Origin: Rugalucina vietnamica
Taxonomy: Eukaryota; Mollusca; Bivalvia; Lucinida; Lucinidae
DNA: 64,000 nucleotides
NCBI GenBank assembly: GCA_964017185.1
Contig: OZ024876.1
Location: forward strand, 28,116,278-28,180,277
Direction of reading: 5' to 3'
The notes under the pieces were generated by a model that ran no database searches, was not told the DNA's origin, and was given only the letters and a program-made list of their open reading frames with translations. Every line of letters begins with the position of its first letter. Position 1 is the stretch's first letter. Shown piece after piece: positions 1-64,000 of the stretch. The position numbers and the translations under genes are program-made.

Positions 1-139
1 GCACATTTTTATTTTGTTTTGTGAAACAAATGCAAATTATTCTCTTTGATCAAACAGCAGTATTATATTGATATTGTAGCATTAAATTAAAATGATGTGT
101 TTATTTTATATACTTGAACAAAACTCCTCGCGTTTGCGG

Positions 140-867
140 TAGAGCTGTCATTGATATCGCTGATATTGATGTATCGATAAAAATGAGCTTCGATATTCAT
201 ATCGATACAGAAAAGAGACATATCGATATTGAAAAGTGGTACATGTATACACTTAAATGGACACTAAGTTAATTTTCCCAAATATTTTCATAAAATGATA
301 GTTTATATTGTATAAATTAGAGATGTCTTGTTACATGTATATATATTTACATAAAACATGAGGCAGTGTTATTTAAAAATACCCACTGCACAATGTTTTC
401 AAACATTTAAACTGAGTCTAACCATTACCTGAGGGTTGGGGTTAGCGCTTAGCAGCACATGTTTTTTGGAGAAATTACATCCATATAACATCAATTTTTA
501 GGGATGTCAATTTGCCAAATTGTCAGACACAGGCAACATTCATTCAGATTAGGCTAGTTGCATGCACTTTGATCATGTCCGTTAAAATTTAACTTAAGTA
601 ATATATGTCTCTAATTTAAACTTTATCTTACCTTTCTTTTTGGTGAGACTAAATTCTTAAAAGGTTAGAGAAGGCTAGGGAGTTTTATATTGTATAAATA
701 CAAATTTAAAGAAGCATAAGAAAACAATATGGGTCTATTAAAGTTACAAAACACTTTGTTGAAAAATTACTTGTATATTAATATTGTATATCGATATTGT
801 ATCGATATATCACAATATTTCCCACCGATATATCGATATGTAAAATGCCCAATCAATGACAGCTCTA
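140..867. mobile_element. hAT-like non-autonomous DNA transposon with 8-bp target duplication
   Basis: The ends are perfect 16-bp inverted repeats, TAGAGCTGTCATTGAT at 140-155 and its complement at 852-867. They are bounded by an exact 8-bp direct repeat GTTTGCGG at 132-139 and 868-875. An 8-bp target duplication with termini of the form YAGNG is the known signature of the hAT superfamily. The 728-bp interior has no transposase frame. Both subterminal zones are rich in ATCGATAT-type motifs (about 155-235 and 785-840), which may be transposase binding sites; that role is inference. The frame at 729-932 crosses the right end of the element and is not a gene. Confidence 0.85.
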
Positions 868-875
868 GTTTGCGG

Positions 876-1850
876 GATGCTCAAAATTCAGTTGTCCTTC
901 AACAGATTCATTTTTTTTCTCGCTCCCTTTAACATTTTTAAAATTTTAAAATTCTCGTTTTCAAAGTCAACGTACGCGCGATCTTAGGCAAATTGAAAAT
1001 AATTCTAAACAGCTAAGTAAAACAATGATTTAATTTATTACTTTTTTACAATATAATTTTCTAAGAATTATTTCTTAGATGAAAATCAAATCGATGCATC
1101 GTTTTCACATAGTCACATAGTCATAGGAAGCAATCTTGTAAGCGAAATCGAAAATATTTTCACATCGAAACAAAAAAAAATCTACAAGACGACATATATT
1201 TATTGAAATAATAAAATTTATTTTTTTTTACGTTATCGTTTTTCTTTTGATATCGATACGTTTTTGACCAGGTATTTGCTCCGCCCACTTGTTAATTTGA
1301 TTGGTCGGTTGTATCACTACGCGCGTATATTCAACCTGTTAACATTTTCAATGCCGAAGCGCGAAATAGTTCACATTAAAAACACATTTTTATAAGGCAT
1401 GGATTAGCAAAATTGTTCAAATATGTCATTTAAGTGATTCCGAAGGAATAACAATGTTTTAATTCATAATTTGGTGCCTGTGGGAGGTGTAACAGACATT
1501 TAAATTTCAAGCCCCCTCGAATCCACCTTTCTACTATATAATGTGGTGAAACAGGGGGACTTAAACATATGAGGCCGGAAACGTAATGACAAAGAAAAAT
1601 CATTCAAATATGTTTACGTGCAAACAGCAGGTATATCAACATGCTATAATTAATCAATTTCAAACAAACCCAACAAGAACTAGCTTAAGGTAATTTCAAG
1701 CACCCCGTATTGAGCCTTTTTTTCCGTTTCCAAATAGAGCTTCTTATATTGATACCAGAACACCCCTTATCAATTAATTGATAGGACAGTTTCTTTTCCA
1801 TTAATTGATATTTTATGAATTATTCCGCCTAGAAAATATCAAAATATTTT
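876..1850. other. Unassigned AT-rich DNA
   Basis: No coding frame, tRNA or recognisable repeat end was found. There is a run of T and A tracts and one short pyrimidine/purine stretch. A possible F2 remnant begins near its right edge. Confidence 0.5.
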
Positions 1851-1854
1851 CTGT

Positions 1855-1918
1855 TTTTTTCAATTTAAAGTCTCTGTATATTGCATGGGCGTGATTTCGA
1901 AATGGACCGTATCAGCAG
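1855..1918 (+). mobile_element. F2 element, 3' remnant
   Basis: The sequence after 1855 matches the 3' end of F2 copies (CTCTGTATATTGCATGGG, then a degenerate CATTACGAAAACATG-type end). The palindrome and 5' part are missing. The same remnant borders segmental copy A2 at 16200-16245, where more of the element survives, so the duplication breakpoint lies within this element. Confidence 0.6.
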
Positions 1919-2282
1919 TCTGGAACCACTGCAGAAGCTGAGGGTGAGGTTACGGCCGTGTAAAATCGATTTAAACCCGCCAGTAACTTTGTGTTACTGA
2001 TCGTTCCAAGTCGATACTTCTGTGGTGGTTCTTTTTGTTTTATGTCTTGGTGTTTAAAATATTTTTGTGCTGTTGGCGCCTTATGTATGTTTGCATATTT
2101 TTAGTTAAGTTAAGGTAACTGAGTGGCCACCTATTGGGAAAATAGCTGCTCATTCGGCTTACGAAGTGTTTTCATGGTATAAGTACCTGATTGTTAGTTT
2201 GGTTTTTCCCACCTTGGTTTTTGGAGTGGGAGTCTTTTTCTGATTGCGCCTTTTCCTGATCTTTGCCTACTTGTACTTTTTT
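1919..2282 (+). mobile_element. SA retroposon, longest copy
   Basis: This segment is absent from A2, where the flanks join directly (CAGTCT|GATACAATTTC near 16258). It ends GCCTACTTGTACTTTTTT, the 3' end shared by all SA copies. The internal block GAGTGGCCACCTATTGGG (near 2122) and the block around 2200-2270 recur at 22030, 37030 and 45650. A short GTTCCAAGTC near 2005 could be a decayed B-box, which would make it a SINE, but this is weak. No clear target duplication is visible here; a different SA copy (62652-62754) has one. Confidence 0.7.
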
Positions 2283-2752
2283 TGATACAATTTCTTGACA
2301 AAACATTCAGATGTGCTTAACTAGTCTTCAGTCTGAAAAACAATAAGATCATTTTACCCTTGTTAATAGGAACCTGGCTTTTAACTTTCATTTTGAATAT
2401 AGAGAATACAGACTCCACATAAAAATGATGAATTTTAAAGAAACAAGAACTCATCTCTATGAGTATAAATTCAACTTCCATTGATTCTAAACTTTAAGGA
2501 AGCCTAGATACTTTATAATTATGGTATTTTTATTACTTGTTGGCTGACAATAACTGTCAGACTTAAGACCTACCATGTAGTAAAGAAACGAAAGGAAACC
2601 AAATAGCTATTGTACGTATTCCACTGTTTTTACTGCATTACGGAAGTTAAATAGGACGTCACTCACAGAGAAATGCTGATATTACCGGACAATTTCTTCA
2701 TAATAGAAAAGCAAGGCACGGACATAACGTTTGCTTCTAGGTGCGTTATGTG
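2283..2752. other. Non-repetitive portion of segmental copy A1
   Basis: No gene is visible. It is paralogous to 16258-16610 with scattered substitutions and an extra block at about 2490-2630 missing from A2. Confidence 0.6.
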
Positions 2753-2916
2753 TACGAGGTGTGATCAGAAAGTTCTAAGCCTGATACACTTCAAAGCATT
2801 CCATAAGACAAAATCCTTGTTCAATCAGTATGTCATTCTGTTTAATTGAAAGTCATCTGGAGAGTAAAAAGCATTTGGTCACGCTTGATTGCTTGTGTAC
2901 AACAGTATTGAGAGAG

Positions 2917-3119
2917 TTTGTTTGTGTTGAGGCTTAACGTCCCAGTCAACAATTTTTCAGTCATGTCGGGACGGAGCCAACGCTTCCTGGGTTTAACCAG
3001 TACTGTAGGGAGTAGATGTGCCTTGCTCAAGGACACAACACGGTGACGCTTGTGGGGTTCGAACCCAGGACCTCAAGATTCGGAGTCCAACGCTCTACCA
3101 CTACGCCACCGCGCTCCCT
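2917..3119 (-). mobile_element. tRNA-derived SINE inside the mariner
   Basis: On the minus strand the element starts AGGGAGCGCGGTGGCG, with an A-box-like TGGCGTAGTGGTAGAG and a B-box GGTTCGAACCC, then a body containing GCCTTGCTCAAGGACACAAC in plus orientation, and ends in a short ACACAAACAAA tail. A perfect 14-bp target duplication CAGTATTGAGAGAG lies at 2903-2916 and 3120-3133, proof of target-primed reverse transcription. A tRNA-like head plus a conserved central domain is typical of metazoan SINE superfamilies; the exact family is not assigned. It splits the mariner leader upstream of the transposase start. Confidence 0.9.
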
Positions 3120-3155
3120 CAGTATTGAGAGAGGACAGTGCGTCAAACTTGCAAA

Positions 3156-4367
3156 ATGGAGAATGTTGAAGTGAGAGCGGTGATAAAATATCTTTGTAAG
3201 AAGGGAATTACTCTCAAGGAAATTTACGAAGACTCCATGAAAACACTTGGGAATGAGTCTCCTTCCTATAGCACGGTGTAAAAATGGGCTGCAGAATTTA
3301 AGCGGGGGGGAGAGAACATTGAGGATGATGAAAGGTCTGGCCGCCCCAAAGATGCCAACACGGATGAAATTGTAGAGAACCTACAAAACCTGGTTATATG
3401 TGACAGGTGGCGAGACTTACGAAGTATAGCCAGCGGAATCGGCATACGTTTTGGGGCAGGGCAAACAATTCTAACGGATATCTTGGGTGTGTCCAAGGTC
3501 TTGGCAAGATGGGTACCGAGAATGTTGACTGATGACCAAAAACGATCTCGGCTTGATATTTCTAGGTATCTCCTGTCTCGCTATGAAGATGATCCCGGTA
3601 AATTTTATCGACCGAGTTGTAACCCAAGATGAGACATTGGTTCATCACTTTGACCCAGAGTCGAAAATGCAAAGTATGCAATGAAAGAACCCTGGCTCAC
3701 CCCCTCCCAAGATGTTTAAGAGAGTTTCTTCTGCAGGGAAGGTGATGGCCTCAGTCTTTTGGGATAGTCAGGGGGTAATTACGTTTCATTATCTTGAACA
3801 AGGTCGCACGATAAATGGTGCATATTATGCAGCAGAATTGAGGCGCTTGCGCCAGGAAATTGCAAGAAAGAGGAGAGGAAAATTGACTCGATGTGTTCTG
3901 TTCTTGCAGGGGACAATGCGCCTGCTCACACGTCGCAAGTCGCCATGACTGCTGCGAATGAATGCGGATTCGAAGTCCTTCCTCATTTCCCATATTCTCC
4001 TGATATAACCCCGTCTGACTTCTAACTGTTCCCAAAATTGAAATTCAACGTTCGTGGAACACAGTTTGGAAGCAATAAAAAGGTACAAGTAGGCAAAGAT
4101 CAGGAAAAGGCGCAATCAGAAAAAGATTCCCACTCCAAAAACCGAGGTGGGAAAAAACCAAACTAACAATCAGGTACATAGACCATGAAACAAATCGTAA
4201 GCCGAATGATCAGCTATTTTCCCAATAGGTGGCCACTCAGTTACATAGCGGCAGTGAACGAGTATTTAGAGGACCAGGAAAGGGACTTCTATTTGGAAGG
4301 GATGAGCAAGCTCGAACAGAGATGGAATAAGTGCATTGCATTGAAGGGGGATTATATTGCAAAGTAA
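3156..4367 (+). pseudogene. Mariner transposase, inactivated
   Basis: Translating in shifting frames gives a mariner transposase. It has an N-terminal helix-turn-helix region (residues about 5-60, with YLCKKGITLKEIYEDS), the linker ERSGRPK, and a catalytic domain. The catalytic triad is visible: D in TQDETLVHHF (codon 3628-3630), D in DNAPAHTS (3912-3914) and D in SPDITPSDF (4017-4019), with 34 residues between the last two, so it is DD34D. The C-terminus EQRWNKCIALKGDY matches the family. Breaks seen: a stop replacing Tyr near 3279, a frameshift near 3603, a stop near 3682, a frameshift near 3910, a stop near 4023, and the SA insertion before the last ~45 residues. It cannot make a full protein. 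The start is the first ATG of the conserved N-terminus. Confidence 0.9.
4075..4245 (-). mobile_element. SA retroposon fragment inserted in mariner
   Basis: The reverse complement matches the last ~170 bp of the SA copy at 1919-2282, including the segment with CATTCGGCTTAC and the 3' end CTTGTACC. It interrupts the transposase between the conserved GTQFGSN-like and AVNEYLEDQ stretches. Part of the middle of SA is altered. A clear target duplication is not seen. Confidence 0.75.
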
Positions 4368-4435
4368 TCACCAGATTTTCATTCTCTGGTAATCACAGGC
4401 ACTTGAGGCTTAGAACTTCCTGATCACACCTCGTA

Positions 4436-4786
4436 CAAAGTTTGTATTTGTGTTTTGGCATGACTAGCATGCCTCAATGTTCGCTAAGTGGAACTAAAAG
4501 CACCCTGCGTATGTGGTATCTATTTAAATTGTTGGCAGTATAAGTTGGGTGCAAACTCATCAATGATATTGGCGAAGTGAAACAGAGAACCAAGTTCCTG
4601 TAGATACGGTTATATTGCTTCATAATCACTAGGATATGTAGGAATAATAAATCCCCAGTGGGTACCTAATTCATTGTATTTAAGATAACTGAGAAATCGC
4701 CATAAGCCTTTAATGGACTGTTATGAAAGTGTTTATCTACCTAAATTTGAATTGAAAAAAACTTCTACGCACTTCTGCATACAGCA
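4436..4786. other. Non-repetitive portion of A1
   Basis: No gene is visible. It is paralogous to 16616-16978. Confidence 0.55.
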
Positions 4787-5026
4787 TTTGGGGCGTCGCA
4801 TAGAAAACCAACAATATGCAAAGGCGAAAAACAAAGGCGCAGATGAGCTGTGCAGTAACTGCACAGCTGATCAGCGCCTTTGTTTTTCGCTACTCGGATA
4901 AAACAATTTCTTTTCATCTTAAACCAGAAATTCCAAGCTTCTAACTATTTCCAGCGGCAGTACAACCTCGTTTGTGTCATACAAAGTCGGAAATACAGAT
5001 TGATGGATTTCTCATGCAACGGCTCA
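4787..5026 (+). mobile_element. F1 palindromic-core element
   Basis: The right end is GGCTCA at 5021-5026; the left end is decayed. The central palindrome is at 4824-4890 with loop-proximal arms TGTGCAG/CTGCACA. It is shared with A2 (16979-17133), so it predates the duplication. The frame at 4713-4901 is a shadow of this palindrome. Confidence 0.8.
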
Positions 5027-5207
5027 TTTGATGAATTTGCAATGAAACAGTTCTAACCATCATGTTTCCTGTGATGTAATGGAATGATGCTTTCGTTGAT
5101 GCTTCCCAATCGGAGGTTCCACAAGAATGACTTGATTGTCCAAGCGAAAAGCAGTGATATTCGGGACGGCCGACGATGAACTGATCTGATGCTGAACCAT
5201 AAGAACC

Positions 5208-5250
5208 CCCCCCCCCCCCACCAAACACACACACACACACACACACACAC
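5208..5250. repeat. C-tract and (CA)n microsatellite
   Basis: A C run is followed by about 14 CA dinucleotides. A shorter version occurs at the paralogous site 17232-17262. The Cys/Val-rich frames on the minus strand here are microsatellite translations. Confidence 0.95.
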
Positions 5251-5426
5251 ATTCACCCCTGTTTTGCAACTGCGGCTCAGTGAGCATATAAATATGCTAA
5301 ATCAGATTACATGTACCTCGTGTTAGTATTGGATATGACGGGTGTGATTGTTTAAAGCAAAATGTCTCAATCTTCAAGAAAGGCAGCGTTTAGAGTAGAC
5401 TACTCAATCATACAAAGAGCTTTTAT

Positions 5427-8032
5427 TAGCTCACCTGAGCCGAAGGCTCACAAGGTGAGCTAATAGGATAGCCATGATCCGGCGTCCGTCCGTCGTCCGT
5501 CGTCCGTCGTCCGTCGTCGTCCACAATTTCAAAGATCTTCTTCTCTGAAACCGCTTGGCCAATCTAGTTGAAATTTTATGTGGAGCCTCCTTGGGTAGTG
5601 GCATTTCAAGTTTGATCGCGAAATCCAGGTCACATGACCAAGATGGCCGCCACGCCCATATATGGTAAAAACCACTCAAAAATCTTCTTCTCCAGAACCG
5701 GTGGGCCGATTTCCACGAAACTTGGTATGTAGCATCGGGGATGTCAGCCCATCATAGTTTGATAAAATGATGACCCCTGGATGACCTTGAATTATTTTAC
5801 GGCAAGGTCAAATTTGGAAACATAGGCTTTTACATGGGAAAAAGTGAAAACTATGGATTTTTGGAAAACTATTGCAGCCTGAGGCCTGAAAAGTGGTAGA
5901 TGCAAACAACTTATGGAGTAGATGAAGGTATGTGATTAATATAGGTCAAGGTCATCTCTTGACCTTGGCCAGTCTGTCGTCCATACACACTTTTCAAAGA
6001 TCTTCTTCTCTGAAACTGCTTGGCCAATCAAAGTGAAATTTTATGTGGAGCATCCATGGGAAGGGGATACGAAAGTTTGATCGCGAAATCCAGGTCACAT
6101 GACCAAGATGGCCGCCACGCCCATATATGGTAAAAACCACTCAAAAATCTTCTTCTCCAGAACCCGTGGGCCGATTTCCACGAAACTTGGTATGTTGCAT
6201 CAAGGACCTCAGCCCATCATAGTTTGATAAAATGATGACCCTTGGATGACCTTGACTTATTTTACGGCAAGGTCAAATTTGGAAACATAGGCTTTTACAT
6301 AGGAAAAAGTGAAAACTATGGATTTTTTTAAAACTATTGCAGCCTGAGGCCTGAAAAGTGGTAGATGCAAACAACTTATGGAGTAGATGAAGGTATGTGA
6401 CTAATATAGGTCAAGGTCATCTCTTGACCTTGGCCAGGCTGTTGTCCATACACACTTTACAAAGATCTTCTTCTCTGAAACTGCGCGGCCAATCAAAGTG
6501 AAATTTTATGTGGAGCATCCATGGGTAGGGGAGACGAAAGTTTGGTCGCGAAATCCAGGTCACATGACCAAGATGGCCGCCACGCCCATGTATGGTAAAA
6601 ACCACTCAAAAATCTTCTTTTCCAGAACCGGTGGGCCGATTTCCACGAAACTTGGTATGTAGCATCAACGACCTCAGCCCATCATAGTTTGATAAAATGA
6701 TGACCCTTGGATGACCTTGACCTATTTTATGGCGAGGTCAAATTTGGAAACATAGGCTTTTACATAGGAAAAAGTGAAAACTATGGAATTTTTTGAAAAC
6801 TGTTGCAGCCTGAGGCCTGAAAAGTGGTAGATGCAAACAACTAATGGAGTAGATGAAGGTATGTGATTAATATAGGTTAAGGTCATCTCTTGACCTTGGC
6901 CAGTCTGTTGTCCATACACACTTTTCAAAGATCTTCTTCTCTGAAACTGCGCGGCCAATCAAAGTGAAATTTTATGTGGAGCATCCATGGGTAGGGGAGA
7001 CGAAAGTTTGATCGCGAAATCCAGGTCACATGACCAAGATGGCCGCCACGCCCATATATGGTTAAAACTACTCAAAAATCTTCTTCTCCAGAACTGGTGG
7101 GCCGATTTCCACGAAACTTTGTATGTAGCATCGGGGACCTCAGCCCATCATAGTTTGATAAAATGATGACCCCTGGATGACCTTGAATTATTTTACGGCA
7201 AGGTCAAATTTGGAAACATAGGCTTTTACATAGGAAGAAGTGAAAACTATGGATTTTTTAAAAACTATTGCAGCCTGAGGCCTGAAAAGTGGTAGATGCA
7301 AACAACTAATGGAGTAGATGAAGGTATGTGATTAATATAGGTCAAGGTCATCTCTTGACCTTGGCCAGTCTGTTGTCCATACACACTTTTCAAAGATCTT
7401 CTTCTCTGAAACTGCTTGGCAAATCAAAGTGAAATTTTATGTGGAGCATCCATGGGTAGGGGAGACGAAAGTTTGATCGCGAAATCCAGGTCACATGACC
7501 AAGATGGCCACCACGCCCATATATGGTAAAAACCTTTCAAAAATCTTCTTCTCCAGAACCGGCAGGCCAATTTTCATGAAACTTGGTATGTAGCATTTGG
7601 GACTCCAGCCCATCATAGTTTGTTGAAATGATGACCCTATGATGACCTTGACCTATTTTACGGCAAGGTCAATTTTGGAAACATAGGCTTTCACATGGGA
7701 AAAGGCGAAAACAGCTGTTGCAGCCTGAGACCTGACAGTTGCTAGATGCAGACAACTAATGGAGTCAATGAAGGTAAGTAATTAATGAAGGCCAAGGTCA
7801 TGACTTGACCTTGGCCCAAGGTCATTTAAATATCAAAATTAAAATTGTGGTTTTCTCAGAAATCACTGGGTTTGGAAACTATTGCAGCCTGAGACCTGAA
7901 ACTTTGCAGATGCAGACAACTTATGAAGTCAATAAAGGTGTGTGAGTATTCAAGGTCAAGGTCATTTCATTATGACTTAATACTCCAAGATCAGGCTTCA
8001 GGTGAGCGTTCTCAGGACCAATGGTCCTCTGG
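5427..8032 (+). mobile_element. HT element with five ~465-bp internal tandem units
   Basis: It begins TTAGCTCACCTGAGCCGAAG, whose first ~34 bp fold into a hairpin. It ends with CAGGTGAGCG followed by a small hairpin and GGTCCTCTGG. Internal units starting with TTTCAAAGATCTTC recur near 5527, 5991, 6456, 6922 and 7387, a pitch of 464-466 bp. Each contains CAAGATGGCCGCCACG and long GGTCA-rich tracts. The paralogous site (17441-17447) is empty. There is no coding capacity and no clear target duplication. Terminal hairpins and a tandem core resemble non-autonomous Helitron-type elements described in bivalves; that assignment is inference. Confidence 0.8.
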
Positions 8033-8274
8033 TTTATGATCATGATGGAAATAATCGAAAACAGTTTAGAACACAGACGTAATAGCATTGTCTTTCAAAC
8101 CAAAAGATTAAACAGATTTGGCAGAAACATCTTTCGAATATTTGTTGATGAACAATGCCTTACCAAACTGCAGACACAGTTAATCATGAAACTTGTGGAA
8201 AGGCATAGATTATATATTAGTGTTAGAATGACACTTGTCGTAATATGCATTGTATTTTCTGACGCTAGGGTTAA

Positions 8275-8495
8275 CTCATTTAAGCCTGGCGTCCTTTTTG
8301 TGGGACATAGGCAAACAGTATAGCCCCAGATGTGACGCCGCAGAACGCGGCGTCCCATCTGGGGCTATTCTGTTTGCCTAAAGAAAATTCATCGAAAAAG
8401 GGGAATAAAATTTTAAAACCACTCCTTAGTCCCCTAAAATGAAAGTGGACTCAACCAAATGATAATGATGGGAAAATCCATTCGTCTTATATGGG
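8275..8495 (-). mobile_element. F3 piggyBac-like MITE
   Basis: The left boundary TTAA is at 8271-8274; the right boundary is TAAA at 8496-8499, one substitution from TTAA. The paralogous empty site near 17681-17684 has a single TTAA. The central palindrome reads GCCCCAGATGTGACGCCGC and its complement. Strict TTAA targeting with C-starting ends is the known behaviour of piggyBac. There is no coding potential. Confidence 0.85.
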
Positions 8496-8554
8496 TAAAG
8501 TACATATCGTTGGCATTGTAACAGTTGTACATGATAGAGATCCAATTTTGTTGA

Positions 8555-8613
<59 letters not shown>

Positions 8614-9890
8614 TTCGAGACGCAAAATGCAGGCTCCCTAATGACGCAGCTCTATGACATTTAAAGGTAATCTAAAATTGATTTTACTTGCCTGGGTAAA
8701 GTTTGGTAGTTCATTTTTTTTTTCTGAAAATTAGATTGTAAATAATGACGGTCTGTTCTAAATTGATCTTAACCACACGTTAACAAAGAAAATAAACTTG
8801 CCTAACAGAATCCAAGAATGATGATAATCTAAAAGCGGAATGGATGTTATAGCCAGACGTTAAGAAAATTTGCTAGATTTTATGGGGGTTCGGCAGCCCG
8901 GTCATGATTAGTGTATACTTTAAAGACTTAGCTTCTTGAGGAGCTTTATTGGTACCAATGGTCCCAAATGATGCAATATGGTCCAGAGATTAAAGGATTT
9001 GTCAAAATGAGGTGATTACCTAATCTCTGCAAGGGGCAATAGAGGCACCTAAAGGATAATACTTGTGATCCACTGTTTATAAGTTATATGATCCCTGATA
9101 ACCTATGCATTAAAATGCCCCCTCTGCAATCAGTATTGATTTTACCTGTTTGGGACCCTACCTGTATTGAGAGTCAATATCAGGCCACTAGGTTTCCAAG
9201 TGCCCTGCCCCTTATCATTGATCAGCTTATGACACTCAACAGACAGGGAAATATGTAACTTATCTGTAAGAGTAGGGGCGACCGTATGCGCGAATACAAC
9301 AATATCTATAGCATATATACATAGTAAAGGCCTTAAACAATCGAATTTTTCACGACTGGGCTTGTCTTTATCTATGATTAATACGTTTTCTTTCTTTTGT
9401 AATAAGACATTTCTGTTCGATACTCATGTTGCTAGGGCCAAAACCTGCCAGAATTCTCGTCTGCTACTGGACAGGGTGGTAATTGCCTGATAGTTTCGTC
9501 TGTAGATCTTTCCTAAGTTCGTCTGCAGAGCAACACTCCGATAAGAGTTATTACCAGTCAGCAAGTTGTTAATCTGTAATAAAATCATAGTTGTGTAATC
9601 TTTTCATAAACATCTTTGAGAATTTCTGACAGTCATTGGTATTCAACAAGATTATCAATGGATTGCAGGCTCATATACCACTTTTCTAAGACATTCCGTT
9701 GCAATGAACTGCTAAATGTTGCGGTGCAATTTACCGGAATTGAACCAATTTATTGGATTACGCTACCCTTAACCTTCGTTTCATTTTTCTCCTCCTCTTT
9801 ATATTTTCGTTGCACACTCTTTGCATCTAAAACGTTGTAACGAACTTCATCATGTGGTCAACGAAAGGATGTCCTTTATTTATTGACAAT
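8496..9890. other. Non-repetitive part of A1 with (TTG)n
   Basis: A TTG microsatellite lies at 8549-8611. The rest aligns with 17685-18890 (A2) and holds no recognisable gene. Similarity to A2 fades after about 9700. Confidence 0.6.
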
Positions 9891-9894
9891 TTAA

Positions 9895-10130
9895 ACCATT
9901 CTTGACGAATGGACTTGCCTATCGTTATCATTTTGATGAATCCACTTTCATTTTAAGGGGCATCAGAAGTGATTTTGAATTTCTAATCCATTTTTCGATG
10001 AAATATCTCTATGCAAACAGAATAGCCCCAGATGGGACGCCGCGTTCTGCTGCGTACGCGGCGGTCTGTGGTGTCACATCTCTGGCTGTACTGTTTGCCT
10101 ATATCCCAGGCTTATATGAGTTAAGTCAAT
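9895..10130 (+). mobile_element. F3 piggyBac-like MITE
   Basis: TTAA at 9891-9894 and 10131-10134. The palindromic core is at about 10020-10100 and slightly decayed. A2 carries an F1 element (19924-20132) near the corresponding position instead. Confidence 0.85.
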
Positions 10131-10134
10131 TACA

Positions 10135-11661
10135 ATATTTATTATTTGATAGGAAATTTAAATGATCCACTACTTAATGGCATAATGGTTGTTGCTTCCG
10201 ATTTCCAAGTAAATCTATAGACTTGGCAATGGCGATGCCATATACGAGGTGCTTTATTTGCATGCGCAAGTTTAAGAGACAAATGTGTATTTGTCTCGCA
10301 ACAAAGGTCAACCTGAGTAATTTACAAGCCTGATAATACTGATATTACATCCAGTAGACACACGACTAAACAGATTACTTTCTATAACCTAATATCATAG
10401 CTGTTCTATCTATCAAAATACTGTTAGCATTGCCACGAGAAGGTTTTCAATAGATGTAGACACAAGACATTCTTTCAGGAACGGTAAGGCTAACATCAAA
10501 CTTTTTGTTAGAAGGACGATAGATTCATGTCAAACTCATGATCTTAGTTTGTTCTACAGCAACTGCAAACATTTAGAAAATCGGACAGCAGGTATTTTTA
10601 ACTATTTGACCCCATTTAGGCATGTGTCTTTGATTTAGATTTTCCTTACAAGTGTAAATTTTTGATATTGCAGTATATTTTCTAAAGGGTCACTGACGAG
10701 GGGTTCATTAACCGAAATTTCGCAATATGTCCCATACTATCTCCCTCTCATATACATGATTTCATAATGCACTATAGTGCCACAAGATGAGTCTGTCTAC
10801 ATACGGTTTGTGCATGCTCACACCACGTTCATCCAAAACGTCAAATGTTACCAGAAACGAAAACAGTTATAATGAATGGTATCTTACATGTATGTTCACT
10901 TCTCTTATGCAATTAAGCAATGATGTTTTTAAATTACTTCGGATTTCAATAAAGTTACGAGTATCATGCAGGATTTCCAGACTTCCAGAATAAATGTAAA
11001 ACGACCATGTTGCTTAAGCATTATTCTACGTCAATAAAGTACTTCGTGACATTTTCGTTCGAATGATTACTAAGTCTTTGTCAAAGAAATGAGCAATGGG
11101 GCCACGCTCCTATATCGATTAAACTGTTTTGTAATTTACAATTTAGTTTGACGTCAGTGCTCGGTGTACAGTATGGTTCTGTGTATTTTATTTCTGTAAT
11201 TGTAAATAAAATGCTTAACATATGCGGCATGAAAGAGACCGTTAAAAGCACGTGTGACTATAATTTCCACAATAGATACTGAACAAAAAAAAACCAATAA
11301 AAAAAACCGCAACAATAGGTCACCGAGGATTTTCGAGTTAAGGGTAAAACGATGATTATGTCAGGTTTGTTCTGTATGATTCCTATTTATGGGATATATG
11401 CAAAAATGATTTTCATTTCGATTACGATTGAATGAGAAATCTTTGTCGTCTTAAATAATTCAAATCTGAAAGATTTGCTATGCGCTTATGTACACTTTTT
11501 AACCTCCAAATCACTAAGAAACAATTTTAGCTGCTGCCTTTCTAAAACTGATGAAAAAGAAAAAACGTTCTACGACAAAAAAGGTCGTAGTTAAAACCAT
11601 CAGAATCCCTATATGTTTAATTGTAACGGGTCGGAATCGAATAACTCCGGAAATATATATA
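10135..11661. other. Unassigned DNA; end of A1 and block C1
   Basis: 10230-10470 is homologous to 20235-20470. 11035-11145 (block C1) matches 37655-37765, with the shared run GTCAAAGAAATGAGCAATGG. Otherwise no gene or element is recognised. Confidence 0.5.
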
Positions 11662-11787
11662 TGGAGATTTTATCATTAACGGTGCAAAATTTTATTTGTG
11701 CCTGAGCTAGCTTTCGCCTTTCGGCCGAAAGGCGAAAGCTAGCTCAGGCACAAATAAAATTTTGCACCGTTAATGATAAAATCTCCA
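11662..11787. repeat. Perfect 126-bp palindrome without spacer
   Basis: The two 63-bp arms are exact reverse complements meeting at 11724/11725 (TTTCGG|CCGAAA). Symmetry continues imperfectly for a few bases into the flanking AT repeat. No other copy was seen in the window. It could be a terminal-fold-back element or the inverted scar of one. Confidence 0.95.
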
Positions 11788-11866
11788 CATATACTTAAAG
11801 CATATCATTCAAGCATCCATTTATGGATCCGGTGCTACCGACAGGTTTGTCTGTTTGATGTACTCA

Positions 11867-13835
<1,969 letters not shown>

Positions 13836-14067
13836 TGAGCCGCTGCATGGGAAAATCAACAACCTGCATATGCGAAAACAAAGACGCAGATCATCTGTGC
13901 AGTAACAGCTGATCAGCGTCTTTGTTTTCGCTACAATGATAGTACCATCCTTCTTTTTCTTAGATCCGAAATGTCAAGCTTCTAGCCTTTTTCTGTGACT
14001 GTACAGCCCGGTTTGTGTCAAACCTGGTCAGAACTCCAAATTGTTGGGTTTCTTATGCACAGACTCA
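13836..14067 (+). mobile_element. F1 palindromic-core element
   Basis: Ends TGAGCC at 13836 and GACTCA at 14062-14067. The core at 13872-13931 has lost several bases of the right arm near the loop. The corresponding B2 site (about 40175-40185) lacks it. Confidence 0.85.
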
Positions 14068-15096
14068 ATTATATAAATGTGTGACATGTTCATATTAATG
14101 TTCATAAAACTATCACGTAATAGTTGACACAGAATCTCTAGAGACAATCAGGACAAAGTACCTATATCGACCATTTCCCGTTATTTAATTAAGGTCGTGA
14201 TTGTATCTAATCAACGATAATTGTCAAGCTGATTTAGCCAGATTCATCTGCATGTACTTCGCCGGTCCATCCGTTTCTGTTTTTCTGAATTGAGCCGGCC
14301 ATACAACCTTCAACACTAGTGATAGGCATTTGTTTATACTTTCTGGTGGCTAGTAGATGACTCGTGTTTCGTATGAAACAGTAACCGCACAGCCCATGTG
14401 CGACATTGCTTCCAGCGTGCTTCGTATAGTATCTCTAATGACGCGACATATTTTATCAAGCGATTCTTTTAGCGACAGTATAGATTAGCATGTAGTGAAC
14501 GCTAATTGTCGATTTTTGGAATGCATTAGCTCTCAATTTTGCGACCTCTATGTATCTCATTTAATTTTACTTGTCACTTTCTTAAGTTAAGCTTATTAGA
14601 TTTATTGTACGAATTTCTTTAAAACATGTTTTAGACACATATCGACAAGCGAAAATTGACTTGCATGTACTTTAAATATCAAAATGATCAAAGTGGAGTT
14701 TTAGTGGGTATTCAATACACGGACTTGTCATCCTGTCATGTACTATATTTTTGTATAGACATGCTTATGAGATGTCAAATTTCAAAATTATGATACATGT
14801 TACACAATCGTATTACTCAGAAACGTGTTTCCTTTGCAAACTTAGATAATGTCATCAAACATATTGAATATCAAATTATTGATGAAGTTATTTAAATTAA
14901 TTGCAAACCTTTGTAAATGAAGAAAGCAAATTTGCATGAGAATCAACCAACGTCATGGTTTGGGTTTTGTTCTTTAAAAAGACAAAATTAGATTTATCAT
15001 TGTTTCTGGATCATGTTCTCATAAATACCCTATCAATAAATCGACACCAGATGAAACTTCACAATACTGAATTTTGCTACCATTTCATTGGCTTTA

Positions 15097-15173
15097 TCCC
15101 ATATTTGACGAATGCATTTTCCCATTATTATCATTTGGTTGAGTCCACTTTCATTTTGAGGGACATCAGGAGT

Positions 15174-15224
<51 letters not shown>

Positions 15225-15344
15225 TTATTCCATTTTTCGATGGAATTCCTGTAAGCGAACAGAATAGCCCTAGCCCCAGATGGGACGCCGCGTTGTGTGG
15301 TATCACGTCTGGGGCTGTTCTGTTTGCCTATGTCCGATAAAGCC
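15097..15344 (+). mobile_element. F3 piggyBac-like MITE, damaged, with T tract
   Basis: Left end CCCATATTTGACGAATG follows TTTA instead of TTAA. A run of about 45 T (15174-15219) is embedded. The right end is truncated after the palindrome (CCTATGTCC). Confidence 0.8.
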
Positions 15345-16004
15345 GTTTCATTTTTGTTGATTTTTTGCCTCAAGTATAAGCCGCGGCTACGAAACAAATG
15401 AGGTGGAATACCTTTTGGAAAAAGCATTAGCAGTCGAGTGCTGACTGGTGATCTTTTCCAAACGATATCGGACTCTATGACACAAACAATGCCTGCATTT
15501 TGAAACCTATTCGAACGAAGTGTCAGCATAGTATATTTCATTCACAGTCGTCAGTTTATTTTAGTAGTGTTTTCCCCTTGACACAAGAACCAGCTGTCAG
15601 TAAATGTGTTTTACATTGACACAAGATGTCAAACGGCCGAGTCAAGATCAAGGTTGCTATTTGTGTTGCACTTGAGGCAAAAAATCAACATCTTTGTATT
15701 TTCAGTTTTCTTAGTTTATAATTATCTCAGGATTAGATTCCTGTGATAATTCTTTCAAATTTCACAATATAATAGTAGGTTATGGAAATAATTCATTACA
15801 GGAGCTTCAAAGCTGTGTTATGGACATCTTAAATGAGATCATATGCAGCCTAGATAAGTCAATGTTTCATGTTGCAGTTGATTTAATAGAATATGGTTGC
15901 ATACGAAAATGTGGAGGAAACCTTAACTGCAACTAACATTTTGTTTCTAAGGTGCCTCTTACCATGAGTCTACGGACTCTACAGTAGGCCATGCAAACTA
16001 TATT
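15345..16004 (+). other. Unassigned DNA including block D1
   Basis: 15370-15640 matches 48210-48490 (shared GCGGCTACGAA, GAGGTGGAAT, GCATTAGCAGTC) at modest identity. No frame survives in both copies, so coding origin is not supported. Confidence 0.5.
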
Positions 16005-16245
16005 TGACCGGGAGAACATGTCCGTGCAATGAATACCCCTTAAACCCCACTTCTATATATAGTAAAACTGGGGTTTGCAGGGGTATACCTAATTTTATTT
16101 TCGATCCAAAACAAAGATTGTGGGTACTCGTTAGAACCGCCTCGGCGTATGTTTTGAGCAAAAATATTAAAAATATCAAAAAAAAAATCTGGTGAAATTT
16201 TCAATTTAAAGTCACTGTATATTGCATGTGCGTGATTTCATAATG
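16005..16245 (+). mobile_element. F2 element with deleted half-palindrome
   Basis: The left part ACATGTCCGTGCAATG and the TAAACCCC...GGGGTTTG zone are intact. The right arm of the central palindrome after CCGCCTCGGCG is reduced to TATGTTTTGAGC. The 3' end is shared with A1. Confidence 0.8.
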
Positions 16246-16978
16246 GCCCGTATCAGCAGTCTGATACAATTTCTTGACAAAACATTCAGATCTATGTTTT
16301 ACTAGTCTTCAGTCTGAAAAACTATAAGACCGTTTTATCCGTGTTAATAGCAACCTGGCTTTGAACTTTCATTTTTAATATAGGGAATACAGACTCCACA
16401 TAAAAAATGACGAATTTTAAAGAAACAAGAACTCATCTCTATGAGGATAAATTCAACTTCCATTGATTCTAAACTGAATCCACTGTTCTTACTGTATTAC
16501 GGAAGTTAAATAGGACGTCACTCACAGAGAAATGCTGACATTACAGGACAAGTTCTTTATAATAAAACAGTAAGTCACGGACATAACGTTTGCTTTTTGG
16601 TGCGTTATGTGTACATAGTTTGTATTTGTGTTTTGGCATGTGTTTCTCTCAGGACTAGTATGCGTCAATGTTCGCTAAATGGAACTAAAAAGCATCTTCG
16701 TATGTGGTATCTGTTTAAATTGGGGTACAAACTCATCAATGATATTGGCGAAGTGAACCAGAGAACCAAATTCCTGTAGATACGGTTATATTGCTTCATA
16801 ATTACATGTGTACTAGGATATGTATGAAGAGTAAATTCCCAGTAGATACCTAATTCATTGTACTTAAGATAACTGAGAAATCACATTAAGCTTTTAATGG
16901 ACTGTTATGAAAGTGTTTATCTACCTAAATTTGAATTGAAAAAAAGAAGAAAAATCTATGCATTCTTCCATACAGCAT

Positions 16979-17133
16979 TTGGGCCGTCGAATAGAAAACC
17001 AACAATATGCAAAGGCGAAAAACAAAGGCGCAGATCAGCTGTGCAGTAACTGCACAGCTGATCAGCGCCTTTGGTTTTCGCTACTCGGTTAAAAAAATTT
17101 CTCTTCATCTTAAACCAGAAATTCCAAGCTTCT
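16979..17133 (+). mobile_element. F1 element, 3'-truncated
   Basis: The core at 17014-17071 is intact with TGTGCAG/CTGCACA arms as in its A1 orthologue (4787-5026). The 3' part was removed by the deletion that distinguishes A2. Confidence 0.8.
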
Positions 17134-17750
17134 AACATAAATAAGGTTCCACATAAATTACTTGATTGTCCAAGCGAAAAGCAATGATATTCGGGACGGC
17201 CGACGATGCACTGATCTGATGCTGAACCATACCCCCCCCCCCCACACACACACACACACACTCACACCTGTTGTGCAACTGCGGCTCAGTGAGCATATCA
17301 ATATGCTTAATCAGGTACCCTCGTATTAGTATCGAATATGACGGGTGTGATTGTTTAAAGCAAAATATCTCAATCTTCAAGAAAGACAGCGTTATGTTGG
17401 ACATCTAACCTATCTAGACTACTCAATCATTCAAAGAGCTTTTATTTATGATATATCATGATAGAAATAATCGAAAACAGTTTAGAACACAGACGTAATA
17501 GCATTGTCTTTCAAACCAAAAGATTAAACAGATTTGGCAGAAACGTCTTTCGAATATTTGTTGATGAGCAATGCCTTACCAAACTGCCGACATAGTTAAT
17601 TTGTGGAAAGGCATAGATTATATATGAGTGTTAGAATGACACTTGTCGTAATATGTGTTGTATTTTCTGACGCTAGGGTTAAATACACATCGTTGGCATT
17701 GTAACAGTTGTACATGATAGAGATCCAATTTTGTTGATGTTGTTGTCGTC

Positions 17751-17781
<31 letters not shown>

Positions 17782-19037
17782 TTCGAGTCGCAAAATGCAG
17801 GCTCCCTAATGACGCAGCTCTATGACATTTAAAGGTACATTGTAATCTAAAATTGATTTTACTTGGGTAAAGTTTGGTAGTTCATTTTTTCTGGAAATTT
17901 GATTGTAAATAATGATGGTCTGCTTTAAAATTGATCTTAACCACACGTTAACAAAGAAAATAAACTTGCCTAACAGAATTAAAGAATGATGATAATCTAA
18001 AAGCGGAATGGATGTTATAGCCAGACCTTACGAAAATTTGCTAGATTCTATGGGGGTTCGGCAGCCCGGTCATGATAAGTGTACACTTTAAAGACTTAAG
18101 CTCCTTCAGGAGCTTTATTGGTACCAATGGTCCCAAATGGTGCAATATGGTCCAGAGATTAAAGGACTTGTCATAATGAGGTGATTGCCTAATCTCTGCA
18201 GGGGGAAATATAGGCTCATAAAGGATAATACTTGTGATCCACTGTTTATTAGTTATATGATCCCTGATAACCTATGCAATAAAACTACCTCCCTCTGCAA
18301 TCAGTATTGATTATACCTGTTTGTGCCCCTACTACCTGTATTCAGAGTCAATGTAATGCCACCAGGTTACCAAGTGTCCTTTCCTTTATCATTGTTCAGC
18401 TTATGACCCTCAATAGACAGGGGAATATGTAACTTAGCTGTCAAAGTAGAGGCGACCGTATGCGCGAATACAACAATCTTTATAGCATACATACATAGTA
18501 AAGGCCTTAGACAATCGAATTTTTAACGACTAGGCTTGTCTTTATCTAAGATAAATACATTTTCTTCCTTTTGTAATAAAACATTTCTGTTCGATACTCA
18601 TGTTGCCATGGCCAGAACCTGCCAGAATTCTCGTCTGCTACTGGACAGGGTGGTAATTGCCTGATAGTTTCGTCTGTAAACTTTCTTAAGTTCGTCTGCA
18701 GAGCAACACTGCGGTAGATCACTCCGATAAGAATTATAACCAGTCAGCAAGTTGTTAATCTGTAATAAAAATCATAGTTGTGTAATCTTTTCATAGACAT
18801 TTCTGAGAATTTCTGACAACCATTACAAATCCAACAAGATTATAAATGAAGAACAACGAGTAACAGGCTCACTTAACAATTTGCACCGCGATTTACCGTA
18901 ATTTAATAAATCTAAATTCATTGAAATGCGTAGACTAGCAAACGTCCAAGAAATAAAAAAAAATAATACCAAGTATGAAAACATTTAGCTTACTGATAAC
19001 AAAAATTTTCTAAGATTTTAGCAGGGTGTATCTATTA
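17134..19037. other. Non-repetitive part of A2
   Basis: A C/CA tract lies at 17232-17262 and (TTG)n at 17731-17781, both shorter than in A1. There is no gene. Similarity to A1 holds to about 18840. Confidence 0.6.
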
Positions 19038-19702
19038 CCCTGTTTAGACTAGAGTTTTAAATCGAATCGAATCCGAATTCGCTTCGAATTAACTGTTTAC
19101 ATTAGAAGTTCTAATTCGAATTAAAAAACTAATTCGAAGTAAACTAATCCAGCTTAGCACCTTGGATCGAAACCGAATTAACTTTTACTTCGGTGTTAAA
19201 GTCATGTCTAAACAGTTAACCGAAGCGAATTCGCATTAAATGTTATTTTTATACTGACCTTTCGCATGTTGGGGTTATGTTTACATTTACACATGCTTCT
19301 TTTCCCGCGAAATATTCTGAGTCAACACAACAGATAAAAATGGCGAAAATGGCTGTAGCAAAGGACAGTGACAGGGGATTAACCTGGACTCACGATGAGA
19401 CGCGGGCCCTAATACGGATATGGGCGGATAGCGAGATGCAAAAGGACTTTGAGACTTGTAGAAGAAATGCTTCCATTTATGAAAAGCTAGCGACATGGCT
19501 CAGGAACAGTGGGTTTGAGCGCATAAAAATAATGGGTTTTCCAGAACCGGATTTGTATTCTTTGGGAACTTATATTGCTTCAGTTTTAACGGAGAATTTC
19601 AGATGTGTCTAAACAGACAAGTGGATTCGATCCGGATTACCTTACAGCGACGTAACTTGCATCGAATCGAAAACGGTTTGGTTCGTTTTAGTGTAAACAG
19701 GG
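19038..19702 (+). mobile_element. DNA transposon carrying a Myb/SANT-like reading frame
   Basis: Inverted ends CCCTGTTTAGACTA (19038) and TAGTGTAAACAGGG (to 19702) are flanked by TA at 19036-19037 and 19703-19704. Versions of the terminal motif recur inside (CTGTTTACA near 19090, GTCTAAACAG near 19207 and 19605), as do TCGAATTCG-rich stretches. The 665-bp element has no transposase but holds the frame described at 19277-19612. Confidence 0.75.
19277..19612 (+). CDS. Myb/SANT-like DNA-binding domain frame inside a transposon
   Basis: The 111-residue frame contains LTWTHDETRALIRIWADSEM followed by KDFETCRRNASIYEKLATWL and RNSGFERI. The spaced W...W, the CRRN motif and the GFER turn match Myb/SANT-like domains (Myb_DNA-bind_4 type). 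Such domains are known in trihelix-like proteins and in the second protein of PIF/Harbinger transposons. The more likely start is the Met at 19339, preceded by AAAA and giving MAKMAVAKD. After GFERI the sequence no longer looks like the domain, so it is either a captured exon or a 3'-decayed gene. Function would be DNA binding, possibly to the element ends; this is inference. Expression is unknown. Confidence 0.5.
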   Translation: MFTFTHASFPAKYSESTQQIKMAKMAVAKDSDRGLTWTHDETRALIRIWADSEMQKDFETCRRNASIYEKLATWLRNSGFERIKIMGFPEPDLYSLGTYIASVLTENFRCV

Positions 19703-19923
19703 TATATGAGATTCAACATCTGACTGTGCTACAGTAGTGGGTTAACTTTATCTCTGAGACTGATGCCAGTCTATGTGTTGCGCTACAATATACATAGATT
19801 CTACCTGCTCTGATTTTCATTTCATACTTTATGTTTGCATATAAGAAGTTGTAACAACTTCATCAATCGGCCGACAAAAACTTGCTCCAATATTTACTGA
19901 CAATTGAATTCAATTTCGATATT

Positions 19924-20132
19924 TGAGCCGACTCATGAGAAAACCATTAATCTGCAGATGCAAAACCGAATGCGCAGATCAGCTTCGAAGTAACTGCGAA
20001 GCTGATCAAAGCCTTTGTTTTCGCTACATGGATAGTACAATTCCTCTTCTTTTAACTTCCATAATATCCGGTCTCTAGCCATCAGCTCTGTTTGTGTCGC
20101 CCACCAATGTGGTTTTCTCACGAGACGTTTCA
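19924..20132 (+). mobile_element. F1 palindromic-core element
   Basis: Ends TGAGCC (19924) and a decayed TTTCA (20132). The core at 19960-20025 has arms TTCGAAG/CTGCGAA, with a mismatch introduced in the left arm. Confidence 0.8.
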
Positions 20133-20470
20133 ATTTGTACTCAATCATTCCACAACTTTATGACATAGCGGTTATTATCTCCAATTTATATTTACGAGGA
20201 AAAGAAACGAAAAGACAGCAACAGCGACGTCGCACATATAAGGCGCTTAATATGCTTAATATGCATGCGGAACTTTAAGAGACAGATATTCATTTGTCGT
20301 CGCAGCAAAGGTCAAACTGAGTAATTTACAAGCCTGATAATACTGATATTACATCCAGTAGACACACGGCTAAACAGATTGCTTTGTGTAACCTAATATC
20401 CTTGTTGTTCTATCTATTAATTAAGCTTTCCAACGAGAAAGTTCTCAATCAGTGTAGACTAGCGATGTCA

Positions 20471-20749
20471 ACCGGAGTCAGAACGTTCGGACTTCTGATC
20501 CAGTACCGAAGTTCGGATCCGATTTTCCGAAAAGGAAGGTTGGCTGAAAATCAAAATGGTTAATATTTAGGAACATTTCCATTTATAGGATAAACGCGAT
20601 GACAAAATTACACAATTATATCGGTGCCATGTCTTGGTGAGTAAGTACCTGAAGGCTCACAGACTCGCTCCTTAAGATAGTCTATTAAACTAGTCAATCA
20701 TAATTGTCTAAAAATGTTCTCGGCATGTGCCATACACCATTACACCTAA
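20471..20749. other. Unassigned DNA after A2
   Basis: A GTTCGGA-rich stretch (20485-20530) contains a short imperfect palindrome. Nothing else is recognised. Confidence 0.4.
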
Positions 20750-21140
20750 TGTTACGTCTACACTGGGCCACGTTCTCCGTCCTTACCACGTCCTAAACAA
20801 TTAAGAACGTGACGAGGACGGGGTCAAAATGAAACAATTTCTGGTTTGTAAGTTCACATTACGTCCTCACTACGTCCCCACCACGTCCTTACTACGTCTC
20901 CACCACGTCCTTACTACGTCCTTCACGTTTCCACTAACCCCACACCAAGCTCATCCCGTTTACACTACGTCTTTACTACGTCCTCACGAAGACCATGCAG
21001 TTCACGCCACGCGCGTACTACGTTTTCAGCACGTTCTGTCTGTTTATGTTAATATAAGTGTGCTCAGTTGAAGAACGAGTACTGAAACTCCATCATCAAC
21101 GCTGCTAATAATCTGTTGTAATGTCCATAGTGAAGCCTTT

Positions 21141-21211
<71 letters not shown>

Positions 21212-21925
21212 TTTTCATAGATCATAGCTAGGGACGCACCCAGAAATATCTCACCCTACATTGCGAGTGCACCGAGTAAGTTTTGGTGTTATTGAAGGAG
21301 AGAGAATTGCAAGAGTATTTCTGCGTTCATTTTCTTTATTTCAACTGAACTCAACTCAATTTATTTGCAAAGCATATAACATTTAACATTTCAAAATGGT
21401 TGACGCGAAAGCTATTGCTTGAGGGAACGAGTCAACTAAAACAAAATTAATAAAAACGGGGAGGACGTGATAAAAACCTGATGCGAACGTGGTAAGAACC
21501 TACAGAGGACGTGTTGGGAACCGCCGGGACGTGATTAGAACGCAGTTAAGTCTTCTAGGACGTGGTATGGACGTACGAGAAGCTGGTAGGATCTTATCGA
21601 GAACCTGATGGACACAGCGCGGACGTAGTGAAGACGTAGTGAGGTCTTGGTGGTCTGCAAAAAGGTTCGTATACCACGTCCATGAAGACCTTACTAAATT
21701 TGCACTAGGTTCTTACTACGTCCTTACCACGTCCTTACTACGTCCTTATTGCGTTCTAATTCCACCCCGTTCTCGCCACGTTTCTTTTGAGCATGTTCAA
21801 AATTTGACCTTCACGTCCATCAAGACCTCGCTACGTCCTTACTACGTTCCTTCCACGTCCAACAAGACAACTTTTAAGCACGTAGTAAGGACGTGGTGGG
21901 AACGTGGTCCGGTGTAGACGTAACA
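20750..21925. mobile_element. Non-autonomous element built of CGTCC(T/A)TAC repeats
   Basis: Inverted ends TGTTACGTCTACAC (20750) and GTGTAGACGTAACA (to 21925) continue for about 45 bp as GGNCCACGTTC and similar. The subterminal 300 bp on each side are dense arrays of CGTCCTTACTA / CGTCCTTACCA-type 10-12 bp units, with the two sides in partly opposite orientation (GGACGTGGTA). The centre has (ATC)n at 21141-21209. No transposase is present. Frames at 20829-21071 and 21639-21917 are translations of the repeat. No clear target duplication was found. Confidence 0.75.
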
Positions 21926-21989
21926 ATAGGACTGATAAACTTTAAGATGTTTTTATAATTTTGTAAATGCATTTTTCATTTTATGCGTA

Positions 21990-22201
21990 TGAATGGCTCT
22001 TACGTTTTACTTGATGTACATTTTTGGGTTTGGGTGGCTGTGTGGCCACCTATTGGGAAATAGCTGCTTACTCGTTTTACGATATGTTTCTTAGTATACG
22101 TAAGTACCTAATTGTCAATTTAGTTTTCCCACCTCGATTTTTGTAGTGGGATTTCTCTCTGATTGTGCCATTTCCTGATCATTGCCTACTTGTACCTTTT
22201 T
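21990..22201 (+). mobile_element. SA retroposon, 5'-truncated
   Basis: Matches SA from the GTGGCCACCTATTGGG block to the 3' end GCCTACTTGTACCTTTTT. Confidence 0.8.
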
Positions 22202-23547
22202 ACCTGACAGATTTCAAATGGGCAGATTTTGAAACTGATCTTGTATGTATGGAATAAATAGAATACCTTAGATTTTCTATGATGAGACTAAATTAAATTT
22301 GTTTGCTGATGTCCCGGTTTTGACAAAATGCGTACCGAATGAGTGAATGGTCATGAATTGTTTTAATAACGACATAAATGTTGCATTTTGCATTTTTATA
22401 GATAGCTTTGATCCTGAGCACATCGTCATGTCAACGTCTCTCCAGTCTGTCGTTTAAAATAACATTTAAGAATGTACATTGTGAAAATAAAATTAAATTT
22501 CCCCGTTTGCATGACGTTTCGTTTGTCTTGTTCGTGAAAGCAAAGTGCTAAGTTCAGTACTCTTGATTACGAATGCTCCTTACAGGCAACACTCAACACT
22601 CGATGAATATACATGTCAATGTAATATGTACGGCCCGATATCACGGGGACCCAACTGTTAATCGTGATTATTGATGCGACGTGGAATCTTAATGCATGCT
22701 ATTATGAAGTTTCGTATGCGTCGTCGAGATCGTTACGAATGCGACTTTCCACATCCTCTGCCCTTGGACGGTAAGTACCACATATTTTGCTTGCGTGAAA
22801 ATAAACAAAGCCGAGTTTACAAAATCGGCGTCCACTATGACCTGCAAAATTCTTCAATCTATGTTCCCACTTGAAGCCAATTGGATTGTGTTTTTCAGCT
22901 AATGGTTTATAAAGTTGACCGGTATATACAAAGGAGACACGGGAACTCATTACATTCTTAAAGTCTTTTTTTTTTTACTTTGTCTTGGTCGTAGACTAAG
23001 ACGTATCACACAGTCCTGTGGGTGTGTTTATTGAAATATATGTCCAATCGGCTTCGTAAATGCACATTTATCTACTGAGCGTGAAAAACAGTAGGATAAG
23101 CATATTTTGTATGCATCGAGGACGTTAGAATTTGATATGCATTTTCTTCAATTAATGTTTTCTAGATACATGTTAAAAGGGGTCAACCATGGTTTTTATA
23201 ATGTATTAACATTTGCAGAGGTGGAGAAAGTAGAGCCCGATCGCTAGCTTATCCGCTTTTTCGTCTTCTTCATCATTCTTTTTTCAAATAATATTGACCA
23301 GACTATTGCTCTACCAGGGGTTTAGGGGGCGGCAAATGAGAAGGGCCTTTTATTTTCTGGGAGTGGGGGAGCATTAAAATATTTCAAGGGTACTGGGGAG
23401 CAAGCAAAATTGTTTTTGGGTTTCATGGAGAAGGGATTTTGGGGAAAACATTTTACGGAGCTGAAGCCATTTGTTTTTCAGGGAGCAGGGAGTTTTGTAG
23501 GGGATCCACCTTGCGTCAAAGCCATCGCCTCCCGTAAACCTTCATTA
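22202..23547. other. Unassigned DNA
   Basis: Frames of 60-80 codons near 22671-22950 match nothing I recognise and overlap on opposite strands. 23320-23520 is a G-rich stretch. No element end is seen. Confidence 0.4.
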
Positions 23548-23685
23548 AGACGCCGTTCTAACGAGTACCCGAAATCTATCTTTTGGAGCGAAAATAAGAA
23601 AATAGGTATACCCCTGCATACCCTTTTTTGCTATACAAAAGTGGGGTTCGGGGGGTATACATAACATGGACATGTTATCCTGATG
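23548..23685 (-). mobile_element. F2 element, 5' half in minus orientation
   Basis: It starts in the palindrome (CGTTCTAACGAGTACCC), continues through ATACCCCTGCATACCC and ends CATGTTATCCTGATG. Confidence 0.8.
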
Positions 23686-23949
23686 TACAGTTTGTTAGAT
23701 AGATGATTTCAGGATGATGACCCTGACCAATCAAAAGTCGACGTCAAAATAAAACTATGGCGTTATCGGGAGTTCAAAAAAGGAACGAAAAGGGCAGTCG
23801 TCTGTGCCAACAAATGTTAATGAATAAACATTTAACAACTCTTTTACTCAAAGGTCTTAACTAACGCGAGCAATAAGTCTGTTCAAAACAAGTGAAACGT
23901 CGTAAAATTACATAAAGAAAACAATGATTTCTTCCTCTGTATTAATTAA

Positions 23950-24089
23950 CATATTTGCTCAAAACATTGACTGTGTGTGCACGTTAGAACCGCCTTTTTG
24001 CAGCAAAAACAAGAAATATAGATATACCCCTGGATACTCCAGTTTTGCCATATAAAAGTAGGGTATCGCACGCTCATGTTTTCCTGATG
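23950..24089 (-). mobile_element. F2 element with collapsed palindrome
   Basis: TTTGCTCAAAACATTGACTG is followed by GTTAGAACCGCC and then directly AGCAAAAACAAG, so most of one palindrome arm is deleted. The end is CATGTTTTCCTGATG. Confidence 0.75.
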
Positions 24090-26117
24090 AAATTATCATT
24101 TCACGTAAAAGAGAGACTTTTGGTGTCAATAGTTGCATTCCACAGTTAAGATTTTAGTTTCTATTGTTTCTGTGTGTATTATCATTATCATAGTAACTGT
24201 TATCAAAGGAGTAGATAAGTGGCCTAGGCTAATCAGTAGACACTTCTTTTGAATGATGTTAAAGCTGTACTGCTCTTCGAAATTGGAAAATATTCTCAGG
24301 CTCCTCAAGTCAAAGTGGTGAGTACTTGAAAGTACAAATTGGAACATCCTAGGAGTTCACAAGTCTCTAAACAAAACCTACATGTAAGCAAGGGTAGATG
24401 TAGCTTTTAAGCTGTCGCCAGCGAGGGTACTCAAAAATGATACATGTGTGTCTGCATATGCCTTGTCCAGATTTGTAAAAGATGTTTCGGTAGACGGAGC
24501 GGAAGAAATCATCTGACCCAACGGTTCGCGCAGTGATACAGCAACATGTTGTGGAACATAAAAAGCGTGACAGGACACTTAAGATGTTACGCTCATCCAC
24601 TGCATCCAAACGCAACTCCAGACATCTTGACCTGTGTCTTGCCTCTGAGGACGAGCGAGTGAGGTTGACGCTGTGTACATCTTCCTCAATATAATCCAAT
24701 TTCATGGCAAACGTCATCTTATTTCTGAACACACAAGCACTGGCATACACAACAATTTCACCACACATGCAACCACATACTACAAAAGTCCTGAGACAAT
24801 GGGCGAGTGGCGAAGCAACAGGTGTAGGACACACTGGGAGCTGTAGTTGCAGACCTGCACGCAGGCGGCTCCTTTTCCGAAAGGAGAAACAGTAAGCGGA
24901 ATTAGGCAGTTGGCTGAGCAGACATATTTAGGACCGCACTGCTCAACCCCGTAGCATGGGGAGGGGGCTAGAAAAAAGTGTCCTAAACAATAGGCTGCTT
25001 CAAACCCCTAGCTGGTTTTGACATGTAGTTAGAGTATCAGTGTATGTATATTCAACAGTTTAAAAATGAAATTTATCATTATCACTGTTATGTTTGAATG
25101 GGGAGAAAACATATTGTGCAAGATATGCACATTCGAAAAGTGTATATTTTGTTTTGCCTCTGAATTTATAAGTTGATTCTAGCATTTTATCACTTCGATA
25201 CCTTATGAAACACTGGGATTTCATTTCAGTCCAAACACAAATAAATGCGCTTCATGCACTTTATGAATACAAATCTGCAAGTCTGATATGTATATTATAT
25301 TGTGAATGTCTACAGGTCGGAAGGAAAACATTGTATTTCTTAGCTTTGTATGTGTCAATTGAATGGATTCCTCCTATGTTCTTTAAAACAGTTCTGTGTG
25401 AGACGTTTAACATATATTGGAGTGCCAGAATTGAGCATGAGGAAGATTTGTCATACACGGTCCGCTGCGAAAAGCCTACTGCAATGCTTGTAATTTCCGA
25501 TAACACTTTGCATCATTAATACTTCAATGATATATCCTGTCTATATTATAAGAGCATTAATAATAGAACGTTCAAGCTTTAAAAACTGCAAAACGAATCG
25601 TAATTATCATTCGCGGCTTGGTTCATACATAGAAGAAATTCTAAGAATATTAAAGATATGTAGAAAATAAAATTTATATTTATTCCTGGTATAAATCAGA
25701 AGGATTTTTCCACCCACAGTACTTTGTTGAATTATGGATAATATTCTTGAGAAAATATTCTGACATTTCATATAGGTTCTTGAATTTCAAAGGAAATCAT
25801 AATGACATAAACGTTCAAGTTAATTGGGAGTTTGTTTTCAATACAAGGTCAGTTGTTTTGTTCAGTCAATTTGTGCAACCGTTTTGTTTAATTTCGTTTT
25901 TGCAAGAAAAAATGTTGTTGCTCTTATGTTTTAATGATAAAGGATATGCAGATGTATGAATCATTAAAAAGGTCTAGTAACTTGAATATTGGAATTATCA
26001 CCCACCATCTTATAGTTTAAGGACGATAGGTAACTGAAATCACTTTAGGTTGCTTTTGTTCATAAAATAGTTTTAATGTGCACTTTTGATTACCTTGCTA
26101 ACAATTGCTGTCAGCAC
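24090..26117. other. Unassigned DNA with one 155-codon frame
   Basis: The longest open frame of the window runs 24834 to 24367 on the minus strand. A different minus-strand frame (24578-24378, with LREPLGQMISSAPSTET) looks more protein-like in composition. The stretch 24560-24960 is richer in GC than its surroundings. I recognise no domain, splice pattern or homologue, so a gene is not called. The rest is AT-rich and featureless. Confidence 0.35.
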
Positions 26118-26325
26118 CATGCAAACATGTCCATGCAATAAATACGCTTTTATACTTATATAGTGAAAATGGGGTCTACATAGGTATTCCTATTTTTCTT
26201 ATACTTGCTTCGAAACATAGAATGTGGGTTATCGTTAGAACCGCCTTTGACGAGGCGGTTCTAACGAGTGAGTACCCACAATTTATGTTTTGAAGCAAAA
26301 ATAAGAAAAACAGGTATACCCCTGT
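26118..26325 (+). mobile_element. F2 element
   Basis: The left end CATGCAAACATGTCCATGC, the palindrome around 26238-26268 (GAACCGCCTTTGACGAGGCG) and the flanking TTTGAAGC...AAATAAG zones are present. The 3' end is atypical, switching to the opposite-side TACCCCTGTA motif. Confidence 0.75.
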
Positions 26326-27847
26326 ATAGGAGGGGCGATCGGAAAATACGTATAAAAATGCTGTAAAACAAGTTTGCGTCAACCGACTGATATGAAATTT
26401 AGTAGGAATGAACATTTATCCTTTTGTAATTAAATGCCATAGTCACTTTAAAACAATGACGTCAGACGTTCATGCACGAGACAACGTAATGACGTCACTT
26501 CACGTGAACCGGCGCACCTGTAGTGTATTTGGGGGTTTGGGAAAGTTGGTCGACATTTTTTTAATGAAAACTAATTTTCTATTATTAATTGAACAATATT
26601 TCGAAAACATACGGCATTTTGAAGCTTTATCTACTAATATGGTGAAATTGAATTCAACAGGTCAGCATAAAATATGCCAGAATGTCGACCTTATTTTGTT
26701 AACTTTAATTCAATACCTTGTTTTCTGACCGATTTTAAACGAAATGATAAAAAGACTGGCATAAACTATAACTAGTAGAGACAATGTCAAGAATAAAAAT
26801 GTTTCGAGCTTGCAGTAAATATATATTTTTTAAAAAAAAATGACTGCAAAAATGCAACATTGTCGAACATCTTAACAGTTTTGTCTGTTTGACAGAGTCG
26901 GTATTTGCAAGACTCTAGAGACAAATCCATTCGATAAAAATCCTCGCAACTTTACAAACATAAGCTGTGTACGTTGTAGTTAATAAGTATTAAATAAGAT
27001 GTGGACATACGCAATCAAAACGGGTGTTATAATACTTTGAACTAAGAAGTCGACGTTACGTTGCGCCGCATAACGTTAGGCGGTGTTTCCATGAAGACAC
27101 CTGCGACACACGTGTGCGTATTACACATGCGTTATTACAATGGAACAAGTATAAGCTTTTACAAAAAGCTTGGTCTACGCTTCGCATATATAAACTTGTA
27201 TGTCAAAGAATCTGACCGTACTCCCATTTCATCGTGGTTCATGTGACTGAACAGAAATAAAACGCTGCGCGGTCAAAGCATTCATACCTGACAATCGACC
27301 GTCACAGTACTGTCGGTTCATTTCATTCCGTTGTGGTTGGATAGAATGTAATTGGCTACACGGCAGGTGGGGTGCGGTCAAAGCTTTCAGGCCTGACCAT
27401 ATAGCGTCACAATACCGTCGGTTCATTTCATTCCGTTGTTGCTTAGATAGAATGCAGTCATGCACCAGTTCCACGAATTTAACAATTTGCCCCATTTTTG
27501 ATACCTACTGCACCATTGGTACAAATGTTACCAACCAAAGGGAGGTTTGCCTGGGTGTTTTGGGTGTTTACACGGTCCTTGGCGAAACGACCCGGAATCC
27601 TACTAACACGATGGTCAAGCCACTAGACTCAAACGTGCAGTTGCAGTTGTAGAGAGGTGTACGAGTTGTCTTGTAATTTAATTAAAAGTAGGTCAATCTC
27701 AAACTTTAGAGTAGTCTACGCGCTGGCGCGTAGACAATAATTGCATATATATGTATTGCTGCATTATGTGATGAAATTTCATCCCGAAATAAAAAAAAAC
27801 AAAAAAAAAACTAAAGAAATGACAACATTTTTATACGTACTTTTCGA
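26326..27847. other. Unassigned DNA with a 105-bp imperfect tandem duplication
   Basis: GCGGTCAAAGC starts copies at 27269 and 27374, about 85 bp each, sharing CGGTTCATTTCATTCCGTTG. A 10-bp-stem hairpin GTCTACGCGC-TG-GCGCGTAGAC is at 27714-27735. No gene is recognised. Confidence 0.5.
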
Positions 27848-27936
27848 TCACCCCACGTACACTTGTACTTCAGTTTTACAATATAAAAGTGGGGTTTAAG
27901 GGGATATACATTTCATGGACATATTATCCTGATGGG
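27848..27936 (-). mobile_element. F2 element, terminal fragment
   Basis: Only the outer part remains: CAGTTTTACAATATAAAAG, GGGGTTTAAGGGGATAT and the end CATATTATCCTGATG. Confidence 0.75.
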
Positions 27937-28377
27937 AAGACAAGACAACAAGCGAACATGCGAATGGAATAATCATTGTTTAAGCAAAAGGCATTCGATT
28001 TTTTGAAAGAGCGAAATGATTGCAAAAGTAATGCTAAATGTACTTTTAGAAAGATTGATGGCAGCAAAAGGTGTTTTTCTTTCCTTTTCATCTGAGTTCT
28101 TAAAAATAGAATTGCATCATGCTCGAACGATATAATTTCGTAACGCTTGTATGGTAGTGCATAGAGATGTTACATGTTATTATCTTCACAAAAAAAATCT
28201 GCCTGAATTGAAGATTTTTACTACTGCGTTTGACATGAAGCGTGATGGCTAGACGTTTGCAGTATTATGGATATAAACGAGGTGATACTTTGAAACTGTT
28301 ATGCGTTTTAATAACGATGCCGCAAATTATTAAGAGATGTATCTTTGTCACTTTATTGCGACTCAAGTGTAGACCAA

Positions 28378-28836
28378 TATATTATTGCAAACCAACAATA
28401 TGGTTTCCGTACAGGCCAAACACAAACCGAGCTGTACAAGCACAGAAGATGGTAGACTAGCTACTAGTCTGATAAATAAGTTTTTTGCCCTTTTTTTGTA
28501 AATCTAAATTTTCTTTTCTTGAAAGAGCAGCAAATATTTTCTGATGTACACATATCTTGGCTAGATTTATCAAGCGTTAAAATCGAGACAGAGGAGTAGA
28601 CCCATATTATGTCCAAATGATGTTCATTTTATATAAAAAGATTATTACCTTTGTAGATTTGTCATTTTAACGCCTAGTGGCTAGGCTAAGAAGATGGCTA
28701 CAGACTTTGAATTTCGTGTTTAGAAAGTATAGGAATAGTACTGTCCGTGTAGCGATAACAAAGGCGCTGATCAGCTCCGCAGCTACTGCGATGCTGTTCT
28801 GCGCCTTTGTTTTCGCATATGCAAAATGGTTGTCTT
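28378..28836 (-). mobile_element. F1 element split by a ~230-bp insertion
   Basis: 28378-28458 and 28690-28836 are two parts of one minus-strand F1 (AAACCAACAATATGG...; core 28748-28817). Between them lies foreign AT-rich DNA (about 28459-28689) flanked by near-direct repeats AGAAGATGGTAGAC and AGAAGATGGCTACAGAC. The insert has weak inverted ends, TAGCTACTAG and CTAGTGGCTA. Its class is unresolved. Confidence 0.7.
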
Positions 28837-28927
28837 AAAATGAAATTCCAGAACTTCCGAGAAATATCTACTACAAATGGTAAAGTGTTAATCAGTGTCA
28901 CTGACTGGTATATTATACTTCATCAAA

Positions 28928-29150
28928 TGAGCCGCCTCATGAGAAAACAAATAATCAGCATATGCGAGGCCAAAGACGCAGATCAGCTTCGCGGTAACCG
29001 CGAAGCTGATCAGCGTCTTTGTTTTCGCTACATGAATAGTACAATTCCTGTACCTCTGAATCCATAATTTCCAGCCTCTAGCCATCTTCTTCCAGATTGT
29101 GTCAGACCTATTCGAAAACCACATTGTTGGTTTTCCCATGAGGCGGCTCA
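28928..29150 (+). mobile_element. F1 palindromic-core element, well preserved
   Basis: Ends TGAGCCGCCTCATGAG (28928) and CATGAGGCGGCTCA (to 29150) pair over about 28 bp. The core at 28964-29028 has TTCGCGG/CCGCGAA arms. Confidence 0.9.
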
Positions 29151-29405
29151 AATAAGTACTTGAACTGAGAGCTGTTTTGAATCAGTTAGCGTTTAAGAAG
29201 GCTCACCCATTTTGTCATTTACTGAGAAAACTCAACGTAAATAATGTGGAGTATTTATTTCACAATCTATTAAAGATGTTCTAGAGTGTAGAGTCATCTT
29301 TGTGCATCCAATGATTCAAAATAACTGCTTTGCTGCAACTCTTTTCAAACATGATCCGAATCCTAAATTTCGAAAAGAAAACTTTACACTATGAATTGGG
29401 ATCTA

Positions 29406-29965
29406 CTGTCTGAACACCATCTTTCAGAAACTGCATTTTTCGAAATCCCACTTTTCTGAAACACCACAAGAAAAATATGACCATGTCATCTTTTTGCAAC
29501 TCATGAGTCCTAAAAAGTACCACAAAAAGTTTGAAAATCGGATCATTAATAAGATAATTATGCCCAAAAATCATTCTAAATAGGCATTTTGCATGTGCGA
29601 GGGAGGTAATCCAAACACTTTAAAACTGAAAATCAAGCAGATCTGTGGAATAATTTTAAGAGTTTGACGCTCATCTATGCATACAAAACAATTTTGTTTT
29701 GGTTTGGTGCATTTTAGATGAAAAACAAAATCAATTTAGATTTTTTCCGGGAAAATAGTTATTTCCCTTGCTGGCAATTTTACAATGGAAAAGCCCTTTT
29801 CAAAAATATTTTCTTGCATAAAAATTTTATTTGTTAACCGATTTTCAAAATTTATGTGGCACTTTTTAAGACTTTTAAATGGTGACATGCTCATATTTTT
29901 CTTGAGGTCTTTCAGAAAAGTGAGATTTCGAAAAATGCAGTTTCTGAAAGATGGTGTTCAGACAG
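29406..29965 (+). mobile_element. Long-inverted-repeat TA element, copy 1
   Basis: The ends CTGTCTGAACACCATC (29406) and GATGGTGTTCAGACAG (to 29965) are flanked by TA at 29404-29405 and 29966-29967. Inverted homology runs about 190 bp from each end. The interior has no transposase. A TA target and long inverted repeats suggest a Tc1/mariner-type non-autonomous element. A second copy lies inverted at 39606-40146. Confidence 0.88.
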
Positions 29966-30114
29966 TACATTTAATATTCAAAGATCTCTATTTTGTACCC
30001 ACTTATGAAAAATGTCCGAACCTTACTTCTTCTACGTACGTCTTCGTGTTAATTTCAAAACCAAAATTTATAGGACTGACTTTTTTACAATTATGTAATT
30101 TTGCTACAAAAACT

Positions 30115-30238
30115 GGTGTGCTCGATCCCGGGTTTCTCTATTCTGTCGGATGAGACTATAAACCGAGGTCCCGTCTCCATATGGCCTTAGCTGTTGGTGT
30201 GATGTTAAAGCCCAAATCGTCCAACCAACCAACAAAAA
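30115..30238 (+). mobile_element. SINE 3'-body fragment
   Basis: GGATGAGACTATAAACCGAG, GTCCCGT and a GTGTGATGTTAAAGCCC...CCAACCAACC tail form a pattern I know from 3' ends of metazoan SINEs. The tRNA-like head is not visible. Confidence 0.45.
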
Positions 30239-30336
30239 GTGTTTGTGTCACGTGGTAGTATCAATCACAAACACTGACTTTGTTATACTCCTTGTTAGCG
30301 CGAGATGTTCGTCAGTTTTAGTTTCTCAAAATTACC

Positions 30337-30573
30337 CATTACGAAATATCATACAGAGATTTTTTAAGTTTTTTGAAAATTTTTGAAAGATTTTTTTTTT
30401 TAATTTTTCTTATTTTTAAAATTTTTTGCTCGGCGAGGCGGTTCTAACGAGTACCCACAATCTATATTTTGGAGCAAAAATAAGAAAACTAGGTAAACAC
30501 CTGCAAACCCCAGTTTTTCTATATAAAACTGGGGTTTAAGGGGTATACATTTTACTTACATGTTTTCCTAATG
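30337..30573 (-). mobile_element. F2 element with half palindrome
   Basis: The outer end CATTACGAAATATC, a T/A-rich stretch, then CTCGGCGAGGCGGTTCTAAC with only one full arm, and the end CATGTTTTCCTAATG. Confidence 0.8.
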
Positions 30574-30879
30574 CACTTAAAACACGCTAAGATTTGCTGT
30601 TCCCAAGACAGACTGTTGGTCGGATGTTCCAGCCGCCTTGGCTGCGTAAATGTTTTAACGAGAAACGAAAATACATGGAATACATGGCATACTTGTTTTA
30701 CGCATTTTCCGCACAACCGTTAAATAGATCGACAAACGTTTGAAAGACAATTCTAATGATTTTAAATTGATAGCTGATCACCAGTTGGGGCTTTGTATCA
30801 TTTGAAAGAATTAACCATTTGATTGGAAAACACTAATGATGGTTAAGTCGTTTGAAGTTGTAGTCTGGAGATGTTTTAA

Positions 30880-31097
30880 CCCATCCATGACGAATTGACT
30901 TGCCCATCATATTCATTTGGGTGAGTCCTATTTCATTTTAAGGGGCATCAGGAGTGATTTTAAAACTTTATTCCATTTTTCGATGAAATTCCTCTAAGCC
31001 AACAGAATAGCCCCAGATGGGACGCCGCGTTCTGCGGCGTCCCATCTGGGGCTATTTTGTTTGCCTATGTTTGCAAAGGACACCAGGTTTATATGAG
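30880..31097 (+). mobile_element. F3 piggyBac-like MITE, intact
   Basis: TTAA at 30876-30879 and 31098-31101. The core has GCCCCAGATGGGACGCCGCG and a perfect complement around 31012-31050. Confidence 0.9.
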
Positions 31098-31101
31098 TTA
31101 A

Positions 31102-31460
31102 GCATGTTAAGCATTTATGCTTGCATACTCCTGTGCCACAGATGAAAATTGGGATGTTTTGAAATATGAAACCATGGCTAATCTATTTATGGGGGAGGGA
31201 ATGTCCGCTTCTAATCTAAGTTTAGACTATGCTCTTTATCTTAGCTTGAACACTTCAGTGTAGGTGTTGAAAGATCAATTACAGACCTAAACAAACCATG
31301 ACCAATCCCTTTGTTTTATCTCGAGTTTTAGGCCCAAGAATTTTTTAAAACTATTAAACTGAGTTTTAATGAATCAGAAAACTAAGATATATATAATGAC
31401 AGAAACTAAAGCATAAAGAACAAAAAAGCATTTGCTATTCCGTTTGGGAGCTGCTTCATG

Positions 31461-31490
<30 letters not shown>
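31102..31490. other. Unassigned AT-rich DNA ending in a T tract
   Basis: No gene or element is recognised. The T tract is at about 31466-31490. Confidence 0.5.
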
Positions 31491-31491
<1 letters not shown>

Positions 31492-31635
31492 GTGATCAGG
31501 TTTTGACACAAACTGGATGATGAATAGATAGGCAGTATATGTATTGTACTACTTATCAGGTGAAAACAAAAGTGCCAATCAGCTAATTATTTTGAAGCTG
31601 ATCAGCTGATCAGTGTTTTAGTTTTTGATAAGCAA

Positions 31636-31684
<49 letters not shown>
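31491..31684 (-). mobile_element. Highly decayed F1 with A tract
   Basis: GGTGAAAACAAAAGTGCCAATCAGC... and AGCTGATCAG...GTTTTAG are a degenerate F1 core in minus orientation. An A run follows at 31639-31684. Confidence 0.5.
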
Positions 31685-31686
<2 letters not shown>

Positions 31687-32219
31687 AAAATATAAAGTTA
31701 TGTACCTCTGAAATAGGGATTATCTAATTATGATCAAGACATGAGACAATTGCACATTCGTTTGAGAAAATAAGTCTTTCAAAAGGAAAATTATCATGGG
31801 TGTGAATAAATCAAAAAAGGAGTTTCCCATTTTACTGGCACTGATCAAAGTCAGTCTACAACAAAATATGTGACTTTAAGCCAGAACATGGGAAACTTGA
31901 GGACAAAGACTGGAGCTTTTTCCAAGATTTTGTCTGTTACGTCAAAAGGATGTATACATGTAGCTGTGATGGGCGTGAATATGTTTGCAATTGAAGCTTC
32001 CCACCTTTCTTGGGGCTGACCGAAGTGATTTTTTAAAAATGTGAGACTAAGCCAGGACATGATAAACCTATTATGACATCCACAAGCAACTGTGATGACC
32101 AACCAATGTAGGTGTTTTCTCTTGACATTAAGAGCGAAAATGGAGGCAATATCAGCGTGTTACATCAAATACTAAAGCAATGGTGTGTAGGACAACCAAT
32201 AATATGGCAAGCCGTTTTA
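31685..32219. other. Unassigned DNA with an old ~172-bp tandem duplication
   Basis: 31797-31895 and 31969-32065 share the order GTGAATA, TTCCCA, CTGA..GAAGT, ATGTGA.T.AAGCCAG.ACATG. The minus-strand frame at 31851-32102 spans both halves; no known protein is recognised. Confidence 0.4.
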
Positions 32220-33613
32220 CTATTTATTATGCTTATTAGATATCCTGAATAGTAAATAAGATATCTTAATTAGGATATAAGATATCTTATTTAGCAATAA
32301 AGACATCTTCTTTATCAAAAAAGATATCTTATATCCTAAAGTAGATATCTTATATAGTAAAAAAGATATCTAGTACGCTAAATAAAATATCTTATTTGAT
32401 CCCACAATTAAGATATCTTATATAGCATATATCTTATTTGATAATTTAGATATCTACTATACCTAAATAAGATATCTTCTTTACATGATTAATTAAGATA
32501 TCTACTTTGGTAAATAAGATATCTTCATTGCTAAACTAGATATCTTAATTAGCAGACAAGATATCTTATATAGCAAATAAGATATCTAAATTGGTAAATA
32601 AGATATCTTATTTATAGTGGTAAATAAGATATCTTATTTAGGTATAATAGATATCTTATTTAATATATATGATATCCTATTTAGTATATTAGGTATCAAA
32701 ATTATCAAATAAAATATCTTGATTAAGGCTATAAATAAGATATCTGTATTGGTATAGTAGAAATCTTATATAAGTATCAGAAATTAATTGTGATTGGGTA
32801 AAACAAATAAGAAATCTTATATACTAAATAAGATATAATAGATATCTTATTTAATATATATGATATCTTATTTAGTATATTAGATATCAAAATAATCAAA
32901 TAAGATATCTTGATTAAGGCTATAAATAAGATATCTGTATTGGTATAGTAGAAATCTTATAAGTATCAGAAATTAATTGTGATTGGGTAAAACAAATAAG
33001 AAATCTTATATACTAAATAAGATATCTGATTTGTTAAACCGTAATAAGATATCTAATATAGGATATAAGATATCTATTTTTGTATATAAGATATCTTATT
33101 TGTCGAATAAGATATCTACTTTGGCATAGTAGATATCTTATTTGTGAATGCAATTAAGATATCTTATATGTTGAAGAAGATATCTTATTTGACAAATAAG
33201 ATATATTATATGATAAAATAGATATCTAGTATACTCTTTTAGATATCTTATATGTTAATTAAGATATCTTATTTAGAAAAAAAACATTATAGATATCTAA
33301 TTTATCATATTAGATATCTAATTTGTTAAACAAGATATCTTAATTAACTAATAAGATATCTTAAATGCTATATCAGATATCTATATTAATAATTAAGATA
33401 TCTTATATATTTTTACAAATAAGATATCTAATATATCAATCAAGATATCTTATTTGTTAATTTAGATATCTACATTAACAAATAAGATATCTTGTTTAGT
33501 TAAAAAGATATCTTATATACTATATAAGATATCTTAATTGACAATTTAGATATCTAATATAACAAAACAGATATATTATTTGCTATATAAGATATCTTCT
33601 TTATAATAGATAG
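32220..33613. repeat. Array of ~50 GATATC palindromes on a 21-bp pitch
   Basis: By hand count there are about 49 exact GATATC hexamers from 32239 to 33591, most inside TAAGATATCTTA, plus several one-mismatch versions that keep the phase. Consecutive sites are mostly exactly 21 bp apart (for example 32239, 32260, 32281, then 32323, 32344, 32365; and 33423 to 33591 in eight steps). Runs are broken by 26-bp steps at 32386, 32471, 32602, 32713, 32904, 33132 and 33397. A block of about 190 bp (32643-32833) is tandemly repeated. The outer edges show weak inverted repeats ACTATTTATTAT and ATAATAGATAGT next to TA. No family is recognised. Confidence 0.95.
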
Positions 33614-33615
33614 TA

Positions 33616-35330
33616 AGTGACCAAAACAAGACATTAGAAGATACACCTGTTTAATCAAAGTAAACATCACGAAAATAATATGGCTTGATCATGGTGCATT
33701 GTAAATTTTATCCACAATTAACCCCAATCATCTCACTGACGTAAAATAGCTTCAGTTTAAACCTACTTATAAGACATTAGTATTACAGCCTCTCTGCTGT
33801 TGTAGGCAGAGTTCACGAATATTATTGAATGATTAGAGGACTGAAAAATGAAAAATAATCTATAAAATGATTAAGCATACGAGGATCGGTCAAAAAGTTC
33901 TGTCACTCCATGTATTTCTTGGTATCTGTCATTGCAAACTATTTTAAAATAGCAACATCTTAAAGACCATTTCTTTAGCTATTACCTGTGATAAAAATTG
34001 TTTGTGGCTCTTCATGAATGAAATGTAATAAATCACTTTTAAAGCGGTGACTCCCTGACACTGGCATGTTTTAAAGAAAACAAAGCAAAAATATACAGTA
34101 AAATGATTTCGAAAAAAAGTCATAATTGCTATATATTCTTCGAATATGAGTGATTATATCCTGCAAAACTCAAACTTCTTCAGCTTAATTTAATTGTTTT
34201 ATAGCACAACGAAATGTTGAAATCGGCCTGTCCTGGCATTTTTAAAAAATGCAGTTACAATTCAAAGAAAAAAAAGACATCTAAGCATGAACTTCGAAGC
34301 TTTAAATGCATTTATCCATTTAACTGTATCATCTTAGTCTGCTCTGAAGTGAAAGCATAATAATGCCAGCAACTATAATTACACAGGGGTATTGAACAGT
34401 TACAGGGATACATATTCTAATGACGCCATCTTTATCGCTTCATTATACAGTCAGTAGCGCACTTGTGACGGTCATTTCTGCCGGATTGCTTTTCTAAATA
34501 TAACAGAATTTATCACTTAAAATTTGAAGAAAATATGACCAGTAGTTATAAATATACAAGACATGAAAGACACAATACAAGGTTCACAATTTCAAGAAAA
34601 CATGCCAGTGGTTTTACCCCACCTGTCTTTCAAGACGGATAATTTAAACTATTTATTTCTTTTGGACCTGGATTTGGTATCATTATAAAGGAGAAATGTT
34701 GCCCTTTCTAACAATATATAATTCAGCAACCTATCATGTCTATTTATCGTAATATAACACCTATGACAGAACTTCCTGACCCACCCTCGTATACATGTAG
34801 TAGAATATAACAAAATTTTCACAGGACCGAAAGAAATTTTTACCAGACCGAACGACGTTTTACCTGACTAGGTCAGACGGTCCTGCGAATTTGGGAAACA
34901 CACTTACGCTGCTTTAGCTATCATGTAGTAGCGGCAGAATATTTCACTTAGCGGTGCAGAGCGCAAGATAAGCAAAGTATTTTTGAATGCTGTCAGATAT
35001 TTTATCTTTCAAACATACTGTTGCTTTATGAAACTACAAACTATAATAAATGTCATGGTAGTTCTGCTTTATTTTTTGATAAAAAAAGTTATACTTATGA
35101 AAAAGAGTTTGGTAATATCATGTTTATTTGGCTTTATCAGTTGCCATTTTCATGCAGACAAGATTCTGTTACATGGGGTATAATATAATACATTTTAGTG
35201 GTCCTTCTTTTTCACTTTTCCGAAGACCATATTTCACAATTCATGAACAGCTTATTAGAAATGAACCACCCCGAACCACCCCTGCCTCCCTACCCCCCCC
35301 CCCTCCCCCCCACCTAAAAAGTACTTTAGT
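33616..35330. other. Unassigned AT-rich DNA
   Basis: No gene or element end is recognised. A short imperfect inverted repeat CAGGACCG...CGGTCCTG sits at about 34821-34883. Confidence 0.45.
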
Positions 35331-35331
35331 G

Positions 35332-35380
35332 TTTTTTTTTTTGTTTTTTTTTTTTTGTTTTTTTTTTTTTTGTTTTTTTT

Positions 35381-35412
<32 letters not shown>

Positions 35413-35428
35413 GTTGTTGTTTTTTTTA
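35332..35428. repeat. T-rich low-complexity tract
   Basis: T runs interspersed with single G, preceded by a C tract (35294-35311). The Phe-rich frame across it is not a gene. Confidence 0.95.
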
Positions 35429-35692
35429 CACTTCTACCCTATGTATGAATTTATTGTAAATTCGGAAATATTCTCATTACTTATTTCATGAATTTACCTG
35501 TGTTCAAGTTATTCCCTTGTATTCAGCCTTGTATTCACAAATGGACATTCTTGCAGTCTTTATTATATATTGGCTTATGCAGGGATTCTTTATGAGTGAA
35601 AACTTTAAAAATCGCAAGGCAACAATTTCACAGATATTCACAAAATTAATTACAAGCAATCATTTCCGAATTTACAGTAATATACTTTCAAG

Positions 35693-35890
35693 GGAGCATG
35701 GTGGCCTGGTGGTCGACCATCATGGTTTTGATACTCATGCTCATGGGGCGCCGTGTTGTGTCCTCAATAATGCAAGGTACAATAACACATAGAAGTACTG
35801 GCCAATAAACAGGAAGCAATGGCTCTATCTAGACATAACTGAAAATTGTTAACTTGGGCGCTAAACCTCACTACAAACAGACAAACAAAA
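35693..35890 (+). mobile_element. Probable tRNA-derived SINE, decayed
   Basis: GAGCATGGTGGCCTGGTGGTC resembles an A-box head, GGTTTTGATACTC is a decayed B-box, and the end GGGCGCTAAACC...CAGACAAACAAAA is a SINE-like tail. Confidence 0.45.
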
Positions 35891-36663
35891 TCAGGCTAGT
35901 GTGAATACCCACTTTGATGGAAATAGCTGCCCACCTAGATCACCTTGCGTAAAACCTTATTAAAGGGATGCTATCTTTTTTGCTTGCTGACTGGGAAGCT
36001 TTCAATAAATAGACAATATTTACCTCTATGTAAGATTCATTACACCCCCTGTATGATTATAATTGTTGCTAGTGACCTGATTTATTTAACAATTTAAACC
36101 ATGGTTTGAGAAAACCTATCTTAAAGCTTCAGAACAGATAGTTACAAAGCATCCTGCATAAAATGAAGGCTGCCATGGCACTGGGTTCATTTGACTGAGA
36201 AACCACCATGTCATGGTTGCAAAAATGAGAACTCGTTCTTTGCACTTGTCTCAAAGAACTTAACAGTACACAATTGTAACCTTTTTTTTTTTTGCCACAG
36301 CATGTGTATAATATCAACTGATAAGAGATCCAGTGTTTCAGTCTTTAAGAATACAGACTATACTTACAGCAGACGCCTAATTCTCATGAATCAATAGATA
36401 TTTATAGATATTAAAAGGTCACTTGCTGAAATGAAGCAGCGATCTAAAGCAAGGCCTAGGAGTATGCAGTGAAGTTGCTTTAAAGTAGTTTTCATTATCG
36501 GTTTTCTATCATTACTTTATTGTTTTACTAATAGTAACAGATTAACGAGGTCATGCAGAAGTTATGAACGTTTAACAAAATGGGGACAAATGGAAAACTG
36601 AAACTGCATGTGACAACTGCATGTCAAAAATTCGTTGTAAAAGAAGACGTATGTGTGGATAAA
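35891..36663. other. Unassigned DNA
   Basis: No gene or element is recognised. Confidence 0.45.
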
Positions 36664-36760
36664 TGCGACGCCTTATGAGAAAACCAACAAGCTGCATATG
36701 CGAAACCAAAGGCGCAAATAAGCTTCACAGTAACTGAGATTTTCAGTGAAGTTGTTTGGC
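36664..36760 (+). mobile_element. F1 element, 5' fragment
   Basis: GCGACGCCTTATGAGAAAACC leads into a decayed core. The right arm is disrupted at about 36735. Confidence 0.7.
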
Positions 36761-36950
36761 ACCCAGTGCTCTCCATCGCCGGCCACTTTATTGTATCTGT
36801 GAGTCCTCGTTTTTTATTCATCTTGGACGTTATCATGATTTATTTGTTTGACCTTGATGATTAATTATCGTGTAATAGATTCACCACGAGGATCGAACAT
36901 TTAACTAAATATTTTAGTAATTTTATATTACTGTACGTTCTAAGACGATG

Positions 36951-37203
36951 TTTCTGTGGTAGTACTTATTGTTTTATGTTTGGTGTTGACTTTTTTAGCT
37001 GTTGGCACCTTCTGTACCTTTTCATATTTTTGATCAAGTTTGGGTACCTGAGTGGCTACCTATTGGGGGAAATAGCTGCTCACTCGTATATTTTGTTTTT
37101 AAATAAAAGTACCTGATTGTTAGTATAGTTTTTTCCACCTCGGTTTTTGGAACGGTAATTTCTCTCTGATTATGACATTTCCTGATCATAGCCTACTTTA
37201 ACC
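36951..37203 (+). mobile_element. SA retroposon
   Basis: It shares with 1919-2282 the order TTCTGTGGTAGTAC, TGTTGGCACCTT, GAGTGGCTACCTATTGGG and GCCTACTT. Confidence 0.8.
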
Positions 37204-37358
37204 TTGGTGTAAAGTTGTGAAGTTTGGAAAGTCTTACCCTGTCTATGCTCATGTTTTACAATTTAGTTCAGGGTTTTTAAAGCGTTATACAAACATCGAC
37301 TTCTAATATTTCCAGGCTTCTATGGCACTCCTATTAATATGGAGAAGACAATAATAAG

Positions 37359-37600
37359 TGAACCACATCATGAGAAAACCATCATTTTGCATATGCGAAA
37401 ACAAAGGCGCAGATCAGCTTCGCAGTGACTGCGAAGCTGATCAGCGCCTTTGTTTTCGCTACACACATAGTAGAACAATTCCTCTTCTTTTTAAATCTAA
37501 AATTTTTCAGCCTCTAGCCATCTTCCGTGCTTGCAGAGCTCGGTTTTTGTCGGACCTGTTCGGAAACCACATTACGGGTTTTCTCATATGCGGTGGCTCA
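37359..37600 (+). mobile_element. F1 palindromic-core element
   Basis: Ends TGAACCACATCATGAG (37359) and CGGTGGCTCA (to 37600). The core at 37395-37459 has arms TTCGCAG/CTGCGAA and loop TGA. Confidence 0.9.
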
Positions 37601-37654
37601 TGTGTAAAAGGGCCATGGTAATAAAGCATTATACTTCTTAGGCTACTGCAATTA

Positions 37655-37933
37655 ACTACTACGTGACATGTTAGATAGAATGATTACCAAGTCGTTGTCA
37701 AAGAAATGAGCAATGGGATCACGTTTCTATATCGATTAAACTGTTTAAAATTTGCAATTTACAAATCATGAATATGCTGCTTAAGGAATGTGCCTATCTT
37801 TGCAAATTTAGAGCAATTTTGCTGAACACATGCAGCAAGAAATGATTCCTTAAATCCACGTGTAGCTACGTTAACGCCTGTATGCGTTTTAGTGGACACG
37901 AACATATCTTGCTTTAAATAAAATCACATTAAA
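37655..37933. other. Block C2 and unassigned DNA
   Basis: 37655-37765 is homologous to 11035-11145. 37783-37853 is bounded by an inverted TTAAGGAAT/ATTCCTTAA pair. No gene is seen. Confidence 0.5.
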
Positions 37934-38046
37934 TGAGCCGCATCATGAGAAAACAGGATTTTGCATATGCGATAACAAAGGCACAGATCAGCTGTGCAGT
38001 AACTGCACAGCTGATCAGCGCCTTTGTTTTCGCTACTCGGATATGT
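37934..38046 (+). mobile_element. F1 element, 3'-truncated
   Basis: Left end TGAGCCGCATCATGAG and core at 37969-38035 with TGTGCAG/CTGCACA arms. The sequence leaves the family after CTACTCGGATA. Confidence 0.8.
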
Positions 38047-38680
38047 TCCGTAATGCATGGATGCCACTTGAACTTTCAGTCTCTAAGATAACATTGATAC
38101 TTTATCCTTAAACAAGAATATTAGGAAATCGCCTTTGATGACGTACTTGTGGTACTAACTAATAAAACGGGAAAGGGTGGACCAGGTATATAAATTTATT
38201 AGTTCGTTTCCTTAGAATTAAAGGTGTTAATTATTTTGTTTCCTCTTAAGTATGGTGTATTCTGGACAATGCTGACAGGTAAATTCCGATAAATCAAATG
38301 TACTGGTGAAAAAACAAACAAAACTACGTCATTCAATTGGTCATAGGATTACTAAGCTACTTCGCAGTTTCATAACTAAAAATAGGGTTTTGGGAGGTGG
38401 TATTAAAGGGTATGAGTTGATTGGAGAGAAGTTTTTGGCGTTTGTTTTAGTTTTGAATCAGTTCTGAGTTGTTTAAAAGACATGTCTGAGTTTTGTATTA
38501 ACTTTTGTCTTGCATGTTACAATGTATTGTCAGTGCGGGAATAACTGAGCACATGAGAATGAGTGGCTCCTGCGGTGCTGAACTAGAACATAATAAAAAC
38601 TTAGAACGGTAGTTATCATGGACTTGATGTTTATTTACCCAAGCTACCCGGGCAGCAGGTCAGTGCGTGGTCAATACGCA
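38047..38680. other. Unassigned DNA
   Basis: No gene or element is recognised. Confidence 0.45.
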
Positions 38681-38813
38681 ACAGATAGTACAATTCCTCT
38701 TCTACTTATGGCCCAAATTTCAAGCTTATAGTTTGCTTCCGTAACTGTACCGGCTGGTTTGTGTCGGACCTGGTCGGAAACCCCGAAGACAGGTTTTCTC
38801 GCATCGCGGCTCA
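38681..38813 (+). mobile_element. F1 element, 3' fragment
   Basis: ATAGTACAATTCCTCTTCT through GTGTCGGACCTGGTCGGAAA to GCGGCTCA; the core and 5' half are missing. Confidence 0.75.
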
Positions 38814-38839
38814 AATATGACAGGATGAAAAATTAAGCG

Positions 38840-39060
38840 GAGTGCGACTACCTATAGGTTAGCGCATTGGACTAGGGATGGGTCTAGAGGTCTGGTGGTT
38901 CGAACCCCACATGCTTGTCGGTGTAGGCTAGCGCATCGGACTAGGATGGGTCTAGAGTTTTCGTGGTTCGAACCCCACAGGCGCCGGGATGTGTCCCTTG
39001 AGCATCCGATAGTACTGAAAAGATGTAATTCCCCTTAGTCATGGTCGGCTTCATCACAAT
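38840..39060 (+). mobile_element. SINE with a duplicated tRNA-like head
   Basis: Two ~69-bp units begin TAGGTTAGCGCATTGGACTA (38855) and TAGGCTAGCGCATCGGACTA (38924). Each has an A-box-like GGTTAGCGCA and a perfect B-box GGTTCGAACCCC (38897-38908 and 38965-38976). The body then runs CCCTTGAGCATCC to about 39060. Neither head folds into a complete cloverleaf by eye. Confidence 0.65.
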
Positions 39061-39100
39061 AAGGATTTGCCCGTCAGTGTTTAGTCTGTTAAGAATATGC

Positions 39101-39344
39101 TGAGCCGCCGCATGAGAAAACCAACAATTTGCATATGCGAAAACAAAGGCGCAGACCAGCTTCGCGGTAACCGCGAAGCTGATCAGCGCCTTTGTTTTCG
39201 CTACCGTACGGATAGAACAAACCGCCTTCTTCTTAAATCTGAAATTTCAGGTTTCTGACTATTTTCTGTGGCTGTACAGTCTAGTTTGTGTCGGGCCTGG
39301 TGGGAAACAAACCCAGATTGTTGGTTTTCTCATGCGACGGTTCA
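39101..39344 (+). mobile_element. F1 palindromic-core element
   Basis: Ends TGAGCCGCCGCATGAG (39101) and CATGCGACGGTTCA (to 39344). The core at 39137-39201 has arms TTCGCGG/CCGCGAA. Confidence 0.9.
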
Positions 39345-39605
39345 TGTTCAGTTTTAATTGTTCCTGTCTGGAAAGTGTACTGTCCGTGTTTACTATATCT
39401 TGTGCATGTCAATTATCTACACAATTGGCCAAGTGTATGCCGCATAATAAGTTTTTAAAACAGAAATTATTTAGCCTTGTCCGCATGCGAGGTTTTAGAT
39501 CTTTTAAATATTGTTCTTATCTGGAGCGATTTACAAAGTAATTCTACGCTCGTATATACATTTTTCTTCGCAGATATGTTTGCTTCACCGCGACACAAAT
39601 GCCTA

Positions 39606-40146
39606 CTGTCTAAACACCATCTTCATGAAACTGCATATTTCAAAATCTCACTTTTCTGAAAGACCCCAAGAAAAATATGAGCATGTCACGATTTTGCATT
39701 CCAAAAGTCTTAAAAAGTGCCACAAAAATTTTGAAAATCGGTTAACAATTAAAAATGTTATGCAAGAAAATATTTTTGAATAGGGCTTTTTCCATTTTTG
39801 CCAGCAAGGGAAAATCTAAATTGATTATTTTTCATCTAAAATACACCAAACCAAAACAAAATTGTTTTGTATGCATTGCTGAGCCAAACTCTTAAAATTG
39901 TTCCACAGATTTTGCTTGATTTTCAGTTCCAAGGTGTTTGGATTACCTCCCTTCCACATGCAAAATGCCTATTCAGAATGATTTTTAGACATAGTTATTT
40001 TATTAGTGAACCGGTTTTCAAACTTTTTGTGGCACTTTTTAGGCTTGATGAGTTGCAAAAAGATGGCATGGTCATATTTTTCTTTTGGTGTATCAGAAAA
40101 ATGAGATTTCGAGAAATGCAGTTTCTGAAAGATGGTGTTCAGACAG
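39606..40146 (-). mobile_element. Long-inverted-repeat TA element, copy 2
   Basis: Ends CTGTCTAAACACCATC (39606) and GATGGTGTTCAGACAG (to 40146) with flanking TA on both sides. The internal order is reversed relative to 29406-29965. The several 60-98 codon frames here are shadows of the inverted repeats. Confidence 0.88.
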
Positions 40147-40842
40147 TAATACGTAGTTTTTAATAGTCAATCTGTGGCGCTGTCAATGTGTGACATTTTT
40201 ATAAAACTATCACGTAATAGTTGACACAGGATCTCCAGAGACAATCAGGACAAAGTACCTATATCGACCACTTGCCGTTAATTAATTAAGGTCGTGATTG
40301 TATCTAATCAACGATAATTGTCAAGCTGATTTAACGCTCGTCATCTACATCGTTTCTGACCATATCGAATCGAGCCGTCCGTTCAACCGTCAAAAGTAGT
40401 TGTATGTGTTTGCGTATCCTTTTTGATGAAGAGTGCTACATCATGAAACACTTAACTCTACATGTACGTAGGTCAAGCTATGTATCTTGTCACGCTTAGA
40501 TATGCTAGTTTGTAGAATCCTTTTTGCGAAACTCTTTCAAACATGTTTTAGAGACATTTCGACACGAGAACGCTGACTTGCATGATCAGTGCCAGTGAGT
40601 CCGAACCCTGAATTATCATATTCAACCTACATTTACATTGCATCTGCCGGCAGTATTCAGATTTCCCGACTTGTCACGCTTATTTTATTCTACTGACTTG
40701 TCGACATATTGTGAAACACAATACAGAACCTTTCATTTCAACGAAACAATATTATTCTAAAACACATTTTTTATTTGAACACATAATAATAATCATATAT
40801 TACACGTAAATATCACTTTGTACACATTCCGGCAAATATATA

Positions 40843-41060
40843 TGAACCGCCGCATGGGAAAACCAACACTCTGCACAGGCGAAAACAAAGGCGCAGATCA
40901 GTATCGCAAAAACTGCGAAGCTAGTCAGCGCCTTTGTTTTGACTATACGGATAGTACAGTTCCTCTACTTTCTAAATCCAAAATTTCTGTGACTGTACAG
41001 CCCGGTTTGTGTCAGACCTGGTCGGAACTCAAATTGTTTGTTTTCTCACACACAGGCTCA
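40843..41060 (+). mobile_element. F1 palindromic-core element
   Basis: Ends TGAACCGCCGCATGGG (40843) and CACAGGCTCA (to 41060). The core is partly decayed (CAGTATCGCAAAAACTGCG). Confidence 0.85.
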
Positions 41061-41701
41061 TTTTATATTTGAACACATAATAATAATACTCATTTGTTAT
41101 ATGACTGAAGGAAATCCTGTCTCCTGATTGGTTCAGTCAGTATTAATAAATCCTTATATTTCTCTGAAACTAGACCAAACTGATGAAAACCAGATCAAAC
41201 CAGTTCCTGGAGGTTAATTATTTTGACAGGTTTTCTATATTAACCTCCAAAATCTATATTACGCTCCTGAGTACCCAAAAATAGCACCAGCATGAAATCA
41301 ACATGGGCTTCATGAAATTGACATGATTTGATGTACATGTATGTGTATAAAACCTGTCAGTTAGCTATAAATAGTTCATGAAATCTACATGCTTTGCAGT
41401 AATTCACAATTACAGGTAAACAATGCATTAGATAGTGAGGTGTATTTGGTGATAATTAAGGGATAATTTTGTATATTTTTCATAAGAATTTATGTTGTTG
41501 GTATCCATTGGAATTGCCTCGACATGGTGATTCTTATGAGTACCCATGACATAAGTTGTATTAATAACTAACAATTTTATCTTTCAATCATAATCAATTG
41601 TTCCTCATTTTCTAGCCTTCTTTAACATCTAATATGATTTTTTTTTATTTATTTGTTATAAGATAAACATTAAAATATTTGAAAAGTCATATAACAAAAC
41701 A
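41061..41701. other. AT-rich DNA bounded by inverted TTGTTATATGACT
   Basis: TTGTTATATGACT near 41093 and its complement near 41686 suggest a further ~600-bp inverted-repeat element, or an extension of the adjacent palindrome. No gene is seen. Confidence 0.35.
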
Positions 41702-41836
41702 GTTATTGACTTCAATTTCGGTAGATATAAGGATTTATCTACCCTCAAAAGTGATATTCACCTCGGCCTCTGGCCTCGGTGAATATCACTTTTTCAGGTA
41801 GATAAATCCTTATATCTATCTCATTGAAGTCAATAA
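41702..41836. repeat. Near-perfect palindrome with ~65-bp arms
   Basis: The arms 41702-41768 and 41772-41836 are complementary with few mismatches, separated by TCT at 41769-41771. The arm includes GTAGATATAAGGATTTATC and GTGATATTCACCTCGGCC. Confidence 0.9.
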
Positions 41837-41982
41837 TTGTATAATATTACACGTAAATATCAGTTAGTACACATTCCGGCAAATACATACAGTGTATGGT
41901 ACTCAAAATGTTCATATTTTCAAGAGAAATTGCACATATACTCATCAAGGAAACGACTACTCTCTGATCTTTAACCCATTAA

Positions 41983-42174
41983 CCCATATTTGACGAATGG
42001 ATTTTCCAATTTTTATCATTTGAGTGAATCCATTTTCAATTCTAGGGGCTTCAGGAGTGATTTTGAATTTTCATTCCATTTTTTGATGAGTTTCCTCTAA
42101 GCAAACAGAATAGCCCCAGATGGGACGTCGCGTTCTGCCTATGTCCAATAAAAGGGACGCCAGGAATAAATCAG
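41983..42174 (+). mobile_element. F3 MITE with half palindrome
   Basis: TTAA at 41979-41982 and 42175-42178. The right palindrome arm is lost (GTCGCGTTCTG then CCTATGTCC). Confidence 0.85.
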
Positions 42175-42178
42175 TTAA

Positions 42179-42377
42179 TGATGAATGGACTTGCACATCC
42201 TTATCAATTGGGTGAATCTACTGTCCTTTTTAGGAGAATTGGGAGAGATTATAATTTTTTATTTCATTTTAATGAAATTCCTGTAAGAAAGCAGTATAGT
42301 CCCAGATGGGACGCCGCGTCCTGTGGGGCTATATTGTTTGCCTATGTCCCATAAAAGGGACGCCAGGCTTAAATGAG
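42179..42377 (+). mobile_element. F3 MITE abutting the previous copy
   Basis: It shares the TTAA at 42175-42178 with the preceding F3. The right boundary is ATAA at 42378-42381, a decayed TTAA. The palindrome is shortened. Confidence 0.8.
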
Positions 42378-42381
42378 ATAA

Positions 42382-42877
42382 ACTGTTTATAAACGTAAAC
42401 TATACAGTGTAAATGACAAAGTAACATCAAAGTCTGGATAAACGACAGAAAAACCAGAACTCGACCAGAACGATAACACAATAAATTATAACTAATATTG
42501 CTTTTTCTAAGAGCATGCTTTTAAGATAGCGAATTTGCAAAATTATGATACATGTTACACAATGATATTACTCAGAAACGTGTTTCCTTTGCAAACTAAG
42601 ATAATATCATCAAACATATTGAATATCAAATTATTGATGAAGTTATTTAAATTCATTGCAAACCTTTGTAAATGAAGAAAGCAAATTTGCATGAGAATCA
42701 ACCAACGTCATGGTTTTGGTTTTGTTTCTTTAAAAAGACAAAATTAGATTTATCGTTGTTCCTGGATCAAGTTCTCATAAATACGCTATCAATAAATTGA
42801 CACAAGAAAAAACTTCAAAATTACATTATAGCGAGCTACAACGTATATATATGGCACTGTCAAGGATGCGAAAAACC
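42382..42877. other. End of block B2
   Basis: No gene; 42545-42820 is highly similar to 14785-15060. Confidence 0.6.
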
Positions 42878-43155
42878 ATCAGGAAAACATGTCCGTGCAA
42901 TAAATACCCCCTTAAACCCCACTTTTATATAGTAAAACTGGGGTTTGCAGGGGTATACATATTTTTCTTATTTTTGCTCCAAAACATAGATTGTGGGTAC
43001 TCGTTAGAACCGCCTCGGCGAGGCGGTTCTAACGTGTACCCACAATCTATGTTTTGAGCAAAAATAAGAAAAAATATAAAAAATTTTCTCACGAAATTTT
43101 CAATTTTTACAGGTGAAAAAATCTCTGTATATTGCATGGGCAAGTTTTCGTAATG
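42878..43155 (+). mobile_element. F2 element, near-complete reference copy
   Basis: Starts CATCAGGAAAACATGTCC and ends GCAAGTTTTCGTAATG. The central palindrome spans about 42970-43065 and pairs GTTAGAACCGCCTCG with CGAGGCGGTTCTAAC. Inner zones hold a second inverted pair TAAACCCCAC...GGGGTTTG. Confidence 0.9.
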
Positions 43156-43250
43156 CCTCAATTAAAGGCTGTAGCATGTTTCAATGCATGGTTCGCGTTA
43201 AGTAATTTTGTGCTGTTTCACATACTAAGCAGAAACGTATTGTCTTATCA

Positions 43251-43965
43251 CAATATAGGGGCACTGCTCCCATAGATTAACCAACTTATAATGCAATATT
43301 TTGACCTCCTTTTGCACGACAGTATGGTCCGACTTCAAACGTTGCCTTTCACCATTACGAAAACATGCCCATATGATATACAGTAATTTTTTCAGGTCAA
43401 AAATCGATAATTTTCAGACGAAAATTTTTGATATTTTTTTTATTTTTGCTCAGAACATAGATTGTGGGTACACGTTAGAACCGCCTCGCCGAGGCGGTTC
43501 TAACGAGTACCCACAACCTATGTTTTGGAGCAAAAAACAGAAAGATGGGTATACCCCTGCATACTCCAGTTTTGCTATGCAAAAGTGGGGTTCAATGAGG
43601 TATAATCCACACGGATATGTTTTCATTCGCGTCTAGTAATGCCGTGCATTTCACTTATTACTTCAACTTTACAGGAACTGCCTTATCGCAATATAGGGGC
43701 AATGCTCCCATAGATTCACCAACTTATAATGCAATATTTTGACCTCCTTTTGCACGACAGTATGGTCCGACTTCAAACGTTGCCTTTCACCATTACGAAA
43801 ACATGCCCATGATATACAGTAATTTTTTCAGGTCAAAAATCGATAATTTTCAGACGAAAATTTTTGATATTTTTTTATTTTTGCTCAGAACATAGATTGT
43901 GGGTACACGTTAGAACCGCCTCGCCGAGGCGGTTCTAACGAGTACCCACAATCTATGTTTTGGAG
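43251..43965 (+). repeat. 438-bp tandem duplication containing an F2 element
   Basis: CAATATAGGGGCA starts at 43251 and 43689, and near-identity continues into the F2 palindrome of each copy. Differences are a few substitutions and a 2-bp indel (CCCATATGAT versus CCCATGAT). Confidence 0.9.
43353..43628 (-). mobile_element. F2 element (first tandem copy)
   Basis: Outer end CATTACGAAAACATGCCC, full palindrome around 43449-43535, other end ATGTTTTCATTCG. Confidence 0.88.
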
Positions 43966-44061
43966 CTAGGTATACCCCTACAAACCCCTACAAACCCCAA
44001 TTTTACTGTATAAAAGTGGGGTTTAAGGGGGCATTCAATACACGGACATGTTATTCTGATG
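43791..44061 (-). mobile_element. F2 element (second tandem copy)
   Basis: As 43353-43628, but a deletion follows TTTTGGAGC and the CAAACCCCTA unit is doubled near 43980-43998. End CATGTTATTCTGATG. Confidence 0.88.
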
Positions 44062-44165
44062 CCATAGAATATTTTCCGTATTTCGGCACTCTGGCGCTAT
44101 TGCATAAGCACTGATAAGTCGATGGTTACGTTTGTCGATGAGGATAACCAAAAGACGCCATTTAA

Positions 44166-44386
44166 CCCATATTTGACGAATGGATTTTCCCATTTTTATC
44201 ATTTGGGCGAGTCCACTTTCATTTTTAGGGGCATCAGGAGTGATTTTCAATTTTCAAATAAATTTTTGATGAAAATCCTCGTAGCAAACAGAATAGCCCC
44301 AGATGGGACGCCGCGTTCTGCGGCGTCACATCTGGGGCTATTCTGTTTGCCTATGTCCCACAAAAGGGACGCCAGGCTTAAACGAG
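44166..44386 (+). mobile_element. F3 piggyBac-like MITE, intact
   Basis: TTAA at 44162-44165 and 44387-44390; full core palindrome at about 44296-44338. Confidence 0.9.
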
Positions 44387-44406
44387 TTAATGTGGGATTG
44401 TTAGGC

Positions 44407-44480
44407 TTTATTGAAAACTCTCGAATGTCCTTCCGTCTCTGTAGTGCACCTGCGGCATTCCAAATATTCATGGATGTATA
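44407..44480 (+). pseudogene. Possible Ty3/gypsy-type reverse transcriptase fragment
   Basis: The frame reads SRMSFRLCSAPAAFQIFMD. This resembles the reverse-transcriptase segment usually written MPFGLxNAPATFQxxMD in Ty3/gypsy elements. The expected downstream YxDD segment is not clearly present. Only about 25 residues support it, so it may be chance. Confidence 0.35.
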
Positions 44481-44634
44481 TTCTTCGGTGTACATGGATA
44501 CTACCGCAGGAAAGGAAACACATCAGTTGTACGACTACTTTTCGAACGACCTTCTTCTGAGGTCATCCTACTTATAGAATTAAAACACGAAAAAAAAGAA
44601 GAAAGAAAGCAAAGTCAACAAATGAATACAAAAA

Positions 44635-44637
<3 letters not shown>

Positions 44638-44680
<43 letters not shown>
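44638..44680. repeat. T tract
   Basis: About 43 consecutive T. Confidence 0.97.
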
Positions 44681-44683
<3 letters not shown>

Positions 44684-44807
44684 GAGAGAAAAAACAAAGC
44701 TTTTTGGAACAGATATACTGACACATACGCCAGTCCTAGCTTATGCATTTAATAGGCATCAGTTTTAGCTGCATATCGATGTATCCAATTGGCTGGCATT
44801 TTGCTCG

Positions 44808-44850
44808 ATAGCTCAGTCGACAGAGTGCTTGCACGATAAACGTGGAGACA
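44808..44850 (+). mobile_element. tRNA-like head remnant
   Basis: GATAGCTCAGTCGACAGAG has an A-box form (TAGCTCAGTNG), followed by a possible anticodon arm. No B-box follows, so it is not a functional tRNA gene. Confidence 0.35.
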
Positions 44851-45029
44851 TAATTATATTCAATTATCAAATATGATGTAGGTGAATTATTTAAAAATCT
44901 TTCAGTTAATTAAGCCAAGAACGAAGTAGAAAATACATGTACATGTACGTTGTAGTGCTGTTTTTCGTTATCCACAAACGACGTTTACCATCGTCTATGA
45001 CAATTGCTCAATGATCAATGTTTGTTTAA

Positions 45030-45228
45030 TTCATACAATCCTAATTATTGGACGTGTGCAAACAGTACAGCCCAATATGCTACGTCTCAGAACGCAGCGT
45101 CCAGCCGCTATTCCGTTCATTAAGAAGATTTTCACCGCCAATGAAAAAACTCTAAAAATCATTCCTTATTACCCTAAAATGAAAGTGGACCCGCCAAAAT
45201 GATAATGACTGGAACGTCTATTTATCAC
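45030..45228 (-). mobile_element. F3 MITE, decayed
   Basis: TTAA at 45026-45029. The interior GTGCAAACAGTACAGCCC...GAACGCAGCGTCC and CCTAAAATGAAAGTGGAC match minus-strand F3. The right end has lost its TTAA. Confidence 0.7.
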
Positions 45229-45395
45229 AACTGTCTTAAGTGGTGATGATTTTCATATATGTTCAACTTATATGTGTATTCCTATTTTCAGGGCGTTGCA
45301 AACATGAAAGAGTTATGCAGGAAGCATTGACAATCGTGGGCGTTTTAAAGGAAGAAGACTCTTGAGCGGTGAGTTGTAAATGAAGATAAAAACAT

Positions 45396-45509
45396 TAAAT
45401 ACCCACAATTTATGTTTTGAGCAAAAATTGGAAAATCATCATAAATTTTCCTCTGAAAAATTTCAATTTTTACAACTCTCTTTACATTGCATATGCAAGT
45501 TTCGTAATG
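45396..45509 (+). mobile_element. F2 element, 3' fragment
   Basis: Begins in the palindrome (TACCCACAATTTATG) and ends GCAAGTTTCGTAATG. Confidence 0.75.
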
Positions 45510-45559
45510 GCTCTTTCTCTGCAAAAGGTGGCCGTCAGGCTAACATCAACTTCTGTTGT

Positions 45560-45812
45560 TTGTTCTAATTGTTTTGTGTTTTAGAGTAGATGTTTTGTGC
45601 TGTTTGAGCCTTATGTACGTTTTCATATTTTAATTCAGTTCAGGTAACTGAGTGGCCGCCTATCGGAGAATAGCTGCTATATGTTTTCTTGGTATAAGTA
45701 CCTATATAATAAGTGTCATTTTAGTTTTTTCCCACCCCTCGGCTCATGAAGTGGGAATTTCTTTCTGATTGCACCATTTCCTGATCATTGCCTACTTGTA
45801 CCTTTTTAGACT
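45560..45812 (+). mobile_element. SA retroposon
   Basis: TGTGCTGTTTGAGCCTTATG, GAGTGGCCGCCTATCGG and the 3' end GCCTACTTGTACCTTTTT. Confidence 0.82.
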
Positions 45813-45984
45813 TATAAAGCGACGACATTAGAGAAGACAACATTAACACGAAATAAAACAAATCACAACAGGTTAACAGTCAAATGGTTAGTAATTAGTG
45901 TCTTGTAAGAAAAAGCATACAAGACAATTCTCGAGATGAATACCGGTTTTGCGGTGTCTAGCTCAGTGAAGTGCGAGTTCTCTA

Positions 45985-46263
45985 CATCAGGAAAACATGT
46001 CCGTGCAATGAATACCCCCTTAAACCCCACTTTTATATAGTAAAACTGGGGTACGCAGGGGTATACCTATTTTTCTTATTTTTGCTCAAAACATAGATTG
46101 TGTGTACTCGTTAGAACCGCCTCGCCGAGGCGGTTCTAACGAGTACCCACAATCTATGTTTTGGAGCAAAAATAAGAAAAATATCTAAGATTTTCCAATG
46201 AAATTATCATTTTTTTCTTCTTAAAAAATTCTCTGTTTATTGCATGGGCATGTTTTCGTAATG
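45985..46263 (+). mobile_element. F2 element, near-complete
   Basis: CATCAGGAAAACATGTCCG (45985) to CATGTTTTCGTAATG (46263). The core pairs GTTAGAACCGCCTCG with CGAGGCGGTTCTAAC without a spacer. Confidence 0.9.
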
Positions 46264-49200
46264 TATATTTAGGAAGTAACAATTTAAGTTCAAATATCTA
46301 GTAAATGATTTAACAGAATAACACAATAATAGAATGTTCATGATTTTGTTAAATTTAAAATCCAAACACAGAAAGAAGGTAGGAAAGAAAAGACAATACT
46401 AGGCATCTCATATAATTGAACTAAACGTTATATATTATATGAGCAAGATGACTAGCTATTTACAAACAAGGTGGCCATCTTGCTAGCACCGACAAACAAA
46501 TAGTGTGCGTACTTCAGACTATTCGGGCAATGTAACGATATCCCACACCAGAAAGAAAGCATAACGGAAATATTATGACAAACTGAGTGACGTTTATATT
46601 ACCCATGTCTTTGTCGATCTTCGCAAACCAAGTTTTATGACGTGGTTAAGAATATCACTGAAGAATTAAGTTTGCCGCTAAATAAAAAATGTAGAGCAGA
46701 TGACATTTAAAAAGTAATAACATCCATTTAGGTGAATCAGAATCACACTCTGAAGGTTAAGCGAAGTACTTGCTAGGGAAATTGTACCTAAGGGAAAAGC
46801 GTTTTCTGCTTTATAGCTTATTTTCATAGAGAAAAGCGTCATATCTGAGGTAGCGATAGTGCATGTGACGCCTAGAAATATAATTGGGCCATTTGTTGAG
46901 AAAACTTGTTTTCTAAGTCAGGTTCAAAGAAACCAGTCGAGTTATGGCAATTTGCTTAACTGTATACAAAACAGCAGTGTGGATAGACAATGTCAAGATT
47001 AAAGTCAAAGCCTAGGTCAGATACTATACGTAGATATAAGTCAAATTGCATAAATTACTTATCACAATAACATGTACCAATAAATGCAGTTAGATTGTGG
47101 TAGTTAAGGTAGTTAAACTTCATGATACGGATTATGCGGTCAGTTGCGTAAGCAATCACTGGCTTTGGTCAAAGTACTGCCACACTAGCACAAACGAATG
47201 CTCAGGCGGAATGTCCTCCATATATATCCAGCCAGCCTTTCGCAAGTTATTCGTAACAATCTGTAGGTATGCGTATCTGTATGGTCCGTCATATCAGGCA
47301 CTGGTGAAAAACACATACACAATACATAATTATACGTTACTTTGATATTACGTTACGATACGCACAGGTGTGTGCGGTTGCGGTGCAATATGAATTGTTA
47401 CGGATATAGTGGATTGCTGTGAAAGATGCTGTCATTTTGTGGTAGTGTGACTATGCTTTGACCAAGGCCAGTGGTTGCTAACGCCAGGACGAACGATTTC
47501 AGTGTACAAGTTTCCGCAGCATCACTTAACAACCCATGCGTTGTACATGTCTACCTTGACACACCGACTACACTGTAATATTTGCCAGGTTGATAACTTG
47601 ATAACTCAAGCCGGGGTGTTATGGCCCCGTTTCAGGACAGGTAGGTTGGTATAGTTCATACAAGCCTGCCTCAAATGTGAGTTGCCATACTCACGTATGA
47701 CACATTAATCCTGGTTTGTCTACAATAAGTAAACATTATTTTCCAACAGCTGATTTGTGTGAGACCAACCGCAAAAATTGTGTCCAATGACGACCCAGGT
47801 AAGCAAGAAAATATAGTGGTCTCCAGTACGCAAGTGCTTGGCACTCAGAGTAAACATTGGCCCAACTAGGCAGCCTACAAATACCCAGACCTGACAGTGT
47901 TATCTTTTCACCATGTCTGACGGTTATATGCACTGTTGGGAAAATAGTTTCTGATTCTGATAATAGTTAGTGTGTTATTGCGGAAGAACAATAATCCAGA
48001 AAACGCATTTGTGCTTTGTCGTTATTTTAACGTGCTCGTTGAAAATAAACTCGCCATAATCGTCGATTTTAATTTAAGCTGTTTACATTATATTTTGCAG
48101 GAAGTAATGAGTACAGGAAATGCTGTACAAATAGTTATAGATACACAAGTTTAAATTTTCATATTGACATTGGTCTTGAAAGCTGTAACAAAACGTGACC
48201 TACCATTATATCGCGGCTACGAAGCTAATGAGGTGGAATCTCTTGGGGAAGAGGCATTAGCAGTCTGGTTACACGATCCGTTCCTGATAATTGATCTATT
48301 CAAAACAATATCGGACACTTGACACAAAAATGACTGCATTTTGAAGCATATTTCGAACTGCAATCAGCACAGTGCATCAGAGCTTTTATTCATGACTTTA
48401 CAAATTATTTTAGGTGTGTTTCCCCGTTGAACCAAGAACAATTTTATCTGTAAATTCGTTTTTACATCGACACGATATCTCAAATTTGTATTCTTCACGG
48501 CCACCAATTCAGCTCTTTTATAGCAAAATCATGTGACAATGATAAATTCATTTGCGCTGTTCCCATTTCAAGACATCTTTCAAAAGTATGAGATACATGA
48601 AGGTTATATATCTACATATGGCTTCTTTTGTCTCCATCCGAACTGCTAAAACCTAGCCTATGGTTTGGATTCAGTTTTGAGGTGTGTGCAACAAATGTCT
48701 TAAAACATGAGTAATAAATGATAAAAGAACACAGATATAATTACACTTGTCGCATCCCTCTTCTGCATTGTAGGAAGTGCCGCAAATGAATTTATTATCA
48801 TTGCGTTTTGCTATGAAAGAGCGGGAATGGAGGCCGTGATTCAGGGTCAAGTGACGCAACAGTGTCAGTCAACGTATTTGTTCAAAATACGAGATTAATT
48901 TCCTTGTGATATGCGAATGACGTCGCAATAACCTGAATGACGAAACGACTCTGTGGTGGTGGGTAACATCGCTCCGTCAGTAGAGATGGTCGACATCACA
49001 TGAGCTGTACCACAATTTCATTTCAGGCTATTTTGATATAAGTGTATATATACAAGATCAAATTATATCCATGTGAAGATTTTTTATTGTATACAATTTG
49101 CTAAGGTCACAAAAATTTTATGTCCTGAACAAAAACTAATTAATTTCTTTTTTATCATGAAACGAGTGCTGTTTCTGGGTTTCCTAAAAGTAATAAAATA

Positions 49201-49818
49201 CAAGTTTATATTTGCGATAACAGTCAATTCATTGTAGGAGTGACAGGGTACGAATACTTTAAAGTTTCGTTTTATATGATTGCCAGTGATAACAAGGCTC
49301 GATCAGACATATAAAGTTTGTGACAATTCATCGACAAGCTGATTTTTGTTGCAAAGGAATTTTCTGAAGGAAGGTATGAATTGTTCATGACATATGTATA
49401 CTGCTATATCATATTTCTGACGCCAGGACGCATGACGCCTATTTTGACTTTAGGTTTAAACGCGTTATATCGTGGTTTAAGTTGTGTGCCAGGTTTGACG
49501 TCAAATCAAGCGTTTAATTGATACCATTAATGATGACAGTAACAGGATGGAAGCATTTTCGAAACAGTTTAGGATTCGGTTGTATTTATAATAGATGAGA
49601 ATATGTAGGGTTTTTTTCTGCGATTAATTTGTCTCTATGTTTGTAAAGCAAAAACGAAAACTAAATATACAATTTTTGTCATTTTGTATTACTATTCCGT
49701 GCAAACAGTAATAAATGACTTACATTTAGTACCGAGTGGATTCCTTTATGACTGTCTAATACTATTTACGGTCAGATGGCGTGGATTCTGGTAATTCAGC
49801 TTTCGCAGCAATGAGAAA
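46264..49818. other. Mostly unassigned DNA with one inverted pair and block D2
   Basis: 47152-47192 and 47439-47478 are inverted copies (GCAATCACTGGCTTTGGTC against GACCAAGGCCAGTGGTTGC) around a 246-bp centre. 48210-48490 is homologous to 15370-15640. No gene is recognised in the remaining sequence. Confidence 0.5.
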
Positions 49819-50025
49819 TGAGCCGTGGCATGGGAAAACCATCAATCTACATAGACGAAAACAAGGGCGCTGATCAGCAACGAAGCTGATCTGCGCCTTT
49901 GTTTTCGCTACACGGATAGTACAATTCCTTTACTTTCTAAATCCAAAATTTCCAGCCTCCAACCATCTTCTTTGTCAGACCTTCGGTCGGAACCCAAATT
50001 GTTGGTTTTCTCATGCACAGGCTCA
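49819..50025 (+). mobile_element. F1 palindromic-core element, shortened loop
   Basis: Ends TGAGCCGTGGCATGGG (49819) and CATGCACAGGCTCA (to 50025). The core 49855-49909 lacks the inner part of both arms (GATCAGCAACGAAGCTGATC). Confidence 0.85.
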
Positions 50026-50090
50026 AATATTCTTCCCTTATGTATTTGTATGTGTATGTGGTTCTCAGATGGTCTTTTATTCGGGTTAAC

Positions 50091-50355
50091 CATTATGAAA
50101 ACACGCCCATGTAATATACAGAGATTTTTAAAGCTCTAAAAATGAAATAAAAAATCAGAAGAAAGTATTTGTTATTTTTCTTATTTTTCCTCAAAACATA
50201 GATTATGGGTACACGTTAGAACCGCCTCGCCGAGTACCCACAACCTATGTTTTGGAGCAAAAATAAGAAAAATAGGTATACACCTGCATACCCCAGTTTT
50301 ACTACATAAAAGTGGGGTTTAAGGGGGTATACATTGCACGGACATGTTTTATTCG
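50091..50355 (-). mobile_element. F2 element with truncated palindrome
   Basis: Starts CATTATGAAAACACGCCC. The core jumps from GAACCGCCTCGCCGAG directly to TACCCACAACC. It lies only 65 bp after an F1 copy. Confidence 0.85.
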
Positions 50356-50484
50356 GGCTCACGATAGACGTAACCATTCACCTCCATGCAGAGTTCGAAG
50401 TTCAATCATTCAGCCACCGAAAGAAAAGGCTAATACACCGTAACGGCTTATTATGCCGTAAAGTCTGAGCTGAAGAACGTTTAA

Positions 50485-51361
50485 GGATGTTCGCTTCCAA
50501 TGAAAAAGTATTTAAACTTTTTTTCTAACCACACTGTTTTGGTTCCAAATTACAACACAAGACATTTGAAAACAAAATAAGTATAGGGTAGTGTGCACTT
50601 TTTCAAGCTACGGGTCTCTGAATGAGACCTCTAAACACCATGTAGTAAATTTATTAAAATTAATTGATTTTTAATTCTTTGAAATATACCCTTGAACAAA
50701 AATACACCTAGAATACTTTCAAAAGTCACAATATTTACGTAATGCAGACTATTTTGGACCAAAAGCATACTTGAACCGGTTGACAAAATTTTACGACTAG
50801 TTTTACACTTGAAAAGTCGGAAAAATCAATATTTTGAAATGGACCAAACCCACATTTTTAGATTCAAACTTTTTCTTGTATTTTCACATAACATAGAACT
50901 TGGTAATATTGTTCGAATAAAAGAAAGAAATATACAGGGTAGTGTGCATATAAGAGAGAATCAACAACTTGAAAATCGTTTTATTTCTGAGACCCCATCT
51001 CATAAAACCACCCAAAATTTTAAAACTAGCACACAAAAGGCAGAAAGACTGACTTACTCTGTACACATATACTGCTTCTAAAATAAACATCGAACTAGTG
51101 CAATTAATTTGAAGATGTGTAATATTCAAATTTAATTTACCCTACCCCCTAAATTTTGCTGACAACTAAAACTTTCTGAAAAGTTGCAGAAAATGGGGTA
51201 AAATACGAAGTTCCTTAGACAAATTTCGTGGCTTATTCAATGCATAATATCAATATGTATCCAAATATAAAACATTAGGGAATATCTGCAACCGTTCACG
51301 AGATATTCAACAAAAGAAAACCCGAAAGTTCCGAAATGTCAAATGTTGGCAGCGAACATCC
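50485..51361. mobile_element. 877-bp TTAA-flanked element distinct from F3
   Basis: Ends GGATGTTCGCTTCCAA and TTGGCAGCGAACATCC, flanked by TTAA at 50481-50484 and 51362-51365. The TTAA target suggests a piggyBac-like element. The interior is AT-rich, with overlapping frames of at most 90 codons and no transposase motif. Confidence 0.7.
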
Positions 51362-51365
51362 TTAA

Positions 51366-51687
51366 ATGCATGTCATCTTGGCATTGATCTGCATCAATTT
51401 GGTGAAATGTCAAATAGACAATACCACACCAGGGGGATGGGCTGTTCATTCTTTCACACCAATTTGTCGTAGTTTTTGCGACCGGAATGGCATTATAATG
51501 TTTTCTCCATGTTCTTTCGCTCTTAAAATAATGCATAGAATAGTAACGCTGTGAACTGATTAATCTTGTGTGGTTAGTAGATCATTTTGAGTTTCGGTCT
51601 ATGATCAAATGTATTCTTGCTTAAGATTGCACCGTTAACAATCATCCAGTGATAGATCAAACACGAGTTAGCATCTAGGAATGCACC
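51366..51687. other. Unassigned DNA
   Basis: No gene or element recognised. Confidence 0.4.
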
Positions 51688-51691
51688 TTAA

Positions 51692-51912
51692 CCCATATTT
51701 GACGAATGGATTCTCCCGTCATTATCAATTGGGTGAGTCCACTTTCATTTTTAGGGGCGTCAGGAGTGATTTTTAAATTTTATTCAATTTTTCGATGAAA
51801 CTTCTCTAAGCAAACAGAATAGCCCCAGATGGGACGCCGCGTTCTGCGGCGTCACATCTGGGGCTATTCTGTTTGCCTATGTCCCATAAAAGGGACGCCA
51901 GGCTTAAATGAG
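51692..51912 (+). mobile_element. F3 piggyBac-like MITE, intact
   Basis: TTAA at 51688-51691 and 51913-51916; complete core palindrome. It is a good reference copy (221 bp). Confidence 0.92.
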
Positions 51913-51916
51913 TTAA

Positions 51917-52700
51917 CTTTTATCGCCATCAACAACACAAATTATGCATATAATTTAGATCCATTGAAAGGAGTTCGACATTCAACGAGAGAAGGGCAAT
52001 AAAATTTCGTGTAATCATCAGTGACCGATGTATACATTGTAATATTGCATGACGAAAGAATCGTATACGAAGGGACAGTAGTTACATTTAATAAAAAAAA
52101 AACTGAGATCCTTTAAGAGCAGTGAGCATATTAGTGAGAAAAGGAATGGGCCATACCGCGGTTTCGGCTACTTAAGCCTCTTCAGTGACCATTTAGATTT
52201 GGCAAAATCCCTTCGCGGTTTGAGGTAAAGGTACGTATCTTTGAAAGCATCAATACACCACTGCAGAAAAAAGAAATTGACTGTTCATTCTTGGTCGATT
52301 TTTTCTGCTTGGTTCATTACTTCTTGATACAAACACGAGTATCTATCAGTATTAAAAATGCACTTATATGAAGGTTAGAGTGATCGCAATACATAAAATA
52401 TGAAGCGTGAGAGTGCATTGTATAAAATAAAAGTTTTTTCTATCAACATAACGACGTAATCTTTGAAATAATTTATATGTACCTGAAAAACTCATGCAAC
52501 TGTTAGATCACTCAACAACAAAAATATTCAGAATAAGTTCTTATTCTGATCGAATTCCTGCGTTTTGTTAGCATTAAGGAATGTACTTAGTATTTATTAA
52601 GACAATTTGCCGGAATACGGAATCAGTGCAGAATTAAAAGATAAAATCACCGAGTTGTAGTTTTATCCTTCCCTATGTATATTATTTTAATATTATCTAA
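51917..52700. other. Unassigned DNA
   Basis: No gene or element recognised. Confidence 0.4.
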
Positions 52701-52703
52701 TTA

Positions 52704-53053
52704 CCACACGCCGTACAACTGATAGTTTTGAAGACAGATAACTGTTTTTGAGGACAGATCAAATGGTAATTGTTGGGAAAAGGGTAGGTGAAGATTTCTT
52801 GTTTGTAAAATCAAGATGTGAATCTGTTGCGCCCTGGCGTTGATGGAGAAAGTCTTTGGTGTTTGGGGATATTGCAGCAGCAACCATGATTTATTTCGTG
52901 CCCAAATTAGACTGCTGTCCATCCATGAAATTATTTTGTAAGAAAATTTTGTAATTTTCACTTCTTGAGTTTTACAAACAAAAAATCTTCACCTACTCTT
53001 TATCCAACAATTACCATTTGATCTGTCTTCAAAACTGTCAGTTGTACGGTGTG
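52704..53053. mobile_element. 350-bp long-inverted-repeat element with TTA target
   Basis: Inverted arms of about 90-110 bp start CCACACGCCGTACAACTG (52704) and end CAGTTGTACGGTGTG (53053). They are flanked by TTA at 52701-52703 and 53054-53056. A 3-bp TWA duplication is characteristic of PIF/Harbinger, so a Harbinger-type MITE is likely. The left arm has an extra near-duplicate of about 20 bp ending GAGGACAGAT. Confidence 0.75.
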
Positions 53054-53056
53054 TTA

Positions 53057-54021
53057 GTAGATCCTTATCTTCTGTAAGCCGTAGAAGTAAATTGGTGACA
53101 AAGCACCGAGTTCATTAAACGCATTTAGGTACGCTGTAAGCCAACAATCGCATCCATACAGACACGGCAAGTTATTTTCTCTAATATTGCACTTGTGGGA
53201 ATTGTGTTCCTCCAAAACGATTACTCTTACAGAAATCAGTGTGAAACCAGAATAAAATATTGAATATAACACGAATTGTATGCAAGATTCCGTCAAATAT
53301 AGTGTTATCTCGTATTATATACAATATGGCAACTATAAAATAAATATAGGCTTTCGGCCCGTGGCATGGAAACAATGTAATGGCAACATAAAAATGATGC
53401 CTATACCAGACTTGCTGCAGATACTTTAATAGCCGAAACTGCGATATGGCTCAAAACCATCCTCATTAATATAATCACTGCCCTAAATAGAACTTACTTT
53501 TTATTTTGATTTATTAGTGCATTTTTTCCTCTGACTGCATGATGTTGCTTTGTCGACCCACTTTCCCTTTGTTAGCATAATACTTTTGCCTTCAGAAAGG
53601 ATATTGACTTAATACAGTTGTTTATCTACAAAAACATTACTATGTTTTATCTCATTTAGTAAAAGATGACGGCACTTCTGTGTGCCATAAAGTACCATAC
53701 TGACAAATACACGGATTATACATGTTACATGCATGTAAGTGAGAACAATGCGAGACAATGATACTTTTAAAATCATTGGAAAAAGTATAGATTAAATGCA
53801 CAGTTTCCAATAGAGAAGCACAAGTATGCATACAGCATGATATAACGCGCTAGAAAAATTTCCACCAATTTACGCAACAATGTATACTTTAAGTTTTTAA
53901 AGAGGAACCCGATTTTGCTATCATTGTTAAAAAAAAAGCCATGGTATGATAGTGATCTTAAAACAAATTTGAGTTCAGTCACCTTGACTGACAGTAAGGA
54001 TAATTCATTTAATGCAAAATA
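53057..54021. other. Unassigned DNA
   Basis: No gene or element recognised. Confidence 0.4.
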
Positions 54022-54030
54022 GGCAAACCT

Positions 54031-54334
54031 TAGCCTGGGTTCCAGTCTGATCATTTTTTTTTCTCATTGTTTATATTATGTTTCTTGGTCAAAATGACGT
54101 CAATATCTACGGAAATCGATAACGGTGACCGATACCTTTGATGAGTATTTTTATAATGTTCTCACTGTTGTAACTTAAAACCAGTATTTAGAAAAATAAT
54201 ATCATTGACGACTGGACCCAGGCTAGTCCTTTTGGTGACTCATATATAAACTGATTTATGTAATTATTTTCATTTTTGACCAAGAAACATAAAAATTAAA
54301 ATGAGAAAAAATGATCAGACTGGAACCCAGGCTA
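54031..54334. mobile_element. 304-bp inverted-repeat element with 9-bp target duplication
   Basis: Ends TAGCCTGGGTTCCAGTCTG and its complement, with about 65 bp of inverted homology (both arms reach TTTCTTGGTCAAAA). They are flanked by GGCAAACCT at 54022-54030 and 54335-54343. A 9-bp duplication fits Mutator-like elements; an 8-bp hAT with one chance base is the alternative. An internal GGACCCAGGCTAGTCC near 54213 copies the terminal motif. Confidence 0.85.
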
Positions 54335-54343
54335 GGCAAACCT

Positions 54344-54709
54344 ATGAACTAACTCGATGTTTTAGGCCAATATATTATATGAGTGTGGGATTACGCACCG
54401 CAAATCTGTAATTATAGCTATATATAAAAAATAATAATCCCTATATTTTAGGAGGATAACGTTTTAGCACATATGCCAGTCTCCCATACGGCCCTCCAGT
54501 GAATACAGAATTAATTATTATCGGACTTTTTATTTTATACTGGCAAACCTTTTTCATATTTTGCTATATGTAGTGCTACTATGTTTTGGGGAAGCCAGTG
54601 CTCATTTCGGGCTTCACAGACATTATTACAGCCCAATGTTTTTCATCCAGGGAAAGCTAAAAATCTAAATTTCAATCCATAAATACGTAAAAGAAATATG
54701 GAATAGCAA
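54344..54709. other. Unassigned DNA
   Basis: No gene or element recognised. Confidence 0.4.
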
Positions 54710-54713
54710 TTAA

Positions 54714-54928
54714 CTCATTTGAGCCTGGCGTCCCTTTTATGGGACATAGGCAAACAGAATAGCCCCAGATGTGAGTTCTGCGGCGTCCCATCTGGGGCTA
54801 TTCTGTTTGCTTAGAGAATTTTCATCAAAAAATTGAATAAAATTTAAAAATCACTCCTGACGCCCCTAAAAAAGAAAGTGGACTCACCCTAATGACAATG
54901 ATGGGAAAATCCATTCGTCAAATATGGG
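54714..54928 (-). mobile_element. F3 piggyBac-like MITE
   Basis: TTAA at 54710-54713 and 54929-54932. The left palindrome arm is shortened (CAGATGTGAGTTCTGC). Confidence 0.9.
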
Positions 54929-54932
54929 TTAA

Positions 54933-55559
54933 TTGCCTCATTGGTACAAATTTGCGCAGGCGAAGCCGATCATTGCATACAATACTTGATTATTTAGTGA
55001 TACTTCAAGCACGAGCTAAACTTATTTGGAAAGCGAGCGTGTTTGCATATGCAGTGCACTAGTGTTTTGTTTCGTAATTTACGCATGCAAAATAAGTTAT
55101 TAGTACTACTCACATGTAGAAGCTTTTTCACATTAAGTTACACGTACTATATAGATATTTCATGGACCACAAGAGCGCTATAGTACACAGGGTTTTAGGC
55201 ATGTTTGATTTCTACATATATTTATAAAACAAAATAATGTAACAAATGCAATAACCATACTAACAAAAACATGTTTAGATCTAATATTAGATAAGTTTAG
55301 AAATATATATTTTCATTCGTAACGCTACACGCTTGATTTAAGAGAAACACAATAATATGCAAAATATTGACTTCAATTTAACATATAAAATGTAATGTTT
55401 CATTCTTTTTTCTTTTGTCTGAGCAATATCTAAAATGAAACGTTCTTTGAAAAAGACATGCAGTTATAATCAGTAACTATATTAACTCCATGGAACTTTA
55501 CCGGTTCTGGAATGAATTCGTACAAAAATTGATTGTAAGTAAGTTGAACGTATTTCATA
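54933..55559. other. Unassigned DNA
   Basis: No gene or element recognised. Confidence 0.4.
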
Positions 55560-55794
55560 TGAGCCTGTGCGTGAGAATACCAACAATTTGGGTTCCGACC
55601 AGGTCCGATACAAACCGGGCTGTACAGTCACAGAAGATGGTTAGAGACTGGCAATTTTGGATTTATAAAGTAGAGGAATTGTACTATCCGTGTAGCGAAA
55701 ACAAAGGCGCTGATTAGTTTTGCAGTTACTGAGAAGCTGATCTGCGCCTTTTTTTCGCCTTTGTAGATTGTTGGTTTTCCCATGCGGCGGCACA
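55560..55794 (-). mobile_element. F1 palindromic-core element
   Basis: Ends TGAGCCTGTGCGTGAG (55560) and CATGCGGCGGCACA (to 55794). The core is decayed at GATTAGTTTTGCAG. Confidence 0.85.
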
Positions 55795-55848
55795 TATATG
55801 CCAAAGCTGAAAAAAAAGGTTTTTACACCACAACTGGAAGCTGGTAAG

Positions 55849-56148
55849 CATTATGAAAACATGTCCATGCAAAATACAGAATTTTTGTTGTTGTTGTAAA
55901 AAAAAAAAAATCTAAAATTTTATTTTTTTTTTTTTTTTTTTTTTTTTTTCATTTTTCTTATTTTTGCTCAAAACATAGATTGTGGGTACACGTTAGAACC
56001 GCCTCGACGAGGCGGTTCTAACGAGTACCCACAATCTATGTTTTAGAGCAAAAAGAAGAAAAATAAGTATACCCCTGCATACCCCGGTTTCACCATATAA
56101 ATGTGGGGTTAAAGGGGGTATATATTTTATGGAAATGTTTTCCTGATG
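55849..56148 (-). mobile_element. F2 element with expanded T tract
   Basis: CATTATGAAAACATG (55849) to CATGTTTTCCTGATG-like end (56148). Full palindrome around 55968-56047; a T run of about 29 at 55921-55949. Confidence 0.88.
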
Positions 56149-56766
56149 TAAATTATCGCCGTTGAAGACATCATCTTACTTTGTATCTTTATTTTCACCT
56201 TCTAAATGTTCATTGGACAAACATAGAAGTAAAGCACTACAGCTCCGTACCAAATTAATGTCCACAGCGCCAGAATCTCCATGGACTTCAGTGTATTTTT
56301 ACGTTTACAAGAACAGTTATCCTGTCTCTCCTGGTCAACCGATTTTCAAGATCATTGTGTCATTTAAAAGTTAAATAAATAAAGCAACGAACAAAATGTA
56401 TTCATTTACATGCGTTTTAAGGGTGCAATTATTTAAAGTAAGTGTGAGATTACTTTTACAGTCTTTTGGGCACGGTCACCATTGACGTCAATGGAAAAAT
56501 GATTTTTTTTAAATTGATGTATCTGAAAAATGCAAAGTCAGAAAATTTCACCAAAAATCTTATTTGTTGCTTTATTCATTTACCTTTCAAATGACACCAA
56601 AATTATAAAATATGTTGACTAGGCGAGACAGTATAATTTTTCTTGTAAACGTGAAAATACATTGAATTCTATGTGGCATGCGACGTTGTAGACATTTTGG
56701 CACGTCGCTGTATTTAGGGTCAACGATGAGGTAATGTATTAGCTCTTGTACAGAAAACTACCTTAC
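56149..56766. other. Unassigned DNA with a CRE-centred palindrome
   Basis: CCATTGACGTCAATGG at 56479-56494 is a perfect 16-bp palindrome around TGACGTCA, the known CREB/ATF site. There is no nearby promoter or gene, so regulatory use is unproven. Confidence 0.4.
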
Positions 56767-57077
56767 CATCAGGAAAACATGTCCGTGCAATGTATACCCC
56801 CTTAAACCCCACTTTAATATAGAAAAACTGGGTTATGCAAGGGTATACCTATTTTTCTTATTTTTGCTCCAAAACATAGATTGTGGGTACTCGTTAGAAC
56901 CAAATATACATGACATACATGTACCTTCAATTTATTTTAATAAGGCGGTTCTAACGTGTACCCACAATCTATATTTTGAGCAAAAATTTGAAAAATATCA
57001 AGAGTTTTCTACTGAAAATTTTCAATTTTTACAACTTCAAAAATCTCCATATATTGCATGGGCAAGTTTTCGTAATG
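56767..57077 (+). mobile_element. F2 element with a filler insertion at the palindrome centre
   Basis: CATCAGGAAAACATGTCC (56767) to GCAAGTTTTCGTAATG (57077). The inner GCCTCGGCG part is replaced by about 40 bp (56901-56942) that recurs at 57626-57667. Confidence 0.9.
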
Positions 57078-60037
57078 CCTCATAGTCTTCAGAGTATTGA
57101 GGAAACCATTCATGACAGCCTTGAAAAATGTGTCAACAAGATTTTAAATTCGGTAAAACTACATGTATTGTGTGGCCTCTTTAGGAAAAGAATTGCTTTT
57201 TCAAAGCTTGTCATCTGGACCATTTGAAAGCTGCTAGTAAACATTTCAACAGTATCGTGATGCTACTAGAATGTACCATCGCTGTTATTAGAATGCTGAT
57301 TTGCGAGTGGGAGGATATTCATTAACTTATTTAAGGGAGGATTGTAATTCTTTTCGAAGTGTCATTTATAGTACGTTGCTTTAGCCTCTTTTAAGGTTAT
57401 GTCCCTTAAATGAAAGACCATCACAATGCCTTCGAGAATGTCGAAATACAGTTTAGACATTTTTTTTATCTCAGTGGATCTGAATGTTGTTTACATCTGG
57501 CAGTGTTATGCCTTTGTCAACAATACACGTACACGTACATGGTGCATTGTTTTGACCCAAATCCACTTACCCTGATAATCAAGGAACCTCCAGGAGAGGG
57601 TTTGGCTTTTCTGTGAATTGGTTCAAATATGCATGACATACATGTACCTTCAATTTATTTTAATATGGCATTTTTATGGTAATTATTTCTGCACAATATT
57701 AATCATAATCATGTACACGTTTATTCAGCTTGTAAACAAAAATAAAAAGACAGGAACGAAGCACGCAAATCGTCTCATTATTTAAAAATCAGTTACGATG
57801 AGTATTCGTATTTTAATCCAATACCTTATGTAAACATCACCTCTTATCACACCCAACGCGTAATGGGATTTTTTTACGTGTTGCAATTCTATTTATGTTT
57901 TAATAAAATGCATACTGAAGAAACTAATTTGTATTTTATATTGTACCTATTGAAAACCAGTAACACTGAAGCGCGATATTTGTTAGTTAAGGAAGACGTT
58001 AGTTTAAGTGACAAATTTTGACACTATATTTCAACGTTAAAATCAATAATTGTTTTCACGAATATATACAGGTGTGTTGATTAAAATGTTATTTACATAA
58101 TAAACCAGATACATGTAACTCCGTTTATTTTTTTCCACTTTTTCATTCCTATTTATGAAGTTTTCATTAAAATTCATGAAATTAAAATTCAGATCATTCT
58201 TATATCAGACTTTAGGATCATAGTGCATTGCCATAACATTCATTTGATACTTCTTTCAGCATCCTGGGTTTGTTAACAGCTCTGGTACAAGTGACTTTGT
58301 ATGTTTACCCCCTATTTTTTTCCAAGATTTCTCTCCGATTTCTTGTGTTTTATTAATTTTCATGAATAAGAAAATTCAACGATTTCAATTATAGGTATTA
58401 AGGTTAAATTGCTAGGCCCATGCATCACTATCAGACCAATTATAGTATTCTAGAGCTTGCTTTTGTTGGTATATAAACATTTTTATGAATACACCCTATT
58501 CTTTAGAATCACACTGAGGGTAGGGGTGGAAACTATGTAATTTTACATAATTCAAATGTGTTCATTGTTGAGGACAATATTTTATGGCATTTAGTTGTCA
58601 TCTGACCACACTGGCAGCCGTGAGAATTGGTTTCAGGGTTGCAAGATAGAACTTATAATCCACCCAAAACCTTGCAATGGCTATATTTTTCCCTTGCTTT
58701 TCCTCGATTTTCGATATTTTTTTTTATAAATATTCATGAATATGCAAATGAGATAATTTTCTGTTAGGTCCATGCCATCAATAAATATGTCATATGATAT
58801 TACTGGTTCAATAACAAAGTGCCACAATGATCGTTTGGGCCTGAAATTAGTTTATTTATTCATTTTTCACGATTTTTATGTCATTTTTAATGTTTTCATT
58901 AAAATTCATGAATATGCAAACTAGTATTACTTCCATAGAATAAAAGGGCAATGTCTAAGCTATAAAATGAGACAAGGTGCAGTGGTCTAGGAGAAGTAAC
59001 AGTGGAGATATGATCAATTTTGTATTCACACCCCATGCTCAAGAAGCACTTAAACGGTTGCCAGCCATGGAAACCATGCATTTTTTTCATAGTGCAAAAG
59101 AGTTTATCTTTGAGAACATTTTTTTCTATTCTGGGGGTCCCAATGAAGGATTTGGCACCCATGAAAAATTGCCCTGTAAGGGTGCAAATAAGCTCCCGTG
59201 TTGCTGTAATAGAGAACATATACAAAGCCAATTGCATTTATGGGAGCAATTTGATCGGTAAAATAATGTTGTCATTATTTCATTAAACGTTCTGCTCATC
59301 ATCTTTGTTTCGTGAAATGTCATCTAAACAATACATGATAACGGTGCCATTTAGTCTCGTTTGAAGAATGGTCTTTATTATGCATGCATACTTGGGCATG
59401 AATGAGAGCTATTAAGCTCGCTTCTTAGTAGGCCATGACAAAGTTTACAATTATTGCCACATAACTTCCCTATAATCTCACACTTTTGTTATTGTTACGT
59501 AGACAATTCGATATATTTAATAACCCTAGCCGAAATATAAAACGTACATAACCTGTTTATGCGACTGTACGCCCTGCTTGCGTCGGACCTGCGGATGGAA
59601 AATTCGATGGAAAGTTCGAAGGCAGACTATGCACGGCGCAACATCGTTAATGAATTAAGTGCCTGTGTCGTTAGTTATTGTCATCAAAAGCAAGGTGGAA
59701 ATGACGACATTAAAATATGATTACCGTGAATTGAAACAAAAGTTGTAATGCCAAAGATAGGCAGTTTCGTTAATGAAGTTGGAATGCTAGATCAAGAACA
59801 ATATATGCTGTATACGCTTTATTGTATTGATAAGTCAAACATTAAACGACGAAAGACATATTAGGAGCGTGGTGACCAATGGAAACTTGTGGTGCATAGA
59901 GCCTCGGGCACCGAATCGAGAAGTCATGCGATTACAAGATCCATAGGGTCGCTATTGCTGTAGAAACAAACTGGTTACAAACTAGAGTTCATCAAACGCC
60001 TTAAGGTACGTCATAACCGAAAAAAATATACAAACAC

Positions 60038-60039
<2 letters not shown>
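57078..60039. other. Largest unassigned stretch
   Basis: No recognisable gene. Opposite-strand frames overlap at 58899-59323 without family features. ATTCATGAATATGCAAA recurs near 58730 and 58905, and a related ATTCATGAA near 58170. 57626-57667 is the probable source of the filler in the F2 copy upstream. Confidence 0.4.

Positions 60040-60040
<1 letters not shown>

Positions 60041-60098
<58 letters not shown>
60041..60098. repeat. (CA)n microsatellite
   Basis: 29 CA dinucleotides; the Cys-Val frame on the minus strand is a translation of it. Confidence 0.97.
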
Positions 60099-60099
<1 letters not shown>

Positions 60100-60416
60100 G
60101 ATTATATAACACTGTTTGCGTCAGATATATTGCTATATTATATGCGAGTACACAATGACAACAATAGACATTCGATCTATCAAATAAAACAATGGAAAAA
60201 ACTGTTTCCTGTACTATATTCAGAACGTAGCATTTAAATGAGAGGCTGAGCATTATTATTTTCACTTACGGACATAACTGTTGCTGGTGGGCTAAAGTTA
60301 CAGTAGGTGGGCCACCGTGACGGAGATGTGTGATGTTAACTGATATCTGGATAATATGCCTGTGAAATGTACGCACTCTTTCACCCCACTTTTATATAAA
60401 CAGTTTAATACGTTTT

Positions 60417-61868
60417 TTAGCTCACCTGAGCCGTTAGGCTCACAAGGCGAGCTTATAGTATACCCGTCGTTGTAGTTGAAGTTGTCGTCGTTGTCGTCGT
60501 CTAAAATGTTCAAACGTCTTCTTTTCTGAAACCGCTGGGCCAATCAAAGCCAAACTTCATATGGAGCATCCTTAGGAACGGGATACGAAAGCTTATATAA
60601 ATGGTTTAGGTCACATGACCAAGATGGCCGCTATGGCTAAAAATAGCAAAAACCTTTAAAAAAATCTTCTCCTTCAGAACCAGAAAGCCTATGATTTTGA
60701 AACTTGGCAAGAAGCATCAGGCAAAGGGGTTCTACAAAGTTTGTATAACTCATGACCCTGGGATGACCGTGACCTATTTTACAGCAAGGTCAACATAGGT
60801 CGCCCATACATTTGAATGGGGAAAATGTTAAAATGTGATTTGAAGGGCAAAACTTGCAGGAAAAGGGCAAATGGATAGAATATTTATGTTTATGAAAATA
60901 TATTGTCCCCATGGAGTTGTCTGTCCCTGTCCCGGTGCTATATACATGTATATGATCATAATATTCAAACATCTTTTTCTCTGAAACCGCTTGGCTAATC
61001 AAAGCCAAACTTTATGTGGAGCATCGTTAGGAAGGGATTATTAAAGTTTGTATAAATGGTCAGGGTCACATAACCAAGATGGCCGTCATGGCTATAAATA
61101 GCAAAAACATTTTTAAATTTTCTTCTCTAGAAGGCCTATGATTTTGAAACTTGGCATGAAGCATCAGGCAATAGAGCTCTACAAAGTATATATAAATCAT
61201 GACTTATTTTACGGTAATGTCAACATAGGTCGCATATGCATTTGAATGGAAAAAAATTGTTAAAATGGAATTCAAAACTTGCAGGTAATGGGTAAATGAA
61301 CTGGAGTTTTAAGATTCTGAAAAGAATTTGGACCCCAGGGGTGGGTTTGTCTCTGCCCCGGGGCATTATACATGTAGTTTGTACACTCATATAACCATAA
61401 TATTCAAAGATCTTTTTCTCTTGGCCAATCCAAGTCAAATTTGATAGGAAGCATCTGTATGAAGGGGGAACCAATGTGATTATAAATAAACCAGGTCACA
61501 TGATCAAGATGGCTACCATGCCCATATATGGTAAAAACCCTTCAAAATCGCTGGAACAGCTGAACCTATTGCAACAAAAATTGATATGTAGCAAATAAGA
61601 CTAGAGTACTACAATGTTTGTATAAATCATGATCCTGTGATGACAGATTTTACGGCAAGGTCAACATAAGTCACATATGAAGAAAACTGTTAAAATGACA
61701 CTGAAGGGAAAAACTTCCAGAAAATGGGCAAGTGGACAGAATATTTATGAATTTGAAAACGAAATCAACCCCAGGGGGTATTCTGACCCTGTCCTGGGGC
61801 TATATACAAGTTTATTGGTATTAATCTCAGATCTCAGGTGAGCGTTTGCAGAACCATTGGTCCTCTGG
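60417..61868 (+). mobile_element. HT element, second and more diverged copy
   Basis: Starts TTAGCTCACCTGAGCC (60417) and ends CAGGTGAGCG...GGTCCTCTGG (61868), matching the ends of 5427-8032. About three units (near 60505, 60960 and 61400, pitch about 450 bp) show AAGATGGCCG and GGTCACATGACC-type motifs but are far more diverged from each other. Confidence 0.85.
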
Positions 61869-61904
61869 TATCTTGATGTTATTCCAAAACAGTCATAGTA
61901 GGTA

Positions 61905-61990
61905 CGAGCACTTGTTACAACCGCCTAACGTGTACCCGCGATCTACGAGTATGTTTTGAAAAAAAAACGTAAGAAAAACTTTGTATATTT
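61905..61990 (+). mobile_element. F2 fragment
   Basis: ACAACCGCCTAACGTGTACCC then TATGTTTTGAAAA: a collapsed palindrome only. Confidence 0.6.
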
Positions 61991-62149
61991 TCAATTGCAA
62001 ATCATCTTTTTCACAGCTCAAAATATTGTTACTTGAATGTGGTGAATGTGACGGAGAAGTTTGTTGCTCGTGAATACTGTGTGCATTAAAACATGTACAT
62101 GTGATCTACTGTACTGACATGACCGGCATCATATACGGCTGCTGCATTT

Positions 62150-62338
62150 GCAGGTCCGACACAAACTGGCCTGTGCAGTCACAGAAGGTGGCTAGAAATT
62201 TTGGATTAAGAAAGTAGATGAATTTTAATATCCGTGTAGCGAAAAAAAAAAGCTCTGATAAGCTTCGCAGTTACTGCGAAGTTGATCTGCGCCTTTGTTT
62301 TCGTATAATGAAAAGTGTTGGTTTTCTCATGCGGCTCA
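62150..62338 (-). mobile_element. F1 element, decayed
   Basis: GGTCCGACACAAACTGGCC to CATGCGGCTCA; the core near 62237-62305 has arms TTCGCAG/CTGCGAA. Confidence 0.8.
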
Positions 62339-62623
62339 TTTTCCTATTTATTAAGTGTTTTTTCTTCCACAGAAATTCGGTTTTATCACATATTTCAAAA
62401 CCTTTTTTAAAATATTTGTTCGTATGCTTATCGAAAATAATCGACATAGCACAGTAGCTTATCTACAACTGCAGTTTTATGTTTTCCTAGAAAATAACGG
62501 CATTGCTGTCTGCTGCACTACGTCATGCTGACAAAACATCCGGTGATGCATTGATGACGACGCATATGTTACATGCATGCTGGTAAGAACAACGCGAGAC
62601 TTAGATAATAGGCATAGATAACT
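62339..62623. other. Unassigned DNA
   Basis: GAAAATAACGGCATTGCTG...GCATGCTGGTAAGAACAA at about 62490-62600 is repeated at 63035-63150 at high identity, a local direct duplication of about 110 bp. Confidence 0.55.
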
Positions 62624-63020
62624 CATCATGAAAACATGTCCGTGTAATGTAAAAAGGTACAAGTAGGCAAAGATCAGGGAAAGGCGCAATCAGAAAAAGA
62701 TTCCCACTCCAAAAACCGAGGTGGGAAAAAACCAAACTAACAATCAGGTAACAATCCGTGTAATGTAAACCCCTTGAACCCCACTTTTATATAGCAAAAC
62801 TGGGGCATGCAGGGGTATACCTATTATTCTTATTTTTGCTCCAAAACATAGATTGTGGGTATTCGGCGAGGCGGTTCAAACTTGTACCCACAATCTTTGT
62901 TTTGAGCAAAAATAAGAAAAATATATATATATATATATATAAAAAAAAAAAAAAAAAACTTTTCAGCTGAATTTTTTCAATAATTTCTAAAGCTAAGAGA
63001 AATCTCTGTTTATTGCAGTA
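62624..63020 (+). mobile_element. F2 element interrupted by SA
   Basis: Left end CATCATGAAAACATGTCCG. SA is inserted at 62652-62754. The palindrome lost its left inner arm (GATTGTGGGTATTCGGCG). (AT)n and A runs at about 62922-62960. The 3' end stops at TTTATTGCA. Confidence 0.85.
62652..62754 (-). mobile_element. SA retroposon, 5'-truncated, with target duplication
   Basis: Reverse complement of the last ~100 bp of SA. It is flanked by the direct repeat TCCGTGTAATGTAA (from about 62639, and again at about 62755-62768), which also restores the F2 sequence. This shows that SA moves by reverse transcription. Confidence 0.88.
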
Positions 63021-63241
63021 TTATATTTTTCTACAAAATAACGGCATTCCTGTCTGCTGCACTGTGTGATGCTGACAAAACATCCGGTGAGGCATCGATG
63101 ACGACGCATATGTTACATGCATGCTGGTAAGAACAACATGAGACTTAGATAATAGGAATAGATAATGGGTACAAAGTCATTCAGGCTGGAAAAGCACACT
63201 GCACAGTGCTTGTGATTGATGTTTTCAGCCACTGCAGAATA

Positions 63242-63522
63242 CATTACGAAAACATGCCCATGCAATATACAGAGATTTTTTAAAGTTGTAAAAAGTGAAA
63301 TTTTTCAGTAGAAAATTTAATGATATTTTTCTTATTTTTGCTCAAAAACATAGATTGTGGGTACACGTTAGAACCGCTTCGCCGAGGCGGTTCTAACGAG
63401 TACCCACAATTTATATTTTGGAGCAAAAATAAGAAAAATAGGTATACCCCTGCAAACCCCAGTTTTTTATATAAAAGTGAGGTTCAAGAGGGTTTACTTT
63501 TCACGGACATGTTTTCCTGATG
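63242..63522 (-). mobile_element. F2 element, near-complete
   Basis: CATTACGAAAACATGCCC (63242) to CATGTTTTCCTGATG (63522), with a full palindrome at about 63340-63430 holding one mismatch (GCTTCG). Confidence 0.9.
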
Positions 63523-64000
63523 ATGAGGCCGGGGTTGTACATTTCCAAACCGATTTAACCCCCAAATATCCCACCCACCCTGTGATTTGTTATCATCCGT
63601 TCCAACTAAGGTTCGCGCGTTCTGTTCCTGGTTCAAAAGTCAGTAGGTTTCGATTATGCTAATTTAGTATTTTAATTTGCCTGTATGTCCATACTTAGTT
63701 TGGTTCCTTTGGAAAATAGCCATAGATTGACCTACATTGAATTTTTTATATTTGCTGTTTAGCTATTTTTCATGTTGGCCAGTTTCGGTAGTAGTATCTT
63801 TTTTGTATATTTTTGTTTGTGATTGTGCAAATTTCAAATCTTTAATCAGTATACTTTTTCAAGGTGCACATGCTGGTTTATGTCCTTAATTAGTTTAACC
63901 AAATAGTAGTCGTGTTTAAGGCCTCGTCACACATAAGCGCAAGTCCCTCGATGCATACGTACGTTTAGTTCTTGTTTGTTCGGTGTATTACTTTACCTCC
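63523..64000. other. Unassigned DNA at the window edge
   Basis: No gene or repeat family is recognised. Confidence 0.4.

What the first reader, a model, noticed from the sequence alone, without database searches (positions are those of the whole stretch)
32220..33613. About 50 GATATC palindromes on a 21-bp pitch with half-turn slips
About 49 exact GATATC sites, usually within TAAGATATCTTA, occupy 1.36 kb; at this base composition fewer than one is expected. Most steps are exactly 21 bp, two turns of B-DNA, so sites face the same side of the helix. Runs of about 4-9 sites are separated by 26-27-bp steps, about 2.5 turns, which flips the face. The ~9-bp spacers vary while site and phase are kept, including in one-mismatch sites. 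This suggests selection or copying that maintains a lattice for a symmetric, dimeric DNA-binding protein, or a minisatellite with an unusual unit. I know of no described element with this design. Weak inverted ends next to TA raise the option that the array is cargo of a transposon.
Basis: partly seen in the sequence, partly recalled or inferred. Interest (0 to 1): 0.92.

Follow-up and report, generated by a model that had tools for sequence, protein, structure and literature searches.

The report
Transposon built from palindromic site lattice
The odd array is one worn copy of a jumping DNA element that appears to code for nothing and is built almost entirely of evenly spaced palindromic sites, probably where a protein grips it in order to move it.

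Summary
The array is real: 49 exact GATATC sites, dominant 21-bp step, 26-29-bp slips. It is neither a plain minisatellite nor transposon cargo; it is the body of a non-autonomous DNA transposon. The copy spans about 32203-33612, its right end missing. The genome (1.09 Gb) holds 1921 matching ends (control 0). Complete copies have inverted ends TATGG..CCATA and exact 6-bp target duplications: 34 of 55 TIR pairings, 16 distinct duplications, 0 of 934 mismatched controls. Termini and TSD match those printed for IS3EU transposons (PMC12730594, PMC10045372; passages). Three families share a GATATC dyad, a roughly 20-bp palindrome and two spacings (20-22, 26-28 bp) but differ beside the dyad: A.T, G.C or T.A. 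Core bases are protected between several transposing lineages (strongest pair 3/291 versus 102/631) but decay freely among copies of one insertion (51/5433 versus 78/11178). That points to selection for mobility, not host function. Most likely the sites are a dimeric protein's binding lattice, probably the transposase's. A 123-bp copy with three sites also carries a TSD. No autonomous partner was found; that genome search did not complete.

The parts
32203..33612 (+). Family A non-autonomous transposon copy, right end missing
   Evidence: Aligns with copies elsewhere (window element 1-1332 to L203 1-1261; 86-1410 to L160; 120-1410 to L208); exact 30-base terminus at C8:28148480, which is window 32203
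32203..32228 (+). Left terminus TATGGCAAGCCGTTTTACTATTTATT
   Evidence: 1921 ends genome-wide at <=2 mismatches, control 0
32239..33596 (.). Lattice of 61 palindromic sites, 49 with exact GATATC
32643..32833 (+). First copy of an internal 191-bp duplication
32834..33024 (+). Second copy; differs by 4 substitutions (3 of them in the 8-bp core) and one 2-bp indel
33602..33615 (-). Apparent right inverted end; most likely a decayed lattice site at the break point
   Evidence: L160 has TTAGATATCTATTAT in the matching place

Best explanation
The array is the body of a non-autonomous cut-and-paste DNA transposon with IS3EU-type ends (TATGG..CCATA, 6-bp target duplication). Shown: mobility (TIRs plus TSDs), copy number, colinearity of separate insertions spacer by spacer, a two-state spacing rule in three families, and protection of the site cores between several transposing lineages but not among copies of one insertion. 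Inferred: each 20-bp palindrome binds a symmetric dimer, the regular spacing lets neighbouring dimers touch, and many sites per element improve capture by a limited pool of protein. Also inferred, with less certainty: that protein is the transposase of an IS3EU relative not seen here.
For: Ends: 969+952 matches, control 0; family D ends 62+72, control 0. TSDs: 34 of 55 TIR pairings, 16 distinct, 0 of 934 mismatched controls. IS3EU: 6-bp TSDs and ends TAYGG..CCRTA (PMC12730594, passages); TA..TA termini and usually 6-bp TSDs (PMC10045372, passages). Spacing (steps of 20-22 / 23-25 / 26-28 bp): A 272 / 2 / 43, B 243 / 2 / 74, D 43 / 0 / 12. The first and last site lie 34-36 bp from the terminus at 32 of the 34 ends of 17 complete elements; the exceptions are 57 (L234 left) and 53 (L243 right). 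Selection: L160 versus group consensus core 6/413, non-core 73/824, p 5e-8; 13 of 29 pairwise comparisons show core depletion at p<0.05 and none a significant excess; A/T-only change at W positions is commoner in L160+L208+L212 (33 of 47) than in the one-insertion group (9 of 24), p 0.011. No clear covariation across the dyad, which fits a protein reader better than base pairing. Family D places the sites subterminally on both sides of an unrelated interior.
Against: No transposase was recognised in any fetched locus (ORFs judged by eye; Pfam on ten of the longer ones gave reverse-transcriptase-type domains in four, one zinc-finger match below its cut-off, nothing in five), so the reader protein is unidentified. 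Window and L201 show no core protection and W changes there are not A/T-biased (2 of 7, 3 of 9; left out of the p value above); 16 of 29 pairs show no core depletion at p<0.05. I read these as post-insertion decay. A first test of the right half of window against L160 was weaker, core 9/269, other 26/511. The 29 pairs share sequences and are not independent, and core columns needed an exact core in at least one sequence, a mild bias. The three-site 123-bp element with a TSD shows that dozens of sites are not required.
Confidence: 0.72

Rival explanations
1. A minisatellite grew by slippage or palindrome-driven template switching inside a MITE; the sites have no function.
For: The 191-bp duplication shows that local duplication occurs. 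L213 has three left ends 1065 bp apart before one right end. Copies of one insertion decay evenly.
Against: Neighbouring units no more alike than distant ones; core changes 4-16 times rarer than others in the seven strongest pairs; the same two spacings in three families.
Confidence: 0.08
2. The sites bind a host protein (transcription factor or chromatin protein) that the element exploits, for example for expression, replication timing or an open insertion context.
For: Selection acts on the transposing lineage without naming the protein; three families with different bases beside the dyad could use different host proteins.
Against: Arrays start at a nearly fixed distance from the termini and are subterminal in family D, as expected of transposase sites.
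Confidence: 0.14
3. Selection is on DNA or RNA structure (cruciform, hairpin, nucleosome exclusion) rather than on protein binding.
For: Strong palindromy; of 9 B elements, 6 are self-complementary over nearly their whole length and 3 over part of it (72-80%); the bases flanking the core are almost pure A+T.
Against: No clear compensatory covariation across the dyad or spacer (the best dyad pair has p 0.03, not corrected for testing); invariant core bases rather than conserved pairing.
Confidence: 0.06
4. Host-level function (regulatory or centromere-like lattice) keeps the array in place.
Against: Core and non-core decay alike in 13 copies of one insertion (51/5433 versus 78/11178) and in the window's own duplication (3 of 4 substitutions in the core).
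Confidence: 0.03

Closest known systems
IS3EU / GingerRoot DNA transposons (PMC10045372 and PMC12730594, passages read)
   Same: TAYGG..CCRTA ends, TIRs over 30 bp, usually 6-bp TSDs
   Different: No transposase seen here; an interior made of a palindromic lattice is not mentioned in the passages read
Foldback-like transposons Galileo and Tetris (PMC3688188 abstract, outline and passages; PMC4079207 passages)
   Same: Long internally repetitive TIRs; extra transposase (THAP) binding sites within tandem repeats shown for Galileo
   Different: Three THAP sites reported for the Galileo-G TIR, two of them in long direct repeats; Tetris has 220-bp repeats. Here dozens of palindromes stand 20-28 bp apart and ends and TSD differ
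CACTA (En/Spm) and hAT subterminal motif arrays (recalled, no call)
   Same: Repeated short transposase sites near both ends
   Different: Recalled as fewer, partly dispersed, non-palindromic sites without a strict two-state spacing
Baculovirus hr enhancer/origin palindromes (recalled, no call)
   Same: Repeated palindromes with a restriction-site centre bound by a dimer
   Different: Viral, other motif; no viral gene stood out among the window's ORFs, judged by eye

Membership tests
Non-autonomous DNA transposon | Terminal inverted repeats | tested here: met
   in the window copy only the left end is present
Non-autonomous DNA transposon | Target site duplication at separate insertions | tested here: met
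   16 distinct exact 6-bp TSDs, 0 of 934 mismatched controls; the window copy itself cannot be tested
IS3EU | Ends TAYGG..CCRTA / TA..TA | tested here: met
   TATGG..CCATA against PMC12730594 and PMC10045372; some copies have AATGG at one end, and family D right ends read TATGAGG
IS3EU | Usually 6-bp TSD | tested here: met
IS3EU | TIRs longer than 30 bp | tested here: met
   The two ends of L161 agree at 41 of 44 positions
IS3EU | DDE (rve-like) transposase of the IS3EU lineage | tested here: inconclusive
   None recognised in fetched loci (Pfam on ten ORFs); genome search with NF033577 did not complete
Foldback transposon | Long inverted arms with internal repeats | tested here: inconclusive
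   Self-inverted identity 72-80% in B, but family A also gives 71-74%, as a palindromic lattice will; mirror test of slips about the midpoint negative in 6 of 6
Minisatellite | Adjacent units more alike than distant ones | tested here: not met
   lags 1-12, second copy of the 191-bp duplication removed
Galileo-like multi-site TIR | Transposase shown to bind the repeats | not testable with these tools
   no candidate protein

The most novel reading that the evidence does not exclude
A new architecture for a transposon's cis-acting signal: a cooperative nucleoprotein lattice. Dimers on 20-bp palindromes pack edge to edge at 0-2 bp (two turns) or step by about half a turn at 6-8 bp, so that almost the whole element is a docking filament. 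Three co-resident families have diverged in the base pair next to the dyad (A.T, G.C, T.A) while the spacing rule is kept, as if several transposase specificities evolved in parallel.
Probability: 0.35. Interest if true: 0.85.

Novelty: new variant of a known kind. Interest (0 to 1): 0.68.

Why it matters
Multi-site transposon ends are known, but why elements gather many sites is unsettled; the Galileo paper calls the function of its long repetitive TIRs uncertain (PMC3688188, passages). That makes stoichiometry, cooperativity and specificity change of a eukaryotic transposase testable. It also warns that a lattice with conserved sites and varied spacers can look like host regulation while being selfish.

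Tried and rejected
Viral relatives: 36 IMG/VR stretches hold three sites at 21 bp. I saw site counts for all 36 and sequence for four: L011, L016, L030 and L012. These four look like in-frame 7-codon repeats in coding DNA (by eye, no annotation called). The full site pair gave 0 viral matches, the terminus 0.

tRNA genes and Rfam: none reported. Papers: AAGATATCTT gave 41 papers, 20 listed, none evidently a repeat element by title; CEADQRLCFRY 0; terminus and site strings 6, unrelated by title. Topic searches: (listings). That I know of no printed element of this design rests on these searches of open-licence papers only.

One-sided ends L214, L215, L220, L236 gave no transposase by eye.

Full report
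Observation. The window holds 49 exact GATATC between 32239 and 33596, 61 lattice sites with 12 one-mismatch ones. Lag-21 identity is 0.578 against a mean of 0.344. Column counts over these 61 sites give a 20-bp degenerate palindrome, YAWWNWAGATATCTWNWWTR: an 8-bp core at 92-100% (inner six columns flattered by the way sites were picked), six W columns holding A or T with about 2% G/C, Y/R columns, and open N columns. Sites abut with 1 bp between them (21-bp step) or about 6 bp (26-bp step). Units share no neighbour similarity (lag 1 0.534, all pairs 0.526) and no clear covariation across the dyad or spacer (p 0.03-0.08 for a few dyad pairs, not corrected for testing). Helical phase is not kept over the whole array.

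It is a mobile element. After several unanswered calls the own-genome search gave 24,106 forward matches to three GATATC spaced by 10-20 bases, against 97 for the reversed-pattern control. L160, on another contig, aligns with the window at 85.8% over 1353 columns, spacers included, closely in the right part and with rearrangement in the left half. Ends of arrays share TATGG(GGT/CAA)GCCGTTTTACTATTTATT. That terminus occurs 969+952 times at <=2 mismatches, control 0; only the first 100 places are listed, all on contig C1, and I fetched 40 stretches chosen from them. Over the 57 loci examined, 34 of 55 possible inverted pairings have identical 6-mers outside, in 16 distinct sequences; 21 do not, partly because pairings across nested or neighbouring elements are included; mismatched controls gave 0 of 934. 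Elements with a TSD run from 123 bp to 2.8 kb, apart from the tandem L213. The window copy begins at 32203 and loses homology at about 33612, without a right terminus.

Family. Termini and TSD length match IS3EU as printed: TA..TA termini and usually 6-bp TSDs (PMC10045372, passages); 6-bp TSDs, TIRs over 30 bp, ends TAYGG..CCRTA in rust fungi (PMC12730594, passages). The transposase was not found; the search meant to find it (NF033577) did not complete, so membership rests on termini and TSD.

Three families, one rule. A (AGATATCT; window, L160, L201, L203, L208, L212), B (GGATATCC; for example L161, L224, L227, L228, L231) and D (TGATATCA; L160 4165-4606, L241-L244) differ next to the dyad and in the flanks. 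Steps fall in two modes: A 20-22 bp 272 times and 26-28 bp 43 times, B 243 and 74, D 43 and 12; 23-25 bp occurs 2, 2 and 0 times (6 A, 10 B and 2 D elements, sites with <=1 mismatch). A also has 18 bp seven times and a few odd values. In 17 complete elements (4 A, 9 B, 4 D) the first and last site lie 34-36 bp from the terminus at 32 of 34 ends; truncated copies such as L160 differ. In L242 and L243 the sites flank a non-array interior of about 0.9 and 2.2 kb, and a 123-bp D element has only three sites with TSD CTCTAG.

Selection on the transposing lineage. Thirteen A copies share flanking DNA on one or both sides and so probably descend from one insertion carried along by a larger repeat; among them core and non-core change alike (51/5433 versus 78/11178, p 0.11, slightly more in the core). 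L160, a separate insertion, differs from their consensus at 6/413 core but 73/824 other positions (p 5e-8); L208 and L212 show p 0.019 and 0.016; the window and L201 show none. Among 13 B and 16 A pairs, 7 and 6 show core depletion at p<0.05, up to 3/291 versus 102/631; 16 do not, mostly close pairs or pairs within the group. At W positions A/T exchanges make 33 of 47 changes in L160, L208 and L212 but 9 of 24 in the group (p 0.011); the window (2 of 7) and L201 (3 of 9) resemble the group. The choice of the three followed their core result. The window's 191-bp duplication agrees with free decay: 3 of 4 substitutions hit the core.

Mechanism. Shown: mobility, the spacing rule, and protection of the motif between several lineages that moved. 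The three-site element suggests that many sites are not essential and may serve competition for transposase or stable synapsis. Host function is unlikely because copies of one insertion are not protected.

Noticed in passing
window 20750-21925: Second TIR-bounded element (TGTTACGTCTACAC.., arms 90% over 31 nt) whose interior carries YACGTY/RACGTR motifs in both orientations, often 11 bp apart (23 + and 12 - within 20700-22000). Perhaps a second array-type transposon with a one-turn pitch; its TSD is unclear.
   Followed up: partly
window 3282-4022: Broken mariner/SETMAR-type transposase remnant, best match E 1.4e-54; with the 1.09-Gb genome this suggests an animal. The species is not known to me.
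   Followed up: partly
window 11870-13199: 350-bp unit in 3.2 copies (100% matches) flanked by long (TA)n runs.
   Followed up: no
window 5527-7712: 465-bp tandem repeat, 4.7 copies, next to a CGTCCGT repeat.
   Followed up: no
L202-L219 (13 copies): The family A element sits at the same place in a larger amplified repeat (flanks aaagttgtctccac / ctccacacaggtat or their complement, most copies on both sides), so it is spread by another repeat as well.
   Followed up: partly
L213 320-3722: Three left ends 1065 bp apart with the same flank, then one right end: tandem growth of a transposon towards a satellite-like array.
   Followed up: no
L166 1639-1683, L236: A further small repeat with TGATATCA and AGTCACTAGTGACT, not clearly part of families A, B or D.
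   Followed up: no
PMC8268682 table (passage): In Crassostrea gigas the satellites CgiSat35 and CgiSat47 are labelled DNA/IS3EU and CgiSat43 is listed with the number 21, apparently its unit length; sequences not seen.
   Followed up: no
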